This document shows, one piece after another, positions 1 through 64,000 of a stretch of DNA of 64,000 bases (position 1 is the first letter of the stretch; every line of letters starts with the position of its first letter). The DNA comes from Tsuneonella mangrovi (GTDB lineage Bacteria; Pseudomonadota; Alphaproteobacteria; Sphingomonadales; Sphingomonadaceae). The stretch is from contig NZ_CP022889.1 in the NCBI RefSeq assembly GCF_002269345.1, positions 930,001-994,000 on the forward strand. Direction: 5' to 3'. The notes below the pieces were generated by a model that was not told where the DNA came from, did not search any database, and worked only from the letters and a program-made list of their open reading frames with translations. A program made the position numbers and the translations under genes.

Positions 1-1026
1 AAGGCGATCGGCCCGCTGGTCAAGGCCACCGCCCGCCCCGGTGCCGACAGCGAGATCGGCGGATTCGGCGGGTTCTTCGATCCGAAGGCGGCGGGATACA
101 GAGATCCGCTGCTGGTTGCGGCCAACGACGGGGTGGGCACCAAGCTCAAGCTGGCGATCGATCACGATCGGCACGACAGCGTCGGGATCGACCTCGTCGC
201 AATGTGCGTCAACGACCTGATCGTGCAAGGCGCGGAGCCGCTGTTCTTCCTCGATTACTTCGCCACCGGCAAGCTGGAGACCGGCGTGGCGGAACGGGTG
301 GTGGCGGGCATCGCCAACGGCTGCAAGATCGCCGGCTGCGCGCTGATCGGCGGCGAAACGGCGGAAATGCCCGGCATGTATGCCGCCGGGGACTACGACC
401 TCGCAGGTTTCTGCGTCGGCGCGGTCGAGCGCGGCGACCAGCTGACCGGCGACAAGGTCGCGCCCGGCCATGTGCTGCTCGGGCTTGCTTCGTCGGGCGT
501 GCATTCGAACGGGTATTCGCTCGTCCGGCGGCTGGCCGAAGACATGGGCTGGCGGCTCGACCGCCCGGCCCTGTTCGACAACGAACGGCTGCTGATCGAT
601 TGCCTGATCGAGCCTACGCGGATCTACGTCGCGAGCCTGCTGCCGGTGGTCCGCAGCGGACGGATCGACGCGCTGGCGCACATCACCGGCGGCGGGCTGC
701 TCGAAAACATCCCGCGCGTGCTTCCTGCAGGCGCGCACGCGGTTGTCGACGCCGATGCGTGGGATCAGCCGCGACTGATGGCTTTCCTGCAGGCACAGGG
801 CAACATCGAGCCGGGCGAGATGGCGCGCACGTTCAACTGCGGGATCGGCATGGTTGTGGCGGTCACCGCAGAAAATGCGCGCGAAGTCGCTGCCGAGCTC
901 GAGGCGGCAGGCGAAGACGTGACGCGAATCGGCGAAGTCGTCGAAGGGCCGCGCGGTTGCACCGTACGCGGCGCGGCGGGCACTTGGTCGGGTCGTGAGG
1001 ATTGGGAAGCGCAGCACCTTGCCTGA
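1..1026 (+). CDS. purM: Phosphoribosylformylglycinamidine cyclo-ligase (AIR synthetase), 5' truncated by window edge
   Basis: Makes aminoimidazole ribotide from formylglycinamidine ribotide and ATP in de novo purine synthesis (cytoplasm). The frame is open from base 1. The visible 341 residues contain GGFGGFFDP (about 20-28), NDGVGTKLK (42-50), [11 protein letters not shown] (about 118-128), [11 protein letters not shown] (about 229) and FNCGIGM, all PurM landmarks. PurM proteins are about 345-370 aa, so only some N-terminal residues are missing. The gene overlaps the following purN and forms a purine operon with it. Confidence 0.97.
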
Positions 1027-1972
1027 TCGTGCAAAGGTCGCCGTGCTTATCTCTGGCAGCGGGACCAATATGGCCGCGCTGCTCTATGCCAGCCGCCTGC
1101 CCGATGCCGCTTACGAGATCGTAGTCGTCGCGAGCAACGATCCCAGGGCCAAGGGGCTGGAACTCGCCACCGCCGAAGGCATCTCCACCTTTGCGCTGTC
1201 GCACAAGGGAATGCCGCGCGCCGAACACGATGCGGCGATGGACGCCGCCGTGCGCAAGAGCGGGGCGCAATACATCGCGCTGGCCGGATACATGCGTATC
1301 CTGACGCCGACCTTCGTGAACGACTGGGCTGGGCGGATGGTCAACATCCACCCTTCGCTATTGCCCAAGTACCCCGGTCTCGACACCCATGCGCGCGCGA
1401 TCGCGGCGGGCGACACGGCTGGCGGCGCGTCGGTGCACCTCGTCACCGAAGACCTCGACCTGGGCGAAATCCTTGGCCAGGTCGAGGTCGCCATTCGCCC
1501 GGGGGAAACACCCGACAGCCTCGCCGCGCGGGTGCTACTGGCCGAACACCAGCTCTATCCGCGCGTGCTCAACGCCTACGTTGCGCGCCCGTTCGATCCC
1601 GAATGGCTGGTGGCGCAAGTGCGCGAGCGGGCGATGGCGATGCCCGAAGCGGAAGAGACGGTCAGTCACGGGATGCCGTGCTTCGGGATTGTGAAAGGCA
1701 AGAAGTTCGCGTGGGTCAGCCTCGACCATCACGGCGACGGTAAGACTGCGCTGCTCGCCAAGATCAGCGGCGCGGACGAACAGGCGATGCTGGTCGAGCG
1801 CGACGCAGAGCGGTTCTATCGCCCGCCCTACTTCGGCGACGGGTGGATCGGCATCCGGTTGGACCTCGGCGATACCGATTGGGACGATATCGCTGCGTGG
1901 ATCGAGCGCAGCTGGCGCGCGGTCGCACCGAAGAAACTGACCAAGCTGGTGGACGCTGCCGACGCGTTCTGA
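995..1972 (+). CDS. purN: Phosphoribosylglycinamide formyltransferase fused to a C-terminal YjbR/MmcQ-like domain
   Basis: PurN transfers a formyl group from 10-formyl-THF to GAR. Visible landmarks: SGSGTN (20-25), [13 protein letters not shown] with catalytic Asn117 and His119, and Asp155 in EDLDLGE. A normal PurN ends near residue 210. This protein runs to 325 aa in the same frame. Residues about 216-315 ([17 protein letters not shown], then [18 protein letters not shown], then APKKL) look like the YjbR/MmcQ DNA-binding-like fold (DUF419), usually a separate protein. GTG at 995 is taken as start. TTG at 1019 is the alternative; it has a GGGAAG upstream and overlaps the purM stop less. The reading frame across the junction has no stop. 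The role of the extra domain is unknown. Confidence 0.93.
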
Positions 1973-1999
1973 CGGCAGCGCCTACCGGAGCCTAAGCCG

Positions 2000-2737
2000 C
2001 TAGTTGAACTTACCGATCCCCGGGATCACCTTGCCAACCTGCTTGCGATACTCGACGTACCGCTCACCGAAGTGGACCACGAGATCGCGCTCCTCGTAAG
2101 AAATCCCGATCAGGATATAGATCGTGAAGCCGATCGCCAGCAGCAGGTGGCTGTAAGTCATGTCGGGCGTCGCCCACACCGCAAGCAGGATCCCGCTGTA
2201 AATCGGGTGGCGCACCCACTTGTAGAACAGCGGCGTCTTGAACGAGATCGGGTTCGCCGGCTTGCCGGTAAAGTGCGTCCACGCCTGTTGCAGGCCGAAA
2301 AGCTCGAAGTGATTGATCAGGTGGGTGGCAATGAACAGGATCACCCAACCCGCACCGAACAGGGCCCACATGGTGTTGCGCAGCGCCGGTGATTCGAACT
2401 GCCACACTGTGCCGCTGATCGGATGCCAGAAGGCGAACATGATCGCGAGGCAGATCGCGGTGGTCAGGCAATAGACCGAGCGTTCCAGTGGAGCGGGGAC
2501 GATCTTGGTCCAACCAGCCTTGAAGGCAGGCCGCGCCATCACCGAATGCTGCAGGCCAAACAGGGCGATCAGCGCCAGGTCGACAATCGCTGCGACGCCC
2601 GGCGCAGCGGCCATTCCCTTGTTGACCGTAGTCGGCAACAAATCGATCCCGCCGACGAAGCCAATCAGGTAAACGAACGAAACGAAAAACGCGAAATAAC
2701 AGAGCACCGAAGTAAGAAGCGTAAGCGTGCGAGCCAT
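2000..2737 (-). CDS. MddA-like methanethiol S-methyltransferase / isoprenylcysteine carboxyl methyltransferase family membrane protein
   Basis: A 245-aa polytopic membrane protein of the ICMT/NnrU-like methyltransferase superfamily. Hydrophobic helices cover most of residues 5-165. The C-terminal SAM-binding signature RHPIYSG lies at 176-182, followed by SYEERDL near 214-220 and FGERYVEYR. This pattern and length fit MddA, which methylates methanethiol to dimethyl sulfide, but related families methylate other thiols, so the substrate is uncertain. The start is ATG 2737, with GGGAGA 8 nt upstream. A longer in-frame reading to 2842 runs through low-complexity sequence and the ndk terminator and is not favoured. 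It lies downstream of ndk on the same strand behind a hairpin, so it is probably transcribed separately. Confidence 0.7.
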   Translation of the reverse strand: MARTLTLLTSVLCYFAFFVSFVYLIGFVGGIDLLPTTVNKGMAAAPGVAAIVDLALIALFGLQHSVMARPAFKAGWTKIVPAPLERSVYCLTTAICLAIMFAFWHPISGTVWQFESPALRNTMWALFGAGWVILFIATHLINHFELFGLQQAWTHFTGKPANPISFKTPLFYKWVRHPIYSGILLAVWATPDMTYSHLLLAIGFTIYILIGISYEERDLVVHFGERYVEYRKQVGKVIPGIGKFN

Positions 2738-2847
2738 CGCAAATCTCCCAGATTGCGAGGCGACCCGGAGCGTCCCTGTGGGAGAGCTATCACCGCATTC
2801 GGCAATTGCGCAATCGAAACGGAGCGGGCCTTCACAGCCCATACGAA

Positions 2848-2873
2848 GAAGCCGCCCCTTGCGAGGCGGCTTC
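2848..2873 (-). terminator. Hairpin terminator downstream of ndk
   Basis: GAAGCCGCC (2848-2856) pairs with GGCGGCTTC (2865-2873) around an 8-nt loop. Flanking bases extend the stem. It sits about 40 nt beyond the ndk stop on the minus strand. The T-run is weak. Confidence 0.6.
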
Positions 2874-2913
2874 GTTCGTCAATGATTTCGGGAATTCAGC
2901 CGGTTCGGCCTGA

Positions 2914-3336
2914 TCAGCCGACAATCTCTTCGGGCTTGAAGAAAAACGCAATTTCGATCGCGGCGTTCTCGTCGCTGTCCGAACCGTGGACCGAATTAGC
3001 CTCGATGCCTTCGGCATAGGTCTTGCGAATCGTGCCTTCAGCGGCATCGGCGGGGTTGGTTGCGCCCATGATGTCGCGATTGCGCTTCACCGCATCCTCG
3101 CCTTCGAGTACCTGCACGACCACCGGACCGCTGGTCATGAATTCGACCAGTTCGCCAAAGAAGGGGCGTTCCTTGTGGACCGCGTAGAAGCCTTCGGCCT
3201 GATCCTTGGTCATGTGGATGCGCTTCGAAGCGACGACGCGCAGGCCGGCTTCTTCCAGCATCTTGGTGACCGCACCGGTCAGGTTGCGGCGGGTGGCGTC
3301 GGGCTTGATGATCGAAAAGGTGCGGGTGACCGCCAT
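2914..3336 (-). CDS. ndk: Nucleoside diphosphate kinase
   Basis: 140 aa, the standard length. Ndk equilibrates nucleoside triphosphate pools through a phosphohistidine. The phosphorylated His is His117 in NSVHGSDS. The N-terminal TFSIIKPDA and the [14 protein letters not shown] segment are family hallmarks. It is a monocistronic-looking gene with its own terminator, convergent with nothing and followed by holC-pepA upstream on the same strand. Confidence 0.98.
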
Positions 3337-3419
3337 GATGGGTTCCTTGCGAGCGATTGTAGGGTTGTTGTGGGGGTTTCGCGCGCGCCCCTAGCGCCGG
3401 GTTGCACGCAGCGCAAGGC

Positions 3420-3857
3420 TCACGCCTTCTTCACCCACTTGCCATCTTCCTGCGCGAAATAGGCGCGGGTTACATCCTCGCGACCGTCGAACGCCCGCCA
3501 GGTCGCGCGCGCCGCCGGGGTTCCCGCTTCCCCGAACAACAGGAATACCCGCTCGAACCCTCCCGCCTCGGCGCGCCAGTCACCGTCCGCCAGCACGCAA
3601 AACCGCGCACCGTTGGCCGCTTCGCAGGTATCCGAGAGCAGGATCGGCTGGCGGGCGGCGTGGGGCCCGGACGCTTCACCATTGGCGAGAAACGCCTGCG
3701 GATCGCTGTCCCACATCGCCTTGCCGAACCCTGCCCGTCGAGCCGGGTCAGCATCGACCACCAGCAGCCGCTCGCCCGCCTGCCGGGTGCGCGCCGCCAC
3801 GAGGGCCACGACGCGCTCGAGAGGATCGCGCGAGAGCTGCCAGAAGTCGAGCTGCAT
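3420..3857 (-). CDS. holC: DNA polymerase III chi subunit
   Basis: 145 aa, cytoplasmic. Chi links the clamp loader to SSB in the replisome. The N-terminus MQLDFWQLSRDPLERV and the central LLVVDADPARRAGFGKAMW match the HolC fold, which begins with a short strand and a helix rich in basic residues. ATG 3857 shares one base with the pepA stop (TGATG), so translation is coupled. The pepA-holC pairing is common in alphaproteobacteria and supports the call. Confidence 0.9.
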   Translation of the reverse strand: MQLDFWQLSRDPLERVVALVAARTRQAGERLLVVDADPARRAGFGKAMWDSDPQAFLANGEASGPHAARQPILLSDTCEAANGARFCVLADGDWRAEAGGFERVFLLFGEAGTPAARATWRAFDGREDVTRAYFAQEDGKWVKKA

Positions 3858-5311
3858 CAGCTCTCGACGGTGTCCCTGATGAATCGCTCGAGCAAGCGCA
3901 CGCCGTAGCCGGTCGCCCCCTTGTCCCATGTCTGCCCGGGCTTTTCGGACCACGCCATCCCGGCGATGTCGAGGTGCGCCCACGGGGTATCGTTCTCGAT
4001 GAACCGCTGGAGGAACTGTGCCGCGGTGACCGACCCGGCGTAGCGCGGACCGATGTTCTTCATGTCCGCGATCGGGCTGTTGAGCAGCTTGTCGTAAGCC
4101 GCCGACAGCGGCATCCGCCAGAGCTTGTCGCCGGTCTGCTTGCCTGCCGTCAGCAGGCTCTCAGCCAGCTCGTCGTTGTTCGAATAGCAACCGCCGTTTT
4201 CGTGGCCGAGCGCGATGATGATCGCACCCGTCAGAGTGGCAAGGTCGACGATCTTCGCGGGCTTGAACTCGCGCTGGGTCCAGGTCAGCGCGTCGCTCAG
4301 CACCAGCCGCCCTTCGGCGTCGGTGTTGAGCACTTCGACCGTTTGGCCCGACATCGTGGTGACCACGTCACCCGGGCGCTGGGCATTGCCGTCGGGCATA
4401 TTCTCGACCAGCCCGACAACCCCGACCACATTGACCGGAGCCTTGCGCGTCACCAGCGCGAGCATCGCGCCGACGACCGCGGCCGAACCGCCCATGTCCC
4501 ACTTCATGTCTTCCATGCCCGGTCCGGGCTTCAACGAGATACCGCCGGTATCGAAGGTGACGCCCTTGCCGACGAACGCGACCGGGGCATCGCCCTTCTT
4601 GCCGCCCATCCACTTGATCGCGAGGATCCGCGATTCGCGGATCGAGCCCTGCCCGACCCCGAGCAGCGCGCCCATGCCGAGCTTGGCCATCTCCTTTTCG
4701 TCGAGCACCACCAGCTCCGCCCCGGTGCCCTTGAACTGTTTCTGGCACCGCTCGACGTAGCTTTCCGGGTAGATGATGTTGGCCGGTTCGGTCACCAGCT
4801 CGCGAGCGAACTCGACCCCGGTGGCGACGGCGGACGCTTCGGCCCACGCAGCTTCCGTGCCGTCAGCCGCGTTGACGATGACGGCCTTTTCAAGCGTCGC
4901 CTTCTGGTCGTCCTTCAGCTTGGTGCGATAAACATCGTAGCGCCAGCTGCGAAGGCGCAGTCCGAGCAAGATCGACGTCGCTTCGGCAGCGGTGAACCCC
5001 GACAGGTCGACCGCGATCGCAGCTTCGCCCGAACGCAGGTACTTGCCGGCCAGCGCAGCGCCCGCCTTCTCGCAATTGATCGCGCGGTCCGCATCGTCTG
5101 CCTTGCCCGCCCCGGCTATGGCTACGCGCACGAGATGTCCCGCCCGTTCGGCAAAGCCTTCGAAGCACTGCCCCGCGCGGCCCTTGAACCGTGCTGCGGC
5201 GGCACCATCGGTGATCGCGCGTTCGAGACCGTCAATCGGCGCCCCTTCGTTCACGATACGGGCGACGAGGCGTGCATCTTCCGGCACAGCGGCAGCGAAT
5301 TCGATTTTCAT
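3857..5311 (-). CDS. pepA: Leucyl aminopeptidase (M17 family)
   Basis: 484 aa. Hexameric di-metal aminopeptidase releasing N-terminal residues from peptides. The M17 signature NTDAEGRL is at residues about 329-336. The metal-binding GKGVTFDTGG lies upstream near residue 250. The first 160 residues are the variable N-terminal macro-like domain. ATG 5311 is preferred because GGGAGC lies 6 nt upstream; an ATG 8 codons earlier lacks this. It is transcribed divergently from lptD across about 100 bp and coupled to holC. Confidence 0.97.
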   Translation of the reverse strand: MKIEFAAAVPEDARLVARIVNEGAPIDGLERAITDGAAAARFKGRAGQCFEGFAERAGHLVRVAIAGAGKADDADRAINCEKAGAALAGKYLRSGEAAIAVDLSGFTAAEATSILLGLRLRSWRYDVYRTKLKDDQKATLEKAVIVNAADGTEAAWAEASAVATGVEFARELVTEPANIIYPESYVERCQKQFKGTGAELVVLDEKEMAKLGMGALLGVGQGSIRESRILAIKWMGGKKGDAPVAFVGKGVTFDTGGISLKPGPGMEDMKWDMGGSAAVVGAMLALVTRKAPVNVVGVVGLVENMPDGNAQRPGDVVTTMSGQTVEVLNTDAEGRLVLSDALTWTQREFKPAKIVDLATLTGAIIIALGHENGGCYSNNDELAESLLTAGKQTGDKLWRMPLSAAYDKLLNSPIADMKNIGPRYAGSVTAAQFLQRFIENDTPWAHLDIAGMAWSEKPGQTWDKGATGYGVRLLERFIRDTVES

Positions 5312-5415
5312 GGAAGCTCCCGGGAATAGTGGCAAATCGGCAGCAGGGGCGCGAAACCCCGGTGCCGGTGCTGATCGCGATTGCGATTAGGCGTGGTCGG
5401 TGCGATAGGCAAGCC

Positions 5416-7731
5416 ATGCCCCCCGCCCCGACAGGAATTGCGCAGGCCCGGTTGCGTCGCTTGCCGAGGAGCATTGCCGGATCGGCTGCGCTGGCGGCAG
5501 GGCTGTTTGCCATGTCGGCGGCTGCGCAGGACTTCACCGCTCCCGAAATCCTGCCAAGCAATGCACCCAATCGGTTGCAAGTGGATGCAGCCGATAGCCT
5601 CCAGACGGCGGACGCGTCTGAAGCCGCAACCAAGGTCACCTTCGAAGCCGACCAAGTGGCTTACGAAAGCGATTCCGAGATGCTCGTCGCCACCGGCAAC
5701 GTCGTGCTGCGCAGCGACGATCGTTCGGTTCGTGCGGACAAGGTCACCTACAACAGCAAGACCGGGCAGATCGTCGCCACCGGCAACGTCCGCTTCGTCG
5801 ACGAAGACGGCAACCAGGTCTTCAGCGACCGCATCGAATTGACCAGCAAGTTCCAGACCGGGACGATGGACGATGTACTGCTGGCGCTTCGCGAAGGCGG
5901 GCGGCTCGCCGCGGCGCGGGGCAAGCGCCTTCCCGACGGGACGATCGAACTCGACAAGGCAGCCTATTCAGGCTGCCCGGTGGAGGGTGCAAACGGGTGC
6001 CCCAAGAAGCCGTCGTGGCGGATCACTGCCGACAAGGTCTATTTCGACCCGGCCGAAAAGCACTTGCGGTTTCGCGGCGCGTTCCTCGACCTGTTCGGGG
6101 CCCGCCTGCTGCCGCTGCCCGGCCTCGCCGTGCACACCGACGGCCGCGCGCAATCGGGCCTTCTGATCCCCCAGGTCCAGGTTTCGCAGACCAACGGGCT
6201 TGAGATCAGCGACACCTATTACTGGCGGCTGGCGAACAACATGGACCTGGCGACGACAGCCTATGTGTTCACCCAGGCGCCGCCGATGGGCTCCATCCAG
6301 TGGCGCCACCTGACCAGCCTCGGCGCGTACCAGATCACCGGCTACCTCACGACCAGCCGCCGCAGTTCGAGCACGGGCGCGACTGCCACGAGCCAGCAAA
6401 GCGCCCGCGGGTATTTTGCCAGCAACGGGCGCTTCCAGTTCGACCCCAACTGGAGCCTCGACTACTCGATCCGCCGGGCGAGCGACCGCACGTTCCTGCG
6501 CCGGTATGACATCAGCTACGACGATCGCCTGCGCTCGCTCGTCAAGCTCGAACGGACTGGGGAGACGAGCTACTTCGTGCTCGCCGGGTACGCCACGCAG
6601 ACGCTGCGGCTGGGGGCCAACCAGGGCCAGGTGCCGGTGGCACTGCCGCTGATCGATTATCGCAAGCGCATGTCGGGGGGGCTGCAGGGCAGCACGCTGC
6701 AGTTCGAAGCCAACACGCTCGCGCTGACCCGCAGCAATGGCCAGGATACCCAGCGCGCCTTTGCCAGCGCCGAATGGGACTTGCGGCGCATGACCGGCAT
6801 GGGTCAGGTGGTCACGCTGACCGCGCTGGTGCGGGGCGATGTCTACCACTCGTCTGCCAACGACCTGACCACGACCGCGATCTATCGCGGCAATCCGGGA
6901 TGGGAAGCGCGCGGAGTCGCGACCGCTGCAGTCGACATTCAGTGGCCGTTCGTGGGCCGTGCATTCGGCGGCACGCAGGTATTCACCCCGCGGATCCAGT
7001 TCGTCGCCAGCCCGCCGATCCGCAACCTCGCGGTGCCGAACGAGGACTCGCGGGCAATCGACCTCGAAGACAGCAACTTGTTCGCACTCAACCGCTTCCC
7101 TGGCTACGACCGGGTCGAAGACGGCGCGCGGATGACATACGGTTTCGACTGGCAATTGCAGCGCCCCAACTGGCGGATCAGTACCACGGTCGGGCAGTCG
7201 TATCGCTTCACCGGCCAGAGCAGCATCTTCCCCGACGGGACGGGACTGTCGCAGCCGCTCTCAGACTTCGTCGGGCGAACCGACGTGCGCTACAAGAATT
7301 TGATCAAGCTCACCCACCGGTTCCGGCTCGACAAGGATAACCTGGCGGTGCGCCGCAACGAGCTCGACGCGACGGTCGGTTCTGCCGCGACCTATGCCGA
7401 AATCGGCTACCTGCGGCTCAACCGGAATATCTCCAGCACCATCGAAGACTTGCGCGACCGCGAGGAACTGCGCGCCGCAGCACGCGTGGCGTTCGCGAAA
7501 TACTGGTCACTTTTCGGATCGGGGGTGTTCAACCTTACCAACCGCGAGGAAGACCCGACGCTGACCTCGAACGGGTTCTCGCCGGTCCGCACGCGGCTGG
7601 GGCTGGCTTACCAGGACGACTGCCTCGAGCTGGGTCTCGCCTGGCGGCGCGACTACGTTGACACCGGCGACGCGCGGCGCGGCAATACCTTCCAGGTCTA
7701 TTTTGCCCTGCGCAACCTCGGCTTTCGCTAA
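5416..7731 (+). CDS. lptD: LPS-assembly protein LptD (OstA/Imp), outer membrane
   Basis: 771 aa. With LptE, LptD inserts lipopolysaccharide into the outer leaflet. It has an N-terminal signal region ending around AMSAAAQD (residues about 30-38), then an OstA/LptA-like beta-jellyroll (about 70-180, repeated ATGNV units), a segment with GCPVEGANGC cysteines that may form the family's disulfides, and a long C-terminal beta-barrel domain (about 280-771) ending in an aromatic FALRNLGFR. ATG 5416 follows AGGC closely. It heads the lptD-surA-pdxA-rsmA cluster, the same order as in E. coli. Confidence 0.96.
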   Translation: MPPAPTGIAQARLRRLPRSIAGSAALAAGLFAMSAAAQDFTAPEILPSNAPNRLQVDAADSLQTADASEAATKVTFEADQVAYESDSEMLVATGNVVLRSDDRSVRADKVTYNSKTGQIVATGNVRFVDEDGNQVFSDRIELTSKFQTGTMDDVLLALREGGRLAAARGKRLPDGTIELDKAAYSGCPVEGANGCPKKPSWRITADKVYFDPAEKHLRFRGAFLDLFGARLLPLPGLAVHTDGRAQSGLLIPQVQVSQTNGLEISDTYYWRLANNMDLATTAYVFTQAPPMGSIQWRHLTSLGAYQITGYLTTSRRSSSTGATATSQQSARGYFASNGRFQFDPNWSLDYSIRRASDRTFLRRYDISYDDRLRSLVKLERTGETSYFVLAGYATQTLRLGANQGQVPVALPLIDYRKRMSGGLQGSTLQFEANTLALTRSNGQDTQRAFASAEWDLRRMTGMGQVVTLTALVRGDVYHSSANDLTTTAIYRGNPGWEARGVATAAVDIQWPFVGRAFGGTQVFTPRIQFVASPPIRNLAVPNEDSRAIDLEDSNLFALNRFPGYDRVEDGARMTYGFDWQLQRPNWRISTTVGQSYRFTGQSSIFPDGTGLSQPLSDFVGRTDVRYKNLIKLTHRFRLDKDNLAVRRNELDATVGSAATYAEIGYLRLNRNISSTIEDLRDREELRAAARVAFAKYWSLFGSGVFNLTNREEDPTLTSNGFSPVRTRLGLAYQDDCLELGLAWRRDYVDTGDARRGNTFQVYFALRNLGFR

Positions 7732-7899
7732 CGAAATCCGTCGCTCGGTGATTGGCGTTCGCAAGGCGTTGGCAGCACCGGACAAACACGCTATCCGGCC
7801 CCACCGGGTTGAACTGCACTCAGCTTGGGTTAAGCCGCTTGGCGGCAACCGCATACCGCTACCTGCCGCTGGGACCGGCGTATCAATCGGAAAACACGC

Positions 7900-9279
7900 G
7901 TGATCGAAAAGACTGTTTCGAACCTGATTAGCGGCCTTGCCGCGCTGGCACTGGTCTCCGCGCCTATCGCCGCCACCGCGCAAGATGCGCAGGCGGGAGC
8001 GAACCCGGTGGATACCGGAGCTTCGGCGTCCGACGATGGCGGGCTGAACTTGCCGGCCAATGTCGCGCTACTTGGCCAGAGCGACCCGAACGATCGCAAG
8101 CCAACCGCGAAAGTCAACGGTCAGATCATCACCGGGACCGATATCGACCAGCGCGTCGCGCTCGTGGTTGCGGCGAACAAAGGGCAGATTTCTCCGCAGG
8201 AGATGGAGCGCTTGCGCGCGCAGGTACTGCGCAACCTGATCGACGAAACCATCGAGATCCAGGCTGCGAAATCGCAGGACATCTCGCCGAAGCCCGAAGA
8301 AATCGAGCAGACCTATGCGCGGGTCGCCGAACAGAATTTCAAGCAGGCGCCCTCCGCGCTCGACGCCTACCTCAACAAGGTCGGGTCGTCGCCCGGCTCG
8401 CTCAAACGCCAGATCGAAGGCGAACTGGCGTGGCAGAACCTTTTGCAGCGCAACGTTTCACCGTTCGTCAATGTGTCGAGCGACGAGGTCAACGAGATGC
8501 TCGACCGCCTCAAGGCGTCGAAGGGCACCGAAGAATACCGGCTCGGCGAGATCTACATGGCTGCGACCCCGGCCAACCAGGCGCAGGTCCAGGCCAACAT
8601 GCAGAAGATCATGGAGCAGCTGCGCCAAGGCGGCAGCTTCGTGGCTTACGCCCGTCAGTATTCCGAAGCATCGACAGCAGCGGTTGGTGGAGACCTCGGC
8701 TTCGTCCGGCTCGAAACCTTGCCCGCCCCGCTCGCCGCAGCAGCGCGCCAGATGCAGCCCGGCCAATTGGTCGGCCCGATCGCCAATTCCGGCGGCTATT
8801 CGATCCTTTACCTGATCGACAAGAAGCAGTTGTTGATGGCCGACCCGCGCGATGCGACGCTCAGCCTCAAGCAGATCTCGCTGAACTTCCCCAAGGGCAC
8901 GACGCAGGAACAAGCCACCCAGCGTCTCAAGACCTTCACGGAGCAGGTCAAGGCGATCAAGGGATGTGGAGACGCAGATGCGGCGGCAGCCGCGATGGGG
9001 GTCGACATCGTCAGCAACGACAACATCAAAGTCCGCGCGCTGCCCGAGCAGCTGCAGCAGATCATGCTCAACCTGAATATTGGCCAGACGACACCACCGT
9101 TCGGTTCGGTTGAAGACGGCGTGCGTGTGCTGATGCTGTGCGGTCGCGACGATCCGCCGAGCGCCGGCACCCCGACCTTCGACGAGCTGCGCAACCAGCT
9201 CGAGAACGAGCGGGTCGACAAGCGCGCCCAGCGTTACCTGCGCGACCTGCGCAACGACGCGATCATCACCTACAATTGA
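7900..9279 (+). CDS. surA: SurA-type periplasmic peptidyl-prolyl isomerase / OMP chaperone
   Basis: 459 aa. A Sec-type signal peptide (residues 1-28, cleavage near ATAQD) exports it to the periplasm, where SurA chaperones beta-barrel proteins including LptD. A SurA N-domain (about 65-200) is followed by one clear parvulin domain (about 206-310; GDLGFVRLETLP and GYSILYLIDKK). A second, degenerate parvulin-like stretch may lie at 325-420. GTG 7900 is the start, since no ATG lies nearby. Its TGA overlaps the proposed TTG start of pdxA. Confidence 0.93.
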   Translation: MIEKTVSNLISGLAALALVSAPIAATAQDAQAGANPVDTGASASDDGGLNLPANVALLGQSDPNDRKPTAKVNGQIITGTDIDQRVALVVAANKGQISPQEMERLRAQVLRNLIDETIEIQAAKSQDISPKPEEIEQTYARVAEQNFKQAPSALDAYLNKVGSSPGSLKRQIEGELAWQNLLQRNVSPFVNVSSDEVNEMLDRLKASKGTEEYRLGEIYMAATPANQAQVQANMQKIMEQLRQGGSFVAYARQYSEASTAAVGGDLGFVRLETLPAPLAAAARQMQPGQLVGPIANSGGYSILYLIDKKQLLMADPRDATLSLKQISLNFPKGTTQEQATQRLKTFTEQVKAIKGCGDADAAAAAMGVDIVSNDNIKVRALPEQLQQIMLNLNIGQTTPPFGSVEDGVRVLMLCGRDDPPSAGTPTFDELRNQLENERVDKRAQRYLRDLRNDAIITYN

Positions 9280-10286
9280 CGCAGGCGGTGGCTCCTCTTG
9301 CGGTTTCGCTGGGGGACCCTGCCGGGATCGGGCCGGAGCTGATCGCCGCCAGCTGGGCGGCGCGTGACGAAGCCGGCCTGCAGCCGTTTTTCGCGTGCGG
9401 CGGGGCAGGTTTGCTTGCCGCGGCAGGCGCATCGCGGGAGCTGAGCGTTCCGGTAGAACGAATTGCCGATCCGGCCGAAGCAGCGGCAGTGTTCCCGCGT
9501 GCCTTGCCGGTGCTCGGCGAAGTCGATGGACCCTGGAACCCCGGTCAGCCGGACTCTGGAGGCGCGCGGTTGGCCCTCGCTTCGCTCAAGCAAGCTGCCG
9601 AGCTGGCAGTTGCCGGATCCGCAAGCGGCATCGTCACCGGCCCGATCGCCAAGGCCCTGCTGGCCGAAGTCGGTTTCCGCCATCCCGGACAGACAGAATT
9701 CGTCGCGGAGGCGTGCGGCGTGGCGGCAGAGGACGCGGTGATGATGCTCGCCGGGCCGCAACTGCGCACGATCCCGCTGTCGGTTCATGTGCCGCTCTCG
9801 CAGGTGCCCGCGCTGCTTTCGACAGACCTCATCTGCCGCCGCGCGCGGATCGCCGCCGAGGCGCTCCAACGCGATTTCGGCATCGCGCGCCCGCGCATTG
9901 CGATTGCCGGCCTCAATCCCCACGCGGGCGAGAGCGGGCGGATGGGCGACGAAGAGCAAAGCATCATCTCCCCTGCAATCGAAACGCTCATGGCCGAAGG
10001 TATTGCAGCTACCGGACCGCATCCGGCCGATGCGCTGTTCGCGCCGCACGCGCGCGACGACTACGACGTAGCGCTGTGCATGTATCACGACCAGGCGCTG
10101 ATCCCGATCAAGGCGCTCGATTTCGATGCCGGGGTCAACGTCACGCTCGGCCTGCCGATCATCCGCACCAGCCCCGATCATGGCACCGCGTTCGCTATCG
10201 CCGGAACCGGCAAGGCCCACCCGGGCGCAACGATAGCGGCGATCCGCATGGCCGGCGAATGTGCCGCACGCCGCGCAAATGGTTGA
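9276..10286 (+). CDS. pdxA: 4-hydroxythreonine-4-phosphate dehydrogenase
   Basis: 336 aa; NAD-dependent step of pyridoxal phosphate synthesis (DXP-dependent route). Landmarks: [11 protein letters not shown] near the N-terminus, [28 protein letters not shown] and [11 protein letters not shown] with metal-binding His residues. TTG 9276 overlaps the surA TGA (TTGA); GTG 9288 is an alternative start. It ends overlapping rsmA by 8 nt, so surA, pdxA and rsmA are translationally coupled. Confidence 0.95.
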
Positions 10287-11106
10287 CCTGCCGCCGATCC
10301 GCGAAGTCATCCAGCGGCACGGCCTGAGCGCGAGCAAGGCGCTGGGGCAGAACTTCCTGCTCGACGAGCGGTTACTGAGCCGGATCGCCGCGATCCCGGG
10401 CAGTCTCGACGGCAAGGCGGTGCTCGAAATCGGCCCCGGGCCCGGCGGGCTCACCCGCGCGCTGCTGCGTGCCGGGGCCAAAGTGACCGCAATCGAGATG
10501 GATCGCCGCTGCCTGCCTGCGCTCGCCGAACTCGACGCCGCGTTCCCCGGCCAGCTGGCAGTGGTCGAAGGCGACGCGATGAAGCTCGATCACGATGCCT
10601 TGCTAGGCGAGCCATACGCGGTGCTCGCCAACTTGCCCTACAACGTCGGTACCGCGCTGTTCGTGCGCTGGCTCGGCGGAGAGGCGTGGCCCCCGCAATG
10701 GACTTCGCTCACGCTGATGTTCCAGCTCGAAGTTGCCCAGCGGATCGTCGCGCAATCCGGGACTGGCGCTTATGGGCGATTGGCGCTGCTGGCCCAGTGG
10801 CGCAGCAATGCGAGGCTGGCGATGAAAGTCCATCGCAGCGCGTTCACCCCGCCGCCCAAGGTGATGAGCGCGGTAGTCCACGTCGAACCGAAGGAACAAC
10901 CCGAAGGCGTTTCCGCCCGCACGCTCGAGCGCCTGACCGAAGCCGCCTTCGGCCAGCGCCGCAAGATGCTGCGCCAGAGCCTCAAGGGCGTGTCCGGTGC
11001 AATCGCTGCCCTGGAGGCGGTCGGCATTGACCCGCAGCGCCGCGCGGAAACGGTTTCGGTGGATGAGTTCGTCGCACTCGCCCGTGCGCTGGATGCAGCC
11101 GCCTAG
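10279..11106 (+). CDS. rsmA: 16S rRNA dimethyladenosine transferase (m6(2)A1518/A1519)
   Basis: 275 aa; dimethylates the two adjacent adenines in the 3' terminal hairpin of 16S r[14 protein letters not shown] (23-33), SAM-binding [10 protein letters not shown] (50-59) and catalytic NLPY (118-121) are all visible, with the C-terminal [11 protein letters not shown] typical of KsgA. ATG 10279 lies inside the end of pdxA. A GTG 6 codons upstream is possible but less likely. Confidence 0.98.
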
Positions 11107-11129
11107 ACACCCCCTAGACACCAAAACCT

Positions 11130-12353
11130 ATGTCTCTAGAGCGGTTGCACATGCAACAACTCGCCCAGACCCTTGCCGACCGGATCGACCAGGACGCGAT
11201 GCTCGCTAACGCGACAGCGTGGAGCGCGGTCAACACCGGCACCGCCAACCTTGCCGGGTTGGCCGTGCAGGCACAGCTGCTGGCCGATGCGTTCGCCGCG
11301 CTGCCGGGAACGATCGAACTGGTCGAACCTGCGCCGGTGACAGCGATCGACAGCGCAGGTCACGAAGTCGAGAAAGCGCACGGCCAGCACATGGTCCTAC
11401 GGGTGCGACCCGCTGCCGAGCGGCGTTTCCTGTTCACCGGGCACATGGACACCGTGTTTCCCGCCGATCACTCGTTCCAGGGCCAGACATGGCTCGATGA
11501 GGAGACGCTCAACGGGCCCGGCCTAGCCGACATGAAGGGCGGCCTGGCAGTGATCCTTCATTCGCTGGCCGCGTTCGAGACGCTGCCCGAGGCGCAGCGC
11601 GTCGGCTACGACGTGCTGGTCAACGCCGACGAAGAGACCGGCTCGCTGTCGTCCTCCGCTCTCATCGAGCAGCTCGCGCAGGGCAAATATGCAGCGCTGA
11701 CTTACGAGCCGAGCGCGCTGCCTGACGGCACTCTCGCCCACGCGCGCGGCGGCAGCGGCAACTATTCGCTCACCGTTACCGGCAAGTCGGCCCACGCCGG
11801 GCGTAACCCGCTCGACGGGCGCAACGCGATCGTCGCGGCCGCCACGCTGGCGGTGCGGCTCAAGGACTTGCAGCGCGACGATATCAGCGTGAACCCCGCC
11901 AAGATCGAAGGCGGCGCGGCCAACAACGTCGTGCCGGACCACGCGATCCTGCGGTTCAACATTCGCCCCAAGGCACCCGACGCTGCTGAGCGGTTTATTA
12001 ATGAAATGAATGCTCTGCTGGGCGAAGTTAAACAGTCGCAGGAAGTCGATATTGCGGTCCACGGCGGGATCACCCGTCCGCCCAAGCCGGTCGGTGCGCG
12101 AGCACAGAAGCTGTTCGACCTTGTGCGGGATTGCGGCGCAGTGCTTGGTCAGGAAATCGGCTGGCAACCTTCCGGCGGAGTATGCGACGGCAACAACATT
12201 GCCGCCACTGGCGTGCCCGTGGTCGATACGATGGGCGTGCGTGGCGGCAAGATCCACTCGCCCGACGAATTCATGATCGTCCCTTCGCTGTCCGAACGCG
12301 CGGCGCTGTCCGCACTCGTCCTCTCGCAACTCGCATCCGGAGACGCCTTGTGA
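11130..12353 (+). CDS. M20 family metallohydrolase in the ast (arginine succinyltransferase) operon
   Basis: 407 aa M20/ArgE-DapE-type amidohydrolase. Zinc ligands and catalytic residues are intact: GHMDT (His105, Asp107), ADMKGG (Asp134), DEETG (Glu168/Glu169) and a C-terminal HSPDE histidine. A dimerisation lid starts near HARGGSGNYSLTVTGKSAHAG. Family members remove acyl groups from amino acids (acetylornithine, succinyl-diaminopimelate). The stop overlaps the astA start by 4 nt (GTGA), so the gene is coupled to arginine succinyltransferase. Inference: the substrate may be an N-succinyl amino acid of that pathway, for example N2-succinylornithine. ATG 11130 is used; ATG 11151 is an alternative and neither has a strong Shine-Dalgarno. 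Confidence 0.85.
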   Translation: MSLERLHMQQLAQTLADRIDQDAMLANATAWSAVNTGTANLAGLAVQAQLLADAFAALPGTIELVEPAPVTAIDSAGHEVEKAHGQHMVLRVRPAAERRFLFTGHMDTVFPADHSFQGQTWLDEETLNGPGLADMKGGLAVILHSLAAFETLPEAQRVGYDVLVNADEETGSLSSSALIEQLAQGKYAALTYEPSALPDGTLAHARGGSGNYSLTVTGKSAHAGRNPLDGRNAIVAAATLAVRLKDLQRDDISVNPAKIEGGAANNVVPDHAILRFNIRPKAPDAAERFINEMNALLGEVKQSQEVDIAVHGGITRPPKPVGARAQKLFDLVRDCGAVLGQEIGWQPSGGVCDGNNIAATGVPVVDTMGVRGGKIHSPDEFMIVPSLSERAALSALVLSQLASGDAL

Positions 12354-13366
12354 GCTTCCTCCTGCGCTCGGCGCGCATGTCCGACCTCGAGCCGCTGTAC
12401 GAAATGGCCAAGCTGACCGGCGGCGGGTTTACCAACCTGCCGGCCGACCGCCCGGCGCTGACAACCAAGCTCGAACGCGCCGCTGACGCATTCGGCCGCG
12501 ATGAGGACACGCTGGCCGACGAGCAATTCGTGCTGGTGCTCGAAAACGCGCAGACAGGCGCGGTGCGCGGCACTTGCCAACTGATGACGCAGGTCGGCCA
12601 GCGCTGGCCGTTCTATTCGTATCGCCTGACCACCCTCACCCAGCATTCCAAGGAGCTCGACCGCACGGTGCGCGCGGAAATGCTCAGCCTCGTCACCGAC
12701 CTCGAAGGGGCGAGCGAAGTGGGCGGGCTGTTCCTCCATCCGGGCGAGCGCGCGGGCGGGCTCGGCCTGCTGCTGGCGCGCAGCCGCTACATCTTCATCG
12801 CGATGCACCGTGCGCGCTTTGCCGACCGCATCCTCGCCGAGCTGCGCGGGATCATCGACGAGCGCGGCGGAAGCCCGTTTTGGGACGGGGTCGCGGGCCG
12901 GTTCTTCGGGATGAGCTTCCAGGATGCGGACTATTTCAACGCGATCAACGGCAACCAGTTCATCGCCGACCTGATGCCCAAGCACCCGGTCTATATTGCG
13001 ATGCTGCAGGAGGCCGCCCGCACCGCGATCGGCGTGCCGCATCCTACCGGGCGTGCGGCGATGCGGATGCTCGAAAACGAAGGCTTCCGCTACACCGGCT
13101 ACGTCGACATTTTCGACGGCGGCCCCACGATGACCGCGCAGACCGACGATGTTGCCTCGATCGCCAATTCGAAGGCAGCAAAGATTTCCGGTGTCGATCT
13201 CGACAAGGGGGAAAAGGCTATCCTCGCCTGCGGCCACTTGCAGGACTTCCGCAGCTGCTACGGCATCCGCGAATTCGCCGATGACGGCTCGATCCGGATC
13301 GACGCGCAAGCGGCCGACCTGCTCGACGTGAGCGTAGGCGACACAGTGTGGAGCGTCGCGAGGTAG
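12350..13366 (+). CDS. astA: Arginine N-succinyltransferase
   Basis: 338 aa, the usual AstA length. Transfers succinyl from succinyl-CoA to arginine, the first step of the AST catabolic pathway. The N-terminus LLRSARMSDLEPLYEMAKL followed by GGGFTNLPADR is the AstA signature. Acetyltransferase-fold motifs follow (EVGGLFLHPGER; GLLLARSRY). GTG 12350 overlaps the stop of the M20 hydrolase. No astC, astD or astE lies in the window. Confidence 0.96.
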   Translation: MSFLLRSARMSDLEPLYEMAKLTGGGFTNLPADRPALTTKLERAADAFGRDEDTLADEQFVLVLENAQTGAVRGTCQLMTQVGQRWPFYSYRLTTLTQHSKELDRTVRAEMLSLVTDLEGASEVGGLFLHPGERAGGLGLLLARSRYIFIAMHRARFADRILAELRGIIDERGGSPFWDGVAGRFFGMSFQDADYFNAINGNQFIADLMPKHPVYIAMLQEAARTAIGVPHPTGRAAMRMLENEGFRYTGYVDIFDGGPTMTAQTDDVASIANSKAAKISGVDLDKGEKAILACGHLQDFRSCYGIREFADDGSIRIDAQAADLLDVSVGDTVWSVAR

Positions 13367-13378
13367 TCAACTTGGTCC

Positions 13379-13441
13379 GTTCGTGTCGAGCGAAGTCGAG
13401 ACACGAGCCGCAAACGGTTCTCGACTTCGCTCGAACCGAAC
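13379..13441. repeat. Intergenic inverted repeat (REP/BIME-like) between astA and astB
   Basis: Two perfect 16-nt complementary arms, TCGAGCGAAGTCGAGA (13386-13401) and TCTCGACTTCGCTCGA (13419-13434), flank a 17-nt loop. GTTCG/CGAAC-type bases at the ends give partial extra pairing. The arms are themselves near-palindromic (TCGA...TCGA). From memory, elements with this core recur in Sphingomonadales intergenic regions, but no second copy was noticed here. It would form a strong hairpin in the ast mRNA 12 nt after astA and just ahead of the astB Shine-Dalgarno. Confidence 0.85.
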
Positions 13442-13451
13442 GGAGGTAGCA

Positions 13452-14699
13452 TTGGTCACCGAAATCAATTTCGACGGGATCGTCGGGCCGAGCCACAACT
13501 ACGCCGGCCTCAGCCTCGGCAACCTTGCCGCGACAAGCCATGCGGGCGACGCCAGCTATCCGCGCGCCGCCGCACTGCAAGGTATCGCCAAGATGCGCCA
13601 CAACATGGCGCTGGGCCTGCCGCAGGGCTTCTTCGTGCCGCTGCCCCGCCCCAACCCCGATTACCTGCCGCGGCTTGGCGCCACTCCGGAGACCGATCCG
13701 GTGCTGACCGCGCAGTCGTGGTCGGCCAGTTCGATGTGGACCGCCAATGCGGCCACCGTCAGCCCTGCGCCTGACAGCGCAGACGGGCGCTGCCACCTGA
13801 CCCCGGCGAACCTCGTCACCATGCCGCACCGGGCGCAGGAATGGCCCGATACCATGCGCCAGCTCGCGCTTGCGTTTGCAGACCGCACGCATTTCGCGCT
13901 GCACGATCCGGTCCCGCCGACTTTCGGTGACGAAGGCGCGGCCAACCATATGCGGCTGTGCGAAGGGCACGGCGCGCCAGGGGTCGAAGTGTTCGTTTAT
14001 GGCCGCAGCGGCGGCGCATTCCCCGCCCGCCAGCACGAGCAGGCCAGCCGCGCGGTCGCTCGCCTGCACGGCCTCGACCCGGCTCGGACTGTCTTCGTCG
14101 AACAGGCCCCCGAAGCGATCGCCGCCGGGGCATTCCACAATGACGTGGTCTCGGTCGCCAACGAGCGGGTGCTGTTCACCCATGCCGAGGCCTTCGCCGA
14201 CCAGCAAGGCGCCTACGATGCGATCCGCGCGAAATTTCCCGCGCTCGAAGTGGTTGAAGTGCCTTCCGATGCGGTGTCGCTCGGCGAAGCGATCAAGACC
14301 TACCTGTTCAATGCGCAGCTGCTCACGCTGCCAAGCGGAGAGATGGGCCTGGTAGTGCCGACCGAATGCACCGACAGCCCGGCGGTGAGTGCGTGGCTCG
14401 ATTCGATGGTGGCGAGCAACGGCCCGATCCGCCGCGTCCTGCCGGTCGACGTGCGGCAATCGATGGCCAACGGCGGCGGCCCGGCGTGCCTGCGGCTGCG
14501 GGTGGTGGCTGATCCGGCGACGGTCGACCCGCGGTTCATCTTGAGCGAAGCCAAGGCCGACCTGCTCGAACGCACGATCACCGCCAACTGGCCCGAACAG
14601 ATCGACATGGCCGACGTCGGCAATCCGGCGCTGGCGAAGGACATCGTCGCTGCGCGGCAGGCCCTGCTCGAAGCGCTCGATCTATCCGAACTGGGTTAA
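13452..14699 (+). CDS. astB: N-succinylarginine dihydrolase
   Basis: 415 aa. Hydrolyses N2-succinylarginine to N2-succinylornithine, CO2 and two ammonia. The start is TTG 13452, set by GGAGG at 13441-13445. It gives LVTEINFDGIVGPSHNYAGLS, matching known AstB N-termini. The catalytic triad region is present: Glu in GDEGAANHMRL, His229 in FHNDVVSVANE and nucleophile Cys346 in NGGGPACLRLR. It lies 85 bp after astA, separated by the inverted repeat. Confidence 0.97.
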   Translation: MVTEINFDGIVGPSHNYAGLSLGNLAATSHAGDASYPRAAALQGIAKMRHNMALGLPQGFFVPLPRPNPDYLPRLGATPETDPVLTAQSWSASSMWTANAATVSPAPDSADGRCHLTPANLVTMPHRAQEWPDTMRQLALAFADRTHFALHDPVPPTFGDEGAANHMRLCEGHGAPGVEVFVYGRSGGAFPARQHEQASRAVARLHGLDPARTVFVEQAPEAIAAGAFHNDVVSVANERVLFTHAEAFADQQGAYDAIRAKFPALEVVEVPSDAVSLGEAIKTYLFNAQLLTLPSGEMGLVVPTECTDSPAVSAWLDSMVASNGPIRRVLPVDVRQSMANGGGPACLRLRVVADPATVDPRFILSEAKADLLERTITANWPEQIDMADVGNPALAKDIVAARQALLEALDLSELG

Positions 14700-14819
14700 C
14701 GCGCTGGACTGTCCGTCGGCAGCGTTTACAATAGCTTCCACGTTAACCACTGCGTTCCGCAGGAATCCGTCACTGGCACGGTAATTGCTGCAGAGGGCGT
14801 TAAGGATTTCGGGGAAACC

Positions 14820-15077
14820 ATGCTGCGCAAGATAGGCCGCCTGTTCGTGATCAAGACGCGCTTCGAAGCGTGCCTGATCATCTACGCGCTGGCCCTTGGC
14901 GCATGCGAGCGCGGCATCGTCTACATGCACCAGTTCCCCGGCTTCGGCGGCAAGCTGCTGTTTGTCGCCGCTACCGGATCGGTGTTCTTGGCCGGCGCGA
15001 AGATCTTCGACTGCCTGAAGTTCGAGAAGGAAAGGCGCGAGGCTGAGGCGGCTACAGCCGAGGCGAGCGCCGGCTGA
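14820..15077 (+). CDS. Small conserved-looking membrane protein, unknown function
   Basis: 85 aa. Two hydrophobic stretches (about 16-33 and 45-63) are separated by a short polar turn and followed by a charged Glu/Lys/Ala-rich tail (KFEKERREAEAA...). The start ATG 14820 has GGGGAAA 3-9 nt upstream, and a TTTACAATAG element that could be part of a promoter lies near 14725. No enzyme motif is seen. The arrangement suggests an inner-membrane protein with a cytoplasmic tail. It resembles uncharacterised sphingomonad proteins by general character only. Confidence 0.7.
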   Translation: MLRKIGRLFVIKTRFEACLIIYALALGACERGIVYMHQFPGFGGKLLFVAATGSVFLAGAKIFDCLKFEKERREAEAATAEASAG

Positions 15078-15180
15078 CGGTCTATTTGCACATTACGACA
15101 CGTGTAAGTGGGGGTTTCTGTTGCTAGGCACCCCCGGGCCCCCGGTTTCCGATTCTGTTACCCGGTTCGGTCCGAACCGT

Positions 15181-15452
15181 GCTCATAGCTTTGTAAGATC
15201 AGGCCGTTAGGCCGTCAGGTTACGCAGCGAGAGCAAGTGCTTCGTTGTCGTTGGCACTTATGAGTTTTGAGCCTTTAACGGGTTACTCAGCCCGGGCGAA
15301 AACAGTGCTTTTCAACACACGTCGATCCTGGTTCGGCCCCGTCATCGTGCCCTCTATTGAGAGGAGCGGTGGTGGAGCCGCCGGGTACTGCCCCCGGGTC
15401 CGCTGTGCCTATTGCACACCGCAATTTATCGCCATAGCCCGCCGAAACGGGC
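15181..15452 (-). ncRNA. ssrA: Circularly permuted two-piece tmRNA (alphaproteobacterial ssrA)
   Basis: tmRNA rescues stalled ribosomes. On the minus strand the acceptor piece comes first. It contains CCCGGGGGCAGTACCCGG (T-arm) and ends GGCTCCACCA at 15370, with CCA encoded. An intervening segment of about 29 nt (15341-15369) follows. The coding piece then begins GGGGCCGAACCAGGATCGAC at 15340. GGGGCCG pairs with CGGCTCC as the acceptor stem. The tag frame (15255-15220) encodes ANDNEALALAA and a TAA. This order (3' piece before 5' piece) is the known alphaproteobacterial permutation. The outer ends are approximate; hairpins continue to about 15110. Confidence 0.95.
15220..15255 (-). other. tmRNA proteolysis-tag reading frame (ANDNEALALAA-stop)
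   Basis: GCC resume codon at 15255-15253, then codons for A-N-D-N-E-A-L-A-L-A-A and TAA at 15222-15220. The AND start and the LAA end match the degron logic of known tags (SspB/ClpX recognition). Confidence 0.95.
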
Positions 15453-15458
15453 ACACCT

Positions 15459-15486
15459 TATATAGGCGCTGGGTGCTTAATGTGAA
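15459..15486 (-). promoter_or_regulatory. ssrA: Likely ssrA promoter
   Basis: On the minus strand TTCACA (15486-15481), 16 nt, then TATATA (15464-15459) would place transcription start near 15452, about 80 nt before the encoded CCA of the acceptor piece. It is one of the few AT-rich spots in the region. Confidence 0.6.
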
Positions 15487-15508
15487 GTGAGCGGAGGTTT
15501 TGTCTCAT

Positions 15509-15528
15509 GCAGCCGCATCTGCGGCTGC
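15509..15528. repeat. Short perfect hairpin in the ssrA-mscL gap
   Basis: GCAGCCGCA (15509-15517), 2 nt, TGCGGCTGC (15520-15528). It lies 118 nt past the mscL stop on the minus strand with no T-run. It may end mscL transcription or insulate ssrA. The rest of 15487-15646 shows no gene. Confidence 0.4.
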
Positions 15529-15646
15529 GCCCTCCCGGCTGCTCCCCTCGCTAAGCTACGGGGCCGGTCCGGGCGCGCATTCGCGCTTGCGGCCGCGGTG
15601 CGACCGGGGGACCGTCATCGTCAGCCCCCCGGATGGGCGAGCCTGG

Positions 15647-16066
15647 CTACTTCTTCAAAGCATCGCGGATTTCGGTCAGCAGGTCGATCTCGCTCGGGCC
15701 GGCCGGTGCCGCCTCTTCCTCGACCTTGTTCCGCTCCATCAACTTGGTGGTGTAGCGGACCATCAGGAAGATGATGAACGCCAGGATCAGGAAGTTGATC
15801 ACCACCGAGATGAAATCGCCCCACGCGAACACGTTGGCGCCCGCTTCGCGCGCTGCGGCGAGCGAGCTGCCGGGTGCAACGGTGCCGCTGAGCACGACGT
15901 ACTTCGCCGAGAAATCGACATCGCCGAAGATCGCACCGACGATCGGCATGATCAGGTCGGCTGTGAGCGCGCTGACAATCTTGGCGAACGCCGCGCCGAT
16001 GATCACCGCGACGGCGAGGTCCATCACGTTACCCTTGGCGATAAATGCCTTGAAATCCGCAAGCAT
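15647..16066 (-). CDS. mscL: Large-conductance mechanosensitive channel
   Basis: 139 aa. Pentameric inner-membrane emergency valve opened by membrane tension. The N-terminal amphipathic [23 protein letters not shown]1 (about 15-43), a periplasmic loop, TM2 (about 77-100, [15 protein letters not shown]) and the C-terminal helix ([14 protein letters not shown]) are all present. ATG 16066 has GGGAGG upstream. It is divergent from the lemA operon. Confidence 0.97.
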
Positions 16067-16183
16067 AGCGATCCTCCCTGAGTTTTTCGGGTACAGTTGT
16101 GTGCCATCATGGCGGCACGGTGCCAAGGGCGAATCCGGGTTGCTCCCCAACCGCTTGCAGCACGAAATTCGGGCGAGGTTTCC

Positions 16184-16211
16184 TTGAATCGGGCTGAGGG
16201 TGTGCTATCTT
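16184..16211 (+). promoter_or_regulatory. Candidate promoter of the lemA-TPM operon
   Basis: TTGAAT (16184-16189), 16 nt, TATCTT (16206-16211); transcription would start near 16218, leaving a leader of about 45 nt that contains GAGGAG (near 16246). Confidence 0.45.
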
Positions 16212-16263
16212 CACAATACAGACCGCGCGCGGTCCGCGTGCGACCAGAGGAGTGTGTTCTCAA

Positions 16264-16941
16264 ATGGATATTCGTTCTTTCGGCCGCTTTGCGCTGATCG
16301 CGCTGGCCTCGCTTGGCCTCGCCTCGTGCGGCATCAATACCGTCCCGACCAAGGAAGAGGCAGCGAAGGCCCAGTGGGGCGTGGTGCAGAGCGCCTACCA
16401 GCGCCGCGCAGACCTGATCCCCAACCTCGTGCAGACGGTGAAGGCTGCTGCCACTTCCGAAAACCAGATTCTCACCAATGTGATCGAAGCCCGTGCCAAG
16501 GCAACCGCGATCAACGTCACCACGCAGGACCTGTCGAACCCCGAGACGTTCAACAAGTTCCAGGCCGCGCAGAACCAGCTGACGCAGGCGCTTGGACAGC
16601 TGCGCACCGTGGTCGAGAAGTACCCCGAGCTGCAAAGCCAGCAGCGCTTTGCCGACCTGATGACCGCGCTCGAAGGTTCGGAAAACCGCATCAATGTGGA
16701 GCGCGACCGCTACAACCAAGCGGCGCAGGATTATAACACCACGATCCGCACCTTCCCCTCGATCATGGCGGCGAAGATCGTCTACGGCTCGAAGCCGCTG
16801 TCGTACTTCACCGCCGCGCCAAATGCCGACACCGCGCCGAGCGTCGATTTCGGCAACATGGGCGCGAGCCCAGGTGCCGCACCCGGCGGTGCGAACGATA
16901 ATGCCGCCCCCGGTGCCGCGCCTGCTGCTGCAGGGCAGTGA
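16264..16941 (+). CDS. LemA family lipoprotein
   Basis: 225 aa. A signal peptide with lipobox LASC (Cys near residue 20) predicts lipid anchoring. LemA-family body: QWGVVQSAYQRRADLIPNLVQTVK, a long three-helix bundle (VIEARAKATA, QLTQALGQLRTVVEKYPEL, ENRINVERDRYN) and YNTTIRTFPS. The last 40 residues are Ala/Gly/Pro-rich and disordered-looking. ATG 16264 is preferred; the GTG at 16252 would abut the GAGGAG. LemA genes usually sit next to TPM-domain genes, as here. The biochemical role is not established. Confidence 0.93.
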   Translation: MDIRSFGRFALIALASLGLASCGINTVPTKEEAAKAQWGVVQSAYQRRADLIPNLVQTVKAAATSENQILTNVIEARAKATAINVTTQDLSNPETFNKFQAAQNQLTQALGQLRTVVEKYPELQSQQRFADLMTALEGSENRINVERDRYNQAAQDYNTTIRTFPSIMAAKIVYGSKPLSYFTAAPNADTAPSVDFGNMGASPGAAPGGANDNAAPGAAPAAAGQ

Positions 16942-16958
16942 ATTAAGGGCATCATCGA

Positions 16959-17501
16959 GTGAAGTGGGTGGCGTGCCTCGTGCTTTTGTCAGTCTTAGCT
17001 GGCTGCGCATCTGCGCGTGCCTATCCACCACGCCCGGAAGGGCCGGTGCTCGATCAGGCCAATGTATTTCCGGTGAGAGACGAAGCCGCGCTCAGCAAGC
17101 GCTTGACCCAATACTGGGCCAAGAGCGGCAATGCGCTGGTCGTGGCCACGATCAGCTCGCTCGAAGGCAAGTCAATCGATGACTACGCTTTGGGCCTGTT
17201 CAACGATTGGGGCATTGGGGATGCAAAGACCAATCGTGGGATTCTCGTGCTTCTTGCGCCGAACGAACGAAAGGTACGAATCGAAATTGGCTGTGGCCTC
17301 GAAGGAGTGATTTCAGACTCCATCGCCAAGCAGGTGATCGAAAATCAGATGACACCGCTCTATCGCCAAGGCCAATTTGAACGTGGCACGATTGCGGGAG
17401 TAGATTCCCTGATCGCTCATCTTCAATCACCTGCTGCGGCGAATGACAATGGTCCGCAAACGCAGCGTTGCCGGGTCGCAGCCAAGGCGAAGGCAGCATG
17501 A
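16959..17501 (+). CDS. TPM-domain lipoprotein, short form
   Basis: 180 aa. A lipobox (LSVLAGC, Cys16) is followed by one TPM domain (about 27-160: GPVLDQANVF, NALVVATISSLEGKSIDDYALGLFNDWGIG, NRGILVLLAPNERKVRIEIG). It lacks the transmembrane helix and glycine tail of its neighbour. GTG 16959 follows AAGGGC. Codon use is somewhat less GC-rich than in the next gene. It overlaps the next gene by 4 nt (ATGA). TPM domains have been linked to phosphatase activity and photosystem repair in other lineages; function here is unknown. Confidence 0.85.
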   Translation: MKWVACLVLLSVLAGCASARAYPPRPEGPVLDQANVFPVRDEAALSKRLTQYWAKSGNALVVATISSLEGKSIDDYALGLFNDWGIGDAKTNRGILVLLAPNERKVRIEIGCGLEGVISDSIAKQVIENQMTPLYRQGQFERGTIAGVDSLIAHLQSPAAANDNGPQTQRCRVAAKAKAA

Positions 17502-18331
17502 CGAATTTGGGCCGCCTTTCGATGTTCCTCGTCGCAATGTTCGCGTTTATCGCGACGCCCGTGGCGGCGCTCGATTTCCCGCCGCATCCCAGCGGACCGA
17601 TCTACGACGAGGCGGGGCTACTCACGCCGGCTGACACGGCAAAGCTCGACCAGCAGCTGCGCGATCTCAACCAGCAGACCGGCGATGCCGTGATCGTCGC
17701 CACGGTCAACAGCCTGCAGGGCGATTCGATCGACGACTTCGCGGTCAAGCTCTACTCCGCATGGGGCATCGGCGGGAAAGAGCGCGACACCGGCGTGCTG
17801 CTGCTGGTTGCACCCAACGAACGCCAGATGCGTATCGAGGTCGGTTATGGCCTGACGCCCTACATCACCGACATTCTCTCGGGCCGGATCATCCGCGACA
17901 TCATGCGTCCGAAATTCAGGGCGGGCGACATGAGCGGCGGGATCGTCGCCGGGGTCGATGCGATCGTCCACCAGTTGTCGTTGAGCCCGACCGACGCCAA
18001 GGCCGTGGCAGAAGCGGCAGCGGCTGCAGAGAAGAATCGCCCGGACGAAAGCGGAATACCCGTTGGCGCGATAATATGGATGATGTTCATCCTGTTCTTC
18101 ATCATCCTGCCGGCCTTCAGTCGACGGAACGGACTGCGCTATCGCAGCGGGATGGGGACCGTAGGCAATATCCTGCTGTGGAGCGCACTCAACGCAGCCA
18201 GCAACAGCGGCCGCGGCGGCAGCTGGGGTGGCGGAGGCGGATTTGGCGGCGGGGGCTTCGGCGGAGGTGGCGGCTTCGGCGGATTCGGTGGCGGCTCGTC
18301 CGGCGGCGGCGGTGCTTCGGGAGGTTGGTAG
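17498..18331 (+). CDS. TPM-domain protein with C-terminal membrane anchor and glycine-rich tail (YgcG-like)
   Basis: 277 aa. Signal peptide (1-24, ...ATPVAA), TPM domain (about 30-165, GDAVIVATVNSLQGDSIDDFAVKLYSAWGIG and NERQMRIEVGYGL), a transmembrane helix (about 188-207), then a GGGGF-type glycine tail (about 235-277). This is the standard YgcG architecture. It looks like a paralogue of the preceding gene (shared SLxGxSIDDxA and APNERxxRIE segments), suggesting local duplication. It overlaps the upstream stop by 4 nt. Confidence 0.93.
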   Translation: MTNLGRLSMFLVAMFAFIATPVAALDFPPHPSGPIYDEAGLLTPADTAKLDQQLRDLNQQTGDAVIVATVNSLQGDSIDDFAVKLYSAWGIGGKERDTGVLLLVAPNERQMRIEVGYGLTPYITDILSGRIIRDIMRPKFRAGDMSGGIVAGVDAIVHQLSLSPTDAKAVAEAAAAAEKNRPDESGIPVGAIIWMMFILFFIILPAFSRRNGLRYRSGMGTVGNILLWSALNAASNSGRGGSWGGGGGFGGGGFGGGGGFGGFGGGSSGGGGASGGW

Positions 18332-18334
18332 GCG

Positions 18335-19009
18335 ATGCACAAGCTGACCGAAGCAGACCGGCAAGCAGTAGCCCACGCGGTAACCCGGGCGGAGGGTGAT
18401 ACCGCGGGCGAGATCATGACCGTGGTTGCCGAACGGTCGGACGGTTACACCGATGTCGCGCTCGTCTGGGCAGTGGCCGCGGCATTCACCGCGATCGCCG
18501 CGCTGTGGTTTTTGCCGGAGTTCTATCTCGGGCTGGTCGACCGCCTGCTCGGCGAGTGGAATGCCCAATGGACCCCACGCGGGATCTTCGGGCTGGCGCT
18601 GTTCGTCGGTATCCTGAAGTTCGCCGGCACCTGGCTGATCCAGCTGTGGCCGCCGCTCAAGTATTTCCTCATTCCCGGCCCGATCAAGAGCAAGCGCGCC
18701 TATGCCCGCGCGGTGCAGATCTTCCGCGTCGGGGCCGAAAAGCGCACCACCGGGCGCACCGGGATCCTGATCTACCTCTCGCTGCGCGAACACCGTGCGG
18801 AAATCATCGCCGATGAAGCGATCACGTCATGCGTCGAGCCCGAAGTTTGGGGCGACGCAATGGCAGCAATGCTCACGCACCTGAAGGATGACCGGATCGC
18901 TGACGGCATGGTCGCCGCGGTCGAGAAGGTCGGCGAAGTGCTCGCCGCACACCTGCCGCGCCAGCCGGACGACGTAAACGAGTTGCCCGATCGCCTGATC
19001 GAGTTGTAG
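18335..19009 (+). CDS. TPM-domain inner-membrane protein
   Basis: 224 aa. A short N-terminal TPM-like start (GDTAGEIMTVVAERSDGYTDVAL) is followed by two hydrophobic segments (about 43-66 and 84-103), then the rest of the TPM-like fold (ILIYLSLREHRAEIIADEAI). It starts 3 nt after the preceding gene and is the third TPM gene in a row. Related proteins in other alphaproteobacteria keep this order (LemA, TPM, TPM). Confidence 0.85.
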   Translation: MHKLTEADRQAVAHAVTRAEGDTAGEIMTVVAERSDGYTDVALVWAVAAAFTAIAALWFLPEFYLGLVDRLLGEWNAQWTPRGIFGLALFVGILKFAGTWLIQLWPPLKYFLIPGPIKSKRAYARAVQIFRVGAEKRTTGRTGILIYLSLREHRAEIIADEAITSCVEPEVWGDAMAAMLTHLKDDRIADGMVAAVEKVGEVLAAHLPRQPDDVNELPDRLIEL

Positions 19010-19019
19010 GCGCTGGCGG

Positions 19020-19577
19020 GTGACCGATCGCCCGCTCCCGCCCGACGCAACCGCCCCCGAAACCATCCAGTGGACCGGCAGGTACATCACCGCCAAGAAG
19101 CGCGGCCGCTGGGAATATGTCGGCCGTCCGAACAACATTCGCGCAGCGGTGATCCTCGCGGTCGAAGACGGGCACGTGCTGCTCGTCGAGCAATACCGCG
19201 TGCCGCTCGGCAAGCCGTGCCTCGAAATGCCCGCCGGGCTGATCGGCGACGAGGATGAACACGCCGGAGAGGATCCGCTGGCCGCCGCAGGGCGCGAGCT
19301 CGAGGAAGAGACCGGCTGGCGGGCCGCGCACCTCGAATCGCTCGGCGAGTTCTGGTCCTCCCCCGGAATGGTCAGCGAGAGCTTCACCCTGGTGCGCGCG
19401 CGCGGGCTGACGCAGGTCGGCCCCGGCGGCGGGGTCGGCGGCGAGAACATCACCCCCTATCGCGTGCCCCTTGCAGCGCTCCCCGCTTTCGTCGAAGAGC
19501 GACGGAAAGCGGGCGTCGGCATCGACGTCCGGATAATGGGCCTGCTGCTGGCGGGCGAACTCGATACGGGAGAATAA
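19020..19577 (+). CDS. NUDIX hydrolase, ADP-sugar/nucleotide pyrophosphatase-like
   Basis: 185 aa. The Nudix box spans about 75-105 (PAGLIG ... AAGRELEEETGW), with the REXXEE metal ligands intact. The strand VLLVEQYRVPLGKPCLEMPAG upstream is typical of the ADP-ribose pyrophosphatase subfamily (NudF/YffH-like). The exact substrate cannot be told from sequence. GTG 19020 is the start. It ends 1 nt before the SDR ATG. Confidence 0.9.
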   Translation: MTDRPLPPDATAPETIQWTGRYITAKKRGRWEYVGRPNNIRAAVILAVEDGHVLLVEQYRVPLGKPCLEMPAGLIGDEDEHAGEDPLAAAGRELEEETGWRAAHLESLGEFWSSPGMVSESFTLVRARGLTQVGPGGGVGGENITPYRVPLAALPAFVEERRKAGVGIDVRIMGLLLAGELDTGE

Positions 19578-19578
19578 G

Positions 19579-20361
19579 ATGGCAGGACGGGTAGCGGGCA
19601 AGCTCGCGCTGGTAACCGGCGCGGCGCAGGGCCTCGGCGCGGCGCATTCACAAACGCTGGCACGCGAAGGCGCGCGGGTGCTTTGCACCGACATCAACGG
19701 TGCCGGGGCGGAAGAAACCGCCGCTGCAATCAACGCCGCGCATGGTGCCGGGACTGCCTTTGCCATGCAGCACGATGTCACCAGCCCCGAGCAGTGGGAC
19801 GCTGCGATCGAGATGGCGCGCGACGAACTCGGCGGGCTGTCGGTACTGGTCAACAATGCGGGCGTCGGCGTGCGCGGCAATATCGAGACCTGCACACTGG
19901 AGGAATGGCGTCGCGGGTTCGCGATCAATGTCGATTCGGTGTTCCTCGGCTGCCAGAAGGCGCTGCCGCTGATGAAGGACAACCAGCCCGGCTCGATCGT
20001 CAACATTAGCTCGATCGCCGGCCTGATCGCGAGCGATACGATGCCCGGTTACAACGCCAGCAAGGCGGCGGTGTGGATGCTGTCGAAATCGGTGGCGCTC
20101 TATTGCGGTAAGATGGGGTGGAATATCCGCTGCAATTCGGTGCATCCGACGTTCGTCGATACCCCGATCCTCGACGGGATGACCAAGAGCACGGGCCATC
20201 CGAAGGAAGTGATCATGGGCAAGCTGGCGCGGCAGATCCCGTTGAAGCGGGTCGGTGTGCCGCAGGAAATCGCCGATGGGGTGCTGTTCCTGGCCAGCGA
20301 CGAGAGCAGCTTCATGACCGGGGCCGAACTCAAGCTCGACGGCGGCATCAGCGCGATGTGA
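19579..20361 (+). CDS. Short-chain dehydrogenase/reductase (classical SDR)
   Basis: 260 aa. TGxxxGxG cofactor motif TGAAQGLG (13-20), NNAG (92-95), catalytic Ser144/145, Tyr158 and Lys162 (YNASK), and the C-terminal LDGGISAM are all present. Asp38 after the second strand (CTDIN) favours NAD(H). It probably acts on a hydroxyl/keto group; the substrate is unknown. It is the last gene of the lemA-TPM-NUDIX run and is followed by a strong hairpin. Confidence 0.93.
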   Translation: MAGRVAGKLALVTGAAQGLGAAHSQTLAREGARVLCTDINGAGAEETAAAINAAHGAGTAFAMQHDVTSPEQWDAAIEMARDELGGLSVLVNNAGVGVRGNIETCTLEEWRRGFAINVDSVFLGCQKALPLMKDNQPGSIVNISSIAGLIASDTMPGYNASKAAVWMLSKSVALYCGKMGWNIRCNSVHPTFVDTPILDGMTKSTGHPKEVIMGKLARQIPLKRVGVPQEIADGVLFLASDESSFMTGAELKLDGGISAM

Positions 20362-20370
20362 CGAAAGGTG

Positions 20371-20398
20371 TGAGGGAGCCCTCGGGAGGGCTCCCTCA
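20371..20398. terminator. Perfect 13-bp hairpin between SDR and pspC (bidirectional)
   Basis: TGAGGGAGCCCTC (20371-20383), GG, GAGGGCTCCCTCA (20386-20398). It lies just beyond the SDR stop. Its right arm contains the pspC stop codon, so it can end both convergent transcripts. Confidence 0.75.
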
Positions 20399-20614
20399 GT
20401 CGGCGATCAGCGCGATCGCGAGATAGACCAGGATCAGCGAGCCGAAGCCGATGATGGTCCCGGCCGCAAAGCCGACGCGGACGATCAGCGGATCGATCCC
20501 GAAGTAGTTGGCGATACCGCCGCAGACCCCGAAGACCTTGCCCCGTTGGTGATCGAGCGCGAAACCCTTGCGGCTCGGCTGGACCACCGGTTTGCCGGTG
20601 TCGTACTTGCTCAT
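20396..20614 (-). CDS. PspC-domain small membrane protein
   Basis: 72 aa. The PspC fold is visible: FALDHQRGKVFGVCGGIANYFGIDPLIVRV followed by one hydrophobic helix (about 45-70, GTIIGFGSLILVYLAIALI). PspC proteins sit in the inner membrane and sense or transduce envelope stress with PspB/PspA. No pspA or pspB is nearby. The start overlaps the stop of the 43-aa peptide gene (ATGA). Confidence 0.9.
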   Translation of the reverse strand: MSKYDTGKPVVQPSRKGFALDHQRGKVFGVCGGIANYFGIDPLIVRVGFAAGTIIGFGSLILVYLAIALIAD

Positions 20615-20742
20615 GCGACGAGCACCGAGGTCAGGACGGGGTTGGTGGCGGGAACGATAGCGAATGCGAACATCGCTACCGTCAGGCTCAGCGAAAGGGC
20701 CGCAGCGGCCGCCTTGCCGGAAATGTTGTCGAGGAATTGCAT
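20611..20742 (-). CDS. 43-aa hydrophobic peptide coupled to pspC
   Basis: Reads MQFLDNISGKAAAAALSLSL and continues with a hydrophobic segment TVAMFAFAIVPATNPVL to the stop at 20611. A single helix (about 14-35) is predicted, so it is either a small membrane protein or a secreted peptide. ATG 20742 has AAAGGA upstream (minus strand ...AAAAGGACACAGACAATG). Its TGA overlaps the pspC ATG by 4 nt, strong evidence for translation. The function is unknown. Confidence 0.75.
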   Translation of the reverse strand: MQFLDNISGKAAAAALSLSLTVAMFAFAIVPATNPVLTSVLVA

Positions 20743-20969
20743 TGTCTGTGTCCTTTTTCAGTCTGTCCGGCGGACCATCCGTCGGATGCCAACAGCTTTG
20801 CAGGGGGTGTGCCAGTTTCGAAAAATGGCGGAATTCTGCGATTTTTGCTCACCAGTCGCCTGACTGCCTGTTAATCTCTCGCTCATATTAGGGAAAATTC
20901 ACCAACAATTGGGATTGATGTTTTCCGGGTGGTCGGGACTCCGCTGCCAAGCTATCTGGCACCCAGTCC

Positions 20970-22055
20970 ATGGCGCTCGACCGCATCACTCTCAGCCACT
21001 TCCGCAACCACCGCGAAACCACGCTCGATGGCGCGGCGCGGTTCAACCTGCTGGTGGGCGAGAACGGTGCGGGCAAAACCAACGTGCTGGAAGCAATTTC
21101 GCTGTTTGCGCCGGGGCGCGGATTGCGCCGCGCGCCGCTGAGCGAGATCGGCGGCAGCGACGGCCCGGGCGGGTTTGCCGTCGGAGCCTCGCTGGTAACC
21201 GGCGAGGAAGAACCGGTGCGGTTGGGCACGCTGGCAGAACCGGCTCGCCCCAACCGTCGGCTGGTGCGGGTCAACGGCGCGGAAGCGAGCGCAGTCTCGC
21301 TCGGTGAATGGCTTGCGATCTCGTGGCTGACCCCGGCGATGGACCGCCTATTCGCCGAAAGCGCGGGTGCGCGGCGACGCTATATGGACCGGCTGGCTGT
21401 GGCGCTCGATGCGGCCCACGCGCGGCACGCGGCGCGTTACGAAAATGCTCTTCGCGAACGCAACCGCCTGTTGTCGGGGGACGATACGCCCGATCCGGCA
21501 TGGCTGGAGGGAATAGAGGGGCAGATGGCACAAGCCGGCGCGGCACTGGCAGGCGGCAGATCGCGACTGGTGGAATCTCTGTCGCACGAACTGGAGCGGC
21601 TCCCGAGCGAACCGTTCGCCCGCCCCGAACTGACCTACGAAGCCGGAGGACCAATCGAAGCAGACGCGCTTGCAGCCAACTGGCGAACGAGCCGCGGGCG
21701 CGACCGCGCTGCCGGACGCACGCTTACCGGCCCGCATCGTGACGAGCTTGTCGTTCGCATGGCAGGCAAGGGCCAGCCCGCCGATCGCTGCTCGACCGGC
21801 GAGCAGAAGGCAATGCTGATCGCGATCACGCTCGCCCACGCGGGGCTGGCTGCGCAGGGCCGCGCGAGCCTGTTGCTGCTCGACGAGGTCGCCGCGCACC
21901 TCGATCCCGTCCGTCGCGAAGCCCTGTTCGCCCGCCTCGCCGACAACGGGGCGCAGGTGTGGTTCACCGGGACCGAGCGCGCGCCATTCGCGGCCCTCGA
22001 TGGCGAGGCGGCAGTGTGGCGCGTGAGCGGGGGAACGGTGCTGCGCGAGAGCTGA
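20970..22055 (+). CDS. recF: DNA replication/repair protein RecF
   Basis: 361 aa. RecF loads RecA at single-strand gaps with RecO and RecR. Walker A GENGAGKTN (30-38), the SMC-like N-terminus ITLSHFRNHRETTLDG, and a late LLLLDEVAAHLD (Walker B/D-loop, about 300) are present, with STGEQKAML (ABC signature) before it. No dnaA, dnaN or gyrB is adjacent, as is usual in alphaproteobacteria. Confidence 0.97.
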   Translation: MALDRITLSHFRNHRETTLDGAARFNLLVGENGAGKTNVLEAISLFAPGRGLRRAPLSEIGGSDGPGGFAVGASLVTGEEEPVRLGTLAEPARPNRRLVRVNGAEASAVSLGEWLAISWLTPAMDRLFAESAGARRRYMDRLAVALDAAHARHAARYENALRERNRLLSGDDTPDPAWLEGIEGQMAQAGAALAGGRSRLVESLSHELERLPSEPFARPELTYEAGGPIEADALAANWRTSRGRDRAAGRTLTGPHRDELVVRMAGKGQPADRCSTGEQKAMLIAITLAHAGLAAQGRASLLLLDEVAAHLDPVRREALFARLADNGAQVWFTGTERAPFAALDGEAAVWRVSGGTVLRES

Positions 22056-22105
22056 TCGAAGGGCGGTCGGATACTCGCCCACCCCTGGCAGCCCGTTTGC
22101 GGAGA

Positions 22106-22606
22106 CTAACCTATATCCGCAAGCAAAGCTGCCAGCTGCTCGAGCTGTGCGGGCAACCCGGCTGCGGAGCCTTGCATCGCCTCGTCGAGCGCTTCTTTCG
22201 ACGGATAGAGCTCGTGGAACGTCAGCAGCGTCTTCCCGCCCTGCTCCTCGAAGGTCACGGTGGTCACCGCACATTCTGCCTCTTCCTCGTTGGTCCACAC
22301 GATCTTCCGATCCGGCACCACTTCGAGGTACTTGCCGTGGAACGCCATGGTGTCGGTTTCGCCCGCAGCGAACACCAGCCGGTAAGTCCCGCCGGTGCGC
22401 ACGTCCATCTCGCAGCCGATGAGCGTAATGCCGAAACCTTCCGGCACCCACCACCGGCGGAATATCTCGGGCTCCGACCACGCCTTGAAGACGGTGTGTG
22501 GCTTGGCATCGAACGTGCGGGTAACGACCAGCTCCCGTTCGGACTTGCGCTCGACCGAAGTGCCGCCGTGCGCAGCGGGGTGGCTATTCGCTTGCCGATC
22601 CATCAT
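22106..22606 (-). CDS. SRPBCC (AHSA1-like) domain protein
   Basis: 166 aa, START/Bet v1-like ligand-binding fold: LVVTRTFDAKPHTVFKAWSEPEIFRRWWVPEGFG at 27-60, then MDVRTGGTYRLVF and a C-terminal helix. Such genes are typically paired with ArsR-type regulators, as here: its start lies 23 nt inside the end of the upstream arsR-like gene. The ligand is unknown. Confidence 0.9.
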   Translation of the reverse strand: MMDRQANSHPAAHGGTSVERKSERELVVTRTFDAKPHTVFKAWSEPEIFRRWWVPEGFGITLIGCEMDVRTGGTYRLVFAAGETDTMAFHGKYLEVVPDRKIVWTNEEEAECAVTTVTFEEQGGKTLLTFHELYPSKEALDEAMQGSAAGLPAQLEQLAALLADIG

Positions 22607-22943
22607 GTTCCTCCTGCTCCATCTCGAGGATAATCTTGTCCAGCGCGTCGAACCGCGCCTCGAAAAGCTGTCGCTGGTGTGCGATCCACCCAGCTTCCGC
22701 TGCGAGGTCGCGCTGACCGAGCCTGCACGTGCGGACCCGCCCGACCTTTTCGGTGACCACGAGGCCTGCGCGCTCGAGCACCGCGATATGCTTGCGCATC
22801 CCCGTCAGCGTCATGTGGAACCTGTCCGCGAGGCTGGTGATCGAAGCATCGGCCCGGCCGAGCTGTTCGAGGATCCCGCGCCGCGTCGCGTCCGCCAGCG
22901 CTGCGAAGGAGAGATCGAGGGATGCTGCTCTATACTGAACCAT
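22584..22943 (-). CDS. ArsR family winged-helix transcriptional regulator
   Basis: 119 aa. Winged helix: FAALADATRRGILEQL (about 11-26), then ITSLADRFHMTLTGMRKHIAVLERAGLV (about 34-62) with the recognition helix, and RTCRLGQ in the wing. The cysteine metal site of ArsR/SmtB sensors is absent, so it belongs to the ligand-free or SRPBCC-paired subgroup. ATG 22943 lies inside a perfect palindrome, so autorepression is likely. It is co-transcribed with the SRPBCC gene. Confidence 0.92.
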   Translation of the reverse strand: MVQYRAASLDLSFAALADATRRGILEQLGRADASITSLADRFHMTLTGMRKHIAVLERAGLVVTEKVGRVRTCRLGQRDLAAEAGWIAHQRQLFEARFDALDKIILEMEQEEHDGSASE

Positions 22944-22954
22944 TTGGTTCAGTA
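22933..22954. promoter_or_regulatory. Palindromic operator over the arsR-like start codon
   Basis: TACTGAACC (22933-22941), ATTT, GGTTCAGTA (22946-22954): perfect 9-bp arms. The ATG of the regulator is at 22943-22941, inside the palindrome. Dyads of this size and place are typical of ArsR autoregulation. Confidence 0.75.
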
Positions 22955-23027
22955 TTAGCGCGAAGCCCTCCCGATGGCAAGCGGGCACCGCTTGGCTCCC
23001 GCCTGCGAAGTCCGTAAGGCCATTCCT

Positions 23028-23627
23028 ATGGCCGATTGTGGATGTGATCCGGGTTCCGTCGATACGAAGGCTCAACAGCGCGTGCTCCGGGTCGCGCTCG
23101 TTCTGAACGCCATCATGTTTATCGTCGAAGTCGGCTCCGGAATACATGCGGACTCGACCGGGCTCGTCGCCGATGGGCTCGACATGCTCACCGACGCTTC
23201 GGTCTATGCCGTTGCTCTCCTGGCAATCGGACGAAGCGACTTATTCAAGGCGCGAGCCGCAACTCTTAGTGGGGGATTGCTGTTCATCGTTGGCCTTGGC
23301 GTTGTCGCTGAGGCCGTGAGACGATTCTTCGTCGGAGCAGAACCTGCAGGCATCTGGATGATCGCAATCGCTCTCGCGGCGCTTGCAGTAAACGCCTTCG
23401 TGTTGGGGCTCCTGCAAAAGCAGCGCAGCGATGAAGTTCACATGCGCGCGGCCTGGATTTTCACCCGCGCAGACGTGGTCGCCAACGCCGCAGTGATCCT
23501 CTCAGGCCTGGCGGTCATGTTGACTGGAGTGATCTACTTTGACCTTGTGGTCGGGGCGGCCATTGGGCTTTTCGTGATCAAGGAAGCGGCAGAGATACTA
23601 CGAGAAGCGAGACATGCCGACCGCTAA
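23028..23627 (+). CDS. Cation diffusion facilitator (CDF)-like efflux transporter
   Basis: 199 aa with about six hydrophobic helices. CDF features: the first helix ends HADSTGLVADGLDMLTDAS (the DxxxD metal site of TM2) and a matching TRADVVANAAVIL in TM5. An N-terminal CGCDPG may bind metal. It lacks the usual C-terminal cytoplasmic domain of about 90 residues, as in compact CzcD-like forms. ATG 23028 is chosen; a longer N-terminus would run through the arsR operator region. It is divergent from the ArsR-like gene, 74 bp from the operator. Confidence 0.85.
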   Translation: MADCGCDPGSVDTKAQQRVLRVALVLNAIMFIVEVGSGIHADSTGLVADGLDMLTDASVYAVALLAIGRSDLFKARAATLSGGLLFIVGLGVVAEAVRRFFVGAEPAGIWMIAIALAALAVNAFVLGLLQKQRSDEVHMRAAWIFTRADVVANAAVILSGLAVMLTGVIYFDLVVGAAIGLFVIKEAAEILREARHADR

Positions 23628-23649
23628 GGGTGCGTGACGGGCGTTCGAT

Positions 23650-23871
23650 CTAGCTTTGATGCCTTAGAGCTTCTTCCGCCTCACGGCGCGCAGCACGCTC
23701 CCATTCGGCCCTCTCACGATCCAGCATCAACTTGCGGGCCTGATTGGCCAATCCGCGCCATGATTTTTCAGCTCGGGAGTGTCGCTCCTTCACGTTCTGA
23801 AGCGTCGCTTCCTTGGCTTCCCTGGCCGCTTCGCGTGCCCGGGCATCATAAAATTCAAACGTTTGGCTCAT
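23650..23871 (-). CDS. Small highly charged helical protein, unknown
   Basis: 73 aa, about one third Arg/Lys/Glu, with the pattern REAAREAKEATLQNVKERH and RERAEWERAARREAEEAL. It is predicted to be almost entirely helical, possibly a coiled coil. No signal peptide or membrane segment is seen. It resembles small stress or DNA-associated proteins of sphingomonads only in composition. Convergent with the CDF gene. Confidence 0.55.
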   Translation of the reverse strand: MSQTFEFYDARAREAAREAKEATLQNVKERHSRAEKSWRGLANQARKLMLDRERAEWERAARREAEEALRHQS

Positions 23872-23965
23872 TACTTTGCCTCACAAAACGTTGCACCAAT
23901 CGGTCTGGGTATCCCTCCCGCATGCCGGGTCGCAAAAACACGCAGGAGGGACTCGGTCAGGCCGT

Positions 23966-24178
23966 TCAGTCGGCGGCCGATAGGTTCACTGCACTTGCCT
24001 TGCCATTGCGGCCGGTTTCAATTTCGTAGTTGAGGCGCTGCTCCTTATCGAGCGTTTGCATGCCAGCGGCTTGTACGGCGCTGATGTGGACAAAACTGTC
24101 AGCCGATCCGTCATCGGGCTGGATGAAGCCATAGCCCTTGTCAGCGTTGAAAAATTTTACGGTTCCGGTCTTACTCAT
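23966..24178 (-). CDS. Cold-shock domain protein (CspA family)
   Basis: 70 aa. RNP1 KGYGFI (about 14-19) and RNP2 FVHIS (about 30-34) are intact. The protein begins MSKTGTVKFFNADKG. ATG 24178 has AAAGGAAC upstream; a methionine five codons earlier lies too far from it. Single-stranded nucleic acid chaperone. The region before it (24179-24300) may be a structured leader, as in other csp genes. Confidence 0.95.
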   Translation of the reverse strand: MSKTGTVKFFNADKGYGFIQPDDGSADSFVHISAVQAAGMQTLDKEQRLNYEIETGRNGKASAVNLSAAD

Positions 24179-24716
24179 GATGGTTCCTTTCAAGAACGCG
24201 AGAAGTTGCCGCGCCGCGACGTGCGGAGCGGTCGTGCGTCAAATCGTCCGTTGAAAGGAAGTCGTCGTCTGGTTTGCGCCGGGGCCAACGAAGGCAAGCG
24301 GCGGTAGTCAAAAGCCGAAGTCCGTCGCAAATTTCGACGTCAGCAAGGTCTCTTTAGCAGGTTTGGAGCTTGTTCCCTAATTTTCATTTCAATGTGAACC
24401 GCCGTCGAAAAATATCTGAGCGTCCGCAATCCGGTCGTTAGCCGAATAGCGGCTTTTCGGTCCAAAGCCCGTAAATAGCCGACTTATAATCGCGCTGTCC
24501 TACATGCCGTCGGATCGCCATGCTGCCTGCATGAAACTCGCGGCTGCCCCGACCGGAAAACCCGCTTCCGAGGGCACTTACGCCAAGGCGGTTTTCTTGT
24601 TTCAGGACTGTGTTCCATGTGTTCCAGCCGTGGCTGGCGCGCGACGAGCCGTTGTGCGTCTGACGCACCAATCGTTCCGGATTGTCACATGGAAGCGGCG
24701 CGTAACGCGCCGCCGT
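24179..24716. other. 538-bp stretch with no convincing gene
   Basis: Contains the likely csp leader (about 24179-24300) with GC-rich complementary patches, and AT-rich spots (CTTATAAT near 24480). A 77-aa frame at 24438-24671 (minus) has no recognisable motif and is not called. The codon-position bias of the neighbouring genes is weak here. Near its right end is the ubiK hairpin. No tRNA or known sRNA was recognised. Confidence 0.5.
24695..24713 (-). terminator. Hairpin after ubiK
   Basis: GCGGCGCG (24695-24702), TAA, CGCGCCGC (24706-24713), beginning 4 nt past the ubiK stop on the minus strand. It has only a short T-rich follow-up (TTCC). Confidence 0.5.
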
Positions 24717-24965
24717 CTAGCCCTTGGCCTTCGCCTCGAGCGCGGCGATGCGTTCGGCGAGCTTCTCGTTCTCCTCGCGCGCCTTCGCGGCCATGTCCTT
24801 CACCGCGTCGAACTCCTCGCGGCTGACAAAGTCGAGGCCGCCGAGCGCCTCGCGCATCCGCTCGCGCGCACCGTCGCGCGCTTCGCGGGTCATGCCCGCA
24901 AAGGTGCCGGCCGCCGCATTAGCCATTTTCACGAAGTCGGAGATCAGGGGGTTGTCGCTCTGCAT
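24717..24965 (-). CDS. ubiK: UbiK-type ubiquinone biosynthesis accessory factor (YqiC/BMFP family)
   Basis: 82 aa. A hydrophobic/amphipathic N-terminal half (ISDFVKMANAAAGTFAGM) and a C-terminal coiled coil (SREEFDAVKDMAAKAREENEKLAERIAALEAK) match the membrane-fusogenic BMFP/UbiK family, which assists ubiquinone-synthesis enzymes with UbiJ. No other ubi gene is in the window. Confidence 0.88.
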   Translation of the reverse strand: MQSDNPLISDFVKMANAAAGTFAGMTREARDGARERMREALGGLDFVSREEFDAVKDMAAKAREENEKLAERIAALEAKAKG

Positions 24966-25001
24966 GGCTGCTATGTGGCCTTCGCGGGCGCGCGCCGCAA
25001 G

Positions 25002-25556
25002 TCAGATCTGCACGCGCTGCACCGCCGCGTCCGGCCCTTCGATCCCGCCGTTGGGATTGAGCTGGAGGAACTGCCAGTTGAGCAGCGTCGCGAACGCGAT
25101 CCATGCGAGATACGGCAGCAGCAGCAGCGCGGCGAGCCGCCGCACCCGCCAGAACAATGCGATGGTGACGATCACCAGCACGTCGAGCACGCCGATTACC
25201 ACCAGCGCGCCCTCGATGTTGTGCATCGCGAAGAACACCGGCGACCACGCGAGGTTGGCGATGAACTGCAGCGCGAACACCGCGATCGCCAGCCCGCGCC
25301 CGCGCGCGCCCCAGGCCGCGCAGACGATCGCCAGCGCCAACCCCATCATCACATAGAGGACGGTCCACACGATCCCGAACCACATCGGCGGCGGGAAAGT
25401 CGACGGCAGCTGGAGCGACTGGAACCACATCCCGTCCGCCCCGCTGCCTGCCAGCTGGCCCGACAGGAAGCCGAGCAGCACGACCAGCGGCACAGTGAAC
25501 AACGCCCAGCGCACGAAACTGGCCCGCAATTGTCCGCGCGATGCAATGCCGGTCAT
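25002..25556 (-). CDS. tspO: TspO/MBR family membrane protein (tryptophan-rich sensory protein)
   Basis: 184 aa, five helices. Family hallmarks: LPSTFPPPMWFGIVWTVLY (about 55-75), FIANLAWSPVFF, and LPYLAWIAFATLLNWQFLQLNP (about 148-170). TspO binds porphyrins/tetrapyrroles and, in Rhodobacter, tunes photosynthesis genes. ATG 25556 has GGGAGG 6 nt upstream. It is longer at the N-terminus (about 35 aa) than the shortest TspO. Confidence 0.93.
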   Translation of the reverse strand: MTGIASRGQLRASFVRWALFTVPLVVLLGFLSGQLAGSGADGMWFQSLQLPSTFPPPMWFGIVWTVLYVMMGLALAIVCAAWGARGRGLAIAVFALQFIANLAWSPVFFAMHNIEGALVVIGVLDVLVIVTIALFWRVRRLAALLLLPYLAWIAFATLLNWQFLQLNPNGGIEGPDAAVQRVQI

Positions 25557-25632
25557 GAAGCCTCCCGAAGAGTGATTCGTCGGTGCGATATTGGCGCGCA
25601 GCTTGCCGCACCGCAACACGCGCCGACGTGTT

Positions 25633-26370
<738 letters not shown>

Positions 26371-26404
26371 TGACACTGCAGCGCCTAGCGCGCGTTGGGC
26401 CTGA

Positions 26405-26989
26405 GTGGAACCAGGAGAGACGATCATTCGCACCCCCCGCCTATCCGCAAAGGCCGCTATTGCGCTTGTGTGTCTCGCCGCGAGCGGTTGCACCGCTCCG
26501 GCACCGCCGCCATTACCCCCGGTCGCCAAGCCCGCCCCCAAACAGGTACCAAATCCGACGCCGGAACCGGTCACGCTCGACCCCGCACCAAGCTTCACCA
26601 ACTGGATGGATGCCCCGGTGACCCCGGGCGATTGGTCCTACACCGCCGAGGCTCGGGGCGGATTGGCACAGTTCGGCGTTGCAGGCGCCGCGCCGCTATT
26701 GTGGATGCGCTGCGATCGTGCGCGCGGCACAGTCACGCTGTCGCGCGCGGGGACTGCGCCTGCCGCCGTGCCGGTTCGGATCATCACCGAAACAGAGACC
26801 CGATTGCTCAACGGATTGCCGCAGCGAGATGGCACCGCCGCACTCACGGTGACACTGCCTGCGGCCTCGTCGTTCCTCGACGCGATCGCGTTCTCGAAAG
26901 GGCGCTTCGCGTTCGAGACCCCTGGCCTTCCGACACTCTACGTGCCCAGCTGGCCCGAGGTTACCCGTGTTATCGAGGATTGCCGCTAG
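26405..26989 (+). CDS. Putative lipoprotein, unknown function
   Basis: About 194 aa from GTG 26405. A lipoprotein signal with lipobox AASGC (Cys near 29) is followed by a proline-rich linker and a beta-rich domain (WSYTAEARGGLAQFG ... FLDAIAFSKGRFAFETPGLP). The start is uncertain: the only good Shine-Dalgarno, AGGAG at 26413-26417, precedes in-frame ATC 26423 and ATT 26426, not the GTG. Divergent from tlyA, 34 bp apart. It is followed by a hairpin. Confidence 0.75.
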   Translation: MEPGETIIRTPRLSAKAAIALVCLAASGCTAPAPPPLPPVAKPAPKQVPNPTPEPVTLDPAPSFTNWMDAPVTPGDWSYTAEARGGLAQFGVAGAAPLLWMRCDRARGTVTLSRAGTAPAAVPVRIITETETRLLNGLPQRDGTAALTVTLPAASSFLDAIAFSKGRFAFETPGLPTLYVPSWPEVTRVIEDCR

Positions 26990-27006
26990 GCTTCTTGCGC
27001 CCCTGC

Positions 27007-27028
27007 GGCGGGCATAAAAATACCCGCC
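27007..27028 (+). terminator. Hairpin after the lipoprotein gene
   Basis: GGCGGG (27007-27012) and CCCGCC (27023-27028), extended by one pair, with a 10-nt A-rich loop. It starts 18 nt past the stop; no T-run follows. Confidence 0.5.
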
Positions 27029-27184
27029 GGAGGTGGCGGGTCACAAACGCTGATACTGACGGGGAAAAAGATAATTGCAAGACTTGTGTTGCGATTCGTT
27101 TGGACTCACATTGCCAGTCAGAGGTCGCGGTGGCCGCGGTTCTCGACCCCGCAGTGAAACGCGAAGGGTTTGGCTTTCTAGCGC

Positions 27185-27199
27185 GAAAGGAGGTGATCC
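27185..27199 (+). promoter_or_regulatory. 15-nt perfect anti-16S complementary ribosome-binding site
   Basis: GAAAGGAGGTGATCC is exactly complementary to the conserved 3' end of 16S rRNA (GGATCACCTCCTTTC). Typical genes here match 4-6 nt. GGAGG lies 7 nt before the ATG at 27201. Confidence 0.85.
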
Positions 27200-27200
27200 G

Positions 27201-27257
27201 ATGTCTCATGGTTCAGCAGGGAGGTCGGTGACGACCCGCGCGGAGCACTATCGGTAG
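27201..27257 (+). CDS. 18-codon small ORF in an independent short transcript unit
   Basis: Encodes MSHGSAGRSVTTRAEHYR, basic and hydrophilic. It sits behind the strongest possible Shine-Dalgarno. The last codons and stop fall in a hairpin: CTATCGG (27248-27254) pairs with CCGATAG (27269-27275). A second hairpin (AGCGGC 27286-27291 with GCCGCT 27299-27304) and a terminator follow. The unit could be a translated small RNA, a leader peptide, or an RNA whose role is to bind 16S rRNA. Nothing else in 26990-27419 looks like a gene. Confidence 0.6.
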   Translation: MSHGSAGRSVTTRAEHYR

Positions 27258-27312
27258 ACTTCACTTCGCCGATAGAGGCTTCGTGAGCGGCTTCACTGGC
27301 CGCTGACCATGC

Positions 27313-27356
27313 GAAGGGCGGTTCCCGACGGGCGGAGCCGCCCTTCTCATCTTTTC
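27313..27356 (+). terminator. Rho-independent-like terminator of the small-ORF unit
   Basis: GAAGGGCGG (27313-27321) pairs with CCGCCCTTC (27338-27346), followed by TCATCTTTTC. It gives the unit a defined 3' end about 90 nt after the small stop codon and 64 nt before the next gene. Confidence 0.75.
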
Positions 27357-27419
27357 GGGGGTGGGCGAAATTTGCAGTCAATCGGCCCGGATCGCACGAA
27401 TTCGTGATATATCCGCGCG

Positions 27420-28085
27420 ATGGCCAGCTATCTCTCAAACTCCAAGGCGCGCAGGTTCTACGATCTCGTCGGGCGGATCGAGGATACGCAGGCGTTCTAC
27501 GAGGACCCGGCGCTCGATATCCTTGTCGCTCGCGGTCACTTCGAAAACGCCACGTCGATGTTCGAATTTGGCTGCGGCACGGGTCGTCTGGCCGAGCGTT
27601 TGCTGTCGGGCCCGTTACCGCCCGACGCGGGCTATACCGCGTGCGACATCAGCCCGAAGATGGTCAGCCTTGCACGAGCCCGGATCGCGAAATTCGGCAA
27701 CCGCGCAAGCGCCTTCGAGGCGAGTGGCGATGCGGAGCGGGATTTCGGGGAAGGTCATGTCGATCGGGTGGTCACAGCCTACGTGCTCGACCTCCTTTCG
27801 CCTGCAGACATCTCGGCTTTCCTGTCGGCCGCTGCGAAACATATGCTCCCGGGCGGTCTCCTCTGCGCCGCAAGCATCGCACCGGGCGAAACGCTTCCCT
27901 CGAGCGTGATCATGGGTGTGTGGGCGAGGTTGCACGGCCTCGCCCCGATCCTCACCGGCGGATGTCGGCCGATCGCACTCAGAGACCTGATCGGTGCGGC
28001 CGGATGGAATATCATCGACGCACAGAAGGTCGCGGCATGGGGCGTGACGTCGCAGGTCGTGATCGCTTCTCCCCCCTTGCCCTGA
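27420..28085 (+). CDS. Class I SAM-dependent methyltransferase
   Basis: 221 aa. Rossmann motif I EFGCGTGRLAERLL (about 49-62), post-I ACDISPKMVSLARARI (about 74-89), and a later LPGGLLCAASI. The short N-terminal cap begins MASYLSNSKARRFYDLVG. The substrate (small molecule, lipid or quinone) is unknown. It lies 27 bp upstream of ilvE on the same strand. Confidence 0.88.
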   Translation: MASYLSNSKARRFYDLVGRIEDTQAFYEDPALDILVARGHFENATSMFEFGCGTGRLAERLLSGPLPPDAGYTACDISPKMVSLARARIAKFGNRASAFEASGDAERDFGEGHVDRVVTAYVLDLLSPADISAFLSAAAKHMLPGGLLCAASIAPGETLPSSVIMGVWARLHGLAPILTGGCRPIALRDLIGAAGWNIIDAQKVAAWGVTSQVVIASPPLP

Positions 28086-28112
28086 AACCGCGCGCGCACT
28101 ACGCGGCGAAGC

Positions 28113-29189
28113 ATGGATTTCACGCATCTCCCCCACCCCTCGCCTACCCCTGCAGACGCGCGGGAAAAGGCGATTGCCGACCCCGGTTTCGGCACGGTGT
28201 TCACCGACCACATGGTCCTGATCGAATACGAGGAAGGCCGTGGGTGGCACAGCGCCAGCGTGGGCCCGCGCGAGCCGATCACACTCGATCCGGCCGCCAG
28301 TGTCCTCCACTACGCGCAGGAAATCTTCGAAGGGATGAAGGCCTACAAGCACCCAGACGGGAGCCTGGCGCTGTTCCGCCCCGAAGCCAACGCGCGGCGC
28401 TTCAATGCCTCGGCCGACCGTATGGCGATGCCGCACCTGCCAGAGGACGTATTCGTCCAGTCGGTGCAGGAACTGGTGCGCAAGGATGCCGACTGGTTCC
28501 CCGCGGTCGAAGGCGGCTCGCTCTACCTACGGCCATTCATGTTTGCCTCGGAAGCGTTTCTCGGCGTGCGTCCGGCGAAGAAGTACAAGTACCTCGTGAT
28601 CGCCAGCCCGGTGGGCAACTACTTCAAATCTGGCGTCCCGGCAGTGAGCATCTGGGTCAGCCGCGATTATGTCCGCGCGGCACCGGGCGGCACCGGTGCT
28701 GCCAAGACCGGCGGCAACTACGCCGCCAGCCTCGTTCCGCAGGCCGAAGCGATCGCCAAGGGGCACGACCAGGTCGTGTTTCTCGACGCGGTCGAGCGCA
28801 AGTGGATCGAGGAGCTGGGCGGCATGAACCTGTTCTTCGTGATGGACGACGGCAGCGTGATCACTCCTCCGCTCGGCGGCACGATCCTTCCGGGCATAAC
28901 CCGCGACAGCCTGATCCAGTTGCTGACCGAGCAAGGCCTGAAAGTCCGCGAAGAACGCTACTCGATCGACCAGTGGCGGGCCGACGCCGAAAGCGGCAAG
29001 CTTGTGGAAACGATGGCCTGCGGCACCGCCGCGGTGGTGACCCCGGTAGGCCGGGTCGAAGGACCCGAAGGCGCATTCACGATCGGCTCCGGCGGTCCTG
29101 GCCAGCTGACGCAGGCGGTGCGCGAAAAGCTCGTCGGCATCCAGCGCGGAACAATGGCGGATACCCACGGCTGGGTCACCGCCGTTTGA
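28113..29189 (+). CDS. ilvE: Branched-chain amino acid aminotransferase (class IV PLP, type II)
   Basis: 358 aa. Final step of Val/Ile/Leu synthesis and first step of their breakdown. YAQEIFEGMKAY (68-79), PLP Lys198 in KTGGNYAAS, and later MACGTAAVVTPVG match BCAT. Convergent with the EamA gene. Confidence 0.96.
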   Translation: MDFTHLPHPSPTPADAREKAIADPGFGTVFTDHMVLIEYEEGRGWHSASVGPREPITLDPAASVLHYAQEIFEGMKAYKHPDGSLALFRPEANARRFNASADRMAMPHLPEDVFVQSVQELVRKDADWFPAVEGGSLYLRPFMFASEAFLGVRPAKKYKYLVIASPVGNYFKSGVPAVSIWVSRDYVRAAPGGTGAAKTGGNYAASLVPQAEAIAKGHDQVVFLDAVERKWIEELGGMNLFFVMDDGSVITPPLGGTILPGITRDSLIQLLTEQGLKVREERYSIDQWRADAESGKLVETMACGTAAVVTPVGRVEGPEGAFTIGSGGPGQLTQAVREKLVGIQRGTMADTHGWVTAV

Positions 29190-29202
29190 TTCCGAAGCGA
29201 AA

Positions 29203-30108
29203 TTAGAGTCTGCTGCGCACGAGGTAGCGCCTGGTCATCTTGACGCTCGGCCGCAGCACGATGATCGCAACACCAGCGATCGCGATGCCACCGCCGATCA
29301 GCAAGCGCGCGCCAATCGGATCGCCGGTGAGCCAAGCGCCCAGCGCGATAGTTAGCAGCGGCGTCATCAATGTAAGCGGAACCACCTCGTTGGTCTCGTG
29401 CAGCTGGAGCATCCTGTAATATGCCGAGTGCGCGCCGACCGAAACGATCAGCGAGGCGAACAGCAAGCAACCTGCAAGCTCGAGCGGTTGCGATGCCATG
29501 ACGTGCATCTGCCCGGTCTCCGTAACGAGCGAGAGCGGCGCAAGCAGGATCGACGAGGCGACACCCGCCCACGCCTGCAAACGGACCGAACTGATCTTCA
29601 GCTGCTTGACGAACACCGAGCCCAGCGCGCCGACAACCGCCGCGAGGAAGACCAGCCACAGTCCGCTCGCGCTCTGCATCCCGGCGGGTGATGTAACAGC
29701 GACAATAACTCCGGAAAACGTCAGCGCGATCCCCAGGCCGCGCTTCCAACGCACCCGTTCGCCAAGGAACAGAATCGCAAAAAGGACCGTGAGCGGCGCA
29801 CCGGACAAGCTGACGATCCCGGCAGCCGACGGGCTCGCCGACTTGAGGCCGAGGAACAGGAGCGCGAAGGAACCGCCGCTGATGGCGATCCCGACCAGCA
29901 TCACCTTGCCGAGTTGCTTCGGGATCGGCCGCAACAGCGGAAACAGAAACAGCGCGACCAGCAACGATCGACCGAAAGCATAGGCAAGTGGCGGCATCCC
30001 GAGATCGTCAACTGCGATCTTGCTGACGATGACATTGAGTGCCCAGACCACATTGCACAGCATCAGGATGGCGATGCTGCCTGCACTCAGGCTTCGCTGT
30101 TCATGCAT
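29203..30108 (-). CDS. EamA/DMT-family transporter
   Basis: 301 aa, ten predicted helices in two EamA repeats (residues about 10-140 and 150-290; the second contains PLTLMTPLLTIALGAWLTGDP). Drug/metabolite-type exporters move amino acids or other small metabolites. ATG 30108 overlaps the end of nadE by 8 nt, so it belongs to the nadE transcript. The substrate is unknown; co-transcription with NAD synthase is suggestive but not proof. Confidence 0.9.
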   Translation of the reverse strand: MHEQRSLSAGSIAILMLCNVVWALNVIVSKIAVDDLGMPPLAYAFGRSLLVALFLFPLLRPIPKQLGKVMLVGIAISGGSFALLFLGLKSASPSAAGIVSLSGAPLTVLFAILFLGERVRWKRGLGIALTFSGVIVAVTSPAGMQSASGLWLVFLAAVVGALGSVFVKQLKISSVRLQAWAGVASSILLAPLSLVTETGQMHVMASQPLELAGCLLFASLIVSVGAHSAYYRMLQLHETNEVVPLTLMTPLLTIALGAWLTGDPIGARLLIGGGIAIAGVAIIVLRPSVKMTRRYLVRSRL

Positions 30109-32413
30109 CGGGCACGTTTTCGCGCAATTCGGCAAGCCACAGGTCCGCCACGGCATCGCTCGGCGCGCGCCAGTCGCCCCGCGGGCTCAGCGCACCGCCG
30201 GCGCTGACTTTCGGCCCGTTGGGAATCGCGCTGCGCTTGAACTGGCTGAACCCGAAGAACCGCTGGAGGAACTTCTCCAGCCAGCTGCGGATCGTCGCGA
30301 GATCGTATTCGTTTTTCGCGTCCTCGGGAAATTCGTGCGGCCACAGGCCGCGACCTGCATCGCGCCACGCGTGCCATGCGAGGAACGCAACCTTGCTCGG
30401 CTTCTGCCCCCAGCGGATCGTGTGGTGGAGGAAGAAGTCGTTGAGCTCGTAGGGTCCGATGATGCTCTCGGTGCTCTGGATCGCCCCATCCGCCCCGGGC
30501 GGGACCAGTTCGGGGCTGATCTCGGTCGAGAGGATTTCGCCAAGCACCGCGTGCGTCTTGGAATCGAATTGCCCGCTGCGGATCGCCCAGCGGATGAGGT
30601 ACTGGATCAGCGTCTTGGGTACGCCCGAATTGACAGCGTAATGGCTCATCTGGTCGCCTACGCCGTAAGTGCACCAGCCGAGCGCGAGTTCGCTGAGGTC
30701 GCCGGTGCCGACCACCCATCCGCCGTGCTGACCCGCGAGGCGAAACAGGTAGTCGGTGCGCAGGCCCGCCTGCACGTTTTCGAAAGTGGTGTCGTAAACA
30801 GGGTGCCCACCCGAGAACGGATGCCCGATGTCCTCCAACATCCGCGTTGCGGCAGGGCGAATATCGATCTCTTCGGCGTTCATCCCGAGCGAGCGCATCA
30901 GGTGCCAGGCATTGCCCTTGGTTTCGTCCGACGTCGCAAAACCGGGCATCGTGTATCCGCGGATCGTCTTGCGCGGCAGCCCCAGCCTATCGCAGGCCTT
31001 GGCGGTGACGATCGCCGCGTGCGTCGAATCAAGCCCGCCCGAGATGCCGATGACCAGCGACTTCGGCTTGGTCGCCTCGATCCGGCGCATGATCCCGTCG
31101 ACCTGGATGTTAAAAGCCTCGAAGCAGTCGGCGTCGAGCTTTTCGGAGCGATTGGGGACAAACGGGAAGCGCCTGACCGGGCGCTTGAGGCCGATATCGT
31201 GCGTCCCGGCACCGAGCGCAAATTCGACTGTGCGGAACCGGTCTTCGGGCCGCCCATGCGCCTCCGCCGCGTCGTTGAAGGTCTGCATCCGCGAGCGTTC
31301 GGACAACACGCGATGGCAGTCGACGTCGGCGATACACAGCTCGGCATCGAGGCTGAAGCGTTCGCTTTCAGCCATAAGCTCGCCCAGCTCGTAGATCATG
31401 CCCTGCCCGTCCCAAGCGAGGTCGGTGGTGCTCTCTCCATGCCCCGACGCGGAATAGATATAGGCTGCGACTGCACGGCTCGATTGCGCGCTGGCAAGCA
31501 TATGCCGTTCGTCGGATTTGCCGATGGTGATGTTCGAGGCGGAAAGGTTCGCCAAAATTGTTGCCCCAGCCATCGCCGCGAATGTCGACGGCGGGATCGG
31601 AGACCAGAAATCCTCGCAAATCTCCAATCCCAGCTTGAAGACGGGCAAGTCGCTGGCGGCAAAGATCAGGTCGGTCCCGAATGGCACACTCTGCCCGTTC
31701 ACCACGATCTCGAGCCCGCTGATCGAGCGGCCGTTGGCGAACCAGCGCTTTTCGTAATATTCACGGTAGTTCGGCAGGTAGCTCTTAGGAACCACGCCCA
31801 GCAACCGCCCGCGATGGATCGCGAGGGCGCAATTGTAGAGCCGCCCGTTGTGGCGCAGCGGCGCGCCGATCACCAGCAGCGATCGAAAATCGCGGCTCGC
31901 AAGAACAATCTCGCCAACTGCCATCTCGACCGCGTCGTGCAACGCTGCCTGCAGGTGCAGGTCGTCGATCGCGTAGGACGAGACGCACAGCTCGGGATAC
32001 ACCACCAGGTCGACATGGGCGGCATGGGCACGGCGCGCTTCCTCCAGGATTGCGTCGCGATTGAAGGCGACATCGGCGGTGCGCACCTTGGGCGTCGAAG
32101 CGGCGACGCGCACCAGGCCGTGTGCGTGGATCGAGTAGAACGGGTGCGCTTCGCCCTTGGTTGCAGGTCCGCCTTTGTGAATACTCCTCTGATTTCTCGC
32201 CGGCACCAGCCAATCGGCCGGATCGGCGATGCCCAGCTCTGCAAGCCGACGTTGGATTGCCGCGCGCGGGATCTTGCCCTTGGTTTCCCAGCCATATACG
32301 GTGCGGCTGGGCCACGGCTTCGGCAAGCCGAACAAGCGCCCGAATTCCCCCGCAGTGAGCGGAGGATCGCGATTCTCGCGCCATTCGCGCAATTTCCGTC
32401 CGGCTTCGTGCAT
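30101..32413 (-). CDS. nadE: Glutamine-dependent NAD(+) synthase with an N-terminal helix-turn-helix domain
   Basis: 770 aa; bacterial bifunctional NadE is about 550-680. Residues 1-70 form an XRE-like HTH (LTAGEFGRLFGLP, residues 20-32, with RTVYGWETKGKIPR following). Residues 90-360 are the nitrilase-type glutaminase (catalytic Glu141, Lys210, Cys266). Residues 380-770 are the NAD synthase ATP-pyrophosphatase (SGGLDST, 458-464). The reading frame is continuous with no alternative start having a Shine-Dalgarno between HTH and glutaminase, so a fusion is likely rather than two genes. It makes NAD from deamido-NAD and glutamine. Shared transcript with an EamA exporter downstream. A palindrome lies over its probable promoter; autoregulation is inferred. 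Confidence 0.93.
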   Translation of the reverse strand: MHEAGRKLREWRENRDPPLTAGEFGRLFGLPKPWPSRTVYGWETKGKIPRAAIQRRLAELGIADPADWLVPARNQRSIHKGGPATKGEAHPFYSIHAHGLVRVAASTPKVRTADVAFNRDAILEEARRAHAAHVDLVVYPELCVSSYAIDDLHLQAALHDAVEMAVGEIVLASRDFRSLLVIGAPLRHNGRLYNCALAIHRGRLLGVVPKSYLPNYREYYEKRWFANGRSISGLEIVVNGQSVPFGTDLIFAASDLPVFKLGLEICEDFWSPIPPSTFAAMAGATILANLSASNITIGKSDERHMLASAQSSRAVAAYIYSASGHGESTTDLAWDGQGMIYELGELMAESERFSLDAELCIADVDCHRVLSERSRMQTFNDAAEAHGRPEDRFRTVEFALGAGTHDIGLKRPVRRFPFVPNRSEKLDADCFEAFNIQVDGIMRRIEATKPKSLVIGISGGLDSTHAAIVTAKACDRLGLPRKTIRGYTMPGFATSDETKGNAWHLMRSLGMNAEEIDIRPAATRMLEDIGHPFSGGHPVYDTTFENVQAGLRTDYLFRLAGQHGGWVVGTGDLSELALGWCTYGVGDQMSHYAVNSGVPKTLIQYLIRWAIRSGQFDSKTHAVLGEILSTEISPELVPPGADGAIQSTESIIGPYELNDFFLHHTIRWGQKPSKVAFLAWHAWRDAGRGLWPHEFPEDAKNEYDLATIRSWLEKFLQRFFGFSQFKRSAIPNGPKVSAGGALSPRGDWRAPSDAVADLWLAELRENVPDA

Positions 32414-32421
32414 TACGTTTT

Positions 32422-32440
32422 AGTATCCTTTTTGGATACT
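32422..32440. promoter_or_regulatory. Perfect palindrome at the nadE promoter (candidate autoregulatory operator)
   Basis: AGTATCC (32422-32428), TTTTT, GGATACT (32434-32440). It starts 8 nt upstream of the nadE ATG (32413). On the minus strand GATACT (32427-32422) is a plausible -10 and TTGCCA (32448-32443) a plausible -35 with a short 15-nt spacer, so the palindrome covers the core promoter. Confidence 0.7.
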
Positions 32441-32581
32441 CATGGCAAGGCGATTGCCGATGAAAATCGCACAAGACAAGTTGCGCTTCTAGGTAACGAA
32501 GCAGGAAGCGTGGCTCGAATGGTTGCGTTTGCGAACCCTTCGCCCCACCTCCCCTGCAACCAGTGATCAAGGAGAAGTGCG

Positions 32582-33448
32582 TTGGCCGAAGCCACTTATA
32601 CCCCGCCCAAGGTCTGGACCCCGGAGGGCGCGAACAGCGGCCGCTTCGAAGGGGTAAATCGCCCGACCGCAGGACCCCGGTTCGAACGGGAGCTCCCGGT
32701 CGGCGAGCATCCGTTCCAGCTCTATTCGGTCGGCACCCCAAACGGGCAGAAGGTCACCATCATGTTCGAGGAGCTGCTCGAGGCGGGACATCCGGGCGCG
32801 GAATACGATGCGTGGATGATAAAGATCATGGAGCAGGACCAGTTCGGGTCCGGCTTCACGGCGCTCAACCCGAACAGCAAGATCCCCGCGCTGGAGGATC
32901 GTAGTGGGGCGACGCCGTTCCGGGTGTTCGAGAGCGGAGCGATCCTGCTGCACCTGGCGGAAAAGTTCGACTTCCTGCTTCCGCGCGAGAATCCGGCCCG
33001 TGCGGAAGTTCTCAGCTGGCTGATGTGGCAGATGGGAACGGCCCCGTTCATTGGCGGCGGGTTCGGGCACTTCTATGCCTACGCGCCCGAGAAGTACGAA
33101 TACGCGATCAACCGCTACACGATGGAGACCAAGCGCATCCTCGCGGTTGCTGACCTGCGGCTTGCCGAGACCCGCTTCCTTGCAGGAGACAAATACACGA
33201 TCGCGGACGTCGCCAGCTACCCGTGGCTCGGCATCCTCTCGCGCGGCGAGGCCTACAACGATTCGGGCACCTTCCTGTCGGTTCACGAATACAAGAACCT
33301 TGCTCGCTGGGTCGACGAGATCGATGCACGCCCGGCGGTGCGGCGCGGCAGGCTCGTCAACCGCGCGGTTATGCCCGAACGCCACTCTGCCGCCGACTTC
33401 GATGCACTCGACCCGGAAGTTCTGGCAGTCAAACCCCGAAAGAGCTGA
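32582..33448 (+). CDS. yghU: Glutathione S-transferase family protein, YghU-like disulfide-bond oxidoreductase
   Basis: 288 aa. The N-terminal extension (YTPPKVWTPEGANSGRF) and the thioredoxin fold with IPALEDRSG are characteristic of YghU, which reduces disulfides with two bound glutathiones. TTG 32582 has AAGGAG about 7 nt upstream. Transcribed away from nadE over a 170-bp gap. Confidence 0.92.
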   Translation: MAEATYTPPKVWTPEGANSGRFEGVNRPTAGPRFERELPVGEHPFQLYSVGTPNGQKVTIMFEELLEAGHPGAEYDAWMIKIMEQDQFGSGFTALNPNSKIPALEDRSGATPFRVFESGAILLHLAEKFDFLLPRENPARAEVLSWLMWQMGTAPFIGGGFGHFYAYAPEKYEYAINRYTMETKRILAVADLRLAETRFLAGDKYTIADVASYPWLGILSRGEAYNDSGTFLSVHEYKNLARWVDEIDARPAVRRGRLVNRAVMPERHSAADFDALDPEVLAVKPRKS

Positions 33449-33466
33449 TCGCGGGCGCCTGCCGCC

Positions 33467-33883
33467 TCAGTCGAGGCTTCCCGGCCCGAATGCGTGCGGC
33501 AGCAGCGCGCTCAGCCGAACAGTGCGCACCTCATCCGGCGCGACGCACAGCACTTCCGGATCGGTCCCACCGAGCTGGGCGAGCTCGTTGAGCACCTGGC
33601 GGCAACGCCCACATGGCGTGATCGGCGCACCCCCTCCACGTTCGTGAGGCCCGACGACCACAACCTTGACCAGGCCGCCGCGCACCCCGCCGTCCATTGC
33701 CTTGGCAACCGCGACGGTTTCCGCACACAGCGCAAGGCCATAGCTGGCGTTCTCGATGTTGGTCCCGGTCACCACCGAGCCGTCGGCAAACAGCAGCGCC
33801 GACCCCACCGCGTATTGCGAATACGGTGAATACGAACTTTCGGCAGCGGCACGCGCGGCGTTGATCAGGTCTGCGTCGGTCAT
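33467..33883 (-). CDS. cdd: Cytidine deaminase
   Basis: 138 aa, homotetrameric type. Zinc site Cys53, Cys91, Cys94 with catalytic Glu55 in CAE and PCGRC. Deaminates cytidine and deoxycytidine in pyrimidine salvage. Convergent with yghU, 18 bp apart. Confidence 0.97.
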   Translation of the reverse strand: MTDADLINAARAAAESSYSPYSQYAVGSALLFADGSVVTGTNIENASYGLALCAETVAVAKAMDGGVRGGLVKVVVVGPHERGGGAPITPCGRCRQVLNELAQLGGTDPEVLCVAPDEVRTVRLSALLPHAFGPGSLD

Positions 33884-33905
33884 CGCTCCTCCCTACCCCA
33901 ATTGC

Positions 33906-34607
33906 TCACGGCTGCACCACTACCCAGCGAATCGGTTCGCCCGCAGCGGGGGTTTCGAGGCGCCCGTTTGCCGTCCACAGCAGCCAGGGACGCCCGGCGT
34001 ATGTCGGCTGGAACCGCGTGCCGACGACCCACAGGCTGCGATCGAGCCTTCCGGCGAGGTGATAGCGATCCTCGAATCTGCGCGAGACTTTGAGGATCGC
34101 GCGCTTGCCGGCGTGCGCTTCGATCTGGTTGATGAGCGTCATCAGTTCGCTCTCGACTGCCGCATCGCGCACCTTCTTAGGGCACTTGTCGGCCGTGCGG
34201 TCGAGCGCAATCACCGGCGGCAGCAGCCGCGGTTCGCGCGGAACGATCGTGACGAAGTTGGCCGATTGCGGATCGGCAGTCAGGCACGGGTCGAAATCGT
34301 GCACCGCCCCGACCTTGAGTCCGGCAGCCTGTGCAGCATCGATGTTGGAAGCAAACCTGGCGTCGGTCCGGTTCGCGCCGCTGCTGGCGTCGAGATAAAC
34401 GAATTCGGCTCCCAGCGCCCGCAAGGTGCGGAACTTTACCGCGCCGTCCGACGCACCGATCTCTGCGCCCTGCTCCGGATAGTCGGCGGTCGACGGAGTC
34501 CAGTGGAGCAACTGCCACCACAACCAGCCAGCCCCGATCAGCCCGGCAAGCAGCACTGCCCCGGCAAGGCGTCCACGCCAGCCAAAGCCTTTCTTCCTGC
34601 GTGCCAC
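33906..34607 (-). CDS. GH25 lysozyme-like membrane-anchored protein, active site partly degenerate
   Basis: 233 aa. N-terminal anchor helix (about 13-34, after RRKKGFGWRGR). The rest resembles sphingomonad GH25 muramidases (RFASNIDAAQAAGLKVGAVHDF; LLPPVIALD). Several acidic positions normally conserved in GH25 look altered: the expected DVS-like segment is GAEIGAS, and the ATEG-like motif is DASSG. It may have lost hydrolase activity. Lies between cdd and UPF0262 on the same strand. Confidence 0.75.
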   Translation of the reverse strand: MARRKKGFGWRGRLAGAVLLAGLIGAGWLWWQLLHWTPSTADYPEQGAEIGASDGAVKFRTLRALGAEFVYLDASSGANRTDARFASNIDAAQAAGLKVGAVHDFDPCLTADPQSANFVTIVPREPRLLPPVIALDRTADKCPKKVRDAAVESELMTLINQIEAHAGKRAILKVSRRFEDRYHLAGRLDRSLWVVGTRFQPTYAGRPWLLWTANGRLETPAAGEPIRWVVVQP

Positions 34608-34629
34608 GATTCGCGATCCCTGTTCTTGC

Positions 34630-35124
34630 TCAGCCCTTGATATGGAGCACGCAGATCAGCGTGAACAGCCTCCGCGCGGTCGCATGGTCGGTCTCGACCT
34701 TGCCCTCCAGCCGTTCGATCAACAGCTCTGCGGCATCGTTGTGGATCGCCCGGCGCGCCATGTCGATGGTCTCGATTTCCTGCGCGGTCGCCTTGCGGAT
34801 TGCCTGGTAATAACTGTCGCAGATCGCGAAATACTCGCGGATCGGGCGGCGAAACCGTGCAAGGCCGAGCACCAGCGTCTCGAGCGGCTCGCCAGCTTCC
34901 GTTGCGATCGCCATCGCCAGCCTCCCGTCGGGCACCGACAGTGCCAGGTTGTATGGCCCGTCGTGCCCCGCCTCCACCGAACGGATGGGCTTGAACGCGT
35001 TTTCCTCGATCAGGTCGTAGATCGCGACCCGCCGTTCCTGCTCGACATCGGCGTTGCGCCACAGGATCGTGTCCTCGTCGAGCGAGATGTGGGCGATACG
35101 CCAGGAGGGCTTGAATTCGGACAT
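34630..35124 (-). CDS. UPF0262 family protein
   Basis: 164 aa, the family's normal length. Begins MSEFKPSWRIAHISLDEDTI and includes the FRRPIREYFAICDSYYQAIRKA stretch that helped recognise it. UPF0262 is limited to alphaproteobacteria and has no assigned function. ATG 35124 follows a possible AGG only weakly. It is upstream of the GH25-like gene, 22 bp away. Confidence 0.85.
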   Translation of the reverse strand: MSEFKPSWRIAHISLDEDTILWRNADVEQERRVAIYDLIEENAFKPIRSVEAGHDGPYNLALSVPDGRLAMAIATEAGEPLETLVLGLARFRRPIREYFAICDSYYQAIRKATAQEIETIDMARRAIHNDAAELLIERLEGKVETDHATARRLFTLICVLHIKG

Positions 35125-35189
35125 TGTCGCAGCCCAGCCTTTCGCAGACCTGCACAGGCTGCGGCAAGGCCTAACCGCGTTCATCCCCG

Positions 35190-35198
35190 CTATCCACA
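35190..35198. promoter_or_regulatory. DnaA-box-like site before dnaB
   Basis: CTATCCACA differs by one base from the consensus TTATCCACA. It lies 68 nt before the dnaB start. A single 9-mer is weak evidence. Confidence 0.3.
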
Positions 35199-35266
35199 GA
35201 CGTGAACACCCGGCTCGGACGGCACCACACTTGCCAAGACTCAACGGGCGTGCGCAATAGACCGAC

Positions 35267-36787
35267 ATGCCCGACCAGAACCTGCTCACGCGCCCAGACC
35301 ACACCGCCGCCACCAGCCCGGCGATTCGCGCGTTGCCTGCCAATATCGAGGCCGAGGCGGCCTTTCTCGGGGCAATCCTGATCGACAACCGCGTGCTGGA
35401 AGAGCTGGCGACCCCGCTCCACGCATCCCATTTCTTCGAACCCGTCCACCAGCGCGTGTTCGAACGTATCGTCGCGCTGCTCGATCGCAATGCAGTGGTC
35501 ACGCCGGTGACGCTCAAGCCCTATTTCGAGGCCGACGAAGCGCTCAAGGAACTCGGCGGGATCACCTATCTCGCGCGCCTGACCGCCGACGGGCAGGGGC
35601 TGCTCGCCCCGCGCGAACTGGCCGAACAGATCTACGACCTCGCGTTGCTGCGCGAACTGGTGACGGTCGGTCGCAACCTCGTGGAAGGCGCGCTCGATAC
35701 CAGCGAATCGGTCGCTCCGCTCGAGCAGATCGAGAACGCGGAGGCCGCGCTGTTCCAGGTGGCCGAAGGCGCATCGAGCCAGAACGAGGCATCAAGCTTT
35801 GGCCAGGCGACCACCAAGGCGCTGGGGCAGATCGAAAAGGCGATCAGCTCGGGCGGCCACATCGCCGGCAAGACCACCGGCTTTACCTCGATCAACGACA
35901 AGATCGGCGGCCTGCACGATTCCGACCTGGTGATCCTCGCCGGGCGCCCGGGCATGGGCAAGACCTCGCTGGCAACCAACATCGCGTTCAACTGCGCCAG
36001 CCGCCTGCTGCGCGACCGGTCGGACGGGATAGACGAGAAGGCCTCGGTCGGCGCGGGCGTCGCCTTTTTCAGCCTCGAAATGAGCGCAGACCAGCTCGCT
36101 ACCCGCATCCTTGCAGAAGTCGCGGAGATTTCCAGCGAAGCGCTGCGCATGGGCAAGCTGAGCCGCGACGAGTTCCAGCAACTCAGCTTCGCCAGCCAGA
36201 AGCTCGCCGACCTGCCGCTCTACATCGACGACACCCCGGCGCTGTCGATCGCCGCGCTGCGCACCCGCGCCCGCCGCTTGAAGCGACGCCACGACATCGG
36301 TCTGATCGTGGTCGACTACCTGCAATTGCTGCAAGGATCGGGTCGCGCAAACGACAACCGGGTGAACGAGATTTCGGAAATCAGCCGCGGCCTCAAGACG
36401 CTGGCGAAAGAGCTCGAGGTACCTGTGGTAGCGCTGTCGCAGCTCAGCCGCGCGGTCGAACAGCGCGACGACAAGCGCCCGATGCTGTCCGACCTGCGCG
36501 AATCCGGCTCGATCGAGCAGGACGCTGACATGGTATGGTTCGTCTTCCGCGAGGACTATTACATCGCCGCGAAAGAACCCAAGGTCCCGCAGGCCGAAGA
36601 CGATGCCAGCGTCCACGATGCCCACGCATCATGGGCAAGCGAAATGGAACGGGTGCACGGGATTGCCGAACTGATCGTCGCCAAGCAACGTCACGGCGCG
36701 ACCGGCAAGGTCCGCCTGAAGTTCGAGGCGAAGTATACCAAGTTCTCCGACCTTGCGCAGGACGATCGGCGCTACGGCTACGACTGA
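35267..36787 (+). CDS. dnaB: Replicative DNA helicase
   Basis: 506 aa hexameric 5'-3' helicase. N-terminal domain PANIEAEAAFLGAIL with the bundle, linker, and C-terminal RecA-fold with Walker A GRPGMGKTS (about 226-234), Walker B VVDYLQLLQG, and LRESGSIEQDADMVWF. Full-length and typical. Convergent with the PLD gene (15 bp). Confidence 0.98.
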   Translation: MPDQNLLTRPDHTAATSPAIRALPANIEAEAAFLGAILIDNRVLEELATPLHASHFFEPVHQRVFERIVALLDRNAVVTPVTLKPYFEADEALKELGGITYLARLTADGQGLLAPRELAEQIYDLALLRELVTVGRNLVEGALDTSESVAPLEQIENAEAALFQVAEGASSQNEASSFGQATTKALGQIEKAISSGGHIAGKTTGFTSINDKIGGLHDSDLVILAGRPGMGKTSLATNIAFNCASRLLRDRSDGIDEKASVGAGVAFFSLEMSADQLATRILAEVAEISSEALRMGKLSRDEFQQLSFASQKLADLPLYIDDTPALSIAALRTRARRLKRRHDIGLIVVDYLQLLQGSGRANDNRVNEISEISRGLKTLAKELEVPVVALSQLSRAVEQRDDKRPMLSDLRESGSIEQDADMVWFVFREDYYIAAKEPKVPQAEDDASVHDAHASWASEMERVHGIAELIVAKQRHGATGKVRLKFEAKYTKFSDLAQDDRRYGYD

Positions 36788-36802
36788 TCGGTATTTGCCC
36801 TG

Positions 36803-37996
36803 CTATTCCCCCAGGTCGAGCCGCCGGGTAACCGTGTAATCGACTACGGTCACGAGGAACCACGCCAGCCACCAGCGCACGCGGCTGAACACATTGGCCC
36901 GGCGTTTATGGAGCGATGGCGTGATTTCTTCCGAACCGGAGCGGTGGAATGCGATATGCTCGCGCATCCGCTCGGCCAGGGCGGGATCCTCGATCCGCAG
37001 CATGATCTCGAGATTGAGATAGAGACTGCGCATGTCGAAATTGGCACTCCCGACATAGGTCACATCGCCGACCACGATCAGCTTTTCGTGCAGCTTGCAC
37101 GCTGTGAATTCCCAGATCCGCGCGCGCCGCTTGAGCAGGTAGTTGTAGAGCGATCTGGCTGCACCGATGGTCGCGCCGTTGTCGCTCTTGCCGGCCAGCA
37201 CCAGTCGCACTTCGCCGCGACGGGCGACGTGCCCGATCCGCCGCATCAGCCAGTAAGGCGGCGAGAAATAGGCCATCACCATGTCGAGACGATCCGCTTC
37301 AACCATGTCGCGCGCGACATGGCGGGCCCAGGTGGACAGCATGCGCGTGGGTCCACCGATCACCACGCTGACCGCGCCGGACCCGGGCTGCCACTCACGC
37401 ACCATGCGACGGATGGCGAGCCAGTTTCCGCTCGGGCTGGCGACCCATTTTTTCAGCTCGCCGAACCAGCGCGAAAGGTCGGCGACGACCGGGCCGCGCA
37501 CAGTCACTCCAAGGTCGTTCCACCCGTCATCGGCGGCCGACGCGAAATAGTCGTCTTCGATATTGAACCCGCCGAGCATGGCTTCCCGCCCGTCGGCGAT
37601 TGCGATCTTCTGGTGGTTGCGGATAAGGTAGCGCTGGCCCCATCGCGGCGAAAACTCGAAGAACCGCCCACCTGCCTCCACCAGTGGTGCGAAGAAGCGC
37701 GGGCCGGCGTCCGCGCCGAATCCGTCGACGATCAGCTGCACGTCGACCCCGCGCCGCGCCGCTGCGACCAATGCGTCGCGTACCGCCTGCCCCGAAGCAT
37801 CCTTCGCAAAGATGTAGAAGCACAGCCGCAAGCGCTCTTCAGCCGAATCGATCAGCGATATCAATGCCTCGCGCCGCTCGGGTCCGCCGGGGTGAAAGAC
37901 CAGGTCCTGCCCCTTCGCGGAGACCGCAAACGATCGCTCCGCGTGATAGGAAGCGGACGCGGCGCGCACGCCAATCGGGTTGCTGGTTCCCTCCAT
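36803..37996 (-). CDS. Phospholipase D-like (cardiolipin synthase-type) protein
   Basis: 397 aa, two HKD-type regions: HQKIAIADG (first; all residues present) and HEKLIVVGD (second). In the second the Asp expected five after the Lys is Gly, with an Asp one residue later (HxKxxxxG-D). Both are followed by GGFN/GSANFD. C-terminal hydrophobic segment (WWLAWFLVTVVDY) suggests membrane association. May make cardiolipin or transfer phosphatidyl groups; no accessory evidence. Confidence 0.88.
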   Translation of the reverse strand: MEGTSNPIGVRAASASYHAERSFAVSAKGQDLVFHPGGPERREALISLIDSAEERLRLCFYIFAKDASGQAVRDALVAAARRGVDVQLIVDGFGADAGPRFFAPLVEAGGRFFEFSPRWGQRYLIRNHQKIAIADGREAMLGGFNIEDDYFASAADDGWNDLGVTVRGPVVADLSRWFGELKKWVASPSGNWLAIRRMVREWQPGSGAVSVVIGGPTRMLSTWARHVARDMVEADRLDMVMAYFSPPYWLMRRIGHVARRGEVRLVLAGKSDNGATIGAARSLYNYLLKRRARIWEFTACKLHEKLIVVGDVTYVGSANFDMRSLYLNLEIMLRIEDPALAERMREHIAFHRSGSEEITPSLHKRRANVFSRVRWWLAWFLVTVVDYTVTRRLDLGE

Positions 37997-38104
37997 CGTG
38001 ACACCAGATTACGCGAGCGGGCGAACGGCGCAATTCCTTGACTTGGCGGCGATCGGCACCTAGATGCTGCGCTCTTCCTGAAACCTGACTATCCGGAGTG
38101 CCCG

Positions 38105-38449
38105 ATGGCGCGCGTTACCGTCGAAGATTGCGTCGACAAGATCCCCAACCGTTTCGACCTCGTGTTGCTGGCTGCCCAGCGTGCGCGCGAGATTTCGGGC
38201 GGAGCGGAGCTGACCATCGAGCGCGACCGCGACAAGAACCCGGTTGTCGCCCTGCGCGAGATCGCCGAAGAATCGATCAAGCCCAAGGAACTGCACGAAT
38301 CGGTCGTTCTCGGCCTGCAGAAGATCCTGCCCGACGACGAAGACGAAGCGGACGAGGTCGGCTCGCTCAGCCAGTCGGCCGAAGCGCTGCGGATCACCGC
38401 TGCCGCTCCGACCCGCACGACCAACGTCGCCTCGGACTACGACGGCTGA
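38105..38449 (+). CDS. rpoZ: RNA polymerase omega subunit
   Basis: 114 aa. [30 protein letters not shown] is the conserved omega core; promotes RNAP assembly and ppGpp response. The acidic/low-complexity C-terminal half ([11 protein letters not shown]) is common in alphaproteobacteria. No spoT beside it here. Confidence 0.97.
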
Positions 38450-38475
38450 CCCCAAGCAAGCCGTTGAAAGCCAAT

Positions 38476-38504
38476 GCGGGCCGCTCCAACACGGGGCGGC
38501 CCGC
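38476..38504 (+). terminator. Rho-independent terminator after rpoZ
   Basis: GCGGGCCGC (38476-38484) and GCGGCCCGC (38496-38504), perfect 9-bp stem, followed by TTGCTTTGG. Confidence 0.75.
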
Positions 38505-38600
38505 TTGCTTTGGTGCATGACCGGAACCTGACCGTATGCGGGACAGCATTGCCAACGGTCATTGAATTGTCACATCCCCTCCGCCAGCTTCGGAGGCACG

Positions 38601-39332
38601 ATGGCGGTAATTGCAGTCTACAGCGTGAAAGGCGGGGTCGGTAAGACAACCCTCGCGGCGAACCTTGCGTGGTGTTCGGCGGCGATTTCGTGCCGCAAGA
38701 CCTTGTTGTGGGATCTCGACGCGGCGGGCGGCGCGGGCTTCCTGCTCGGCCTCGATCCCAAGCCCAAGAGACGCGCCGACGCGGTCATCTCCGCCGAAAA
38801 GGACCCGGCCAAGCTGATCCGCAAGACCGCTGTCGGCAACCTCGACCTGCTGCCCGCCGACGAATCGATCCGCGCGCTTGAAGTACAGCTGCTCTCGCTG
38901 GGCAAGCGCAAGCGGATCGCCAAGCTCGCCGCTGGTCTTGGCAAGACATACGACCGGATTGTGATCGACTGCCCACCGATCCTCGGCGAGACGAGCGCGC
39001 AGGTCATGCGTGCGGCGGACTTGGTGATCGTGCCGCTACCTCCCTCGCCGCTTTCCGCGCGTGCGTTTGGCCTGGTGGCAGAGGAAGTCGCTGCCCACGC
39101 CAGGCCGCACCCGCCGATCCTGCCGGTGTTGTCGATGCTCGACATGCGCAAGACGCTGCACAAGGATGCCCGGGAAGAGCATCGCGGATGGCCCGCGATC
39201 CCTTATGCCAGCGCAGCCGAACAATGCGCGGTACGGCGCCAACCGGTGGGGGCGTTTGCACCCAACGCGCCGGTCGCGCGCGCCTATTCCAAGTTGTGGA
39301 CCGCAATCGAGCGCAAGCTGGCGAGCAAATAG
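38601..39332 (+). CDS. ParA/MinD-like P-loop ATPase without an adjacent ParB
   Basis: 243 aa. Deviant Walker A VKGGVGKTT (9-17) with the signature Lys10, and the DCPP (Walker A' like, about 125) are present. ATG 38601 has GGAGG at 38590-38594. Solo ParA-family ATPases position cargo (chromosomes, flagella, chemoreceptors) in the cell. No partner gene is next to it. Confidence 0.9.
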   Translation: MAVIAVYSVKGGVGKTTLAANLAWCSAAISCRKTLLWDLDAAGGAGFLLGLDPKPKRRADAVISAEKDPAKLIRKTAVGNLDLLPADESIRALEVQLLSLGKRKRIAKLAAGLGKTYDRIVIDCPPILGETSAQVMRAADLVIVPLPPSPLSARAFGLVAEEVAAHARPHPPILPVLSMLDMRKTLHKDAREEHRGWPAIPYASAAEQCAVRRQPVGAFAPNAPVARAYSKLWTAIERKLASK

Positions 39333-39386
39333 GTTCGTTTCGCGGAGCGCGTTCCAAATTCGTCTGCGCACGGTATAGTGCACCCC

Positions 39387-40457
39387 ATGACGGGGGATTT
39401 CGGTGAAGTGGCCGAGGGTATCGGCAGCGCAGTGACCGGGGCCGCTGCGGCGCGTGCAGTCGAACCGGCAGCGGGCGAAGGCAAGCCGGGCGCGGGACGA
39501 CACACGTGCCACAATTGCGGCACCGAACTGGTCGGTCCGCATTGCCACAATTGTGGCCAGAGCGCGCACCTTCACCAGTCGCTCGCCGCGATCGGACACG
39601 ACCTCGTCCACGGGGTGCTGCACCTCGACGGAAAGTTCTGGCGGACCTTGCCGATGCTGGCATTCCGGCCGGGCCAGCTCTCGCGCCGCTACATCGACGG
39701 CCAGCGCGCGCGTTTCGTCTCGCCTATGGCGATATTCCTGTTCAGCGTCTTCCTGATGTTCGCAGTGTTCCAGCTGGTCGGGATCACCGCTCCGACCGAG
39801 ATCAATAACTCCAACGACATCGCCAAGCCGCTCTCGACGCTGCAACAGCAGGTGGTAACCGAGCGCGACGCTGCGCGGGCGAAGCTCGACGCGATGAAGC
39901 CGTCCGATCCCGGCTATACCAAGGCGAAGGAAGATCTCGGCCAGCTCGACCAGGCAGTGTCGACGTTCGGCAAGGTGAAAGTCCCCGTGGCAGGCAAATC
40001 GGCGACCTTCTCGATCGACAATCCCGGCTTCGCCTGGCTGGAGAAGGTGGTCGACAAGTGGCGCTCGAACCCGAGCCTGATGCTCTACAAGCTGCAATCG
40101 AACGGATACAAGTTCAGCTGGCTGCTAATCGTGCTGTCGACCCCCTTCGTGTGGCTGCTGTTCGCGTGGAAACGCCGCTTCCATGCCTACGACCACGCCG
40201 TATTCGTAACCTATTCGCTGGCGTTCATGTCGCTGCTTTTCATCGCGCTTTCACTGCTGTCGGCGGCGGGGCTGGGAAGCGGCTGGGTGTTCCTCGCACT
40301 CGCGGTTATCCCGCCGATCCATATCTACAAGCAGCTGCGCGGCACTTACGAACTGACGCGTTTCTCGGCGGCGTGGCGCCTGGTAGTGCTCAGCGCGTTC
40401 ATCGTGGTCGTGCTGCTGCTGTTCCTGCAGGTGCTGATCCTGATCGGAGCATTCTGA
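39387..40457 (+). CDS. DUF3667 domain membrane protein with zinc ribbon
   Basis: 356 aa. CHNCGTELVGPHCHNCGQ (about 41-58) is a four-Cys zinc ribbon. Four or five helices follow: one near 113-133 and three or four after 250, separated by a soluble, helical, Lys/Asp-rich loop. The DUF3667 order (ribbon, amphipathic stretch, helices) is met. Function is unknown. ATG 39387; an upstream GTG at 39378 is possible. Confidence 0.85.
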   Translation: MTGDFGEVAEGIGSAVTGAAAARAVEPAAGEGKPGAGRHTCHNCGTELVGPHCHNCGQSAHLHQSLAAIGHDLVHGVLHLDGKFWRTLPMLAFRPGQLSRRYIDGQRARFVSPMAIFLFSVFLMFAVFQLVGITAPTEINNSNDIAKPLSTLQQQVVTERDAARAKLDAMKPSDPGYTKAKEDLGQLDQAVSTFGKVKVPVAGKSATFSIDNPGFAWLEKVVDKWRSNPSLMLYKLQSNGYKFSWLLIVLSTPFVWLLFAWKRRFHAYDHAVFVTYSLAFMSLLFIALSLLSAAGLGSGWVFLALAVIPPIHIYKQLRGTYELTRFSAAWRLVVLSAFIVVVLLLFLQVLILIGAF

Positions 40458-40472
40458 CACGCCACAACGCAG

Positions 40473-40502
40473 AAGGGCGCCGGATCGCTCCAACGCCCTT
40501 TT
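40473..40502 (+). terminator. Terminator after the DUF3667 gene
   Basis: AAGGGCG (40473-40479) and CGCCCTT (40494-40500), then TT. It lies between the convergent DUF3667 and ftsH genes and may serve both. Confidence 0.65.
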
Positions 40503-40521
40503 AGCACTTCGGAAAGGTGGA

Positions 40522-42480
<1,959 letters not shown>

Positions 42481-42582
42481 CGGCAATTGGGTCCTTTCAC
42501 CGCCTGAATGTAGGCACACCCGGGTGAATGGCAAGATAACAGCACCCGTCCGGGTCGACGGACGAGAACGCCCCGTCGCCGG

Positions 42583-43389
42583 CTAGGTGGGCTGCGTCAG
42601 CAGGGCGCGACCACCCTCCGCGAAACGAATCTCGCTAATTCCGCTCGCCAGGGCGCATTCTCCGGGCTCGATCGTGGTTCCAGCGACCGTGAGCGGCGCG
42701 TCGAGCGGGATCGCCAACAAGGCCGCTTGCGAATAACGCGCAGCAGTGGCCCCGTCGGGGCTTCCCACCAGCCGGTCGAGCCGGAAATGCGGCCCATCGA
42801 CCAATGACACGCAGCCGTGCTCCGGCACCTTGCGGCGAAGCGCCGGTTCGTGCGGCCCGCCGTCCGCCACCGCAATTGCTTTGTCGAGATGCAGTTCGCG
42901 CGGGCGACCATAATCGTAAAGGCGATATGTCGTGTCGGAATTCTGCTGGATCTCGATCAGCGACAGGCCTCCGCCGATCGCATGAACCGTTCCGGCGGGC
43001 AGATAGATGAAATCTCCCGGGGCAACATCGTGCCAAGCGAGCAGGTGTTCGATCGAACCATCGAGCGCGGCAGCGCGCATTGCTTCACTATCGACCGCCT
43101 CCCTGAAGCCCACCGCCAGCTGCGCGCCCGGATCGGCAGCAAGCACCAGCCAGCATTCTTCCTTGCCGTGCTCGCCTTCCGCAGCCTGCGCGTCGGACGG
43201 ATGGACCTGGACCGAGAGCTTCTCGCTAGTGAACAGGTATTTGACCAGCAGGTCGGGCAGTTCGGGTGGCGGTTCGAACCAGATCTCGCCTATCCGCTTG
43301 CTTTCCGGTGCAGCAAATGGCGGAGGCAGGCTATCCCGCCCCCAGACTTTCTCGACCATGCGGGTCGGCAAGGCACGACTGACGGTCAC
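42583..43389 (-). CDS. Class I mannose-6-phosphate isomerase
   Basis: 268 aa. QVHPSD (about 61-66), the EECW motif, and a late HAIGGG give the zinc ligands of type I PMI. Interconverts fructose-6-P and mannose-6-P for GDP-mannose. Overlaps manC by 4 nt (ATGA). Confidence 0.92.
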   Translation of the reverse strand: MTVSRALPTRMVEKVWGRDSLPPPFAAPESKRIGEIWFEPPPELPDLLVKYLFTSEKLSVQVHPSDAQAAEGEHGKEECWLVLAADPGAQLAVGFREAVDSEAMRAAALDGSIEHLLAWHDVAPGDFIYLPAGTVHAIGGGLSLIEIQQNSDTTYRLYDYGRPRELHLDKAIAVADGGPHEPALRRKVPEHGCVSLVDGPHFRLDRLVGSPDGATAARYSQAALLAIPLDAPLTVAGTTIEPGECALASGISEIRFAEGGRALLTQPT

Positions 43390-44420
43390 TGGTTGGCTGC
43401 ACCCGACAACTTGCCGACGAGCTGTGCGCCATCCGCCGAAGTGACCAGCACTTCGTCGCCGTCGACGACGACAATCACATCATCGAGACCGATCACGGAG
43501 ACGCGCGGTCCGTCACTATCGACCAGCACATTGTGGCAATCGACCAGCTCGGTCGGGCCCGAAACGCGGTTTCCATCCTCATCGCCGTTCCGCGCATCGC
43601 GCAGCGCCTGCCAGTTGCCGATATCGGACCAGCCCATATCGGCCGGGACGACCGCGGCATGGTCGGCATTCTCCATCACGGCATAATCGACGGATTCGGC
43701 TTCAATCGCGGCGAACGGTCCGGCGGCGGGTCTTACGAGCTGACCCTCCTTCAGAGCGTCGGTCACCGCTTGGCGTACAGCATCCGCCATGGCCGGGCGA
43801 TGCTTTGCCAGCTCGTCGAGGAATGCCCCGGCGCGAAATGCGAAGATGCCGCCGTTCCAGCTATAGCCGCCTTCAGCGAGGAACCCTTCGGCGGTCGCGC
43901 GATCGGGCTTTTCGACAAACCGCGCAATGCGCCGCCCGCCATCGATCGGATCACCCGCAAGGATGTAGCCGTACCCGGTCTCTGGTCGATCGGCGGCGAT
44001 CCCGAATGCGACCATCCAGTCGTCGGCCGCGAGGCTTGCAGCAGCCTGCGCGGCTGCGACAAAGGCATCGGTTCGTGCGATATGATGATCGCTCGGGCAC
44101 ACGAGCATGATCGCATCGGGCGGCAAGAACGCCGCAGCCAGCGCAATCGCCGGAGCGGTGTTCTTCGCAGCGGGCTCGACCACCACTGTCACGCCTTCGC
44201 CAGCTTGCGCAGCAATATCTGCCACGTGCGCTTTGCCTGCCACGACCATCGAAGCGGCAAAGACGGCCGGATCGGCGCAGCGATCGAGCGTCGCCTGAAA
44301 CAGCGTGCGGTCCCCCACCAGCGGCAGGAACGGCTTGGGCCGCGACTTGCGGCTGCGCGGCCACAGGCGGGTGCCGCTGCCGCCACACAGGATTACAGGC
44401 TGGATCAAACGGTCTGGCAC
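43386..44420 (-). CDS. manC: Mannose-1-phosphate guanylyltransferase
   Basis: 344 aa. GGSGTRLWPRSRKSRPKPF (13-31) is the nucleotidyltransferase signature, FVEKPDRATAEGFL the sugar-binding one. Unlike fused ManC/ManA proteins it ends without the isomerase domain, which is the next gene. Supplies GDP-mannose for LPS, capsule or glycoconjugates. Confidence 0.95.
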   Translation of the reverse strand: MPDRLIQPVILCGGSGTRLWPRSRKSRPKPFLPLVGDRTLFQATLDRCADPAVFAASMVVAGKAHVADIAAQAGEGVTVVVEPAAKNTAPAIALAAAFLPPDAIMLVCPSDHHIARTDAFVAAAQAAASLAADDWMVAFGIAADRPETGYGYILAGDPIDGGRRIARFVEKPDRATAEGFLAEGGYSWNGGIFAFRAGAFLDELAKHRPAMADAVRQAVTDALKEGQLVRPAAGPFAAIEAESVDYAVMENADHAAVVPADMGWSDIGNWQALRDARNGDEDGNRVSGPTELVDCHNVLVDSDGPRVSVIGLDDVIVVVDGDEVLVTSADGAQLVGKLSGAANQ

Positions 44421-44515
44421 ACGTTCTCCCTCCGGCCCCGAAACGCAGGCCTCTCAACCCCATGCCATAGCACGCAATCCCTTGCCACTTCGCAAAGTTC
44501 CTTTGGCAGGTGCAA

Positions 44516-45226
44516 TCAGAACCAGCGTTGACGCCAGTAGAATGGCGCCGGGACCGGGTTGCCTGCGTAGTCGGTCGCAGGCTTGAAGCGCAGTCGCTCG
44601 AACACCAGACGACAGACGATTGCGTCGGCCTCGGGATCGGGGCTGGGCTTGTAGATCGAACAATCGTGCGCGCGCCCATCGACGCCCACGATCACCCGCA
44701 CGATCACTTCGGTCCCGATCCGCACTTGGCGGCCGCCGGGCGGTGTCGGGAAATCGCGCGCGTTGTCGATCGCGCCTGCAATCCATACCGGCTTGGTCGC
44801 GATTGCGCCCTGGCTCATTCCTCCATTGCCGCTTCCGGTGCCCGGTCCAGTGCCACCCGCGCCGGTTCCAGCACCCGATTGCGTTGCGCCTGAAGCATCG
44901 GCCGCGCCGGTCGATGTGGCCTTCGGTGCGGGCGCAGTCGGGCGGATCGGGATCTTGGCGGGTGGAGCCGCAGTCGGCTTGGGAACGGCCTTCTTGCCCT
45001 TGTCTCCCGCTGCACCGGCATCGGTTTCGGCCTTGGGCGGTTCCTGCTTGGTCTCGACGGTGACGGTGAATGTCGTCAGCACCTGCTGCTCGACCGAAGC
45101 GGTGAAGTCGGGCGCAAAGGCGCGGGCGAGCAGGTAGATCGCGAGCACGTGAAACAGCACGATCGCCGCCAGCATCGCCGGGTGGGGACGGCGCTTTGCA
45201 TTGGAGAAGTTGCTATCGGCGTCCAT
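44516..45226 (-). CDS. TonB-like energy transducer
   Basis: 236 aa. One N-terminal helix (about 18-38), a Pro/Lys/Ala-rich periplasm-spanning linker (60-120), a glycine-rich segment, and a TonB C-terminal domain (about 155-232, VRIGTEVIVRVIVGVDGRAHDCSIY, VFERLRFKPA). ATG 45226 has GGAGA upstream. Transduces ExbBD energy to outer-membrane receptors. Downstream of the TonB receptor on the same strand but behind a terminator. Confidence 0.9.
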   Translation of the reverse strand: MDADSNFSNAKRRPHPAMLAAIVLFHVLAIYLLARAFAPDFTASVEQQVLTTFTVTVETKQEPPKAETDAGAAGDKGKKAVPKPTAAPPAKIPIRPTAPAPKATSTGAADASGATQSGAGTGAGGTGPGTGSGNGGMSQGAIATKPVWIAGAIDNARDFPTPPGGRQVRIGTEVIVRVIVGVDGRAHDCSIYKPSPDPEADAIVCRLVFERLRFKPATDYAGNPVPAPFYWRQRWF

Positions 45227-45303
45227 CCAATCTCCGCAGCAGGAGGCACGCCGATGCTAGCCCGTTTCCACCCGCACGCAAGGATCGCCCCGCTCAAACG
45301 AAC

Positions 45304-45331
45304 GGCGGCGCCCCATCGCTGGAGCGCCGCC
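45304..45331 (-). terminator. Terminator after the TonB receptor
   Basis: GGCGGCGC (45304-45311) and GCGCCGCC (45324-45331), followed on the minus strand by TTCGTTT. Confidence 0.65.
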
Positions 45332-45360
45332 GCAGGTTGTTCTCGCTTCGGATCGACAGA

Positions 45361-48300
45361 TCAGAAGTCGTAGCTGACGCCCAGCTTGATGCGCCACACC
45401 GAACCGATCGAGTCTACATACCGGTAATCATTGGCAGCCGTGTTCGCCTTCGAGATGATGTAGCGGCCAGCGCTGTCGACACCGCTGATGTCACCGATCG
45501 AAACCGATCCGTAGGACGTGTTCCGGCTCAGTTTGTTCCAGTTGTTGTCGAGCATGTTCAGGAAGTTGTCGACCATGGCGTAAACCTTGATCTTGTCATC
45601 CTTCCCAAAGAAGTGGCCCGGACCCGGCAGTTCCTGCGAGATCTTCAGGTCCATATCCCAGTACCACGGGTTGGTGCAGGTGTTCTTGACGATCGACTTT
45701 CCGACATAGTTCCTCAGGCACTTTGTGGCGTTGGCATAGTCGGCCAGTTCCTGCACCGCAGTCATGTTCGAACTCGGCGAGATATTCGGATCGCTCGTGC
45801 CGGTCGGCAGGTAGATCAGCGAATTGTCGTAACCGTAGGCGATCGCGAACAGGTTACGGCTGCTGAAGGTCGAGCTGTAGGGATTACCCGACGTACCGTT
45901 GAAGGTGATGCCAAGCTGGGTCTTGTTGTCGCCGAAGAACTTTTCGGTGAACTTGAGGTTCATCGAGATGTTGTTCTTTTGCGAAAACTGACTGCGACCT
46001 TCTGCCGGGTCCTGGATATTGAACGTCGGCGGGTACTTAAAGTTCGAAGTCGCCTGCGAACTCGTGAATGCACGGCGATCGTGCGCGTCGGTGTAGGCAT
46101 AACCGATGGTGAAATCGACCGAACCGCCTTCGGTTAACACGCCGCGATCGAAGTGCTTGGCGAGGAAGATCGACGCGACCTGGCTGTGGTAGCCAGCCGA
46201 GTTGGTCAGGTCGATCGCGCCATTGCGACCGGTAGCAAAGCATGCTGCCGTCACGTTCGTGTAGGTCGGTGTCGGACTCGAACTCTGCAGTTGTGCGTCA
46301 CAGCCCGCGAGCAGTGGATCGATCGAGCGATAAATCGGACGACCGTCAATCGTGTAACCGTTGAGGCCGAGCGCCGGGTTTACGACCTGGGTCAGGTCGG
46401 CAACTGCAAACGGATTGATGTACTTGCTATAGATGTAATCGAGCTTGAGCTTCCAGTTGCTGAAGAACCCGCTCGACGCGAGGTCGAGGTTGCTCTCTAG
46501 CCCGAAGTTTGCACGGAGCACGGTCGGCATCTTGATGTTCGGGTCGATCGACTGGACTGGCGAGCTGCCGACGGCAGCTTTCGCGGCTGCTGCGGAAACG
46601 ACACAGCTGGGGAAGCCGGTGAACGACCCGCCGCTGAGCACGTTGGTCGGCACGGAGGCGCACTCGTTCGATGCAGCCGAACCCGAACCAAATCCATCGT
46701 TTCCGAAGGCATTCGAGAACCACACCAGCGGGTCACCGCCAGTGAACATGCCAACACCGAGGCGCAGCTTGTTGTTCGACAGCGGACCGAAATCGCCAGC
46801 ATCCAACGTGAACGCTACGCGCGGCAGGACCTGGATCGGGATATTGCCGAAACCGATTGCGTTCGAGCGGCCATAGCGCGCCATGAAGTTCGGATTGAAT
46901 TTCGGCGAATCGCCAGCGTACCAGTTGGCTCGAACACCGGCGACCATGTTCAGGTTTCCGGTAATCTGCCAATCATCCTGCGCGAAAGCAGAATAGATTG
47001 TCCGCTTGAACTGGGCTGCCGCATCGTCCGGGTTGCCTGTCGAAGAGAAGCTGCCGAAGGCGCCGACATAGTTCCCGGCGACTACGTCACTCGTGTTGAG
47101 GCGCGATCCACCACCAGAAGTCCCGCTAGACAAGACACCGTTCGCAAAATCGGTCGCGTTCGCGAAAACCAGCGTCCCAGTACCGTTCGGGATGAACAGG
47201 TTGTAGATCTCGGCCTGGTTCATCTGCACGCCAAACTTGAACTTGTGATCGCCCGCAGTGAGCTTGGCGATCGCCGATGCCTGCTGGATCTTCGTGTTCA
47301 GCTGGTTTGCCGAGCGATAGTAACCAGGGCCGAGCAGGACCGAAGCGGTGGAACCACCACCATTGTCGATGCCGATGACCATGCGCGGGATAACCGTCGG
47401 ATCGGTCGCTTCGCCGCCACCGACCGGGCCCTGGATATCGTCGACCTTCGAATACGAATACCGTAGTTCGGTCGAGAAGTTATCGGTCCAGTTCGAAAGC
47501 AGGCGACCCGAATAGTAGTCGGAGTCAGTTCCGTACTGAGAGAAGCTGTTCAGGCCGGTAATGGCCTCCTGACCCGAGCGAATGTAGAGGTCATCCGCGC
47601 TGATCGAGACTTCCTTAAGGTGTTGGTAGGTCGCCTCGAGGCGGTGCTTGTCGTTGATCTGCCAATCGAGACGGGCGAAATACCGGTCGTTCTTGTATGG
47701 CAGGTTCGACACCAGCGGGCCGGGATCGATACCGTAAACGTTCTTCGCGATGGTCGCGATGTCGTTAAACTGGGTTGCAGTGATGTCGGCTGCCTCGTTC
47801 GGATAGCCTGCACCCGACGGACCGTCGTCCTGCGCCTTTGCGGTGGAGATGTGAGAATACGCGCCAAAGAAAAACAGGTGGTCGGGGATGATCGGCCCAC
47901 CGAGCGAAACACCCCAGCGCTTCTCCGGATCGATCTTGGCAACCGGCACACCGGCAACCTTGGTGCCGCGCAGGCCGTTGTCGGCATATTCATAGAAGCC
48001 GCTGCCGTGGAACTTGTTGCTGCCCGACTTGGTAACCGCGTTGACTTGGCAGCCGGTGAAACCGTCATACTCTACGTCGTAAGGCGCGAATTGCACTTGG
48101 ATCTGGCTGATCGCATCGTAAGGCAGCGGAGCGCTCGTACGCGATGCGTAGGCGGTTCCATTGAGGCCGAACACGTCACCCTGCTGGATACCGTCGACCG
48201 TGAAGCTGTTCGACCGGTTGCTGCCGCCAAGGCACGAATAGTACACTTGGCCGCCGCTGTTAAACAGTGTGATGCGTGGATCGTAGCGGATCACGTCCTG

Positions 48301-48765
48301 AATATCGCGACCGTAGGTCGGCGCACTCTCGATCGCTTGAGTTCCGAACGACGTCCCCGGGCCGACGGCGAGCTGCGTAACCGCCACGCGCGCGCCGGTC
48401 ACGACGATCACGCCCGAACCGCTGGTAAGCGAAAACCCGAGGTTCGTTGCACCCTGCAGGCTGGTGTAGATGTCGTTGATCGTCTGGCCTTCGAGGCCGC
48501 TCGCGCTTGCGGACACCGAGTAGGGTCCGCCCGAAGTCAGGTTGGTCGCGTTGAAGTTGCCGTCGGTGCCAGTCGTCAGGGTGCGTGCGGCACCGGTACG
48601 CGTATCAGTCACAACGACAGTCGCGCCGGCGACCGGCTTGCCTGCGTCGTCGGTAACCGTACCCTGGATGGACGAGGTGATCTGCTGTGCGGCGACCGGC
48701 GCCGGGAGGATAGCAGTGGCGGACAGGCTGACGACGCTCGCAGCCAGAAGATACTTGAGCTTCAT
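45361..48765 (-). CDS. Oar-like TonB-dependent receptor with an N-terminal carboxypeptidase-regulatory-like domain
   Basis: 1134 aa. Signal peptide (1-26), Ig-like carboxypeptidase regulatory domain (about 30-110, GTVTDDAGKPVAGATVVVTD), plug (about 115-240, TYGRDIQDVIRYDP ... NSFTVDGIQQGDVFGLNG) and a long beta-barrel. This is the Oar/SusC-like outer-membrane family that often imports large or peptidic substrates; the ligand is unknown. ATG 48765. The barrel ends in a C-terminal aromatic (KLGVSYDF). Confidence 0.92.
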   Translation of the reverse strand: MKLKYLLAASVVSLSATAILPAPVAAQQITSSIQGTVTDDAGKPVAGATVVVTDTRTGAARTLTTGTDGNFNATNLTSGGPYSVSASASGLEGQTINDIYTSLQGATNLGFSLTSGSGVIVVTGARVAVTQLAVGPGTSFGTQAIESAPTYGRDIQDVIRYDPRITLFNSGGQVYYSCLGGSNRSNSFTVDGIQQGDVFGLNGTAYASRTSAPLPYDAISQIQVQFAPYDVEYDGFTGCQVNAVTKSGSNKFHGSGFYEYADNGLRGTKVAGVPVAKIDPEKRWGVSLGGPIIPDHLFFFGAYSHISTAKAQDDGPSGAGYPNEAADITATQFNDIATIAKNVYGIDPGPLVSNLPYKNDRYFARLDWQINDKHRLEATYQHLKEVSISADDLYIRSGQEAITGLNSFSQYGTDSDYYSGRLLSNWTDNFSTELRYSYSKVDDIQGPVGGGEATDPTVIPRMVIGIDNGGGSTASVLLGPGYYRSANQLNTKIQQASAIAKLTAGDHKFKFGVQMNQAEIYNLFIPNGTGTLVFANATDFANGVLSSGTSGGGSRLNTSDVVAGNYVGAFGSFSSTGNPDDAAAQFKRTIYSAFAQDDWQITGNLNMVAGVRANWYAGDSPKFNPNFMARYGRSNAIGFGNIPIQVLPRVAFTLDAGDFGPLSNNKLRLGVGMFTGGDPLVWFSNAFGNDGFGSGSAASNECASVPTNVLSGGSFTGFPSCVVSAAAAKAAVGSSPVQSIDPNIKMPTVLRANFGLESNLDLASSGFFSNWKLKLDYIYSKYINPFAVADLTQVVNPALGLNGYTIDGRPIYRSIDPLLAGCDAQLQSSSPTPTYTNVTAACFATGRNGAIDLTNSAGYHSQVASIFLAKHFDRGVLTEGGSVDFTIGYAYTDAHDRRAFTSSQATSNFKYPPTFNIQDPAEGRSQFSQKNNISMNLKFTEKFFGDNKTQLGITFNGTSGNPYSSTFSSRNLFAIAYGYDNSLIYLPTGTSDPNISPSSNMTAVQELADYANATKCLRNYVGKSIVKNTCTNPWYWDMDLKISQELPGPGHFFGKDDKIKVYAMVDNFLNMLDNNWNKLSRNTSYGSVSIGDISGVDSAGRYIISKANTAANDYRYVDSIGSVWRIKLGVSYDF

Positions 48766-48908
48766 GGATTACTGATCCCCAATAGAGTGCGACGTTTCAT
48801 CGCCAAGAAATGGTCTGAAGCAAGGACCGGAAAGGTGCCCCCCCGCTCGGACCGATTGCTTCCACACAGGTATCTTTTGTTACCGCCCCATGACAAGCGG
48901 TGCGGATT

Positions 48909-48917
48909 TTATCCACA
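48909..48917. promoter_or_regulatory. Perfect DnaA box in the receptor upstream region
   Basis: TTATCCACA on the + strand in the 244-bp gap between the receptor and the oxygenase gene. One box only. Confidence 0.35.
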
Positions 48918-49009
48918 CCCACACCTTGCAGATTAACCTGCTGTTTTTCAGATGCTTAAAGTGTTGCTGCGATGCAACAACCCGTCAAAAATTGTGAATC
49001 GATGGCAAC

Positions 49010-49939
49010 TTAGGCGAGATTGATCTCGCGCAGGCGCTGCAACAGGAAGTCGTGGCTCGAAATCGATTCGGGATGCGCTTCGGGCGATTCCAGATCGATA
49101 CAGCTGGGCAATGTCTCGATCGTGAAGTCGGGGCGGAAGTGCAGGAAGAACGGCATCGAGAAGCGACTGCGGTAGGCCGCTTCGCCGCGCGGGTTGACCA
49201 CCCGGTGGGTGGTCGAGCGCAGCTTGCCGTTGGTCAGCCGATCGAGCATGTCGCCGATGTTCACCACCAGCGCGCCATCGGGCACTTCGATAGCCTTCCA
49301 CTGGCCGCTCGCGGTCAGCAGTTCCAGCCCCGCCTCCTCCGCGCCGAGCAACAGGGTGATCGTGTTGATATCGCCGTGCGCCGCTGCACGGATCGCGCCT
49401 TCGGCATCGGCGCCGGTCAACGGCGGATAATGCAGCAAGCGCATCACCGAGTTGCCATCCTCCACCGTCTTGGCGAACCATTCCTGCGGTAGGCCCAAGT
49501 GCAGCGCGATCGCCTCGAGCACCCGCGCGCCGGCCTTCTCGAATGCGGCATAAAGCGCCTCGAAGGTCTCGCGGAAATCGGCAATTTCACTTGGCCAGAC
49601 GTTTGGCGCCATAAACTCGGCCAGAGGGTGCCCTTCGGGCAAGCTGCGCCCGACGTGCCAGAATTCCTTGAGGTCGTGGACCGCGGCGTCCTTGGCCCGC
49701 TCGGTCCCGAACGGCGTATAGCCGCGGGCACCGCCGCCGCCTTCGATGTGATAGGTCTGCTTGGTTTCCTCGGGCAACGCGAAGAACGCTTTCGAGAGCC
49801 CTTCCGCCTTGGCGATCAGCTCGGCCGGGATGCCGTGGTCGCGGATGACCGCAAAGCCGAATTCCTCGAAGCTCTTGCCGATCTGTGCGGACACTTCGGC
49901 CAGCGGGCGGGCGATAGATACGGAAGCGATTTCGGGCAT
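49010..49939 (-). CDS. 2-oxoglutarate/Fe(II)-dependent oxygenase (isopenicillin N synthase family)
   Basis: 309 aa. Iron triad: His-x-Asp in AAHGDINTITLL (about 187-189) and the distal His in STTHRVVNP; 2OG-binding RSRFSMPFF. The N-terminal DIOX_N region (GFAVIRDHGIPAEL) matches the family. The substrate is unknown. It lies 10 bp after the nucleoside transporter on the same strand. Confidence 0.9.
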   Translation of the reverse strand: MPEIASVSIARPLAEVSAQIGKSFEEFGFAVIRDHGIPAELIAKAEGLSKAFFALPEETKQTYHIEGGGGARGYTPFGTERAKDAAVHDLKEFWHVGRSLPEGHPLAEFMAPNVWPSEIADFRETFEALYAAFEKAGARVLEAIALHLGLPQEWFAKTVEDGNSVMRLLHYPPLTGADAEGAIRAAAHGDINTITLLLGAEEAGLELLTASGQWKAIEVPDGALVVNIGDMLDRLTNGKLRSTTHRVVNPRGEAAYRSRFSMPFFLHFRPDFTIETLPSCIDLESPEAHPESISSHDFLLQRLREINLA

Positions 49940-49949
49940 TGCGGGTTAC

Positions 49950-51197
49950 TCAGTAAGGCAGGAACAGGCCGGCGAGCGCGGCGCTCATCAGGTTGGCAAG
50001 CGAACCGGCGGCAAGCGCGCGCAGGCCCAGTTTGGCGATCGCGTGGCGCTGGTTGGGGGCAAGCCCACCGGTCACCGCCATCTGGATCGCGATCGAAGAG
50101 AAATTGGCAAAACCGCACAGCGCAAAGGTTACGATCGCGCGGCTGCGTTCGCTCAGCACCGCCGGGCCCATCTGGCCCAAGTCGATGAACGCGACGAATT
50201 CGTTGAGCACCACCTTGGTGCCGAACAGCCCCCCGGCCGCTGGCGCCTGGTCCCACGGAATGCCGATCAAGAACATCACCGGCGCAAAGATCGCTCCGAT
50301 CGCGGCCTGGAAACTCCAGCCTTCGAACCCGAACAAGTGCCCGATCCAGCCAAGGATACCGTTGGCAAGCGCGACGAGGGCTACGAACGCCAGCACCATC
50401 GCGCCCACAGCGACGGCCAGCTTGACACCGGTCTGTGCACCTTGCGCGGCCGCTTCGATTACATTGGCGGGACGCTGCCCTTCCTCGAACGTCTCCGCGA
50501 CAGAAATCTCGACATCGCCTTCTGCGGCTGCCGACGGATCGTGATCATCGGGCATGATGATCTTGGCCATCAGGATCCCGCCCGGGGCGGACATGAACGC
50601 GGCGGCAAGCAGGAACGGCAGGTATTTCGCACCCAGCAACCCGGCGTAGGCGGCTAGGATCGTCCCCGCGACTCCCGCCATGCCCACCGCCATCAGCGTG
50701 AACAGGCGGCTCGGCGCGAGCCCGGCAAGATAAGGCCGCACCACCAGCGGGCTTTCCGATTGGCCGACGAAGATGTTGGCCGCGGCGCCCAGCGCCTCGA
50801 CCCGGCTGACCCCGGTCACCCAGCCGATCGCTCCACCGACCCAGCGCACGATCCGCTGCATGATGCCGAGGTGATAGAGGATCGAGACCAGCGACGCGAA
50901 AAATACGATTACCGGCAGCGCGCCGAGTGCGAACGTGTTCTTCAGCGGGTTGTCCTGCCCGAACAAGAACGCGGTGCCTTCGTTGGCATAGCCGAGCAGC
51001 GCCGCGACACCGTCCGCCATACCCTGGATCGCCGCCACGCCCCACGGTGTGCGCAGGACGAGGAACGCCATGAACGCTTGCAGCGCGAACGCGGCGCCGA
51101 CGATCCGCAATCGGATGCGGCGCTTGCCGGTCGAGAGCAGGAAGGCGATCGCCAGAATCGCAACGATCCCGAGCAGGCTGGCAAGGATTGGTGGCAT
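49950..51197 (-). CDS. Concentrative nucleoside transporter (NupC/CNT family)
   Basis: 415 aa. Multi-helix inner-membrane symporter with the gate-loop GQSESPLVVRPYL (about 150-162) and the family VVLNEFVAFIDL motif (about 340). ATG 51197 has GGGGG upstream. Imports nucleosides; may cooperate with cdd, though not adjacent. Confidence 0.92.
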   Translation of the reverse strand: MPPILASLLGIVAILAIAFLLSTGKRRIRLRIVGAAFALQAFMAFLVLRTPWGVAAIQGMADGVAALLGYANEGTAFLFGQDNPLKNTFALGALPVIVFFASLVSILYHLGIMQRIVRWVGGAIGWVTGVSRVEALGAAANIFVGQSESPLVVRPYLAGLAPSRLFTLMAVGMAGVAGTILAAYAGLLGAKYLPFLLAAAFMSAPGGILMAKIIMPDDHDPSAAAEGDVEISVAETFEEGQRPANVIEAAAQGAQTGVKLAVAVGAMVLAFVALVALANGILGWIGHLFGFEGWSFQAAIGAIFAPVMFLIGIPWDQAPAAGGLFGTKVVLNEFVAFIDLGQMGPAVLSERSRAIVTFALCGFANFSSIAIQMAVTGGLAPNQRHAIAKLGLRALAAGSLANLMSAALAGLFLPY

Positions 51198-51317
51198 GGA
51201 CCCCCGATACGGTTGCAAGTGAAACCGAACTGAATGCGCGGCGCGCTTTGGCCTTTTGCGTCTCCACAGTCAAACGCGCAAGTCCGGTACCGTCCGGCTT
51301 CCCTTTTGCGCACAGCA

Positions 51318-52007
51318 ATGCCAGATCACGCGACCATGACCCAGCGCGCTTCTCTTGCCGTGCCCGCGATCCCACGCGGCCTGTTCCTGTTATCGGTGCT
51401 CTACGGCGGCATGGTCCCGCTCGGCGGGTTCCTCGGTGCCAAGCAGGTTGCGCTCGGACCGCTGGCGGTGGAGGCGGGGATATTCCCGTTCCTCACACTC
51501 GTCGCGCTGTCGAGCGCGTTTGCCGAACTTTACGGAAAACCCGCCGCCGATCGGCTCGTTCGCCTCGGCTTCGTCCCGTTGGTGGTGGCGATCGCACTCG
51601 CACTGTTCGTTCTGCAATTGCCCACCGATGCGGGCATGTATCCCCCTGCTAAGGAGGCGTTCCCGATCATCGTAGGCCAGTCGTGGCGGATGATGGCGGC
51701 CGGAATTGCAGCGTACGGCGTGTCGGTAACGCTCAATATCTGGCTGTTCGACCGGATGCGCGGGGCAGCAGGATCGTCAGGCCTTGGCGCGGGGGTGCGC
51801 GGGTTCATCGCTGCAGCATTGTCGCAAATCGTCGACACGCTGATCTTCATCACGGTTTCATTTTACGGGGTACGACCGATCGGCGATCTCATGCTTGGCC
51901 AGATGCTCGCCAAGGTCGTGCTGTCGCTGGTCCTGGTGCCGGTGCTCATCGCGATCTTCACGCGGCTGGCACGGACCCTCGACGCGAAGGACGTGCCCGG
52001 CACCTGA
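51318..52007 (+). CDS. VUT family membrane protein (putative queuosine precursor transporter, YhhQ-like)
   Basis: 229 aa with six helices. The FPFLTLVALSSAFAELYGK region and FIAAALSQIVDTLIFITVSFYG are typical of YhhQ/VUT. YhhQ imports queuine/preQ precursors in E. coli. ATG 51318 or 51336; no clear Shine-Dalgarno in either case. Confidence 0.85.
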   Translation: MPDHATMTQRASLAVPAIPRGLFLLSVLYGGMVPLGGFLGAKQVALGPLAVEAGIFPFLTLVALSSAFAELYGKPAADRLVRLGFVPLVVAIALALFVLQLPTDAGMYPPAKEAFPIIVGQSWRMMAAGIAAYGVSVTLNIWLFDRMRGAAGSSGLGAGVRGFIAAALSQIVDTLIFITVSFYGVRPIGDLMLGQMLAKVVLSLVLVPVLIAIFTRLARTLDAKDVPGT

Positions 52008-52084
52008 CCCTTGGCAAATCGATAGGGTGACAAGCGCACTCCCGCAGTGCAATCGTTGCAAAACGAAACCGGGAGAGTCGAAAG

Positions 52085-53377
52085 ATGGACTTCGCCATTC
52101 CGCGCGAACTTGAGGATTACTTCGCCGAGCTCGAGGCGTTCATCGCTGCCGAGATCGAGCCGTTGACCGCGCAGGACGACAACATCCGCTTCTTCGACCA
52201 CCGGCGAGAAGACTCACGAACCGACTGGGATCGAAAGGGCCTGCCCAACGAGGAATGGGAAGCACTTCTGCGCGAAGCCACTCGCCGGGCCGACGAAGCG
52301 GGGCACTGGCGCTTCTCCGCGCCGAAGAAGTACGGCGGCAAAGACGGATCGAACTTGTGGATGGCAGTGATCCGCGACCGGTTCGCGGCGCGTGGGCTCG
52401 GGCTGCACAACGATCTGCAGAACGAACACTCGATCGTCGGCAACTTCCCATTCGTGGCAATGTTCGAGGAATTCGGCACCGAGGAGCAAAAGCAGGAATT
52501 CATCCTCGGTGGGTTCGCGCGTGAACGCCGGGTCGCGTTTGGATTGACCGAGCCCGAGCATGGCTCCGACGCGACATGGATGGATACCCACGCGGTTCCC
52601 GAGACGCGCGACGGGGTACCCGGCTGGCGGATCGACGGAGCCAAGATGTGGATCACTGGAATGCACGCCGCAACGCACTGCGCGGTGTTCGCCCGCACCC
52701 ACGGCAACGATGGAGACGCGCAAGGGATCACCTGCCTGCTGGTGCCGGTCCCCAGCGAAGGGTTGGAGATCGACGAATACGTGTGGACCTTCAATATGCC
52801 GACCGACCACGCGCGGTTCTATCTCAAGGGCGTTTGGGTCGCGGAAACGGCTGTGCTGGGTGATGTCGGACGCGGCCTCAGCCTCGCGCAGAGCTTCGTC
52901 CACCAGAACCGCATCCGGCAGGCCGCATCGAGCCTCGGCGCGGCTAGTTTTTGCGTCGAGGAAAGTGTCAAATATGCCCGCCAGCGCAAGCCGTTCGGGC
53001 AAGAGTTGGCGCGCAACCAGGCGATCCAGTTCCCGCTGGTCGAGCTGGCCACACAGTGCGAAATGCTGCGCACACTGATCTACAAGACGGCATGGGAGAT
53101 GGACCAGATCCCGCACAAGCAGATCGAGCGCCAGCTGTCGGACAAGATCTCGATGTGCAACTACTACGCCAACCGGCTGGTGTGCCAGGCCGCCGACCGC
53201 GCGATGCAGGTCCACGGAGGGATCGGCTACAGCCGCGAGAAGCCGTTCGAGCATATCTATCGCCACCACCGCCGTTACCGCATCACCGAAGGCGCGGAAG
53301 AGATCCAGATGCGCAAGGTCGCCGCCTACTTGTTCGGCTATCTCGGACCGCGCAAGGCGATGTTCGAGGATGCCTAA
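52085..53377 (+). CDS. Acyl-CoA dehydrogenase family flavoprotein
   Basis: 430 aa. LTEPEHGSDATWMDT (FAD/substrate region), a distal ACAD helical domain (QRKPFGQELARNQAIQFPLVE), and YRITEGAEEIQMRKV, which holds the catalytic Glu. ATG 52085 has GGGAGAG upstream. Chain specificity is not deducible. Confidence 0.93.
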   Translation: MDFAIPRELEDYFAELEAFIAAEIEPLTAQDDNIRFFDHRREDSRTDWDRKGLPNEEWEALLREATRRADEAGHWRFSAPKKYGGKDGSNLWMAVIRDRFAARGLGLHNDLQNEHSIVGNFPFVAMFEEFGTEEQKQEFILGGFARERRVAFGLTEPEHGSDATWMDTHAVPETRDGVPGWRIDGAKMWITGMHAATHCAVFARTHGNDGDAQGITCLLVPVPSEGLEIDEYVWTFNMPTDHARFYLKGVWVAETAVLGDVGRGLSLAQSFVHQNRIRQAASSLGAASFCVEESVKYARQRKPFGQELARNQAIQFPLVELATQCEMLRTLIYKTAWEMDQIPHKQIERQLSDKISMCNYYANRLVCQAADRAMQVHGGIGYSREKPFEHIYRHHRRYRITEGAEEIQMRKVAAYLFGYLGPRKAMFEDA

Positions 53378-53438
53378 ACCTGCGCGCTGCCCGGCAATCC
53401 TGCTACAACAACCCGGAAATACCCTGGAGGGGAACTGA

Positions 53439-54419
<981 letters not shown>

Positions 54420-54435
54420 CAAAGGATATCTGCAA

Positions 54436-54738
54436 ATGTCCGGCTTCGCTCACGGAACGGTCCATACCGCCCAGGCCGATATGCAGGTTGCAATTCGTTC
54501 CGACCCGGCGGTGTTCGCGCTTTGGCAGGACCTGACACCGCTGGGCCGCAACGAATTCATCTGCTGGGTCGAAGATGCCAAGCGCCCCGCCACCCGCGAA
54601 CGGCGCATCCGGCGCACCTGCGAGGAACTGCTCGAGGGCAAGCGCCGCCCGTGCTGCTGGCCCGGCTGCATCCACCGCGACGACAAGCCGCCGAGCCGCT
54701 GGCAGCAGGATGTGCTGATCGACAAGAAAGCGAAGTAG
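54436..54738 (+). CDS. YdeI/OmpD-associated family small protein
   Basis: 100 aa. LWQDLTPLGRNEFICWVEDAKRPATRERRIRRTCEELLEGKRRPCC is the YdeI family core (LWxxLTPxxRxExxxWI..A). Two Cys pairs (CCWPGC) near the end. Starts 16 bp after the NMO gene; likely the same transcript. Function is unclear. Confidence 0.85.
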   Translation: MSGFAHGTVHTAQADMQVAIRSDPAVFALWQDLTPLGRNEFICWVEDAKRPATRERRIRRTCEELLEGKRRPCCWPGCIHRDDKPPSRWQQDVLIDKKAK

Positions 54739-54754
54739 CCCATTCCAAGCAGTC

Positions 54755-55780
54755 CTAGGCCAGCGCGAGCACCCCGGTGAGGATATGGCGCACGAGGTCC
54801 GCTTGCCCGCGCGCGCCGGTCTTTGCATAGATTTTCTTCGAATAGTTGCGCGCGGTTTCAACGGTCAGATGATGTTCGGCAGCGGCTTCCTTGATCGACA
54901 GGCCTTGCGCCATCGACCACGCCAATCGCGCTTCACTAGGGGTCAGGTTGAACAGGCTCACGAGTTGCTCGTGCCGGTCAGACAGCGAAGAACGGTCGCC
55001 GCGCAGGTAGACCGCCGCCACCGGTGCCGATCCGCCTGCCAATGGCCGCACGCGCAGCGGCGCGACAAGGATATCGACCCACGGATCGTGGCTGAGGTTT
55101 ATCGCCTGGGGGCGCGCATCGGGATCGGCGGCGAATGCGCGCACGAGCGCCATCAACGGGCGATCTGCCTGCGGAGCGGCGGGTACGAGTCGGTCGTAGG
55201 CACCGCGTCGCAGGAGGCCCGAGCTGCGCAGCACCTCTTCCGCCTGGGCGTCGCAATCAACGATCCGACCCTTGGCGTCGAGCGAGATCGAACCGAAATT
55301 CATCCGTCGCATCGCTTCGGCGCTGAGGATAGTGCGCGCCCGCTCACGCTCGATGGCGGCAAACGCCCGCAGCGCCACGCGCAAGTGCGGCGCAAGTGCA
55401 GAAAGAAGCGCCGACGCCGGCGCGCCGGGATCTCGAGTACCGCCAACCGCAAGCCACGCCTCCAGCCCCCCTGGCTCGCTTACCCGGATCGCGCGAAGGC
55501 CTGCGATAGTGCCCAGTCCCGCAAGTTCGAGATCACCCAGCGCATAGGTCCGCCCTTCGCGCATCAGCCTTGCCGTTTCACTCGACAAGAACGCGCCGAG
55601 CGCGCCCTCGCCGAAAACCAAAACTCCGCCTTCGCCCTCTCCCCGGATGACCAGCGCCGCGCAGTCTGCCCCGGCTTCCTTGCCAAGGCGATCGAGGAAG
55701 GTGCGCCACATCGGCTGTTCGAACAGCCCTTCGTGTAGCGGCACGAGCAGTTCGGTATCTCCGGGCGAGGGAATTCGCAT
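54755..55780 (-). CDS. LuxR-family transcriptional regulator
   Basis: 341 aa. C-terminal LuxR HTH at about 278-338 ([22 protein letters not shown], then [26 protein letters not shown]). The N-terminal 270 residues have no recognised sensor domain; the pattern (GAF-like [13 protein letters not shown]) is weak. Divergent from cysD. Near-leaderless: its ATG (55780) lies about 3 nt from the predicted transcription start (-10 TATTAT at 55795-55790). The intervening palindrome suggests autoregulation. Confidence 0.9.
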
Positions 55781-55794
55781 ATTGCCGTCATAAT

Positions 55795-55812
55795 ACCTCC
55801 CATTTGGGAGGT
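55795..55812. promoter_or_regulatory. Palindrome between the LuxR gene and cysD
   Basis: ACCTCCC (55795-55801), ATTT, GGGAGGT (55806-55812): perfect 7-bp arms. It lies in the -10/-35 spacer of the luxR-side promoter and 55 nt before the cysD ATG. Confidence 0.6.
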
Positions 55813-55866
55813 CCAGTATCGATCCAACCCTGTCACACGCCCCGGCTCAGAGAGGACAGACCAGGC

Positions 55867-56781
55867 ATGAGCGAACCCCTCACCCATCTCCAGCGCCTCG
55901 AGGCCGAGGCGATCCACATCATCCGTGAAGTCGCCGCCGAAGCGAGCAAGCCGGTGATGCTCTATTCGGTGGGCAAGGACAGCGCGGTGATGCTGCACCT
56001 AGCGCGCAAGGCGTTCTTCCCCTCCCCGCCACCCTTTCCGCTGCTCCACGTCGATACGACGTGGAAATTCCAGGCGATGTACGAGCTGCGCGACCGGATG
56101 GCTCAGGAAGCCGGGATGGACCTGCTGGTCTACCAGAACCCCGAGGCCAAGGAACGCGGGATCAATCCGTTCGACCACGGCCCGCTACACACCGACATGT
56201 GGAAGACCGAGGGGCTGAAACAGGCGCTCGACAAGTACGGCTTCGACGCCGCGTTTGGCGGCGCCCGGCGCGACGAGGAGAAGAGCCGCGCAAAGGAGCG
56301 CGTGTTCAGCTTCCGCACCGCCAGCCACGGGTGGGATCCGAAGAACCAGCGGCCCGAACTGTGGAACCTCTACAACGCGCGCAAGAACAAGGGTGAGAGC
56401 ATCCGGGTCTTCCCGATCTCGAACTGGACCGAGCTCGACGTGTGGCAATACATCCAGCTCGAAAAGATCGATATCGTCCCACTCTATTTCGCTGAACTGC
56501 GCCCGACCTTCGAGCATGAGGGCCAGCTGCTGATGGCCGACGATATCGAGCGGTTGGAGAAGGTGATGGGATATCGCCCCGAGATTACCGAACGCTCGAT
56601 CCGCTTCCGCACGCTGGGCTGTTTCCCGCTCACCGGTGCGGTGGAAAGCGAAGCATCTACTTTGTCCGAAGTGATCCAGGAGACGCTGCTCACCACTACC
56701 AGCGAGCGGCAAGGCCGGGTGATCGACAAGGATGCCGACGGCGCGGGCATGGAAGTCAAGAAGCAGCAGGGGTATTTCTGA
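55867..56781 (+). CDS. cysD: Sulfate adenylyltransferase subunit 2
   Basis: 304 aa. PP-loop [11 protein letters not shown] (33-43) with the ATP-pyrophosphatase fold; LHVDTTWKF and [15 protein letters not shown] are CysD hallmarks. With CysN makes APS from sulfate and ATP. ATG 55867. Overlaps cysNC by 1 nt. Confidence 0.97.
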
Positions 56782-58691
56782 TGAGCGACCAGATCTACCA
56801 GACCGACGCGCTGATCGCCGAGGATATCGACACCTACCTCGCGACCCACCAGCACAAGACGATGCTGCGGTTCATCACTTGCGGCAGCGTCGATGACGGC
56901 AAGTCCACCCTGATCGGACGGCTGCTCTACGACAGCAAGATGATCTTCGAAGACCAGCTCGACGCGCTGTCGAACGATTCGAAAAAGCAAGGCACGCAGG
57001 GGCAGGAACTCGACTTCGCGCTGCTGGTCGATGGGCTCGCTGCCGAGCGCGAGCAGGGCATTACGATCGACGTCGCATATCGCTTCTTCAACACCGAGAA
57101 ACGCAAGTTCATCGTCGCCGACTGCCCCGGGCACGAGCAGTACACCCGCAACATGGTTACCGGCGCATCGACCGCCGACCTCGCGGTGATTCTGGTCGAC
57201 GCGCGCAAAGGGGTGCTGGTGCAGACCCGCCGCCATTCGTATCTCTGCCACCTGCTGGGCATTCGCAACATCGTGCTGGCAGTGAACAAGATGGACCTGG
57301 TGGACTACGACCAGTCCACTTTCGAACACATCGTCGCCGATTATCGCAAGTTCGCGCGAGACATCGGCATCGAAGCGTTTACGGCGATCCCGATTTCGGG
57401 CTTCAAGGGCGACAACATCACGTCGGCTCCAAGCGAAAACACCCCTTGGTACAAGGGGCCCAGCCTCGTCGAACACCTCGAGAGCGTGGAGGTTCGCTCG
57501 GCGGTCGACGCCGACAAGCAATTCCGCATGCCGGTGCAGTGGGTCAACCGCCCCAATCTCGATTTCCGCGGGTTCTCCGGGCTGATCGCGACCGGCGTGG
57601 TGCGACCGGGCGATGCGGTGAGGGTGCTGCCCTCGGGCAAGACTAGCAACGTCAAGTCGATCGTCACGATGGATGGCGAACTCGACCATGCGCAAGCGGG
57701 CCAGTCGGTGACGCTTACGTTCGCGGACGAGATCGACTGCTCACGCGGAGACGTGATCGCCACCGCCGACGCGCCCCCCGAGTCCGCCGACCAGTTCGAA
57801 GCGACATTGGTTTGGATGGCCGACGAAGCGCTGCAGGTCGGCCGGGCCTATTGGCTCAAGCTCGGCACGCAGACAGTCTCGGCGACGGTCCAGCAACCCA
57901 AGTACGAGATCAACGTCAACACGATGGACCAGCTCGCGGCCAAGACGCTCGAGCTCAATGCCATCGGGGTTGCGGAAGTGACCACCGACAAGCCGATCGT
58001 GTTCGAACCATTTGCAGACAGCCGCGCGCTGGGCGGGTTCATCCTGATCGACAAGATCACCAACGCCACTGTTGCAGCCGGGATGCTCCATTTCAGCCTC
58101 CGGCGCGCGCAGAACGTGCACTGGCAAGCGACCGACATCGGCCGCGAGCATCATGCGAGCCTCAAGAACCAGGCACCGCGGGTGCTGTGGTTCACCGGGC
58201 TCTCCGGCTCGGGCAAGTCGACCATCGCCAACGAAGTTGAAAAGAAGCTGGCGATGATGAACCGCCACACCTTCCTGCTCGACGGCGACAACGTGCGCCA
58301 CGGGCTCAACAAGGATCTCGGGTTCACCGAGGCCGACCGGATCGAGAACATTCGCCGGATCGGCGAGGTTGCCAAGCTCATGGCCGACGCCGGCCTGATC
58401 GTGCTCACCGCGTTCATAAGCCCGTTCCGCGCCGAGCGGCAGATGGTCCGCGAGATGCTACCCGAAGGCGAATTCGTCGAGATCTTCGTCGATACCCCGC
58501 TCGAAGTTGCCGAAGCGCGCGACGTCAAGGGGCTCTACAAGAAGGCCCGCAGCGGTAAGCTCAAGAACTTCACCGGGATCGATAGCCCCTACGAGGCACC
58601 CGAAAACCCCGATATCGTGGTCAACACGGTCGAGATGAGCGCCGAAGAAGCAGCCGACCATATCGTCCGCCAGTTGCTGCCGCTCAAGTAG
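56781..58691 (+). CDS. cysNC: Sulfate adenylyltransferase subunit 1 fused to APS kinase
   Basis: 636 aa. EF-Tu-like GTPase part: GSVDDGKST (35-43), [21 protein letters not shown]; then OB-like domains; APS kinase at about 465-636 with GLSGSGKST (about 471-479) and [15 protein letters not shown]. The product is PAPS. ATGA overlap with cysD. Confidence 0.97.
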
Positions 58692-58718
58692 CGCACAGCG
58701 GTCGGGGGAACACGGACG

Positions 58719-59012
58719 ATGTTGCTGTTCAATGGGCCTGAGCGGCACTCGCGCTCGCTCGTCAAGGCGATCAGCTGGCGCGCGCTCGGCAGCATCGATA
58801 CGTTCGTGCTGAGCCTGCTGTTCACCCACAACGCCAAGGCGGCAGGGGCGATCGCCGGCACCGAAGTGGTGACCAAGATGGTGCTCTACTACTTCCACGA
58901 GCGCGCGTGGCTTCGCATCGGGTGGGGCAGGTTCGCCGAAACGGGTCTGGACACGGCGGATACAGGCGGGCAACCGGTTGCCACGCAACCGCGCGAAGAG
59001 GATTACGCATGA
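58719..59012 (+). CDS. DUF2061 membrane protein between cysNC and cysQ
   Basis: 97 aa. RSLVKAISWRALGSIDTFVLSLLFT (about 12-36) and EVVTKMVLYYFHERAW (about 49-64) are DUF2061 landmarks and likely two membrane helices. Function unknown. The position between PAPS-making and PAP-hydrolysing genes, with its TGA overlapping the cysQ ATG, links it to the sulfate pathway by context only. Confidence 0.9.
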   Translation: MLLFNGPERHSRSLVKAISWRALGSIDTFVLSLLFTHNAKAAGAIAGTEVVTKMVLYYFHERAWLRIGWGRFAETGLDTADTGGQPVATQPREEDYA

Positions 59013-59755
59013 CCGCCGCGATGACCGACGCCGAACTGGCCGCCGACCTGGCCGAAGTCGCCGGACGCATCCTGCTCGAAGTGCGTGGCTCGGGGATGTT
59101 CGCGGGCAAGGCGCTGGGCAAGGCAGGCGACCAGACCGCCAACCAGTTTCTCGTCCATGCCCTGCGCGAGCAGCGGCCCGATGACGGGTTGCTTTCGGAA
59201 GAGAGCAAGGACACGCAAGAGCGGCTCGGCAAATCGCGCGTGTGGATCGTCGACCCGGTCGACGGCACCCGCGAATACGGCGAAGAGCGAGCCGACTGGG
59301 CCGTCCATGTCGGGCTGGCTATCGACGGCGTGGCGACGATCGGCGCTGTGGCGCTGCCCGGCGCTGACGCTGTGCTGCGCACCGACGAGCTGGTATCGGT
59401 GCCGCCTGCGCCGGATACCTTGCGGATGGTCGTCAGCCGTACCCGTCCGGCCAAGGAGGCGGTAGCGGTCGCCGAAAAGCTCGGCGCGGTATTGCTGCCG
59501 ATGGGCAGCGCGGGAGCCAAGGCGATGGCTATCGTGCGCGGCGAGGCGGACATCTACCTGCACTCGGGCGGACAATACGAATGGGACAGCTGCGCCCCGG
59601 TCGCGGTAGCGCTGGCGCACGGGCTGCATTGCTCGCGGATCGATGGCAGCCCGCTGGTCTACAACCAGGCCGATACCTATATGCCGGACCTGCTGATCTG
59701 CAGGCCCGAACACGCGCAGTTCGTTCTGCGCGAAGTGGCGGAAATCGAAAGCTAG
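59009..59755 (+). CDS. cysQ: 3'(2'),5'-bisphosphate nucleotidase
   Basis: 248 aa. Inositol-monophosphatase fold: LLSEES (61-66), DPVDGT (82-87), WDSCAPVAV near the C-terminus, giving the Mg sites. Clears the PAP left when PAPS is used. ATG 59009. Confidence 0.93.
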   Translation: MTAAMTDAELAADLAEVAGRILLEVRGSGMFAGKALGKAGDQTANQFLVHALREQRPDDGLLSEESKDTQERLGKSRVWIVDPVDGTREYGEERADWAVHVGLAIDGVATIGAVALPGADAVLRTDELVSVPPAPDTLRMVVSRTRPAKEAVAVAEKLGAVLLPMGSAGAKAMAIVRGEADIYLHSGGQYEWDSCAPVAVALAHGLHCSRIDGSPLVYNQADTYMPDLLICRPEHAQFVLREVAEIES

Positions 59756-59762
59756 CGCGCGA

Positions 59763-60320
59763 TCAGCGAACAGCCGCCAGGTGCGGCGCGCGGCCATCGC
59801 CGCTTTCGCGACGCACGCGATCGAAACCTGCCGACAGTTCCGCCACTGTGCCGTCAGCCCGCTTTCCGACGTCGGCGGCAGCGACAAACCGCAAATCCTT
59901 GCCGGTCAGCAAACGCCCGTCGTGCGCAACGATCGCGATCGGGCTGATCGGCAGCCGATCCTGCTCGTCAACCAGCACCGGATCCTCGACCACGTCTGCG
60001 CCGTAGCGCTGGCCCCATTGGCGCAAGGCGATCATCGCGGGCAACAGGTCCATCCCCTTGGCGGTCAGGCGATATTCGATCCGACGGCGATCGTCCGCGC
60101 ATGGCTGGCGATCGAGGATGCCGTGACCCACCAGCCGGGCGAGCCGGTTGGAGAGGATATTGCGCGCGATCCCCAGCTCGGTGAGGAACTCCTCGAAGTG
60201 GTGCAGCCCGTTGAAACTGGCGCGCAGAATCATGAACGACCAGCGTTCTCCCATGACTTCAAGAGCTTCCGGAAGCCCGCAAGCGGTCAGTTCGTTCAGA
60301 GGTTCGCGAATGTCGCCCAT
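59763..60320 (-). CDS. HxlR-family winged-helix regulator
   Basis: 185 aa. HxlR core: ALEVMGERWSFMILRASFNGLHHFEEFLTELGIARNILSNRLARLVGHGIL (about 18-68). The C-terminal 80 residues are less conserved. Divergent from the CC_3452-like gene, 156 bp apart, with dyads between them (see 60374-60386). Confidence 0.92.
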   Translation of the reverse strand: MGDIREPLNELTACGLPEALEVMGERWSFMILRASFNGLHHFEEFLTELGIARNILSNRLARLVGHGILDRQPCADDRRRIEYRLTAKGMDLLPAMIALRQWGQRYGADVVEDPVLVDEQDRLPISPIAIVAHDGRLLTGKDLRFVAAADVGKRADGTVAELSAGFDRVRRESGDGRAPHLAAVR

Positions 60321-60373
60321 TTCTTTCTCGCTTTCAGGTCCTCTCTACCCCCTTTCCGCACTGTCACAAAAGC

Positions 60374-60386
60374 GAAACTAAGTTTC
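60374..60386. promoter_or_regulatory. Dyad in the HxlR/CC_3452 intergenic region
   Basis: GAAACT, A, AGTTTC (60374-60386): perfect 6-bp arms. A second one, ACCAGT ... ACTGGT, lies near 60430-60452. Candidate HxlR sites. Confidence 0.45.
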
Positions 60387-60476
60387 CTATTGCAACTGAA
60401 GTGCGAATCAGTTAGGTAGCAATTCGCAACCAGTATCGAATCACAACTGGTATTGGCAAGTCGAAAGGACAGTACC

Positions 60477-60809
60477 ATGACCCTCTCCCTCCCCGCCGCC
60501 ACCCGGCCACTCGCAATGATTGCTGCTCTCGGCTGGACCGTGCTCAGCTTCGGCGCAGCGCTTTCCCCCGCGCATGCCGCGCAGGGCCCTTACTACCAGG
60601 CCCAGCTCGCCGCACCGGCAGCCAAGGCAAGCTACATCTCGAGCAACCTCGCGTGGTCGTGTGCCGATACGAGCTGCGTCGCCGGCCGCGGCACCAGCCG
60701 CCCGGAAATCATCTGCGGCCACCTCGCGCGCGAAGTCGGTGACATCACCGCCTTCGTCGCCAACGGCAAGGCACTCGATGCCGATCAACTGGCCAAGTGC
60801 AACGGCTAG
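60477..60809 (+). CDS. CC_3452 family secreted/periplasmic small protein
   Basis: 110 aa. Signal peptide (about 1-36, ...LSPAHAAQG), then GPYYQAQLAAPAAKASYISSNLAW and a pair of Cys (SCADTSC) plus Cys in IICGHLAREVG. This matches the CC_3452 family of alphaproteobacteria. ATG 60477 follows GAAAGGAC. Function unknown. Strong terminator follows. Confidence 0.88.
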   Translation: MTLSLPAATRPLAMIAALGWTVLSFGAALSPAHAAQGPYYQAQLAAPAAKASYISSNLAWSCADTSCVAGRGTSRPEIICGHLAREVGDITAFVANGKALDADQLAKCNG

Positions 60810-60855
60810 CAAGTTCCCGAACCGTCCCTCCTCTCCGGTAACAGGACGGTATTAC

Positions 60856-60894
60856 TGGGCCCTCGGCGCGACCCGCCGGGGGCCCATTTTTTTT
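60856..60894 (+). terminator. Rho-independent terminator after the CC_3452-like gene
   Basis: TGGGCCC (60856-60862) pairs with GGGCCCA (60880-60886), plus CGGCG/CGCCG extension, followed by eight T (60887-60894). It overlaps the last codon of the convergent HAD gene. Confidence 0.9.
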
Positions 60895-61516
60895 ACAGCA
60901 GGCCGAACCGGGAAAGGTCCTCGACCAACGCATCGTGTCCATCGAAGTGATGGACCTGCCAGCCTAGCGCCGCCGCAGCATCGGTATTGGCCTTGTTGTC
61001 GTCCACGAACAGCATTGCGCCGGGATCACGGCCGAACCGGTCAGCGGCAAGCGCGAAGATCGCCGGATCGGGCTTCACCAGCTTCTCCCGGCCCGACACG
61101 ACTACGTCGCGCATATGCCGCAACGGCGCAAAGGCCGGAGCGAACTGCTCCCAAAACTCGGCTCCGAAATTGGTGATCGCATACAGCGGCACGCCGCGCA
61201 CCGCGAGCGCATCGACCAGTTGCGGCATTCCCGGAACCGGACCGGGGATCGTCTCGACGAACCGCGTCGCATAAGCATCGATCAGGTGTGCATGGTCGGG
61301 AAATTCGGCCTTGCGGGCAGGCACCATTTCGCTGAGGGATACCCCCGCATCGTGCTGGAAGTGCCATTGTTCGGTGACGACATTGGCGAGAAACCAGTCG
61401 AGTTCCGCCGGATCGTCGATCAGCTTGGCGAACAGCGCGCGCATGTCCCACTGGACAAGCACTCGGCCGATATCGAACACCACCGCTTCGACCGGCCGAT
61501 CACCTGCGTCAGACAT
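60893..61516 (-). CDS. HAD-like hydrolase
   Basis: 207 aa. Motif I VVFDIGRVLVQWD (about 11-23; DxG rather than DxD, the nucleophile Asp is present and the second Asp is Gly), motif II ITNFG, motif III KPDPAIF and motif IV LFVDDNKAN. With DxG the usual second catalytic Asp is missing, as in some phosphoglycolate- or dehalogenase-like subfamilies. Substrate unknown. Confidence 0.88.
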   Translation of the reverse strand: MSDAGDRPVEAVVFDIGRVLVQWDMRALFAKLIDDPAELDWFLANVVTEQWHFQHDAGVSLSEMVPARKAEFPDHAHLIDAYATRFVETIPGPVPGMPQLVDALAVRGVPLYAITNFGAEFWEQFAPAFAPLRHMRDVVVSGREKLVKPDPAIFALAADRFGRDPGAMLFVDDNKANTDAAAALGWQVHHFDGHDALVEDLSRFGLL

Positions 61517-61518
61517 GC

Positions 61519-61544
61519 AAAAAGCCCCCGCTTTCGCAGGGGCT
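61519..61544 (-). terminator. Terminator after rpmJ
   Basis: On the minus strand AGCCCCTGC (61544-61536), GAAA, GCGGGGGCT (61531-61523), then four T. It lies 45 nt past rpmJ and abuts the HAD start. Confidence 0.85.
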
Positions 61545-61588
61545 CCCGGTTGTATCATCGCCGCGACCGAATCGCGGCGCGAGCGTCA

Positions 61589-61714
61589 TCAGCCCTGGCG
61601 CGCCTTGAAGCGGCGGTTGGTCTTGTTGATGACATAGGTCCGCCCACGGCGACGAATCACGCGGCAATCGCGGTGACGGCCCTTGAGCGACTTGAGGCTG
61701 TTGCGGATCTTCAT
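61589..61714 (-). CDS. rpmJ: 50S ribosomal protein bL36
   Basis: 41 aa. Reads [19 protein letters not shown], then [14 protein letters not shown] and RRFKARQG, the longer, zinc-ligand-poor bL36 form of alphaproteobacteria (its only Cys is in RDCRV). Stand-alone gene with its own terminator. Confidence 0.95.
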
Positions 61715-61802
61715 GGTTCAGGCTTTCAAAAAGTTCGGCACCGGAGGCGGGCCCCGATGCCGCAAAATCAAGCCGCGCCACTAAGGGCGACGCGCCGCCA
61801 AG

Positions 61803-62807
61803 TCAACCGTTGCCGCGGATTTCGCCGAGCTTTCGCTCCCACGCGAGCGCATGCGCCACGATCGTATCGAGATCGGCGTATTTCGGCTCCCACGGCAGGG
61901 TGCGGCGAATCAACGAAGGATCGCTGACCAGCATCCCCGGATCGCCCGCCCGGCGCGGCTCCATTCGCCGATCGATCGTCATGTTGGTCACCCGGTCCAC
62001 CGCGTCAAGCACCTCGAGAACCGAAAATCCGCGGCCATAGCCACAGTTCATCGTCAGCGAACGCTCGGGTTCCGCCACCAGCGCTTCGAGCGCCAGGACG
62101 TGCGCGGCAGCGAGGTCGGATACGTGGATATAGTCGCGTACCCCGGTGCCGTCGGGCGTGTCGTAGTCGGTGCCGAACACCGCGACATGATCGCGCTTGC
62201 CCAACGCCGCTTCCACAGCGACCTTGATCAGGTGCGTCGCCCCGGCGGTCGACTGGCCGCTGCGCGCCTGCGGATCGGCGCCGGCGACGTTGAAATAGCG
62301 TAGCGCGCAGTAGTTGAGCGGATGGGCGAAAGCAGTGTCGGCCAGCATCCGCTCGGTCATCAGTTTCGACCAGCCGTAGGGATTGATCGGCACGGTCGGC
62401 GTTTGCTCGGTGACCGTTTCGGTCGCGGGCATCCCGTAAGTCGCCGCGGTCGAACTGAAGATCATGTGCGGCACGCCCGCGCCCACCAGCGATGCGATCA
62501 GCGCACGGCTGCGCGCGGTATTGTTGTCGTAGTACTTGAGCGGGTTCTCGACCGATTCGGGCACGATGATCGAACCCGCGAAATGCATCACCGCGCGGAT
62601 GTCCTGCTCGGCCACGATGCGGGCGACCAGATCGCCGTCGGCAATGTCGCCTTCGTAGAACGGCACGCTGTCCGGCACAGCGAAGCGAAAACCGGTCACC
62701 AGATTGTCGATCACTGCAACCGGATAACCCGCATCGCGCAGCGCGAGCACGGCATGGCTGCCAATATACCCGGCACCGCCGGTCACGAGTACGGGAAACT
62801 TGCTCAT
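61803..62807 (-). CDS. galE: UDP-glucose 4-epimerase
   Basis: 334 aa. NAD-binding TGGAGYIGSH (about 9-18), YxxxK catalytic motif YGWSK (about 144-148) with Ser upstream (SSTAATYG). Interconverts UDP-Glc and UDP-Gal. ATG 62807; an ATG-preceded longer version is less likely. Confidence 0.94.
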   Translation of the reverse strand: MSKFPVLVTGGAGYIGSHAVLALRDAGYPVAVIDNLVTGFRFAVPDSVPFYEGDIADGDLVARIVAEQDIRAVMHFAGSIIVPESVENPLKYYDNNTARSRALIASLVGAGVPHMIFSSTAATYGMPATETVTEQTPTVPINPYGWSKLMTERMLADTAFAHPLNYCALRYFNVAGADPQARSGQSTAGATHLIKVAVEAALGKRDHVAVFGTDYDTPDGTGVRDYIHVSDLAAAHVLALEALVAEPERSLTMNCGYGRGFSVLEVLDAVDRVTNMTIDRRMEPRRAGDPGMLVSDPSLIRRTLPWEPKYADLDTIVAHALAWERKLGEIRGNG

Positions 62808-62920
62808 ATCTGCGGCCTCTAGCAGTCGTTCGCACAAGGGTGGTTAACGCGCATCATTCAGCGCGTCGACAGAAGCGCTCGCCTATTCCATAGTGGCATC
62901 CAAGGGGAAAGGTATTCGCC

Positions 62921-63532
62921 ATGCGAGGAAAGTTCGCTGCAGTCGCCGCCGCCGCGCTGGCGCTATCGCCGATTGCCGCGTCGCCAGCCCATGCGGGCAA
63001 CGTTGAAGTCTCTCGCTTCCACACGCCCGAATCGATGGCGAACGCCCAGCCCGGCCCGATCGCTCTGGTTATGGGGCCGAGTTTCAAAGGTAGCGAACTG
63101 GAAGGACAGGCGTGGCTCGATGCGGTCGGTGCCGCAATGACCAAGCAGGGCTTCACCGTCGACCCGACCGCTTCGCGGGTCGCCGAAGTCTCGCTCGAGC
63201 AGCAGGTCGTTGCCGACAATGCTCCGCGCACGCGCAGCGGGGTCAGCGTCGGGGTCGGTACGGGCAGCGGCTACTACGGAGGCAGCGGGGTGAGTGTCGG
63301 CGTTGGGCTCGGCTTCCTGTTCGGCAAGAAGAAGCCGCGCGGAAGACTGGCCACGACGCTCGAGGTCACGCTCAAGGACGAGCACGGCAACCACCTGTGG
63401 GAAGGCCGCGCCCAGGCCGACCTGAAATTGAGCTCGAAAGATGCCCAACCCGCACGGCTTGCGCCTGAAATGGCCGATGCGCTCTTCAAAGACTTCCCAG
63501 GCGAGTCTGGAGCGACTATCGGGGCGCGATGA
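62921..63532 (+). CDS. DUF4136-like periplasmic protein, tentative
   Basis: 203 aa. Sec signal peptide (1-25, ending SPAHA), a beta-rich domain and a Gly/Ser-rich segment with [19 protein letters not shown] (about 104-122) followed by a charged [10 protein letters not shown]-terminal strands ([21 protein letters not shown]) recall DUF4136. The match is weak. Overlaps the next gene by 4 nt (ATGA). Confidence 0.75.
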
Positions 63533-64000
63533 TTGCACCTGATACTACCTCACCCGCCATCCGCATCGATAGCCAGTTCGACAGCGGCAACATAGAAATC
63601 CTCGAGATCGACGGCGCGACTGCCCGCCTGGCCGTGCCTCACGACCACATGAGCGAGTTTCGCCAGTGGTTCCATTTCCGCGTCTCGGGCGCGGCCGGGC
63701 GCGAATTGGTGCTCAAGATCGTCGATCTGGAATCTTCGGCCTACCCCCAGGGCTGGCCCGGATACCGTGCCTGCGTGAGCGAAGACCGCGATTTCTGGGG
63801 CCGCGCCGACACCAGCTACGACAAGGCAACCGAAGGCGGGACGCTGACGATCCGCTACACTCCCGCGAGCGATATCGTGTGGTTCGCTTATTTCGCGCCT
63901 TATTCGATGGAGCGGCACCACGACCTTGTCTCCGAGGCCGCCGCAAGCGAAGGCGTATCGTGCCGCACGCTCGGCACTACGCTCGACGGTCAGCCGCTCG
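63529..64000 (+). CDS. M14 carboxypeptidase-like protein (cytosolic carboxypeptidase type), 3' truncated by window edge
   Basis: At least 157 aa, open to the end of the window. The visible part ([26 protein letters not shown]-like [33 protein letters not shown]) is the N-terminal beta-sandwich domain of the Nna1/CCP-like M14 family. The catalytic zinc domain would follow beyond the edge, so activity cannot be judged. ATG 63529 overlaps the previous stop. Confidence 0.85.

Follow-up and report, generated by a model that had tools for sequence, protein, structure and literature searches.

A divergent CC2171-like RNA of alphaproteobacteria combines an anti-16S segment with a conserved short reading frame

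Introduction

Small structured RNAs that contain an open reading frame (ORF) include SgrS and RNAIII, whose peptides are functional, and 6S RNA and the ribosome hibernation factors provide a precedent for buffering a core machine by imitating its substrate. The locus described here lies in a 64,000 nucleotide stretch of the Tsuneonella mangrovi genome (contig NZ_CP022889.1, positions 930,001 to 994,000), referred to below as the window. By sequence inspection it comprises an anti-16S segment, an 18-codon ORF, a long imperfect hairpin and then a terminator, all within 27185-27356 on the forward strand (Table 1). It differs from SgrS and RNAIII in that its frame is kept and its peptide is not. 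A likeness to 6S RNA and the hibernation factors, to which it has no homology, would hold only if the unit buffers a core machine; its would-be target, unlike theirs, is the 30S subunit via the 16S tail, and it has a kept ORF in addition.

The closest described family is CC2171 (RF01867), a Caulobacter sRNA which Rfam lists as non-coding, and for which Rfam 15 brought only a refinement of the structure (PMC11701678). The MH_s33 RNA of Mesorhizobium huakuii, a 215-nt independent intergenic transcript by RNA-seq, is annotated as RF01867 (PMC5596092); by that annotation it is a relative of our unit, and it belongs to another subfamily. Two members of Landt's Caulobacter ncRNA set were found to be translated (PMC4117421). 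Pos19 of Rhodobacter likewise combines a small structured RNA with an ORF (PMC5036791), and Staphylococcus aureus has mRNAs with an extended Shine-Dalgarno, in which pairing close to the start codon continues beyond the canonical Shine-Dalgarno helix (PMC13009471). There the extension amounts to two additional base pairs in ordinary mRNAs, whereas our unit complements the complete tail, once per genome, in a structured RNA.

The CC2171 family itself is already known. In the literature covered (main texts of openly accessible papers) we found no description of the sub-cut-off subfamilies or the class-wide spread, nor of selected full-tail pairing or a kept frame with a free peptide.

Family identity and architecture

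The earlier note on this DNA had recognised no known sRNA, but the RF01867 model, run with relaxed thresholds, aligns to the unit end to end (51.1 bits, E 4e-10, model positions 1-159 of 159), and the consensus structure is followed along the whole alignment with few non-standard pairs. Rfam's gathering threshold is 75 bits, and since the score falls below it we file the unit as a divergent homologue and not as a member of RF01867. When the same model was run against 190 alphaproteobacterial genomes, 39 matched at E <= 0.001, of which only 7 were above the cut-off. The earlier note had also proposed a covariance search. A model built from 19 Sphingomonadales-type sequences (R1) reaches CC2171-type loci over their full length, with E values down to 7e-15, and this is reciprocal to the RF01867 match, the two models recovering each other's loci end to end. 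Such reciprocal full-length matches argue for one alphaproteobacterial family with several subfamilies. A further match, to a sobemovirus frameshift element, was the terminator hairpin scoring below the cut-off and was rejected as chance.

The subfamilies can be told apart by the start of the peptide, which is MSHGS... in Sphingomonadales, V/MSHCH... in the CC2171 type, VSR...LERGVGT in Rhodobacterales and MSSD/E... in a Rhizobiales/Hyphomonadaceae type, and a Bradyrhizobium type has 14 codons. Four CC2171-type loci pass the Rfam cut-off and no tested locus of the other subfamilies does. An RNA catalogued as a 'non-coding' Caulobacter sRNA is spread through the whole class in several subfamilies that this cut-off misses. 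The unit and CC2171 have the same order of parts, namely anti-16S segment, start codon plus TCTCAT, closing helix and terminator. The unit differs in having ATG and not GTG, the closing helix CATGGTTCAGC, 18 codons where CC2171 has 20-26, and a kept ORF where CC2171 is listed as non-coding. The 14-codon ORFs of the Bradyrhizobium type (loci L109, L119, L123, L127, L146, L168 and L173) all end in KRCHLAGIAR; this form might be BjsR1 of PMC5082802, the sequence of which stands in a supplement to that paper.

Table 1. Coordinates of the predicted elements of the unit (window positions).
Feature	Position	Strand	Remarks
Putative sigma-70-type promoter TTGTGT-17-CACATT	27084..27112	+	CTTG and CA columns conserved in relatives
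Anti-16S segment / extended Shine-Dalgarno GAAAGGAGGTGATCC	27185..27199	+	Complements complete 16S 3' tail; unique in genome
18-codon ORF MSHGSAGRSVTTRAEHYR, ATG 27201, stop TAG 27255-27257	27201..27257	+	Start and stop positions conserved
P1a 5' arm CATGGTTCAGC, spanning codons 3 to 6 with a single T bulged out	27207..27217	+	Pairs with 27302-27311; middle pair varies between orders
P1b 5' arm GGTCGG	27223..27228	+	Pairs with 27296-27301; 97% of cells paired, one-sided changes
P2 stem enclosing apical hairpin, limits approximate	27234..27287	+	11 pairs, 6 changed on both sides
P3 apical hairpin CTATCGG-loop-CCGATAG; first loop triplet is the stop codon	27248..27275	+	Predicted folds
P1 3' arm CTGGCCGCTGACCATG	27296..27311	+	Almost invariant in Sphingomonadales
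Intrinsic terminator (stem 27313-27346) and U-rich tail	27313..27356	+	13 pairs, 10 changed on both sides

From the putative promoter, transcription would be expected to start near 27119. This promoter is a weak call, as it is absent from the output of a consensus promoter scan; judged by eye, a TTGAC-like box lies at a similar distance upstream in many family members. Elsewhere in the window, a terminator-like hairpin on the reverse strand (27022-27041) separates the upstream gene from the CC2171-like unit, and 15144-15490 (reverse strand) holds an ordinary permuted alphaproteobacterial tmRNA gene (RF01849, 240 bits).

RNA fold and covariation

The region 27160-27356 is predicted to fold with -96.4 kcal/mol, a z-score of -4.7 against shuffles. 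Two hairpins and a terminator had been described for it; the terminator stands, and the two hairpins are replaced by one long imperfect hairpin, P1-P2-P3. The ORF forms the 5' arm of this hairpin, with P1 starting at codon 3, and the 3' arm pairs back onto the codons. When P1, P2 and the terminator were considered jointly, 95.8% of cells were paired and the covariation score was 0.402 compared with 0.197 for shuffled data (0/500), the changes on both sides being located in P2 and the terminator. Within Sphingomonadales P1 does not vary, but its middle pair can be G-C, T-A or C-G depending on the order. A test of 9-mer P1 complementarity over all orders, informative only for the CATNGT subset, gave no excess (7.5/9 compared with 7.4 when swapped; 3 full matches where 4.25 were expected), which we attribute to the P1 bulge and to helices that sit elsewhere in the remaining clades. 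In predicted folds the stop codon touches a hairpin loop in 27 of 56 Sphingomonadales-type sequences against a baseline of 10%, and this feature is absent from the predicted folds of most other clades.

A kept frame with a variable peptide

The 18-codon ORF is present as first described. At all 90 class-wide sites the start codon opens with A, G or T and never with C, ATG, GTG and TTG all being in use. Of 57 distinct Sphingomonadales-type sequences, 52 have a frame of exactly 18 codons, as do all 19 of the Rhodobacterales type. All three stop codons are used (TAA 28, TGA 19 and TAG 16 among 63 distinct 18-codon sequences), and the other two frames end at scattered positions. As both start and stop are conserved, the ORF is very probably translated.

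The peptide itself behaves differently. In Sphingomonadales the synonymous fraction of single-base codon differences is 0.25 in frame compared with 0.34 and 0.44 in the shifted frames, and in Rhodobacterales the in-frame value of 0.35 is intermediate (shifted frames 0.41 and 0.26), so in the two clades tested no purifying selection on amino acids was seen. Nor was there an excess of synonymous change around the conserved Trp in the TW..AS stretch of the CC2171 type. This test compares related sequences and is a blunt one, because RNA pairing constrains the same ORF bases. Between orders no common peptide motif was found beyond MS. The simplest reading of these comparisons is that translation happens and matters, with its product largely free to vary. 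Codon 2 (Ser, UCN) is a side case, in which the TC is stricter than the anti-16S segment, changing at one of 90 sites in a search that tolerated a single mismatch anywhere; and in most CC2171-type members a Trp codon, TGG, usually within CCTGGA, stands at about codon 15, ~8-12 codons before the stop.

A functional, fast-evolving basic peptide of 14-26 amino acids, with the extended Shine-Dalgarno securing its translation, would account for the kept start, frame and stop, for the MS- start common to all subfamilies, and for peptides that are alike within clades (LERGVGT in Rhodobacterales, KRCHLAGIAR in Bradyrhizobium, TW..AS in the CC2171 type); ribosome profiling has also found 94 Caulobacter CDSs of under 50 amino acids (PMC4117421). 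We nevertheless regard such a microprotein gene as unlikely, since purifying selection is missing in the two clades and around the conserved Trp, MS is all that the orders share, and maximal anti-Shine-Dalgarno pairing is not optimal for output (PMC5303271). The lack of purifying selection also weighs against the suggestion in the earlier note of a very abundant peptide, and so does the way translation depends on pairing strength: in three bacteria, C. crescentus among them, it is best at intermediate pairing, and over-strong pairing is associated with translation that is equal or lower (PMC5303271).

Pairing with the complete 16S tail

The 15-nt perfect match to the 16S tail reported for this segment is confirmed, GAAAGGAGGTGATCC being complementary to the whole alphaproteobacterial tail GGATCACCTCCTTTCT, a sequence read from plasmid-borne rRNA operons of alphaproteobacteria and not from the 16S gene of this genome. 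The predicted duplex has -28 kcal/mol; among 104 long ORFs of the window the best value is -18 and the median -9. A search of the 2.70 Mb genome with the 15-mer gave a single exact match; allowing one mismatch added no site, and allowing two added four. The pattern AAAGGAGGTGATCCNNTGTC occurs in 88/100 genomes of the family with up to 2 mismatches and in 89/385 genomes of the class with up to 1, and it is absent from all ~213 Pseudomonadota outside the alphaproteobacteria; a reversed control pattern was found in 0/385 class genomes. The reservation that the complementarity might be a chance match therefore does not apply, given a single exact genome site that is conserved in relatives and across the class. 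A 16S gene or gene fragment on the opposite strand was also rejected, as the similarity ends at the 15-mer.

Substitutions in a 14-nt segment were taken from the one-mismatch sites across the class, each change being counted once per taxonomic family, by hand. Of the 25 that remained, 18 turn a Watson-Crick pair with the 16S tail into a G-U pair, through A to G changes at TGATCC or AAAGG and C to T changes at the end of the segment. Among transitions, 18/19 give G-U, where chance would allow it at half of the sites (p 4e-5, a statistic that takes in phylogenetically related sequences); five of the seven non-G-U substitutions fall on the last base of the segment. The same trend is seen among the 100 family genomes at up to 2 mismatches (GGTGGTCC, GGTGGTCT and AAGGGAGGTGATTC). 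Comparison shows full-tail complementarity to be under selection, the segment being kept so that the complete 16S 3' tail can pair. Some slack is tolerated, as three close relatives (L006, L007 and L011, two of them from the genus of the window) read AAAGGAGGTGACCGATG, the start-proximal half having lost 2 nt, which shortens the complementarity. Predicted folding leaves the segment only moderately accessible (mean 0.41 unpaired) and gives no support to the idea of a clearly unpaired Shine-Dalgarno, which was dropped.

Selected pairing of the whole tail, including the start-proximal TGATCC, together with strong structure directly behind the start codon, would suit a pure decoy or storage RNA that holds 30S subunits in the full-tail duplex, with translation as a side effect. 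Such an RNA needs no start codon, still less a stop at a fixed position made from all three stop triplets, and it could have an effect only at very high abundance; we consider it rather improbable. A similarly poor prospect, placed slightly lower, is a base-pairing sRNA or sponge, with GGAGG capturing anti-Shine-Dalgarno sRNAs (SisA-D, alpha-r8) or the 3' arm pairing with mRNAs. The core GGAGG fits this, and PMC12559287 describes four Caulobacter sRNAs that share an anti-Shine-Dalgarno 10-mer and are neutralised by the sponge CrfA, but CC2171 is not named in the main text of that paper, it is the 16S tail that the TGATCC half and the G-U pattern match, and the kept start and stop codons are left unexplained.

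Genomic setting

The unit had been described as lying in its own terminated transcription unit, and an intrinsic terminator does follow it. With its free-standing position, this agrees with an independent intergenic transcript, as expected for CC2171. Relatives of the window have tlyA- and ilvE-like neighbour genes (FtsJ/S4 and Aminotran_4 domains), and in other orders the neighbours are unrelated genes on either strand. That neighbours differ between orders argues against a cis-acting leader, which was rejected, and points to a unit that would act in trans. In the window the TlyA-like rRNA methyltransferase gene (25633-26601, reverse strand, FtsJ and S4 domains) is two genes off; many Sphingomonadales relatives have it close to the unit as well, for which common descent is probably the whole explanation.

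A small ORF, hairpins and a terminator just upstream of same-strand genes, with an ilvE-like gene next in 35 related loci, are what a leader-peptide attenuator or riboswitch-like leader of the methyltransferase gene at 27420 or of ilvE at 28113 would look like. This is very improbable, as other orders have different neighbours, often on the opposite strand, the ORF has no run of one amino-acid codon, and alternative antiterminator pairing was not seen. Type I toxin mRNAs, which encode a short toxic peptide and have long-range 5'-3' pairing, resemble the unit in peptide length and hairpin architecture, but the peptides here are not conserved and are hydrophilic (mean GRAVY -0.28, with a hydrophobic 14-amino-acid stretch in 1/147), and this reading was rejected as scarcely credible.

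Proposed mechanism

The comparison suggests that engagement by ribosomes may be the job of this CC2171-family RNA, and of the three ideas in the earlier note, pausing of initiation or binding of free 30S subunits fits the data best. We tentatively propose, with slightly less than even confidence, a mini-mRNA-like regulatory RNA that would dock 30S subunits through the full tail and open its own hairpin by brief translation. A 30S subunit would dock through the duplex between the complete tail and the anti-16S segment. The ATG at 27201 is 1 base past the end of that segment (27199), and a duplex reaching within 1 nt of the start codon would have to open partly before initiation. Since P1 begins at codon 3 and the duplex abuts the start codon, docking and initiation may be separate, slow steps. 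Once started, the ribosome would melt the 5' arm up to the apex, terminate there and release the 3' arm. In this model the RNA would be a ribosome-gated regulator acting in trans, with the peptide as a by-product; through its 30S occupancy and its open or closed state, it could signal how many initiating 30S subunits are available, or buffer their number. The further claim, that ribosome passage over a free-peptide ORF and not the peptide is the function, and that the RNA senses or buffers initiating 30S subunits via the complete tail, we put forward as a doubtful one; on that view the RNA would be to ribosomes what 6S RNA is to RNA polymerase.

Several observations count against the ribosome-gated model, namely the moderate accessibility of the anti-16S segment, the 2-nt deletion in three close relatives and the stop-in-loop arrangement, which most clades outside Sphingomonadales lack. 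In S. aureus a start-proximal extended Shine-Dalgarno helix supports normal initiation, the extra pairs being accommodated (PMC13009471), and this also counts against the model. We are far surer of the homology to CC2171 than of the mechanism. If the proposal is right, the 'non-coding' label of the CC2171 family needs revision, the 30S subunit is named as target, and an RNA readout of initiation capacity could be tested by point mutations.

Occurrence and copy number

The earlier note had allowed for a lack of conservation in relatives, but the unit is kept far beyond Sphingomonadales; by BLAST it is present in 29/60 relatives. No match to it was found in phage or plasmid collections, and a phage or plasmid element was rejected on this ground. 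As a rule there is one copy per genome. Some genomes of the family to which the window belongs have two, one of the Sphingomonadales type and one of the CC2171 type, for example G071 (C1 2922049-2922068, reverse strand, and C1 805113-805132, forward strand, locus L042), and G021 and G765 also gave two hits. These two-copy genomes suggest an old duplication. The element was also seen on contigs labelled Nitrospinota, Gemmatimonadetes and SAR92 (L178, L069 and L153, of which L178 scores 37 bits with model R1), which are either mis-binned contigs or cases of horizontal transfer.
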